20,429 bases of DNA, taken from IMG/VR virus record IMGVR_UViG_3300008448_000856, positions 1 through 20,429 of that record; one strand, given 5' to 3'. Position 1 is the stretch's first letter. The number at the start of each line of letters is the position of its first letter. A model generated the notes under the pieces. That model was given only the letters and a program-made list of their open reading frames with translations, ran no database searches and was not told where the DNA came from. Positions 1-20,429 of the stretch are shown piece by piece. The translations under genes were made by a program, and so were the position numbers. Source of the DNA: a virus.

Positions 1-306
1 CCCAGAACATTGATTATCGGCTGCTGGAGCCATGTGGCCACGATCAAAACCAGAACCTGTATAATCTTTTGTCAAATCTGTTTCAGAGGCCAGAAGCGGA
101 TCAGGAATGAACTGGTCTTTTCTTGGAATGGGATTTGTACAACTAACCTTTTGTTTTGTTAACCACCATTCAACCAATACAGGATACTTTAAAGATTTAG
201 AGAACACTGTAACGTACTCTTTATGAACCAATCTAACTGTATCTTGTGCCTTTAATGACACATTAAGTAAAAGAACTATTGCAATTGAGGATAATACTTT
301 AGACAT
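1..306 (-). CDS. Secreted DNA/RNA non-specific endonuclease (NucA/Serratia nuclease type), cut off by the window edge
   Basis: This reading frame starts at ATG 306 and runs open for 102 codons off the left edge, so the C-terminal part is missing. Residues 1-21 form a signal peptide (short basic start, hydrophobic SSIAIVLLLNVSL, then KAQ), which suggests export to the periplasm or outside. Near residue 90 is FDRGHMAP, the DRGH motif of the beta-beta-alpha metal non-specific nuclease family, whose His is the general base. The expected downstream metal-binding Asn lies outside the window. The family cuts DNA and RNA without sequence preference. The gene overlaps the end of the upstream small gene by about 31 bases and has a GATATTTAT element 9 bases before its ATG. 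In a phage it could degrade host or extracellular DNA, or act against competing phages; the role is inference. Confidence 0.82.
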   Translation of the reverse strand, partial: MSKVLSSIAIVLLLNVSLKAQDTVRLVHKEYVTVFSKSLKYPVLVEWWLTKQKVSCTNPIPRKDQFIPDPLLASETDLTKDYTGSGFDRGHMAPAADNQCSG

Positions 307-476
307 TCTTTATTATAAATATCGCTTGTCCTAATTGTTCTTTTTGGCTTAAATGTATATGTGTGCTTTGGCTTATTCTTCTTCTGCCACTCTTCATATT
401 TGTCTTCTTGAAGCCATTGATCTGTTTGCTTCCTCATAGTCTTAAGAAGCCAATTCCGTCTCTGTTCAGATGTCAT
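276..476 (-). CDS. Small basic hypothetical protein
   Basis: I do not recognise this 66-aa protein. It is strongly charged, rich in Lys, Arg, Gln and Trp (TSEQRRNWLLKTMRKQTDQW at the N-terminus), with no membrane segment, so it is probably a small soluble or nucleic-acid-binding protein. An upstream in-frame ATG at 521 would add 15 residues of hydrophobic and aromatic character. I prefer ATG 476 because a TATATTTG hexamer-like element sits only 4 bases before it and the protein sequence looks natural from that point. It overlaps the start of the secreted nuclease gene by 31 bases, so the two are probably co-transcribed. It might be spurious, but nothing else explains the stretch between 306 and 552. 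Confidence 0.45.
   Translation of the reverse strand: MTSEQRRNWLLKTMRKQTDQWLQEDKYEEWQKKNKPKHTYTFKPKRTIRTSDIYNKECLKYYPQLQ
315..323 (-). promoter_or_regulatory. GATATTTAT element before the secreted nuclease
   Basis: GATATTTAT reads in the direction of the nuclease gene and ends 8 bases before its ATG at 306. The surrounding 15 bases (309-323) are identical to those at 12973-12987 before the Hsp20 gene, which argues for a conserved element rather than AT-rich background. Confidence 0.45.
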
Positions 477-543
477 ACCACAAATATACAAATTATGTTT
501 TATTTGATATAAAAAATACATATAGTAAGTAGTTCTATTCCGA

Positions 544-552
544 GATATTTAT
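544..552 (+). promoter_or_regulatory. GATATTTAT element before the plus-strand gene at 553
   Basis: This copy of GATATTTAT lies directly against ATG 553 and 6 bases before ATG 559. It is the only plus-strand copy and it precedes the only plus-strand gene pair. Read on the minus strand, the overlapping bases 546-553 give TATAAATA, the T4 late-promoter octamer, so the site could also serve the leftward genes. Confidence 0.45.
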
Positions 553-813
553 ATGTATATGATCATTGAAGACATTCCTTGGCTCCACTTTGTAAAACTA
601 CCTAATATAGCAAAACTCCCTCTTAGTGAGCAAGTTCAAAAATATAGGCAGCATTTGTGTGAAGTTGAGATGATTAGACATAGTATAGAGTGTGGAGGAA
701 GATCTACCACTAAAACAATAGTTCAAGAGGGTTTTTTACAACAAGAAGACTTGTATTATATACTACAAGAAGACGGATCAAAAATTTACGTAACAGTAGA
801 AAAAACAATATAA
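553..813 (+). CDS. Small phage protein upstream of a fibre-like protein
   Basis: This 86-aa protein is unassigned. It begins MYMIIEDIPWLHFVKLPNIAKLP and is predicted to be soluble, with a mixed helical N-terminal half and a short strand-like C-terminus (YYILQEDGSKIYVTVEK). There are two possible starts, ATG 553 and ATG 559; the second leaves 6 bases after the GATATTTAT element, the same spacing as at the virion gene starting at 16248. Its stop is one base before the ATG of the next gene, so the pair is translationally coupled and probably co-expressed late. A structural, chaperone or assembly role for the neighbouring fibre-like protein is possible but is only inferred from position. Confidence 0.65.
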   Translation: MYMIIEDIPWLHFVKLPNIAKLPLSEQVQKYRQHLCEVEMIRHSIECGGRSTTKTIVQEGFLQQEDLYYILQEDGSKIYVTVEKTI

Positions 814-814
814 C

Positions 815-1453
815 ATGCCAGATTTACCGATATCGGGTTTACCATCATTAGCAACTCCAGAATCAACAGATGTCTTTGCGATTGTAAATAATAGTGTAAC
901 TAAAAAGACGACAGTACAGGCTGTAGGAAATACTGTATTTAATCAGATATCTTCATCTGTAATACTCCCTAGTCAAACAGGATCTTTTGGTGTAGCAAAT
1001 TATTATGGCTCATTTTTCCATACAGCATCTATGATTAACTCTATACCAGGTACAGCTAACACTATGTCATTAAGCACGACAGATATTTCTTATGGAGTTA
1101 CTGTATCAGGATCTATACAAGACAAAATTAAGTTTGCAAACGCTGGGGTTTATAACGTACAATTCTCAGCGCAAATGGATAAAACATCAGCAGGCTCTGA
1201 TTTTATCACATACATTTGGATTAAACAAAATAACTCAGATATTCCTATCTCAAATACTGGTGTGACAGTTTTAGGTGGATCTAATGCAAAAACTGTAGGG
1301 GCTTGGAACTGGTTTATTAATGCCGCAGCAGGTGATTATGTTCAAATCATGTGGGCATCTTCTAATGCTGATGCTAGAGTTCAATATGATCCAACTCCAC
1401 CTTATGGACCTGCTGTTCCATCTTTGATAGTAACGGCTAACAGAGTTGGATAA
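815..1453 (+). CDS. Virion fibre- or decoration-like protein with a jelly-roll-like C-terminal domain
   Basis: The protein has 212 residues. The N-terminal ~40 residues (PISGLPSLATPESTDVFAIV...KKTTVQAV) resemble the short attachment segment that begins many phage tail-fibre and appendage proteins. Residues ~60-212 are rich in Ser, Thr, Asn, Gly and aromatic residues in an alternating beta pattern, such as GVYNVQFSAQMDK and GDYVQIMWASSNADARV, which fits a C1q/TNF-like beta-sandwich used for receptor or surface binding. There is no signal peptide or membrane segment. It is coupled to the 86-aa gene just upstream and converges with the thymidylate synthase gene. A virion role is the best guess from composition; the exact position on the particle is unknown. 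Confidence 0.65.
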   Translation: MPDLPISGLPSLATPESTDVFAIVNNSVTKKTTVQAVGNTVFNQISSSVILPSQTGSFGVANYYGSFFHTASMINSIPGTANTMSLSTTDISYGVTVSGSIQDKIKFANAGVYNVQFSAQMDKTSAGSDFITYIWIKQNNSDIPISNTGVTVLGGSNAKTVGAWNWFINAAAGDYVQIMWASSNADARVQYDPTPPYGPAVPSLIVTANRVG

Positions 1454-1457
1454 AATA

Positions 1458-1488
1458 AAGATCAGTTTGATAAAGGTGCTTTGATCTT
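1458..1488. terminator. Weak hairpin in the convergent gap between the fibre-like gene and thyA
   Basis: AAGATCA (1458-1464) and TGATCTT (1482-1488) form a perfect 7-bp stem around a 17-base loop. It spans the 8-base gap between the two convergent genes and the last codons of the thymidylate synthase gene, where a bidirectional terminator would be expected. There is no clear U-tract on either side and the stem is AT-rich, so the call is weak. Confidence 0.25.
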
Positions 1489-2610
1489 AGGATGTGACTC
1501 ATATCCGATTAGTTCAAAACAATCTGGTCTATAACTCATGATCTTTTGATCAAATGTCTTTTCGCCTAAATGTTCTTTAACAGCTTCATGCATATACCAA
1601 TTCCTTTCAGTTATTTGAATCTTAGGTAGTTCATAAGGTGTTCTACTAAGTTGTTCTTTAGCTTGTTCAATATGATTATTATATAAATGTACGTCACCTA
1701 AATTGCCAATCAAATCTTCAGGCATCATGTTTACTTCCTTAGCAATAATCTCGAGTAGTAAACCGTATGATGCTATGTTAAATGGTAAGCCAAGGAAAGT
1801 ATCTACTGAGCGTTGATTCCACATTAAAGAGATTGCTCTAGTTGGTATATCAGCATCATCCATCATATTTAATGCATTTATTTTACCGTAAGCATTCCCT
1901 CCTTCTTCTTCCCAAGTTTTATCGCTTTTGAAATATAAATTATATCTTTCATCAAAAGTCAACTTTCTAGTATATACTTGAAACCCATAATGGCAAGGTG
2001 GAAGCACCATCTTTTCTAAGTCTTCTACATTCCAAGCGCTAACCATCAATCGCCTTGAATCAGGGTTTGTTTTAAGTTCGTTGATTAGATTTTGAATTTG
2101 ATCTATACCTTTAATATGATTTTTTTCAAACTTCAAATAGCCATTCTCATCTTTTTCATCAGTTAGCTTTACTTCATCTCTACCATTCCAATCTCTCCAC
2201 TGCTTACCGTAAATTGGACCTAATTCACCCCACTTATGAGCAAACTCATCATCGGTTTTGATTTTATTGATGAACTCTTCTTTTGTATATTTTTGAGGAA
2301 GTTCGGCGTTTATCAAAGAATCATACCATTTACAATAGTTTTTATAGGCATCACCATCCCAAATGTGACAATCATAATCCAATAGAAATTTAATATTAGT
2401 ATCGCCTCTTAAGAACCATAACAATTCAGTTACCATAGTTTTCCATGCCATTTTCTTTGTAGTCAGCAATGGAAATCCGTCCTTCATATTGTGTCTAATC
2501 TGCCAACCAAAGATTGATTTAGTACCTGTTCCTGTACGGTCTGCTTTATCTATTCCAAAATTCAGAATATGATATGATAGTTCTTTATATTGGCGATCTA
2601 TGTTGTTCAT
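1462..2610 (-). CDS. thyA: Thymidylate synthase (ThyA type, extended)
   Basis: This enzyme methylates dUMP to dTMP with methylene-tetrahydrofolate. The full ThyA set of motifs is present: Arg186-Arg187 for phosphate binding, the nucleophile Cys206 in LPPCHYGFQ, RSVD ending in Asp270, LGLPFNIASY with Asn278 (the dUMP-selecting residue), and His308/Tyr310 in GDVHLYNNH. The C-terminus ends KAPLSN, two residues past the usual 'AP-x' end that closes over the substrate. At 382 residues it is about 120 longer than the E. coli enzyme. The extra length lies mainly at ~95-170 and in an insert at ~217-258, between the nucleophile strand and SLMWNQRSVD. Its ATG overlaps the stop of the upstream gene as ATGA. 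It contrasts with the second, gp42-like member of the superfamily in this window. Confidence 0.95.
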   Translation of the reverse strand: MNNIDRQYKELSYHILNFGIDKADRTGTGTKSIFGWQIRHNMKDGFPLLTTKKMAWKTMVTELLWFLRGDTNIKFLLDYDCHIWDGDAYKNYCKWYDSLINAELPQKYTKEEFINKIKTDDEFAHKWGELGPIYGKQWRDWNGRDEVKLTDEKDENGYLKFEKNHIKGIDQIQNLINELKTNPDSRRLMVSAWNVEDLEKMVLPPCHYGFQVYTRKLTFDERYNLYFKSDKTWEEEGGNAYGKINALNMMDDADIPTRAISLMWNQRSVDTFLGLPFNIASYGLLLEIIAKEVNMMPEDLIGNLGDVHLYNNHIEQAKEQLSRTPYELPKIQITERNWYMHEAVKEHLGEKTFDQKIMSYRPDCFELIGYESHPKIKAPLSN

Positions 2611-2879
2611 ACGTTTGCTTTTCTAATTGTTGCTTTATATCCTACTATGCCGAATTCATTTTTTGGTTTTTCGGCGGGTATCATTCTATCTGCGTCTGTC
2701 TTCTTTACAACAAGCGGATGATATTCTACTCCTTCGTGCGTAATAGTAAGATAGTTAGTTACCATCTGCTCTTCTTTTGGTTCTTCTTTCTTTGGTACGT
2801 ACGAAGCTACTTTAGCTGTTACTACTCCACTAGCGAATGTTGCTAGTCCTTTAAAAAATGATCTACGATTGTTCTCCAT
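2607..2879 (-). CDS. Small protein with a twin-arginine-like N-terminus
   Basis: The 90-aa protein begins MENNRRSFFKGLATFASGVV, which contains RRSFFKG followed by a moderately hydrophobic stretch to about residue 27. This fits a Tat (twin-arginine) signal or a short membrane anchor. The rest is charged (KKEEPKEEQ) and then a small mixed domain (HEGVEYHPLVVKKTD). Small phage proteins with this RRSFFK start occur in many tailed phages, but I know no established function. The gene overlaps thyA by ATGA and overlaps the upstream HAD gene by 17 bases, so it sits in a tightly coupled leftward operon. Export by the host Tat system is a possibility, not shown. Confidence 0.65.
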   Translation of the reverse strand: MENNRRSFFKGLATFASGVVTAKVASYVPKKEEPKEEQMVTNYLTITHEGVEYHPLVVKKTDADRMIPAEKPKNEFGIVGYKATIRKANV

Positions 2880-3240
2880 TATTAAATGTTTGAATGTTAG
2901 CGTTAACTTCTTTTAGTTCTGTCCACGCTCCTACATACGTGACTGCTCTAACTTTACGATTGTCTATCCACATATATTCTTGCCCATCTTTTATTCTTGG
3001 TTTGTCCATGATTAGTCCATGATACTTAAAGCCATGTTCTTTTAGCCAAGTCTCTGTTACTTCTTTATCTTTACTTTGCCTAGCCGTAAAGAAGTGAATC
3101 TGATTGCCTTCATCATACCATTTATTTAGTATGTTACGTGCATTTGGGTATTCATTTGCAGTAGGATACAAATGACTGTCTTCATTCTTAATATCATCAC
3201 AGATAGTGCCGTCAATATCGACTAAAAATATTTTACTCAT
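2863..3240 (-). CDS. HAD-superfamily phosphatase
   Basis: I start the protein at the ATG giving MSKIFLVDIDGT (125 aa), because this overlaps the upstream gene by only 8 bases; an ATG at 3252 would add four residues. HAD motif I is DIDGT near the N-terminus (nucleophile Asp and acid/base Asp), motif II is the Thr in FFTARQ, a conserved Lys follows in MDKPR, and motif IV is the Asp in MWIDNRKV. Without a large cap domain it resembles the small phage HAD phosphatases related to the 3'-phosphatase half of T4 Pnk, or nucleotide phosphatases. No kinase domain is attached. The substrate cannot be told from sequence; nucleotides or DNA 3' ends are likely given the nucleotide-metabolism setting. Confidence 0.8.
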   Translation of the reverse strand: MSKIFLVDIDGTICDDIKNEDSHLYPTANEYPNARNILNKWYDEGNQIHFFTARQSKDKEVTETWLKEHGFKYHGLIMDKPRIKDGQEYMWIDNRKVRAVTYVGAWTELKEVNANIQTFNNGEQS

Positions 3241-3487
3241 ATACTTGTTCATATGTTATTTCAAAAATATCTGGCTTGCAAGGATATAACTCTCCTTTTA
3301 CTCCTTTAATAATCCAGTCTCCTTTATCTGCTTTCATAACTCCTTCTAGTGTAGTTATGTAAAGACCTTCTTCTGAATTGTTAATTCCTATTCCCGATCC
3401 TTTCATTTCTATGATCTTCTTTACTGACTCTGGGTCTGTGTATTTGATTGCTTCTACAAATACTCGCTTCTTTTGAAATACAGGCAT
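3233..3487 (-). CDS. Conserved small phage protein of the GDWIIKGVKGE-type
   Basis: The 84-aa protein carries the pattern LEGVMKADKGDWIIKGVKGE followed by LYPCKPDIFEITYEQV, which I recognise as a recurring small protein in many unrelated tailed phages and prophages, usually annotated as hypothetical. It starts with a basic segment typical of the family (QKKRVFVEAIKYT). No catalytic residues or membrane segments are evident, and its predicted fold is a compact beta protein. It overlaps the HAD gene downstream. The function is unknown. Confidence 0.75.
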   Translation of the reverse strand: MPVFQKKRVFVEAIKYTDPESVKKIIEMKGSGIGINNSEEGLYITTLEGVMKADKGDWIIKGVKGELYPCKPDIFEITYEQVYE

Positions 3488-3492
3488 ATTCT

Positions 3493-3705
3493 TTATTTTT
3501 TTGTAAATAGTTCAGACTGTAGTGAATCAACTACGTGTTGTAGCGAGTCTATGTATTGCTGTTTTGCAATGTCGCCTCCTTGAAGCATTCCTTCTGAATA
3601 CTGATACTTTTCAATCTTAGTTCTCTGATCTCTAATTACTAGGATGGCTACTAGGACTACTGCGATAAATAATCCTATTTGCATTCTATCAAAAACTTGT
3701 TTCAT
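3493..3705 (-). CDS. Single-pass membrane protein with coiled-coil tail
   Basis: The 70-aa protein has one membrane segment at about residues 10-24 (IGLFIAVVLVAILVI). It is followed by a positively charged stop (RDQRTK) and a heptad-rich helical tail (IDSLQHVVDSLQSELF). The topology, with N-terminus in the cytoplasm and coiled-coil tail outside, is that of inner-membrane spanins or other envelope-associated phage proteins, but there is no partner lipoprotein next to it. The start has the recurring AGTTATG context. A lysis or envelope role is a guess. Confidence 0.6.
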   Translation of the reverse strand: MKQVFDRMQIGLFIAVVLVAILVIRDQRTKIEKYQYSEGMLQGGDIAKQQYIDSLQHVVDSLQSELFTKK

Positions 3706-3724
3706 AACTGTTTAAATTTAGTCT

Positions 3725-3913
3725 TTAGTAAATTTCATCGTGTAGATCATCCCAAGAATCTCTACCGGCTATTTTGTTAACTTTCTTATCGAAATCTAAA
3801 AAGTCCTCTCCTTTGTAATCAGGATGTTTTTTGTGAATGTAATTAATTCCTCCTGACCATAACCAAACAATGGAAGCAGCAATAGCAATAAACAGTACAA
3901 TAAAGCCTATCAT
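3725..3913 (-). CDS. Small membrane protein
   Basis: The 62-aa protein has an N-terminal hydrophobic helix at about residues 2-19 (GFIVLFIAIAASIVWLW). A conserved-looking hydrophilic tail follows (GGINYIHKKHPDYKGEDFL). It lacks charged residues before the helix, so it may be a signal anchor. It lies 19 bases upstream of the next membrane-protein gene in the same direction; two adjacent single-pass proteins suggest a shared envelope-related role. The function is unknown. Confidence 0.6.
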   Translation of the reverse strand: MIGFIVLFIAIAASIVWLWSGGINYIHKKHPDYKGEDFLDFDKKVNKIAGRDSWDDLHDEIY

Positions 3914-3931
3914 AAGTAATAATTTTTATAG

Positions 3932-4504
3932 CTAGTCCCACCATCCTCTAAGGTCTGATCCATCCCAGTCTTTTCCTGCTTCCCACTTTTTACCTTTAAT
4001 GATCTCCCATAACTCAGCCCATTCTTTTTCCTCTAAATTGTAAGCTTTTTTAAAGATCATTCTGTTGTGCTTCTTTTCATCTTCTGTATCTTCATCAACT
4101 AGTACATATGAACCATTTTCAGACTCCTCAAACTTCCACTCTTTCATAACTAACTTTCCATGCACGTCCTCTGTTCTATCAATATAGTTGTCCTCAATTT
4201 TATTTTCTAAGAGCTCTATAGCCCTTTTCATCTTTACAAGTTTTTTATCAAGAGACTCTGAAGCTTCTATGCCTTTTAATCGTGTACCCGCTTCTTGTAT
4301 CTCAAGAGATCTCTTCAACATTTTCAACGTAAAATGATAGTCCCACCAACGATGCGACCATAGTTCACGGCGAAACCTCCAAATATTCTTAAAGAATGCA
4401 GGGAGGTCATATCTGAATAGGCTGTATGTCCTATAAATAGGACTTTGATGCCATATCAGTCTCTTTAAACTTTTGAAAAAGGAATCTTTTGCTTGAATCT
4501 CCAT
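3932..4504 (-). CDS. Hypothetical phage protein rich in Trp and Arg
   Basis: The 190-aa protein has an N-terminal half full of aromatic and basic residues (FFKNIWRFRRELWSHRWW, residues ~37-54). A charged helical stretch follows at ~65-110 that may form a coiled coil, and the C-terminus is acidic and Trp-rich (KKWEAGKDWDGSDLRGWWD). Proteins with the IWRFR...HRWWDY segment occur in other tailed phages, without a known function. The ATG has the AAAGGTTATG context, and an ATATTTAT copy lies 13 bases upstream. An AT-rich 53-base gap separates it from the DUF1643 gene, making this a likely transcription start point. Confidence 0.7.
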   Translation of the reverse strand: MEIQAKDSFFKSLKRLIWHQSPIYRTYSLFRYDLPAFFKNIWRFRRELWSHRWWDYHFTLKMLKRSLEIQEAGTRLKGIEASESLDKKLVKMKRAIELLENKIEDNYIDRTEDVHGKLVMKEWKFEESENGSYVLVDEDTEDEKKHNRMIFKKAYNLEEKEWAELWEIIKGKKWEAGKDWDGSDLRGWWD

Positions 4505-4517
4505 AACCTTTCTTTTG

Positions 4518-4525
4518 ATAAATAT
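4518..4525 (-). promoter_or_regulatory. ATATTTAT element before the 190-aa gene
   Basis: This copy lies 13 bases before the ATG at 4504, in an AT-rich intergenic stretch (4505-4557) that also holds repeated TTAAA/TTTAA runs. The element reads in the gene's direction; here the preceding base is T rather than G. Confidence 0.4.
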
Positions 4526-4557
4526 ATTAAATTAAATTAAGATAGAAAAATATTCAA

Positions 4558-5016
4558 TTAGAGTTTAAATAAAGCCGCATCCTTTTTTGTATGTAGTACA
4601 TGTCTAGGTTGACCAGACTTTGTAAGACCTATAGTATAAGCCTTATTCTTTATAGAGGGTAGTATTTCGTCTACTCTTTTCTTGTCAACATTATTTCCCC
4701 AGATGCATAGTATCTTACTACAAACATTTTTCATGTTCTCTATCCAAGTATCATTCTCAGAACCTACTGGATCAACTATACTCTTAAGATCTTTCGGATT
4801 AGGACTTATGTAACCGTATAAATTGGTAATGACTAGGCTATCAAAACCTTCTCTTAGTGCTATATTCATCAATATAGAAACTGTGCTATTCTTACCGTTC
4901 TTAATTATAGACGGGTTCAATCCCACAACTCCCATTGGTTTATATGCAGTACCAGAATCAAATATACTAAGATACTGATACTTTTGGCATTGGCTTACGA
5001 TTTTCAAGATGTTCAC
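4558..5016 (-). CDS. DUF1643 family protein
   Basis: The 152-aa protein matches the DUF1643 pattern along its length: VVGLNPSI near residue 30, a VITNLYGYISPNPKDL segment near 71, DPVGSEND near 92, ILCIWGNN near 107, and LGLTKSGQPRHVLHTKK near the C-terminus. The biochemical role of the family is not established. It is common in phages and mobile regions. The frame opens at GTG 5016, overlapping the upstream gene by 50 bases; there is no in-frame ATG until after the first conserved block. An alternative TTG at 5007, preceded by GAAAGG, would shorten it by three residues. Its presence near DNA-base-metabolism genes is suggestive only. Confidence 0.8.
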   Translation of the reverse strand: MNILKIVSQCQKYQYLSIFDSGTAYKPMGVVGLNPSIIKNGKNSTVSILMNIALREGFDSLVITNLYGYISPNPKDLKSIVDPVGSENDTWIENMKNVCSKILCIWGNNVDKKRVDEILPSIKNKAYTIGLTKSGQPRHVLHTKKDAALFKL

Positions 5017-5464
5017 CTTTCAACTTTTTTACGTGATTATAAAGCTCTAGTGTAGTTCCGTCAAAAAATTCCATGATAGTCTCAAGTTCTTCCTCTGGTA
5101 TTCTGAATGCGATACGAAAGTCTTTCTTCATCTTCTTCATGATCTCAGTTTCTTCTTTGAGATAATCTTCGTGAAGCTTTTTATACCTAGTTCTGAATAG
5201 ACTTATTTTGTCTACCTTCTCTTCGTATGCTTTATAATGTTGTGTAGCATCTTCAAGCAAATAGTTTTCATGTTCTGCTTGGTAATAATAGTCAGAATGC
5301 TCATAGTCTCCATTGACTATCTTTTCATATAGAGTTCTCTTATCATGCAAAGTTTGTCTTTGCTGATAACGCCTCCACCATATAAACTGATTGTAAGTCT
5401 TTTTATGGAGTTTGGAAAGTTGAGTCTCCAAAAAATCTCTCTCCAGTCGTGTTTCGAATATCAT
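4967..5464 (-). CDS. Helical, charged hypothetical protein
   Basis: The 165-aa protein is nearly all charged helix, with abundant Lys, Glu and Tyr (YEHSDYYYQAEHENYLLED in the middle and YLKEETEIMKKMKKDF near 110-125). Coiled-coil formation is likely. I do not recognise a family. The ATG has the AAAGGTTATG context found before several genes here. That supports this start even though it overlaps the upstream gene by 62 bases. It also overlaps the DUF1643 gene at its other end by about 50 bases. It may be a regulatory or structural accessory protein. Confidence 0.6.
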   Translation of the reverse strand: MIFETRLERDFLETQLSKLHKKTYNQFIWWRRYQQRQTLHDKRTLYEKIVNGDYEHSDYYYQAEHENYLLEDATQHYKAYEEKVDKISLFRTRYKKLHEDYLKEETEIMKKMKKDFRIAFRIPEEELETIMEFFDGTTLELYNHVKKLKGEHLENRKPMPKVSVS

Positions 5465-5681
5465 AACCTTTATTTAATTTATTGTAATAGTCATTAGCAA
5501 ACTTGATCTTCCAATCACCTGTATGACCGTCTTCATCTAGAGCATACATAATTGCATTAATGATTTGCTCTTTCTCTTTTTGAATAGACACTTCTTTTAA
5601 ATCTTGGATATTAAAACTGTCTTCGTGACAATTAGCATCTATATAATCCCACAATGATTGCATTGCTGTTTGTCGTGTCAT
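5403..5681 (-). CDS. Small phage protein with KEKEQIINA motif
   Basis: The 92-aa protein contains QKEKEQIINAIMYALDEDG near residues 34-52 and NDYYNKLNKG near 63. This resembles a family of small proteins often repeated in Bacteroidetes phages, in which KEKEQIINA is followed by a YY motif. No function is known to me. It begins 3 bases after the stop of the gp42-like hydroxymethylase, so it is the last gene of the pyrimidine block in transcription order, and its end overlaps the next gene by 62 bases. Confidence 0.6.
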   Translation of the reverse strand: MTRQTAMQSLWDYIDANCHEDSFNIQDLKEVSIQKEKEQIINAIMYALDEDGHTGDWKIKFANDYYNKLNKGYDIRNTTGERFFGDSTFQTP

Positions 5682-5684
5682 ATT

Positions 5685-6335
5685 CTATTTATTAAACATA
5701 TTATAATGCCTAGGATAAACATGCAGGTTAGTAATGAACCAATGCATCTGGCCTACAGGATATTTTGTCTTACGAGATACGTGTTCCATAAGCTTAGCAA
5801 ATGTGTACTGGTCATTACAGAAGCCAAACACAAGATCGATAGATCTAGCAAACACAGTCATGTGTAACTTATCATCTTTGATATAGAAGTTAAGTACATC
5901 ATTACAAGGAGTGTCATACTTGTATCTGTCTATCTCGTGCAGTATGTAATGTACAACAATAGCACGACGTGTTTCTTTATTTCTTTTTAGTTCATCAATA
6001 ACTTTTACAAGCTGATTGTTGTAATTCCAGAAGTAGCCATAGTTAGAGTTTACTTCTGTAGTACCTGGTACCATCATTTGTTTCCATATCTTAGCACGTT
6101 CAGCTATCTCTGACGCATCACGATTGCCGTTTTGATACCAATGCCATTCGTACTCAGCATAGTCTTGATTAAACTTACGGACTGGTGTTTTAATAACTTT
6201 TTGCGTAGGATCTTCAATAGTAAAAGATTGATTGAATATAGCTTTGGTATTAGCAAAGTCTTCACCTTTATCAATGATATAGTGAAACATATTCTCAAAT
6301 GCACTAGTAGGCGTTGTATATTTTCTATTCTCCAT
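5685..6335 (-). CDS. T4 gp42-like deoxypyrimidine (dCMP or dUMP) hydroxymethylase, thymidylate synthase superfamily
   Basis: This 216-aa enzyme has the superfamily core: Glu63 in EWHWYQNGN, NSNYG near 96-100, ETRRAIV with Arg123-Arg124, nucleophile Cys144 in TPCND, RSID ending Asp167, and His205/Tyr207 in NLHVYPRHY. It resembles T4 gp42 more than ThyA: the segment VFGFCND parallels gp42 VFGFRND, and LHVYPRHY parallels LHVYSRHF. Counting from Asp167, the residue at the ThyA Asn (dUMP-selecting) position is Asp175, as in T4 where Asp179 selects dCMP. Such enzymes add a hydroxymethyl group from methylene-tetrahydrofolate and water. The C-terminus is short by about 30 residues relative to gp42. 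It overlaps the dCMP deaminase gene by 11 bases. The substrate (dCMP versus dUMP) is unproven, and a divergent thymidylate synthase is not excluded. Confidence 0.75.
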   Translation of the reverse strand: MENRKYTTPTSAFENMFHYIIDKGEDFANTKAIFNQSFTIEDPTQKVIKTPVRKFNQDYAEYEWHWYQNGNRDASEIAERAKIWKQMMVPGTTEVNSNYGYFWNYNNQLVKVIDELKRNKETRRAIVVHYILHEIDRYKYDTPCNDVLNFYIKDDKLHMTVFARSIDLVFGFCNDQYTFAKLMEHVSRKTKYPVGQMHWFITNLHVYPRHYNMFNK

Positions 6336-6726
6336 ATTGTTCTACTTGTATAAATTGATTAAGAAAGTCAATACCTTCAGAGTTACGATATTTAGTCAAA
6401 TATACAACTCTTTTTATTCCTGATTGCAAAATAACTTTAGAGCAGTCTAGACAAGGACTAAGTGTTAAGTATAAAGTAGAACCATCTACAGAGTTGCCAG
6501 TCTTGGCAGCTTTTAGGACGGCATTCACTTCAGCGTGGATAACATGGTTTAAAGTGATACCATTTTCTTCACAGTGGTTATCCATTCCAGACGGAGTACC
6601 ATTATAACCAAAAGAAATAATATTACCATCACGAACTAAAACTGCGCCGACTTTTGATCGAACGCAGTGTGACAGAGTAGAGGTTTCTTTTGCTATGTTT
6701 ATAAATACTGTGTCTAGTTTATTCAT
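6325..6726 (-). CDS. dCMP deaminase
   Basis: The enzyme deaminates dCMP to dUMP, feeding thymidylate synthase or a hydroxymethylase. The zinc site is clear: His-Ala-Glu in HAEVNA, where Glu is the proton shuttle, and Cys-x-x-Cys in LSPCLDCS. An additional Cys/His-containing loop (NHCEENG) fits the ComEB/dCMP deaminase group. I start at ATG 6726, giving MNKLDTVF and 133 residues. The longer frame uses GTG 6759 and would run back through the dUTPase coding end. The ATG lies one base after the dUTPase stop, and the 3' end overlaps the hydroxymethylase start, so all three are coupled. Confidence 0.9.
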   Translation of the reverse strand: MNKLDTVFINIAKETSTLSHCVRSKVGAVLVRDGNIISFGYNGTPSGMDNHCEENGITLNHVIHAEVNAVLKAAKTGNSVDGSTLYLTLSPCLDCSKVILQSGIKRVVYLTKYRNSEGIDFLNQFIQVEQYGE

Positions 6727-6727
6727 A

Positions 6728-7156
6728 TTACAATCCTGTTGAACCAAAGCCTCCAGCACCTCTTTCTGTGTTTCTAGATTGAATCTCTTCTACTTCTTCT
6801 ACATCAAAGTATGCTACTGGAATTAGAACAAATTGAACTAGCTTCTGTCCTGTTGCAATTACCTGATCTTTATCTGATGTATTGATCATATGAAGATGCA
6901 CCTCGCCCTCGTAGTCTTCGTCCACGACGCATGCACCAACAGATAGTCCTTGCTTAACAGCAACTCCTGATTTGTTAAATGCAATCAATGCATAACCTCT
7001 AGGAACCTGTACTCTGATGCCAGATGGAATTAATACAGATTGGCCTGGTTTTAATGATGCTGTTTCAAAGTCTTCTGGGACATAGAAGTCAATACCTGCT
7101 GAAGCAGCTGTACCTCTATTTGGTGTTTTTACGTTTCGTAACTTTTGTATTTTCAT
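6728..7156 (-). CDS. dut: dUTP diphosphatase (trimeric dUTPase)
   Basis: The enzyme splits dUTP to dUMP and diphosphate, keeping uracil out of DNA and supplying dUMP. All five trimeric dUTPase motifs are present: AGIDFYVPE (motif 1), FNKSGVAVKQG (2), GACVVDEDYEGEVH (3), GQKLVQFVLIP (4) and the glycine-rich RGAGGFGSTG (5) at the C-terminus. Motif 2 has NKSG in place of the usual PRSG, a tolerated variation. The ATG at 7156 is preferred over 7165 because it lowers the overlap with the MazG-like gene and leads directly into the conserved KIQKLRNVKTP start. A modified-pyrimidine phage would use it to prevent dUTP incorporation. Confidence 0.93.
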   Translation of the reverse strand: MKIQKLRNVKTPNRGTAASAGIDFYVPEDFETASLKPGQSVLIPSGIRVQVPRGYALIAFNKSGVAVKQGLSVGACVVDEDYEGEVHLHMINTSDKDQVIATGQKLVQFVLIPVAYFDVEEVEEIQSRNTERGAGGFGSTGL

Positions 7157-7418
7157 TTTGAGCATTTTGATAATCGTTTAGTGAAGCAATATACGCAACA
7201 CAATCTAATAAATTGTCTTCTTTGTGGTTATAAGCCTGTCTTGATAACTTGAGAGCAATCATTGCATTGTACATATCGACTGCGGTTAATTCTTTACGAC
7301 TTAATAACGATGCAATCTTGGCAGCTTCCTGCATACCTTCTTGCATTGGCCCATATTGACGAGCCTTTTCCTCAGATCTCTTGTAGATGATCTCGTTTGC
7401 TTGTTCTAGTATATTCAT
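7116..7418 (-). CDS. MazG-like DUF6378 family protein
   Basis: The 100-aa protein follows the phage DUF6378 pattern: an N-terminal helix (ILEQANEIIYKR), the YGPMQEGMQEAAKIA segment with Tyr-Gly, LTAVDMYNAMIALKLSR, and KEDNLLDCVAYIA. These all-alpha proteins resemble MazG/all-alpha NTP pyrophosphatases, which hydrolyse nucleoside triphosphates; the Glu/Asp residues in EEGM-like and DNLLD positions would bind metal. The C-terminal tail is basic (TKVTKRKNTK). An ATATTTAT copy lies 3 bases before the ATG, and it follows a 36-base gap after the PLP enzyme gene, so transcription may start here. A dNTP house-cleaning or pool-shaping role beside dUTPase is inferred. Confidence 0.7.
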   Translation of the reverse strand: MNILEQANEIIYKRSEEKARQYGPMQEGMQEAAKIASLLSRKELTAVDMYNAMIALKLSRQAYNHKEDNLLDCVAYIASLNDYQNAQNENTKVTKRKNTK

Positions 7419-7421
7419 GCA

Positions 7422-7429
7422 ATAAATAT
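7422..7429 (-). promoter_or_regulatory. ATATTTAT element before the MazG-like gene
   Basis: The element lies 3 bases before ATG 7418 in the 36-base gap between the PLP-enzyme gene and the MazG-like gene, reading in the direction of transcription. It may mark separate expression of the pyrimidine block (dut, deaminase, hydroxymethylase). Confidence 0.4.
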
Positions 7430-7454
7430 AAAACAGAATTGATAAATGGTAAAA

Positions 7455-8342
7455 CTATTCTCCTAAGTACTTGATAATGTCTAATTTGTCACCCCACTCT
7501 CTTTGAGAGTTAACATCACTTGGCTTTATTGTAGGCTTTGGCATATTTCTAGCAACATTCCAGAACCAATTTCCAGAGTGGCCATAACGTTTCATATAGT
7601 CCCAACCTTTTGCGTCATAAGTTTTGATACAATCAAATGGAGTATCAATGTCACAATCTTTAAGGAACTCTTTATGGTACGCATAGAATTTAGCCCTGCC
7701 TAATTCACCTGATTGCACATTTCTTGCAACTGCTACAGCATTAAACTTAGTATTCGGGAGTGCAATCTGAAGTGTTCTGGACAATACACCGGTTGAGAAT
7801 ACTGACCACAACTCGTCTATATTTTTATCTTTGAAAGCTTCATGGAATATCTTAACTCCACCTGCCACTACTTGTTCGTGCTTAAGACCAAATGGTAGAT
7901 ACTTTGCACCAATCTTTTGTGCAAACTCTTTTGCCCAACCATTTATAGTTGGCATAGCAGGAGTCTTTAAGAAGATAGGCGTAGCACCATCTTCAATAAC
8001 CCGTAGTTGATGTTCAGAAGCTTCTTTAGATGCTGGCATAAATAGGACTAGCTTCTTGTTATACTTCTTTGCAAGATACGTAAGAGAGTATGGAGCATAA
8101 CCTGTTCTTGGTGCAACATAAACTAAAGTGTCTTCTTTTACTTGACTAATCATGAAGTCTCCCATCTTGGCTTTACTACCATACTGGAACTCTCCATCAT
8201 CAATCACATTGTAGCCATCGATTTGTTTTATCGAGAAGTCAAAATCAGGCTTATAGTCTTTAGTCATTTCTAGATAGTAGTTTAAGTCTCTACCATCCGA
8301 CATGTCTAAGTTTGATTGATCTGTTGCTTTGTTTATAAACAT
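7455..8342 (-). CDS. Fold-type II PLP-dependent enzyme-like protein, candidate base-modification enzyme
   Basis: The 295-aa protein has the general plan of tryptophan-synthase-beta/ACC-deaminase-like PLP enzymes. YGSKAKMGDF puts Lys57 at the PLP-lysine position, as in the family's GNK. VYVAPRTGYAPYSL (74-87) is followed by a Rossmann-like KLVLFMPASKEASEHQLRV, and FSTGVLSRTLQIALP (182-196) stands where the glycine-rich phosphate loop lies. The usual Ser/Asn-Gly-Asn loop and Gly-rich GSGGT loop are both altered, so substrate and chemistry may differ. It lies 2 bases after an aGPT-PPlase-like gene. PLP enzymes accompany that family in phage base-hypermodification clusters, where they rework amino-acid adducts. 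A role in decarboxylating or altering a base adduct is inferred; ordinary amino-acid metabolism is the alternative. Confidence 0.7.
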   Translation of the reverse strand: MFINKATDQSNLDMSDGRDLNYYLEMTKDYKPDFDFSIKQIDGYNVIDDGEFQYGSKAKMGDFMISQVKEDTLVYVAPRTGYAPYSLTYLAKKYNKKLVLFMPASKEASEHQLRVIEDGATPIFLKTPAMPTINGWAKEFAQKIGAKYLPFGLKHEQVVAGGVKIFHEAFKDKNIDELWSVFSTGVLSRTLQIALPNTKFNAVAVARNVQSGELGRAKFYAYHKEFLKDCDIDTPFDCIKTYDAKGWDYMKRYGHSGNWFWNVARNMPKPTIKPSDVNSQREWGDKLDIIKYLGE

Positions 8343-8344
8343 AA

Positions 8345-9388
8345 CTACTTTAATTTACGAGCGAAGTCATAATACTTATCATGGCCCCACGTTTGTTTAA
8401 GAATTGTATTGTTATTCATTCTACGACCGTTGTTTTTAATTACATGTTGGTCTGATTGATACTCTTGGAAATAACGAACTACGTCACAAGCTCTACTATC
8501 TTCACAATCAATTGGGTTCAAGTTATATCTGTTAGACAAGAATTGTAATACTTCATTGATGTACTCGAACTCTTTTACTCTAGGGCTAACTTTAGGAAAG
8601 ATAGCATTAATACAACGAACTGCATTTGTTCCTGCGTATACCCAACCTTTAGGGTTTACCATGTTAGGGAAATATTCACCTAAGTCTGCTGCAAATGCAG
8701 TCAATACAAAGTTTTGCTTCTTGAATCCTAAGTTATTAAGGTACTCGTTACCTAAGTCTGTAACTTGGTAGATGTCGTATCTCTTACTTTTAACTGCATC
8801 GTAAATGTGTCTAACTAATCCTTCTGAGTACTCTAGAATAAACTTTCTCAAGTGACCTCTAGTCTCATTCTCAAATGTGAACTGAGGAAGTAAGTAGCCT
8901 TTATTATCTGTAAAAGGTGTGATGCGGTTATAAAGGTCCTGCTTCCATTCTGGCCATGTGTAATGTTCTTTTAATATAGAATCTACAATCCAGAAGTTAC
9001 CGAAACCATGCGTACCCAGGATGTCCTTGATATGGTCCTTCTTATATCTTGGTACATAATTAATACCAGAACCACAAAGCCTAAATAAATAGAAGAGCAT
9101 GAACCAATCAAAGTCGTCTTTAATATCATGATTTGTAAAGTGATGGCCCATTCCTCTTATGTCTTCTTCTTTATACCATACTGCTTCAGTAAATGCACAG
9201 AATGCAGCAAACCTACGATGCGCAGTATCATAAATAGGTACATGATAGATTAGATCATCATTTACGTCTTTATACAAATCGCCTTCATAAGGAAGTCCTA
9301 GGCTACCATGTTGTTGCATTAATAGACTACGCCTATCATATTCGTCTAGTGCTTCAAGTAGCTTTTCGTTGATAATAAATTTTTGCAT
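8345..9388 (-). CDS. Putative DNA-base hypermodification protein of the aGPT-PPlase / amino-acid:DNA transferase family
   Basis: I place this 347-aa protein in the alpha-glutamyl/putrescinyl thymine pyrophosphorylase group, which has a DNA-glycosylase-like helical fold. The evidence is the order of signature segments: an N-terminal RRFAAFCAFTEAVW; LFYLFRLCGSGINY (98-111); THGFGN (126-131); FVLTAFAADLGEYFP (227-241); VYAGTNAVRCINAIF (250-264); and CEDSRACDVVRYFQEY (295-310), matching the family's D/E-x-S-x-x-C-[DE]-x-x-[KR]-Y end. Known members displace diphosphate from a pyrophosphorylated 5-hydroxymethyluracil in phage DNA and join an amino acid or polyamine to the base. The assignment is from remembered patterns without a search. 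The gene is separated from its two neighbours by 1 and 2 bases, forming a single unit with the SGNH-like and PLP-like genes. Confidence 0.6.
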   Translation of the reverse strand: MQKFIINEKLLEALDEYDRRSLLMQQHGSLGLPYEGDLYKDVNDDLIYHVPIYDTAHRRFAAFCAFTEAVWYKEEDIRGMGHHFTNHDIKDDFDWFMLFYLFRLCGSGINYVPRYKKDHIKDILGTHGFGNFWIVDSILKEHYTWPEWKQDLYNRITPFTDNKGYLLPQFTFENETRGHLRKFILEYSEGLVRHIYDAVKSKRYDIYQVTDLGNEYLNNLGFKKQNFVLTAFAADLGEYFPNMVNPKGWVYAGTNAVRCINAIFPKVSPRVKEFEYINEVLQFLSNRYNLNPIDCEDSRACDVVRYFQEYQSDQHVIKNNGRRMNNNTILKQTWGHDKYYDFARKLK

Positions 9389-9389
9389 A

Positions 9390-10322
9390 TTATTTTACAA
9401 ATTGATTTGCGAACATGTAGTATTTAGGCTTCAAGTGTACTGATTGTTTAGGCTCCATGTACTCAAACATCTTTGTACCATCTTCATCAACCCACTCATC
9501 TGGCCATTGGATAGTTTTAAGTCCTGAATTATTCATTATCCTATTTGCAACGTCTCTTAATTCAGATCTCTCTTGTCTTGTTCCAAAAAATGGTTGTTTG
9601 AGATATAAACCTGTACCAGGTAATTTACGACTTTCGTGCTCAACCGGTAACAAATTAACTAGAGTAACGTTATTTAATTTCTTAGCAAACTCAATATATC
9701 TTCTAAATAGATCTCCTGTTGCGGCTCTTGGATTTTCTTGCCTCATTAAATGGAAGCGTAAATCAATATTGCCAAAGTATAAAACTACTTCATCATACTG
9801 TTCGTTCCACGTATCAACAAGAGTGTCTGCGTCTTTTAAGAAGCCAAACAGGGTTTTACCGTCTGTTCTATCAAGACCAAAACCAGGCTTCCATACACTA
9901 AGTGAATGAGAATCACCTCTTACTAACTTCCTTGTAGTGTTTCCATGTAGTCTAGCAAAGTCTAGACAATTAATTGCGGCAAATTGATGATCTACACCAA
10001 ATCTTTTATTAAAGATGTTAAGATCAATAGGAACATTAACTGCAATAGCTAGACCTTTGTAATTAGCCATAGCTTCTATCTTAGCTCTATGTTCAGGCTG
10101 TGGTCCTCCAATAAAGTTAAATATGTTCTCTTGATAGTTAACTCCTTCTAAGATATAGAGTCTTTCATACTCATTCCATGTTGAAGGATCGGGATTAATG
10201 TCTAGATCTCCTAATGTGTGTTCTGCTTTTAGTATGTTCATCATAACGTGATAATAGCCTCCACCATGATGGCTTTGGCTACTACCTACATTATTGAGCA
10301 TACCTACTACGGCTGCTTTCAT
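9390..10322 (-). CDS. SGNH/GDSL-hydrolase-like protein with an unassigned N-terminal domain
   Basis: The 310-aa protein contains VRGDSHSLSVWKPGFG (residues 134-149). GDSHS resembles the GDSL block I with Ser138 as nucleophile, and YFGNIDLRFH (182-191) resembles block III. SVHLKPKYY (295-302) could supply the catalytic His296, but the usual Asp three residues before it is Gln293. The first ~130 residues form a separate part beginning KAAVVGMLNNVGSSQSHHGG and ending near FNKRFGVDHQF, which I cannot place. SGNH enzymes are esterases or acyltransferases acting on acetylated or acylated substrates. It is first in the three-gene unit with the aGPT-PPlase-like and PLP-like genes, so an acyl transfer or hydrolysis step on a base adduct is possible. 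The ATG has an AAGTTATG context. Confidence 0.6.
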   Translation of the reverse strand: MKAAVVGMLNNVGSSQSHHGGGYYHVMMNILKAEHTLGDLDINPDPSTWNEYERLYILEGVNYQENIFNFIGGPQPEHRAKIEAMANYKGLAIAVNVPIDLNIFNKRFGVDHQFAAINCLDFARLHGNTTRKLVRGDSHSLSVWKPGFGLDRTDGKTLFGFLKDADTLVDTWNEQYDEVVLYFGNIDLRFHLMRQENPRAATGDLFRRYIEFAKKLNNVTLVNLLPVEHESRKLPGTGLYLKQPFFGTRQERSELRDVANRIMNNSGLKTIQWPDEWVDEDGTKMFEYMEPKQSVHLKPKYYMFANQFVK

Positions 10323-10342
10323 AACTTATTGTTTTTGTTTTA

Positions 10343-11965
10343 TTACATTCCCATAGTCATGTCCATCATAGGATCTGACTTGTCATTTTTATCTTTCTTT
10401 TCGAATACAACAGATTCAGTTGTTAAAATAGTTCCTGCTACTGATGTTGCATTCTTAAGTGCTGTGATAACAACTTTAGCTGGATCGATAATGCCTGATT
10501 CAAATGCATCTACTACTTTGTGATTCTTTGCATCATATACTTGTCCATCACCAGGAATATTCTCGAACCAATTCTCAATACCTGCATTAGACAAGATCTT
10601 TTTGAATGGCGCTTGTAAAGCATTACGAACAATATCTCTAGCGATTGCTACATTACTGCTGGTTTCTGCTCTATGATTAAGTGCTACTCTATAAAGTGTC
10701 GCACCGCCACCTGGAACAATACCATCAGCTAATGCTGCTTTTGTTGCGTACAAAGCATCTTCTACACGATCTTTCTTTTCTCTAATCTCGATATCACTAT
10801 TACCACCTACAGAAATAATTGCAACACCACCAATCAACTTACCAAGCCTTTCTTGCAACTTCTCTTTCTCATAGAATGAACTTGATTTATCAATCTGGTC
10901 TTTGATTTCGTTTGCTCTAGCTTCAATCCTATCTTCATCTCCTTTACCGTCAATGATAGTAGTCTCTTCTTTAGATACAGTAACAAGCCTTGTTGAACCA
11001 AGATACTGTGCTAGTTGCTGAGTTGTAAGTTTATCAAGCTTTAAACCTTTATCTTTAGAGATAACTTGGCCACCAGTCAAGATAGCAATATCTTCTAAGA
11101 TCAATGTTTTACGTTCACCAAAGTCTGGTGCTTTAACGGCACAAACTTGAACAATACCACGCATCTTGTTTACAATGAGTGTAGCAAGAGCTTCATCTCC
11201 AATATCTTCAGCAACAATCAACAAAGGCCTATTTTCAGAATTGGCTTTAGTCAATACTTGAAGTAGCTCTTGAGCTGTTGAAATACGACCATCATAAAGT
11301 AGGATGTATGGATTATCAAGTACAGATTGCATTGTAGTGTTGTTAGTCACAAAATAAGGTGATTTGTAACCACGATCAAACTGCATACCTTCAACAATCT
11401 CTAATGTAGTTTCGCCAGTCTTAGACTCTTCAATAGTTACTACACCTTCACGACCTACTTTATCAAGTGCTTCAGCAATTAAGTTACCAACTTCAGGATC
11501 ATTATTACCTGAGATAGTTGCAACTTGTTTGATTTGCTCTTCTGAAGAGATTTCTGTTGCTAACTCTTTGATATCTTTTACTACTTCATTAATGATATTA
11601 TCAATCTCATTCTTAATCTCAACAGCGTTAACTCCTTGACGAATCTCTTTAAGACCTTGCTTAATCATTTCAGTAGCAAGTAGTGTCGATGTAGTTGTAC
11701 CATCACCAGCTTCATTTGCAGACTTAATACTAACTTGTTTAACAAGTTGTGCACCAAGATCTTCAATGTCATCTTCAAGCTTGTGAAATGCTTTAGCAAC
11801 TGTTACGCCATCTTTTGTAACTTTAACTTCACCATTTTGCTCACGAATCAAAACAGTACGTCCACCAGGACCTAATGTTGACGAAACAGATTGGTTTAAC
11901 TTTTCTATACCTGACAGTAGCTTTTCTTTAAGCTCTGTTCCAAAAACGTTTTTAGTTGTACTCAT
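10343..11965 (-). CDS. groEL: Chaperonin GroEL, phage-encoded
   Basis: This is a complete 540-residue group I chaperonin that forms a double ring and folds proteins with ATP. It has [10 protein letters not shown] (29-38) at the nucleotide pocket, [18 protein letters not shown] (83-100) including the GDGTT ATP-binding motif, and [15 protein letters not shown] near 410. The C-terminus MMDMTMGM recalls the Met/Gly tail of bacterial GroEL. The sequence is diverged from typical cellular GroEL at the N-terminus ([18 protein letters not shown]) and shows the phage's AT-rich composition, so it is a long-standing phage gene rather than a recent host capture. It lies 8 bases after GroES and upstream of the SGNH-like gene. 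It may help fold virion or replication proteins. Confidence 0.96.
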
Positions 11966-11973
11966 AGTTTATT

Positions 11974-12264
11974 TTATTCAATTACTGCAAATATGTCTGA
12001 TTCTTTACAAATATAGTAGTCTTCACCTTCGATAACGATTCGCTGCGAACCTAATTTAGGGATCAAAACGACTTCTCCTTCTTCTAAGGTTGAGATAACT
12101 AGCTTGTCTGTGTGGTAGTTGTATACGTGTGAAGTAGCTACTACAATTCCCATTTCCGGTCTTTCTTTACCTAGATCAGGAATGATAATATTACCAAACG
12201 TCTCCTCTTCTGATTCTACTGGCCTGAGTACTACATAGCCATTTAGTGGGGTTATTTTTTTCAT
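11974..12264 (-). CDS. groES: Co-chaperonin GroES, phage-encoded
   Basis: The 96-aa protein caps the GroEL chamber. It starts LNGYVVLRPVESEE, the beta-barrel opening of GroES, and its mobile loop is ETFGNIIIPDLGKE (residues 21-34), with the IIIP hydrophobic contact for GroEL. The roof region and C-terminal GEDYYICKESDIFAVI follow the family. Length is typical of bacterial GroES (about 95 residues), unlike the longer T4 gp31. It is immediately upstream of GroEL and preceded by a 64-aa gene at 4 bases, so the three are translationally linked. Confidence 0.94.
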   Translation of the reverse strand: MKKITPLNGYVVLRPVESEEETFGNIIIPDLGKERPEMGIVVATSHVYNYHTDKLVISTLEEGEVVLIPKLGSQRIVIEGEDYYICKESDIFAVIE

Positions 12265-12268
12265 AATA

Positions 12269-12463
12269 CTAATTTACAATTTCTAATTCATTTATTTTAA
12301 TACAAAAATAGAGTAAGCCATCTTTTTTAAAGATTGCGTCTACTCCAAACCAAAGTTTGAGTACTTCTAAATCTTTATCTTGCATCCACTCTTCTTTTAA
12401 TGTACGCTTGATTTGAAATAGATCTCCATTAATGTTGATGATATTCTTACAAAGTGAAAACAT
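12269..12463 (-). CDS. Small hypothetical protein in the chaperone cassette
   Basis: The 64-aa protein has a short, possibly beta-rich body with WFGVDAIFKKDGLLYFC near residues 38-54 and KINELEIVN at the end. The start context is CCTAAGTTATG. Similar short proteins with a 'W...D.IF...G.LYFC' pattern appear in other phages, without known function. Its position between Hsp20 and GroES, 4 bases before GroES, suggests co-expression. It could be a chaperone-linked factor or simply a phage small protein inserted in the operon. Confidence 0.6.
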   Translation of the reverse strand: MFSLCKNIININGDLFQIKRTLKEEWMQDKDLEVLKLWFGVDAIFKKDGLLYFCIKINELEIVN

Positions 12464-12486
12464 AACTTAGGTAGGTAGGCCTATTT

Positions 12487-12951
12487 TTATTTTATAACTA
12501 TTTGTTTTGGCTTTTTAGATTCTGCATAAGGAATATCTAAAACAAGAAGTCCTTTATCGAGTTTAGCTTCTAGTTTAGATAGATCAAATTTAACTGAGAT
12601 TTTCCAGCTCAAGTCAAATCCTGACCTTTTAATTCCACGATAAATTGCAGTTTCTTGATTAAGCGGCTTTACTTTTTCATACTTGATACGAAGTTGATCT
12701 CCATCTACTAAGATTTCGATGTCTTCTTTGTCTAGGCCTACTGCGGCGACTTCAAATGAAATGCCGTCTTCTGTTTCGTAAATGTCTACTGGATGTGATA
12801 TTTTCTGCGTAATAGCAGAGAAGTGTGGTGTTGATTCGAAGAGGTCTTTCCAGAGCAAGTCAAATGGATCGAGCTCAAATGGTCTTAATGTTCCCATAAT
12901 GTTTGTTTTTGTGTTCCCTTCCGGTGAACGGTTTATAAATGTTTGTTTCAT
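12487..12951 (-). CDS. Small heat-shock protein, Hsp20 / alpha-crystallin family
   Basis: The 154-aa protein has an alpha-crystallin domain from about residue 52: HPVDIYETEDGISFEVAAVG, then LDKEDIEILVDGDQLRIKYE, and FDLSKLEAKLDKGLLVLDIP, the A-x-x-x-x-G-[VL]-L signature. The C-terminal KQIVIK provides the IxI-type motif (IVI) used for oligomer assembly. Small heat-shock proteins hold unfolded proteins for refolding by chaperonins. The start at 12951 has the TTTAGTTATG context; an alternative ATG at 12897 would remove 18 residues. It is the first gene in the chaperone run, and a GATATTTAT copy lies 27 bases upstream, so transcription of the whole cassette may begin there. Small Hsps are also known from T4-like marine phages. 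Confidence 0.9.
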   Translation of the reverse strand: MKQTFINRSPEGNTKTNIMGTLRPFELDPFDLLWKDLFESTPHFSAITQKISHPVDIYETEDGISFEVAAVGLDKEDIEILVDGDQLRIKYEKVKPLNQETAIYRGIKRSGFDLSWKISVKFDLSKLEAKLDKGLLVLDIPYAESKKPKQIVIK

Positions 12952-12978
12952 AACTAAAGGCCTACCGTACCTTTTATT

Positions 12979-12987
12979 ATAAATATC
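12979..12987 (-). promoter_or_regulatory. GATATTTAT element before the Hsp20-GroES-GroEL cassette
   Basis: The element lies 27 bases before the Hsp20 ATG, between the DNA polymerase stop and Hsp20. The 15 bases at 12973-12987 are the same as those before the secreted nuclease (309-323). Confidence 0.45.
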
Positions 12988-12989
12988 TG

Positions 12990-15293
12990 CTAATGGCCAT
13001 CGCGCAAATTATGAGCCAGTGCTGGAGGTGCTTTCAAATCAATACTAAGTTTAGTAGTGTTCTCCATCAAATCCTGGACGATCCTGGCCGCTTCTTCTGA
13101 TCTGGTATGTTCTACCTCAATTACCAACTGGTCATGGATCTGGGCACATACCCAGCCACGTATACCTAGTTCAATGAACTTCCTATTGATAGCTAATGCT
13201 GCACGGTTAACAATTGATGCGGCTAGGCCTTGAATCTGTACGTTACAAGAGTTGTTTAGTCCATTGATGTAGTCTCTTGACAAGTTCTTGATTTGATCTA
13301 CGCCGTATTGTCTTTCCATTTCTTTCTTGATGTTCCAATCAAGTAAGTCATCACCAATCTTATCGTAGATAGCTTTTACTTTAGGAAGATGTCGAATACG
13401 ACCAACTTGAGTACTAACATAGCCTTTCTCTTTAGCTTGTTTCTTAGACTTTTCCATCCACTTCTTAAGCTCAGGGAATCCATTCAAATAACCATCAACA
13501 AGCTTCTTTGCATCTTTAGTAGGAATACCAAGATTCATGCCTAGTGCATAAGCTCCCATACCATAAGGAATACCAAGTGCGTATGCTTTTGCTTTATTTC
13601 TTAACTTAGGCTCAAGCTTACGAAGGAAGTTAGGTGCTTTTTTATCTGGTGAATACTGATTCAGTCCTTCTGTTTTAATTGCAATTGTAGAATAGAAGTC
13701 CCAGTTGTTTCTAAAGATGTCTTTTAGTCCTTCATCACCAGATACGTGAGCAAATGTATGTGGCTCGAGTGATTCATAGTCGCAGTCTACAAATATGTTA
13801 CCTTCTTCATGAATAAAGAAAGCTCGAATCAAGTTATTGTACTCAATTACAATTGGTTCATCATCACCTTCTTCTTTAGGTCTTGGCAATTGTTGAGCAT
13901 CTGAACCATAGCGGCCTGATACTGTACCATGTTGTTTATAATAGAAGTAGTATCTACCATCTTCTTGAGCATCTAAGAAGCGATCCATATATGTACTCTT
14001 AATCTTAAGTAGTCGATTATAGATACGTAAGTTCTTTGCCCACTCATACTTACCAGCAATTGATTGCACTGTATCGTCATCAAATTGTGGCTTACCTGTT
14101 TTTGTAGTAGACAAAGGTTTGATACCAAGAACACCAAATGCAATCTCACCTAACTGATCTTTAGACTGGATATTGAAGTAAGCTCCATCATTATCTTCTT
14201 TCCACAACTTCATGCTAATCTTCATTGACACGTCTTTGTCTAATACGGCAGGATCACCATGAAGTAGAAAATGTTTTGCTGAACATTCCGGTAAACGTAA
14301 CAATGCTGATTTGGTTATGCTATACTTACCTGTTCTTTCAGATTGTTCTAGCTCAAACTTCATCTCTTTTATAAGCTCTTGAGCAAATGTACCTTTGTTA
14401 TTAGGAGGATAAGCATCCATCGCTTTCATTACAACCCAAGCTCTTACATCAGGCTTTTTGAGTAGCTCTTTCATTACAAGCTCTTCGTATTCTTGTAGGG
14501 TATTTATAATTTTTGCACGACTAGATTTTATAAGTTCCATGTCAAGTTTAATACCAACTTGTTCCATAGGAATTGTTACCTCTTTGTAGAGTGGCATTAC
14601 TTCATCTTCAAAGAAGAACTTTTCTAGTCTTTCATCATTAAGTGTCTTAATAAAGTGATTATAGATTCTAAGAGTTAAATCAGTATCTGCTGAAGCGTAT
14701 TCTGAAAGTAGTTCAAGATCTGCTTTCCATATCTCATAGTTTTCTCTTGTGATTTGACCGCCATTCTTTTTGATAGACTCTTTAAGAGCAACTTGTTCTT
14801 CATTAGCTGCTTTATCAATATCTAGACCGATATCTTTTTGTATCATCTTGGCAATATCCTTAAGACCGAATGCAGAACCTCCCATAAAGCCAGCGCCTTC
14901 CTCTTTTACTGTATGCACTAACAACATAGTATCTACATACAAGCTAGAAAGCAAATCAACATCATAGAAGCACTTGACGAACTTAACGTCAAATGATGCA
15001 TTATGCATGATTAACTTTTTGCCAATAAGTAGAGAGATTGTTTTCTTTGCAAGATCATGGCACAACTTATCATCTATATAAGCATCTTGCAACTCATCAT
15101 CTTTGAATATCATCGTAGGCATGTAGTAGCCTTTACCTACTTCACCTGATACTGAGAAGCCAATGATCTTACCTTTACGTGGATTTAAGCTGTTTGTTTC
15201 TGTGTCAAATGCAATTAGGTCACATGCTTTAATGTGATCAATCATCTCTTTGAGTGTGTCAATAGACTGAACTGTTACATAACTTTTATTCAT
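12990..15293 (-). CDS. Family A DNA polymerase with 3'-5' proofreading exonuclease
   Basis: The 767-residue enzyme replicates phage DNA. The proofreading domain has Exo I FDTET (Asp30, Glu32), Exo II HNASFD (Asn98, Asp102) and Exo III YASAD (Tyr199, Asp203). The polymerase domain has motif A DYESLEPH (505-512), motif B from Arg565 and Lys569 to Tyr577-Gly, and motif C QIHDQLVIEV (His720, Asp721). There is no 5'-nuclease domain, as usual in phage polymerases. In motif B, the residue four after Lys569, equivalent to E. coli Pol I Phe762, is Leu573. In motif A the final Arg of the usual DYSQIELR is His512. A TATATTTG element lies 16 bases before the ATG. The helicase and ribonucleotide reductase genes are nearby, completing a replication module. 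Confidence 0.95.
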   Translation of the reverse strand: MNKSYVTVQSIDTLKEMIDHIKACDLIAFDTETNSLNPRKGKIIGFSVSGEVGKGYYMPTMIFKDDELQDAYIDDKLCHDLAKKTISLLIGKKLIMHNASFDVKFVKCFYDVDLLSSLYVDTMLLVHTVKEEGAGFMGGSAFGLKDIAKMIQKDIGLDIDKAANEEQVALKESIKKNGGQITRENYEIWKADLELLSEYASADTDLTLRIYNHFIKTLNDERLEKFFFEDEVMPLYKEVTIPMEQVGIKLDMELIKSSRAKIINTLQEYEELVMKELLKKPDVRAWVVMKAMDAYPPNNKGTFAQELIKEMKFELEQSERTGKYSITKSALLRLPECSAKHFLLHGDPAVLDKDVSMKISMKLWKEDNDGAYFNIQSKDQLGEIAFGVLGIKPLSTTKTGKPQFDDDTVQSIAGKYEWAKNLRIYNRLLKIKSTYMDRFLDAQEDGRYYFYYKQHGTVSGRYGSDAQQLPRPKEEGDDEPIVIEYNNLIRAFFIHEEGNIFVDCDYESLEPHTFAHVSGDEGLKDIFRNNWDFYSTIAIKTEGLNQYSPDKKAPNFLRKLEPKLRNKAKAYALGIPYGMGAYALGMNLGIPTKDAKKLVDGYLNGFPELKKWMEKSKKQAKEKGYVSTQVGRIRHLPKVKAIYDKIGDDLLDWNIKKEMERQYGVDQIKNLSRDYINGLNNSCNVQIQGLAASIVNRAALAINRKFIELGIRGWVCAQIHDQLVIEVEHTRSEEAARIVQDLMENTTKLSIDLKAPPALAHNLRDGH

Positions 15294-15363
15294 ACTAGTA
15301 ATTTCAATACAAATATAACCAATCCATTTGAATTAGCTAATGTTTTTTTATGTAGTAGCCTAC

Positions 15364-16248
15364 TTAAAAGTTTAATGATGTTTTAACTAGTGAGATGTAG
15401 TTATCTACTACGGTTTTAACATCACTAGCAGGAATTGCTGTTGGGCTTGACCTACTTAACAATGTAGTCATCGCAAGTATCTCACTAGATGATCCGGTTG
15501 CATACAAAGTAGCACCTTGAATTGCAGTACCAGCAACAGAACTAGATACAACTGTATCAAATACAGAGTTCCAGTTATTATGTCCTAATAGTATATAAAC
15601 ATCGCATATGGAAGGATCTAATCCTTGTCCAAAAGATTGTCTATATGTTGCGTAAGTAGTAAAACCGTCTACAATAGATCCAGAATAAATGCTTCCTGTA
15701 ATCAAAGACCCACCGCCATCAGCTCCAATGTTACCAGCTTTTTGAAAGCCAATCGGCCCTGCACCATTACGAGCACCAATTAAAGTTAATGGGTGATAGA
15801 TTTGATTTTGGGTACCAGCTGGAAAAGATCCTGTAGATTGACTATATCCTATTGAAGCATAGTAAAAGTTAGTATCTGTTAAAGTAGCAGACTGAGATGC
15901 GTAGTTTAATGCTGGTGTTGGAGTTGGAATTGATTGACCCGATATATAGCTCGTACTATTGCGAAGCCATGGTGCAGTAAAATTACCTCCATCAAACATG
16001 TCATTACCACCATCTGTTATATTATAAGCATTTCCATCTAAGAAGTAAACAAAAAAGCTAGGGTTTCTTAAGCTACCTGTATTAGCTCGTAAAGTAGTTA
16101 CGATTGTGTTTAATTGAGTATAAACAGATCCTGAACTTGGTGATAGGCTTGCTGTTACGGTATTTAATAGGGATATTGTTCCACCTAGATTAAAATTAGA
16201 TAGAGTAAAACCACCTTGAGATGATGTATTTGATAAAGTTAAAGGCAT
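15364..16248 (-). CDS. Putative virion/appendage protein with a DGGNDMFDGGN motif
   Basis: The protein has 294 residues and is rich in Ser, Thr, Gly, Asn and aromatics with few charges, as in phage fibre or appendage proteins. Near residue 75 is the motif NITDGGNDMFDGGN, a pattern I associate with marine-phage structural proteins. The rest repeats short beta-like segments such as YYASIGYSQSTGS and YILLGHNNWNSVFDT. I start at ATG 16248 (MPLTLSNTSS). A longer frame from ATG 16305 would begin with a basic stretch overlapping the neighbouring gene, and the GATATTTAT element at 6 bases before 16248 supports the shorter form. It has no signal peptide. The exact virion location is unknown. Confidence 0.65.
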   Translation of the reverse strand: MPLTLSNTSSQGGFTLSNFNLGGTISLLNTVTASLSPSSGSVYTQLNTIVTTLRANTGSLRNPSFFVYFLDGNAYNITDGGNDMFDGGNFTAPWLRNSTSYISGQSIPTPTPALNYASQSATLTDTNFYYASIGYSQSTGSFPAGTQNQIYHPLTLIGARNGAGPIGFQKAGNIGADGGGSLITGSIYSGSIVDGFTTYATYRQSFGQGLDPSICDVYILLGHNNWNSVFDTVVSSSVAGTAIQGATLYATGSSSEILAMTTLLSRSSPTAIPASDVKTVVDNYISLVKTSLNF

Positions 16249-16254
16249 ATAAGG

Positions 16255-16263
16255 ATAAATATC
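16255..16263 (-). promoter_or_regulatory. GATATTTAT element before the virion-like gene
   Basis: GATATTTAT ends 6 bases before ATG 16248 and lies within the end of the adjacent 65-aa gene (stop near 16262). This spacing equals that at ATG 559 of the other virion gene pair and helps decide the start codon. Confidence 0.45.
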
Positions 16264-16459
16264 AGTCCTTTTTTTCCTCTTTTGTCTTGTAAGGAAATAG
16301 GTCATTTAACTTCTCACGTCGTCTATCGCATCCGCAATCATCTTGGCCTGCTACTTTAGCTACTGTCTCAGCTATTTTATCAATGCCTGTAAAATGAGTA
16401 AGTTTTGCTATTGTGTCGCCTAAACCTTTTGACTCTTTATCGTCTATCTTGTTTTTCAT
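16262..16459 (-). CDS. Small phage protein with a DDCGCDRRREKLN motif
   Basis: The 65-aa protein contains GLGDTIAKLTHFTGIDKIAE (residues 12-31), an amphipathic helix, followed by QDDCGCDRRREKLNDLFPY (39-57). I recognise the combination as a recurrent small protein of Bacteroidetes phages. The Cys-Gly-Cys pair with an Asp/Arg surrounding might bind metal or form a disulfide. The function is unknown. It overlaps the upstream membrane-protein gene by 23 bases and lies just before the virion-like gene. Confidence 0.7.
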   Translation of the reverse strand: MKNKIDDKESKGLGDTIAKLTHFTGIDKIAETVAKVAGQDDCGCDRRREKLNDLFPYKTKEEKKD

Positions 16460-16643
16460 CTATTTTCTTTTGAAATTTGTCAAAAAAACCTGCTGAGGAT
16501 ACTGCTAATATACTAATTTGCTGCCACAAATCTTCAATCTCTCTTTTGAGTTTACCAATTATTCTCCACTGCAGAATTTGTATAAGCATCAAAACTAGAG
16601 TGGCACCTAAGTAAACGTACTCTGAAGTTATTGTAACTGTCAT
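16437..16643 (-). CDS. Small membrane protein with amphipathic tail, possibly envelope or lysis related
   Basis: I start at ATG 16643 (68 aa); the frame also opens at TTG 16661. A membrane helix lies at about residues 9-25 (YVYLGATLVLMLIQILQW). A charged amphipathic helix follows (KLKREIEDLWQQISIL) and a basic C-terminus. The topology would suit a holin-like, spanin-like or tail-assembly-associated membrane protein, but the helix count of one is low for a holin. It lies between the DUF5522 gene and the small Cys-rich protein in a run of tightly overlapping small genes. Confidence 0.6.
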   Translation of the reverse strand: MTVTITSEYVYLGATLVLMLIQILQWRIIGKLKREIEDLWQQISILAVSSAGFFDKFQKKIDEKQDRR

Positions 16644-16649
16644 AAATAT
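16642..16649 (-). promoter_or_regulatory. ATATTTAT element overlapping an ATG start
   Basis: ATATTTATG: the element runs into the ATG at 16643. If it is a promoter-type element the transcript would start inside the gene, so here it may simply be the coding bases of the longer TTG-started frame. It is the weakest of the eight copies. Confidence 0.25.
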
Positions 16650-16668
16650 GATTTTGATCAAATATAAA

Positions 16669-16854
16669 CTAATCCTCCGACTCTTTTTCTTTTATCTTCG
16701 CAGTACCTTTTGTCCACTCTGGATCATATGGACAGTGTCTGCATTTATTACCACAACAATGCCCTCTTTCTAAATGGAAAAGAGCGGTAAAAACCACTCT
16801 CCCATTTTCTAAATAGAAATGAACTCCTTCTATGAAATCTTTATATAATTTCAC
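16669..16854 (-). CDS. DUF5522 family cysteine-rich protein
   Basis: The 61-aa protein has the core GHCCGNKCRHCPYDP (residues ~32-46) preceded by VHFYLENGRVVFTALFHLERG, matching DUF5522, a small family best known from Bacteroidetes. The Cys4 array (CC...C..C) and His suggest a metal-binding, probably zinc or iron-sulfur, site. I choose GTG 16854 because a perfect AGGAGG lies 5 bases upstream; an alternative GTG is at 16860. The gene begins inside the last codons of the ribonucleotide reductase. The tight overlap implies coordinated expression, and a metal or redox helper for the reductase is an attractive but unproven idea. Confidence 0.82.
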   Translation of the reverse strand: MKLYKDFIEGVHFYLENGRVVFTALFHLERGHCCGNKCRHCPYDPEWTKGTAKIKEKESED

Positions 16855-18691
16855 AAGCACCTCCTGCGCAGGCTAGTTCACCTTTTTGATCAGTATTATC
16901 ATCGACTTCTATTACTTTAGATAGATCTACTTCGTGAAGCTTACCAACAATCTCGTTAAATCTTTCTTCAGTGATAGTTTCAAAAGGAGCTTGAACATAT
17001 GAGCCGTTGTCATAAGGCAGACAAGACAATGCTGTATAGTTATTCCTATTTGCCCATGCCCATTCACCAACTTCTGGCCATTCTTCTGGTTTAAGAGAGA
17101 TAGTTACAGATACATTGTGAGTATTACGTCCTGTTCTATGTCCTGGCTTAATCCACTCTTTGTGTAGTTTTTCAAGTCTATGAAGCAAATCAACTGCTGA
17201 CTCAGATCTTGTGATCGCTCCTTCAGGTGCTTTTTGTGGAACAGACACTACAGCTTGTGATTGTGGCTTGAAGTATTCGTCTTCTACCAACTCAGGATGA
17301 TAAATAGAAAGATAGGTATAAAGAGCTTCGTTCTTACCAAGTCTCATTCTACGAATGTAGAAATTATCATGCCAAGCATGTACTCCTGATGATGTACCAA
17401 GAACCATTGATGTTGTTCCTGAAGGTTTAACTGTTGTGCATCTAGCTGCTTTATTAATACCAAGAACTTTTGCTACTCTTTCGTTCTCTTCTTTTACTAT
17501 TTGAGCTGCTTCTTTCATGTTTAATTTCAATACTGCACCGGAAGCAATGCCTGTCATACCAATACCAATCAACGCATCTTTTTCTGTTGTTCTTTTCCAA
17601 ACATCACGAAGATAGTGGAAGTCAGTATATGAGGCTTGAAGTGTACCAATAAAGGCAGCAGCTTTAACTCTTTCATTTAGATCTTCTTGAGACTCAAGAT
17701 TAGATACGTTAACTTCGCACAAGTTACAGAATTGAAATGGTCTAAGTGCAATCTCAGCACAAGGATTAGTTCCCCAATCTTTGTCATTAGTCAAGAAGAA
17801 GCCAGGTTCACCAGCATTAGATAGTTCGATCTTTTTCCAAAGATCCATAAACTCTTCTTTCTGAATACGATCACGAAGTATAGTCGCTGAGTTATTAGCA
17901 CGTCCTCTTTGAGGATTTTGTTCCCACCAATTACCAAACTTAGAGGTTAACATCTCTTCGTCATTAAAAGAGAATAGACTAATCAAAGCAGCTCGACGAA
18001 TACCTCCAGACAATACTGCATCAGCAATATAACAAATAATATCATGACACTCGATTGGCTTTAATTTATCTCCTGTCTCTTTACGATCAAGAATCTTTTG
18101 TATCTGGAATAAACACTCCTTCAAAGGTTCTGGACCAGGTGCTTTACCTCCTGCAGTGATTAATGTTGAACCTTTTGGTCTAACATCACGAAAGTCAAAT
18201 TTAGGTCTAGGGCCACCTACAAGATAAGACTTCATCAATATTTTAATTGCATCAGCCCAACCTTCAATAGAGTCTCCAACTAAGAAACGCTTTTCTTTGA
18301 TTGGCTTAATGATCTCAGGAAGTTGATCTACATGATGGTGCTGTACTGAATATCCTACACCACATCCTCCTAAAAGAAGGAACATTACTTCTGAAAATAC
18401 ACGCCAGTCATCAACAGGAGCAAAAGAACAGTTAAATATACGAGCATTATTAATTTCAATGGGCTTGCCTGCAAACTGCATTGAACGCATTGAAGGAAGA
18501 ATTTTTTTATCATATACGAGTTTATAAACGTCTTCGATTTCATTAAATAAAGAAGGAAACTTTTGTTGGTGCATTTCCTTATTTCTTGTAACTATTTCAT
18601 TCCAGGTTTCACGCCTTTTAAATTCTGGTAAATACTTTGCGTATTTGTTGTAAACCGTAATCTCAGATAAGATTTGTTGCGTGATGTCCAT
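16841..18691 (-). CDS. nrdJ: Adenosylcobalamin-dependent (class II) ribonucleotide reductase, monomeric type
   Basis: This 616-aa enzyme reduces ribonucleotides to deoxyribonucleotides using a B12-derived radical and needs no oxygen. The sequence follows the Lactobacillus-type class II form: LPSMRSMQFAG (65-75), RIFNCSF with Cys88, GGCGVGYSVQ (108-117), NPCAEIALRPFQFC with Asn309, radical Cys311, Glu313 and Cys322, and VKPSGTTSMVLGTSSG (421-436). The C-terminal CAGGAC gives Cys608 and Cys613, the relay pair that receives electrons from thioredoxin. It is about 120 residues shorter than the L. leichmannii enzyme. No small NrdB subunit gene is present, as expected. The upstream leader at 18692-18814 is AT-rich, and the end overlaps the DUF5522 gene. 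It supplies dNTPs for phage DNA from a host with cobalamin. Confidence 0.95.
   Translation of the reverse strand: MDITQQILSEITVYNKYAKYLPEFKRRETWNEIVTRNKEMHQQKFPSLFNEIEDVYKLVYDKKILPSMRSMQFAGKPIEINNARIFNCSFAPVDDWRVFSEVMFLLLGGCGVGYSVQHHHVDQLPEIIKPIKEKRFLVGDSIEGWADAIKILMKSYLVGGPRPKFDFRDVRPKGSTLITAGGKAPGPEPLKECLFQIQKILDRKETGDKLKPIECHDIICYIADAVLSGGIRRAALISLFSFNDEEMLTSKFGNWWEQNPQRGRANNSATILRDRIQKEEFMDLWKKIELSNAGEPGFFLTNDKDWGTNPCAEIALRPFQFCNLCEVNVSNLESQEDLNERVKAAAFIGTLQASYTDFHYLRDVWKRTTEKDALIGIGMTGIASGAVLKLNMKEAAQIVKEENERVAKVLGINKAARCTTVKPSGTTSMVLGTSSGVHAWHDNFYIRRMRLGKNEALYTYLSIYHPELVEDEYFKPQSQAVVSVPQKAPEGAITRSESAVDLLHRLEKLHKEWIKPGHRTGRNTHNVSVTISLKPEEWPEVGEWAWANRNNYTALSCLPYDNGSYVQAPFETITEERFNEIVGKLHEVDLSKVIEVDDNTDQKGELACAGGACEII
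16860..16865 (-). promoter_or_regulatory. Shine-Dalgarno AGGAGG embedded in the reductase C-terminus
   Basis: AGGAGG on the minus strand is a full match to the anti-Shine-Dalgarno complement and sits 5 bases before GTG 16854. These bases also encode the Gly-Gly of the reductase CAGGAC motif. Strong Shine-Dalgarno sequences are otherwise rare in the window. Confidence 0.6.
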
Positions 18692-18814
18692 TTTAGTTTT
18701 GTTTTATAAAAGTTTAAAATATAGTTTATACAATAGATTAGCCTCTAAGAGACCTGTAAGCCTTTTAGTCAGTAATACAACCTGTTTTTTAGTCTTAGGT
18801 GATATTTAGTTCGA
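18692..18814. other. Intergenic leader before the ribonucleotide reductase
   Basis: This 123-base gap is the longest in the window. It contains an AT-rich stretch close to the reductase start and, at 18740-18754, a small hairpin (6-bp stem with G-U pairs, 3-base loop on the minus-strand transcript) that lacks a U-tract. A shorter GTTC/GAAC inverted repeat overlaps the stop of the 73-aa gene at 18815. I see no tRNA, no clear cobalamin riboswitch and no strong terminator. A promoter for the reductase is expected here. Confidence 0.35.
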
Positions 18815-19036
18815 TTAAGAACCAGGAAGAATAGTTCCTTTAGAACTACTTTGAGTCAAAACAGGATTACCTGTCTTCTGAATCTGATTGATCCTAGATG
18901 TAGTCAACCTGTCAAACTGATTATTTGACGTGGTATTAAGTTGTGCAATCTTATCATTGTACTTAACAGGAGTAGCTTTAACACGATAGTTATCTCCTTT
19001 GATTGCCTTTTTAAATAGATCTATCAAGAAATTCAT
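18815..19036 (-). CDS. Small Thr/Ser/Asn-rich hypothetical protein
   Basis: The 73-aa protein has a short hydrophobic/basic start (NFLIDLFKKAIKG) that could contact a membrane, followed by a polar, flexible segment (LNTTSNNQFDRLTTSRINQI) ending LTQSSSKGTILPGS. Composition suggests a virion or scaffold-like small protein. No family is recognised. A GATATTTAT copy lies 19 bases before its ATG, matching the other putative late genes. It lies between the helicase and the reductase. Confidence 0.55.
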   Translation of the reverse strand: MNFLIDLFKKAIKGDNYRVKATPVKYNDKIAQLNTTSNNQFDRLTTSRINQIQKTGNPVLTQSSSKGTILPGS

Positions 19037-19055
19037 ATTGGTCCGTTTTTCTCTA

Positions 19056-19064
19056 ATAAATATC
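19056..19064 (-). promoter_or_regulatory. GATATTTAT element before the 73-aa gene
   Basis: The element lies 19 bases before the ATG at 19036 in the 42-base gap after the helicase gene, reading in the gene's direction. Confidence 0.45.
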
Positions 19065-19078
19065 AGCTTTTAACCAAT

Positions 19079-20410
19079 TTATATATTGAGCTCAAAAAAT
19101 TTAGATGCTAAATATGCTTTTTCATCTTTATCTAATCCAGAGCTAAATGGTTTGTTTGATCCACTAGTAGGCATAGATGTATCAAAGGTTAATTCATCAT
19201 CATCTAGACTGTCTGGGTTAATCTCTATTGATCCGTTGTTGGTACTGATCTTGGCAGAATAGGTCATTCCATCCATACCATATCTATTTTTCATAATGTG
19301 CACACGTCCTGTACCATTTACTTTGTCTTGCCTTTTTCTTGATAGTGACATAGCAAAGTCTGCAATCATCATTTTATTATAAGATCCGGCTGCTTTATCT
19401 CCTTCAATGACATCATCTTTTGCACCAGCCCTATTTACCTGAGAAACTGTCCAGATCGGTACTTTAAGCTCTCTTGCCATGCCTTTAGTTGCCGTGTATA
19501 CATCGTCAATAGCATCTTTGGGATCAATTGACTTTGTTTTACTTTTCAATAGATCAACATAGTCGATAATAACCAAGTCTGGAGGATATCCTAGATCAAC
19601 GCATTTCTGGATGTGGGCTTCGATGGTATGCGTAGTTGCTTTTCCCATAGGGAACTCTTTAATAACAAGTTTGCCTTTCAATTTGCCAACTGCTTCCTCA
19701 ATAGCACCGCGATGCTTATGAACCTGTTGTACATCTATTCCTGTAAATAGAGAGTCATAACGTTTGCCTACGTAGTACTCAGATAGCTCTAAGGTATAAT
19801 GACATACAGTATAGCCTCTTTGTACAGCCATAGCTCCTAGATTAACTAACATCCACGACTTTCCTCCACCAGGATTACCAAATATAAGACCAAGATCTCC
19901 TTTACCAAGTCCTCCCATAAGAAGTTCATTAATATGAGGCCATGATGTAGGAATAGCTGCACGCTCTTCTTCACGATACCTGGTCTCAATATCTTTTTCA
20001 TACTCGTGACCGATAGACTTTTCTTGTCCTGCTTTCAAAGCCTGGTCCATCATATACTTGATATCGTCATATTGACCTTTCTCTAATAGCGTAACAGAAT
20101 TAAGGATTGCTTTTTTGATCTGTTGATTTTTACAAAAGCTGCTAAACTCTTGTTCTACATATTCCCTATCCTCATTAGCTGATTTATATGTTTCTTTAAG
20201 TTGCTCAACAACGCTAACTTTCAATACTTCATTCTCTATCTTTCTTACTTCTACTTGAAGTGCGTCAAGTGATGGAGTAGTGTGATACTTGTAATAATAT
20301 CTTAGAATCTCACCGACAATCCACTTATGTGCTGGATTATCAAACATTTCAGTATCAAGAATATCGTTTATGTTTTGAAGAAACTCTTTATGTTTCAACA
20401 AACTAGACAT
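19079..20410 (-). CDS. Replicative DNA helicase, DnaB / T4 gp41-like
   Basis: The 443-aa protein is a RecA-fold hexameric helicase that unwinds DNA at the fork, moving 5' to 3'. The N-terminal ~150 residues form a helical domain (LKHKEFLQNINDIL) in place of the DnaB N-domain. The RecA core has Walker A GNPGGGKS (178-185), the catalytic Glu208 in TLELS, Walker B LVIIDYVDLL (Asp283), SQVNRAG (323-329) as the Gln sensor loop, and KNRYGMDG with the likely Arg finger Arg376. The C-terminal ~40 residues are acidic and Ser-rich (DSLDDDELTFDTS), like the partner-binding tail of phage helicases. An AAGG lies just before the ATG. No primase gene is visible in the window; it may lie beyond the right edge. 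Confidence 0.93.
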   Translation of the reverse strand: MSSLLKHKEFLQNINDILDTEMFDNPAHKWIVGEILRYYYKYHTTPSLDALQVEVRKIENEVLKVSVVEQLKETYKSANEDREYVEQEFSSFCKNQQIKKAILNSVTLLEKGQYDDIKYMMDQALKAGQEKSIGHEYEKDIETRYREEERAAIPTSWPHINELLMGGLGKGDLGLIFGNPGGGKSWMLVNLGAMAVQRGYTVCHYTLELSEYYVGKRYDSLFTGIDVQQVHKHRGAIEEAVGKLKGKLVIKEFPMGKATTHTIEAHIQKCVDLGYPPDLVIIDYVDLLKSKTKSIDPKDAIDDVYTATKGMARELKVPIWTVSQVNRAGAKDDVIEGDKAAGSYNKMMIADFAMSLSRKRQDKVNGTGRVHIMKNRYGMDGMTYSAKISTNNGSIEINPDSLDDDELTFDTSMPTSGSNKPFSSGLDKDEKAYLASKFFELNI

Positions 20411-20429
20411 TACCTTGATTTGAAAACTA

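Follow-up and report, generated by a model that had tools for sequence, protein, structure and literature searches.

The virus record analyzed here over its full 20,429 bases (the window) probably carries a phage cassette for DNA hypermodification that starts from 5-hydroxymethylcytosine (hmC). At its center are three ATG-start open reading frames on the minus strand, separated by gaps of 1 and 2 bases, which encode a 310-aa protein with an SGNH fold (9390-10322), a 347-aa helical protein that we propose to be a DNA-base-binding transferase (MID; 8345-9388), and a 295-aa PLP enzyme of the PALP type (7455-8342). On the same strand lie the conserved neighbor encoding a DUF6378 protein (7116-7418; PF19905 2e-12; similar ORFs occur in the second class of loci described below) and a run with the nucleotide-pool genes for a dUTPase (6728-7165; PF00692 8e-25) and a dCMP deaminase (6325-6759; PF00383 1e-25; phrog_174), together with a thymidylate-synthase paralog bearing a dCMP-hydroxymethylase signature (TS2; 5685-6335; PF00303 9e-23). 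A ribonucleotide reductase is also found among the nucleotide genes around the trio.

An earlier note on this DNA described the trio as one tight unit that modifies DNA bases. The ORF coordinates, the short gaps, the conserved neighbors and purifying selection all bear out the unit, and the sequence segments quoted for the middle protein were found as stated, but the extent of the unit was underestimated, as the TS paralog was missed. In a scan of IMG/VR, 68 loci encode MID with 49-100% identity, and the motifs RLxGSxINY, HGxGNF, GTNA and EDxRxCD are kept in 72-73 of 74 distinct family members. Among the viral contigs of this first class with enough flanking sequence, MID is accompanied by SGNH in 37/38 cases, by the PLP gene in 39/39 and by TS2 in 39/39. 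As TS2 is such a constant companion, and directly follows the PLP gene in two loci (L062 and L063), the conserved unit comprises at least four genes: SGNH, MID, PLP and TS2. Pairwise comparison with relatives gave a dN/dS of ~0.04-0.15 for every gene, so these are real genes under strong purifying selection.

The placement of MID comes from its structure model (pLDDT 87.9), as the protein matched no family in Pfam, NCBIfam or PHROGs. In the viral structure library BFVD, the model matched an ADDT-annotated protein (E 1e-11, TM 0.78), the HMUDK_hel protein of PhiW-14 (prob 0.99) and a Pplase1 protein (prob 0.98), with endonuclease III as a weak match. No significant match was obtained with PDB folds, and the solved ADDT structures 8z2m (glycinyltransferase), 8z2n and 25qc were absent from the PDB fold matches with E <= 10; PDB sequence profiles gave nothing. 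Neither MID, nor its 27 members, nor 25 divergent members matched PF18724 (ADDT, formerly aGPT-Pplase2; threshold 26.2 bits), and no MID member passed PF18723 (HMUDK_hel, formerly aGPT-Pplase1; threshold 25 bits), the best of the 27 being one member at E 0.031. In a single hhalign comparison MID and HMUDK_hel aligned collinearly over the full length with a P of only 0.012, and nothing significant was found between MID and the ADDT alignment. Judged by its model, MID is best placed in the broad aGPT/HMUDK helical fold group, outside both Pfam families; the helical fold implied by the label aGPT-PPlase-like in the earlier note finds support in the viral structure library, and membership of the Pfam families does not hold.

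For the SGNH protein (phrog_13881/17781), previously called SGNH-like, the structure search confirmed the fold. Its AlphaFold2 model (pLDDT 90.8) combines a Rossmann-like N-terminal region with an SGNH domain, and the top ranks of a Foldseek search against the PDB were SGNH/GDSL esterases (prob 1.00, E 2e-4), including carbohydrate (sugar O-acyl) esterases and the acetyltransferase PatB. The SGNH profile returned only irrelevant glycine-receptor matches among PDB sequences. Catalytic residues Ser138 (GDSHS), Asn185 (GNID) and His296 are invariant in the alignment, and the corresponding patterns recur in the majority of 111 ORFs, a count that includes fragments. The usual Asp of the DxxH motif is replaced by an invariant Gln293; the likewise invariant Glu290 could substitute for it. 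Acyl transfer is a possible candidate for the step performed by this protein.

The PLP protein links the cassette to the thymidine hypermodification cluster of Pseudomonas phage M6. It matches phrog_7093 (E 2e-28), of which gp52 of Pseudomonas phage M6 is a member, and aligns with phage PALP proteins by hhalign (99.9%, E 4e-36) with Lys57 in register, making Lys57 the candidate PLP lysine. BLASTP against M6 gp52 alone was weak, and the relation is seen by profiles. M6 gp52, which we take to act on a DNA-linked amino acid, is encoded 1 base from the ADDT gene (gp51), so that the PLP-like reading of the 295-aa protein is upheld by homology to a neighbor of an ADDT. The M6 cluster (gp51-gp58) further includes gp53 (radical SAM), gp54 (HMUDK kinase), gp55 (HMUDK_hel) and gp58 (TS-family). 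In Microcystis phage Mae-JY30 and Erythrobacter phage R6L, genes for related PALP proteins adjoin ParB/methyltransferase genes or form part of them. Similar to M6, the window combines a PALP protein of the same family, a helical protein of the aGPT type and a TS paralog in tight spacing. In contrast to M6, the ADDT (PF18724), HMUDK kinase (PF18748), HMUDK_hel (PF18723) and radical SAM proteins were not found in the relatives tested, and the dUMP-type hydroxymethylase of M6 has its counterpart in a dCMP-type hydroxymethylase accompanied by the SGNH protein.

The nature of the hydroxymethylase bears directly on the starting base. In T4 gp42, the dCMP hydroxymethylase, an Asp (FGFRND) serves cytosine recognition. 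TS2 in the window has the catalytic PC motif and the motif FGFCND, with Asp at the position of ThyA Asn177, and Asp occupies this site in 95/95 members with a readable region as well as in the proteins encoded by gene 42 of Aeromonas phages 44RR and 25. Asn is found there in ThyA and in the TS-family proteins of five phages with ADDT/HMUDK_hel (M6, SH-Ab 15599, nACB2, Pam3 and RHph). TS2 thus carries the signature of a dCMP hydroxymethylase of the T4 gp42 type, an assignment based on one discriminating residue together with overall similarity. Because dUMP hydroxymethylases have Asn where TS2 bears the dCMP-type Asp, hmC is the most likely starting base of the pathway, and not 5-hydroxymethyluracil (hmU), the base named in the earlier note, which is probably wrong on this point. 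The presence of a separate ThyA (1462-2610, minus strand; PF00303 1e-89), which aligns as a dTMP synthase with Asn at the base-recognition site, shows that dTMP does not depend on TS2.

No hydroxymethyl-pyrimidine DNA kinase had been seen in the window, and the negative result extends further: a search of eight large relatives for an HMUDK-type kinase did not find the 5-hmdU DNA kinase family PF18748, in contigs that may be incomplete. One zeta-toxin-like P-loop protein was present in one relative. PF18723 and PF18724 were not found in the large relatives tested, with M6 as a control giving matches to both. When two relatives (162 and 183 kb) were searched by phmmer, M6 gp51-gp55 found nothing, and neither did T4 gp1, gp56 and beta-glucosyltransferase, but T4 gp42 did find TS2. 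The cassette is like the hmC system of T4 (gp42 and glycosyltransferases) in its dCMP-hydroxymethylase type and Asp signature, and unlike it in having helical, SGNH and PLP proteins in place of the glucosyltransferase, gp1 and gp56 homologs that phmmer did not find in these two relatives; full replacement of cytosine in the phage DNA finds no support in these searches.

When other lineages were analyzed, the same proteins were observed in different arrangements. A search with the PLP alignment identified a second class of contigs with SGNH and PLP in the same neighborhood and no MID between them (0/21), with groEL upstream and DUF6378, dUTPase or a related gene, dCMP deaminase and TS2 downstream. 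One 174-kb contig of this class encodes, far from SGNH and PLP, a distant homolog of MID (MID2, 389 aa). By profile comparison the homology of MID2 and MID is beyond doubt (hhalign E 1e-76). In 79/80 loci MID2 is followed by a second helical protein (X2), which resembles MID2 (P 2e-4) and MID (P 4e-4) by profile in single comparisons. ORFs of the HhH-GPD or UDG family often adjoin this divergent class. On three contigs (L280, L277 and L294) the genes for MID2, X2, SGNH and PLP lie side by side, in an order that differs between contigs; in the first two, TS2 and a cytidine-deaminase-like ORF precede the group, among neighbors that were judged T4-like by eye. On a 183-kb contig (L039), SGNH together with X2 (111-113 kb) lies apart from MID together with PLP (40-42 kb). 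The persistence of the set while gene order changes argues for one shared function. MID, MID2 and X2 had no tblastn match in 50,697 phage records, and a scan of bacterial genomes found no relatives of MID.

Relatives of the SGNH protein are present in 43 phage records, chiefly T4-like phages of Aeromonas. Phages 44RR2.8t, 31 and 25 carry an SGNH homolog (32% and 27% identity), and 44RR ORF233c (795 aa) is a fusion of SGNH to a C-terminal HMUDK_hel-like region (E 0.0036 for the C-terminal part; 4e-4 in the genome search). As SGNH and MID also form a single ORF in L062, the SGNH protein is coupled to helical proteins. These three phages have gene 42, denB and alc and lack glucosyltransferases, and for gene 42 phages of this kind another modification of hmC was left as an open question in a review (PMC2993671); our literature searches found no later description of DNA modification in 44RR, 31 or 25. 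They differ from the window in that no PALP homolog was found, and in phage 25 a separate SGNH gene follows genes for UDP-galactopyranose mutase (GLF 5e-54) and a possible glycosyltransferase. We considered these two upstream genes as helical partners and rejected them, one being the mutase. Because the PLP gene is missing in the Aeromonas phages and the mutase adjoins the SGNH gene of phage 25, the SGNH protein may act on sugars. Tenacibaculum phage PTm1 has SGNH as well, with a second TS that lacks the Asp signature.

We infer each catalytic step, the step order, the final base and the role of the SGNH protein as follows. TS2, judged by its signature residues, would make 5-hydroxymethyl-dCMP, which would be incorporated into the phage DNA. 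MID, with X2 in some lineages, would recognize and bind hmC in DNA, and MID and SGNH together would attach a substituent to its 5-hydroxymethyl group. This substituent, in the simplest case an amino acid or amine, would then be tailored by the PALP-type enzyme, as presumed for its M6 homolog, and DNA modified in this way would be protected from restriction, CRISPR or glycosylases directed at hmC. The conserved set, the fusions, the homology to M6 gp52, the dCMP-type Asp and the folds of MID and SGNH count in favor of this cassette. Counting against it are that MID matches neither a Pfam family nor, significantly, any PDB fold, that its sequence link to HMUDK_hel stands at P = 0.012, that a single discriminating residue, besides overall similarity, types TS2 as a dCMP enzyme, that two large relatives gave no T4 gp1, gp56 or glucosyltransferase homolog by phmmer, that PTm1 carries SGNH without an Asp-type second TS, and that the Aeromonas phages do not have the PLP gene. 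A more specific, kinase-free form of the hmC pathway, in which SGNH, joined to the aGPT-like helical protein, esterifies the 5-hydroxymethyl group of cytosine in DNA by acyl or aminoacyl transfer and the PLP enzyme processes the attached amino acid, giving an unreported kind of base, is a tentative proposal that we regard as doubtful. The general idea of base hypermodification in the earlier note is thus partly sustained, by the folds, the M6 homology and the conserved set, with the exception of its hmU base.

A pathway through hmU, as in M6, ViI and PhiW-14, would have a kinase encoded elsewhere activate hmU, MID transfer an amino acid, and PALP and SGNH finish the product. The homology of PALP to M6 gp52, the resemblance of MID to HMUDK_hel/ADDT folds, the ADDT-PALP adjacency in M6, with a 1-base gap as in the window, and the neighboring dUTPase and dCMP deaminase genes, which favor a supply of dUMP, would all fit. 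Nevertheless, the dCMP-type Asp in every TS2 member with the region, the lack of PF18748 in the eight large relatives and that of PF18723/PF18724 in those tested, where the M6 control was positive, make this pathway unlikely. A sugar-modified hmC, on which SGNH adds or removes an acyl group on the sugar, or to which its Rossmann-like N-terminal region transfers the sugar, with further groups added by MID and PALP, is in our view quite improbable. Acylated sugars are common substrates of SGNH enzymes, in line with the sugar O-acyl esterases and PatB among the PDB matches and with the gene neighbors of SGNH in phage 25, whereas the window unit and the compact cassettes of L280, L277 and L294 contain no sugar genes, and nothing about the PLP and helical partners points to chemistry on sugars.

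The location of the trio among genes for ThyA, dUTPase, dCMP deaminase and ribonucleotide reductase could also reflect pool metabolism, with the trio acting on free nucleotides or cofactors and not on DNA. We regard this as very unlikely, given that the relatives of the helical fold are DNA-acting families and that PALP homologs adjoin DNA methyltransferase/ParB genes in R6L and Mae-JY30. Least plausible, with only a slight chance of being correct, is that the helical proteins work as genuine glycosylases, excising bases from host or rival DNA, and that SGNH and PALP are unrelated passengers; the glycosylase-like fold with its weak EndoIII match and the HhH-GPD or UDG-family ORFs near the divergent class would agree with such an activity, but passengers would be expected neither to stay so strictly together with the helical proteins nor, in the case of SGNH, to be fused to them.

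Most known hypermodifications of the amino-acid type are built on hmU, and most known modifications of hmC are sugars. If the hmC cassette is as we propose, a dCMP-type hydroxymethylase with an aGPT-like, PLP and SGNH set would join amino-acid-type and hmC modifications. The set is widespread, occurring in hundreds of uncultured viral sequences, and it probably decorates cytosines of phage DNA. For the cultured Aeromonas phages 44RR, 31 and 25, with gene 42 and no glucosyltransferases (PMC2993671), the SGNH gene is a concrete candidate for providing the hmC cover, which makes the idea of such a cover directly testable on collection phages.

The ThyA of the window (382 aa, positions 1462-2610, minus strand), recognized by its Pfam profile and by alignment, is about 100 residues longer than the 266 positions of the profile, the excess being shared among several insertions. 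A ribonucleotide-reductase-like protein of 616 aa (16841-18691, minus strand) ends in the C-terminal tail CAGGACEII. Upstream of the SGNH/MID/PLP unit, the minus-strand run at 10343-12951 encodes GroEL-like (540 aa), GroES-like (96 aa) and small heat-shock-like (154 aa) proteins, which from their sequences are predicted to be phage-encoded chaperones; the same run precedes SGNH in the class-2 contigs, where no MID separates SGNH from the PLP gene.

In several of the MID-encoding class-1 contigs (L001:11041-11743 and similar loci) MID and the PLP gene are about 700 bases apart, whereas only 2 bases separate them in the window; the longer gap perhaps holds a homing endonuclease. In the cultured Aeromonas phage 25 (L323:1677-3858), SGNH is adjoined by a UDP-galactopyranose mutase and a possible glycosyltransferase, which suggests a galactofuranose-type modification in this phage. 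Ribonucleotide reductase genes flank the SGNH relative of Tenacibaculum phage PTm1 (L324:7781-8800), and the second TS of that phage lacks the dCMP-hydroxymethylase-type Asp signature.

Near the TS paralogue, the window encodes a DUF1643 protein (4558-5016, minus strand). Among the 80 loci compared for MID2, the distant MID homolog, an ORF of roughly 185 aa, perhaps an endonuclease, lies by MID2 in 36, and an HhH-GPD glycosylase-like ORF adjoins it in 49 (e.g., L212:2455-3300 and L249:5929-6705). A small protein immediately precedes MID2 in the viral loci L280 and L294; that of L280 belongs to the UDG superfamily (1.8e-6), and base-glycosylase-like proteins are therefore recurrent near MID/MID2 cassettes.
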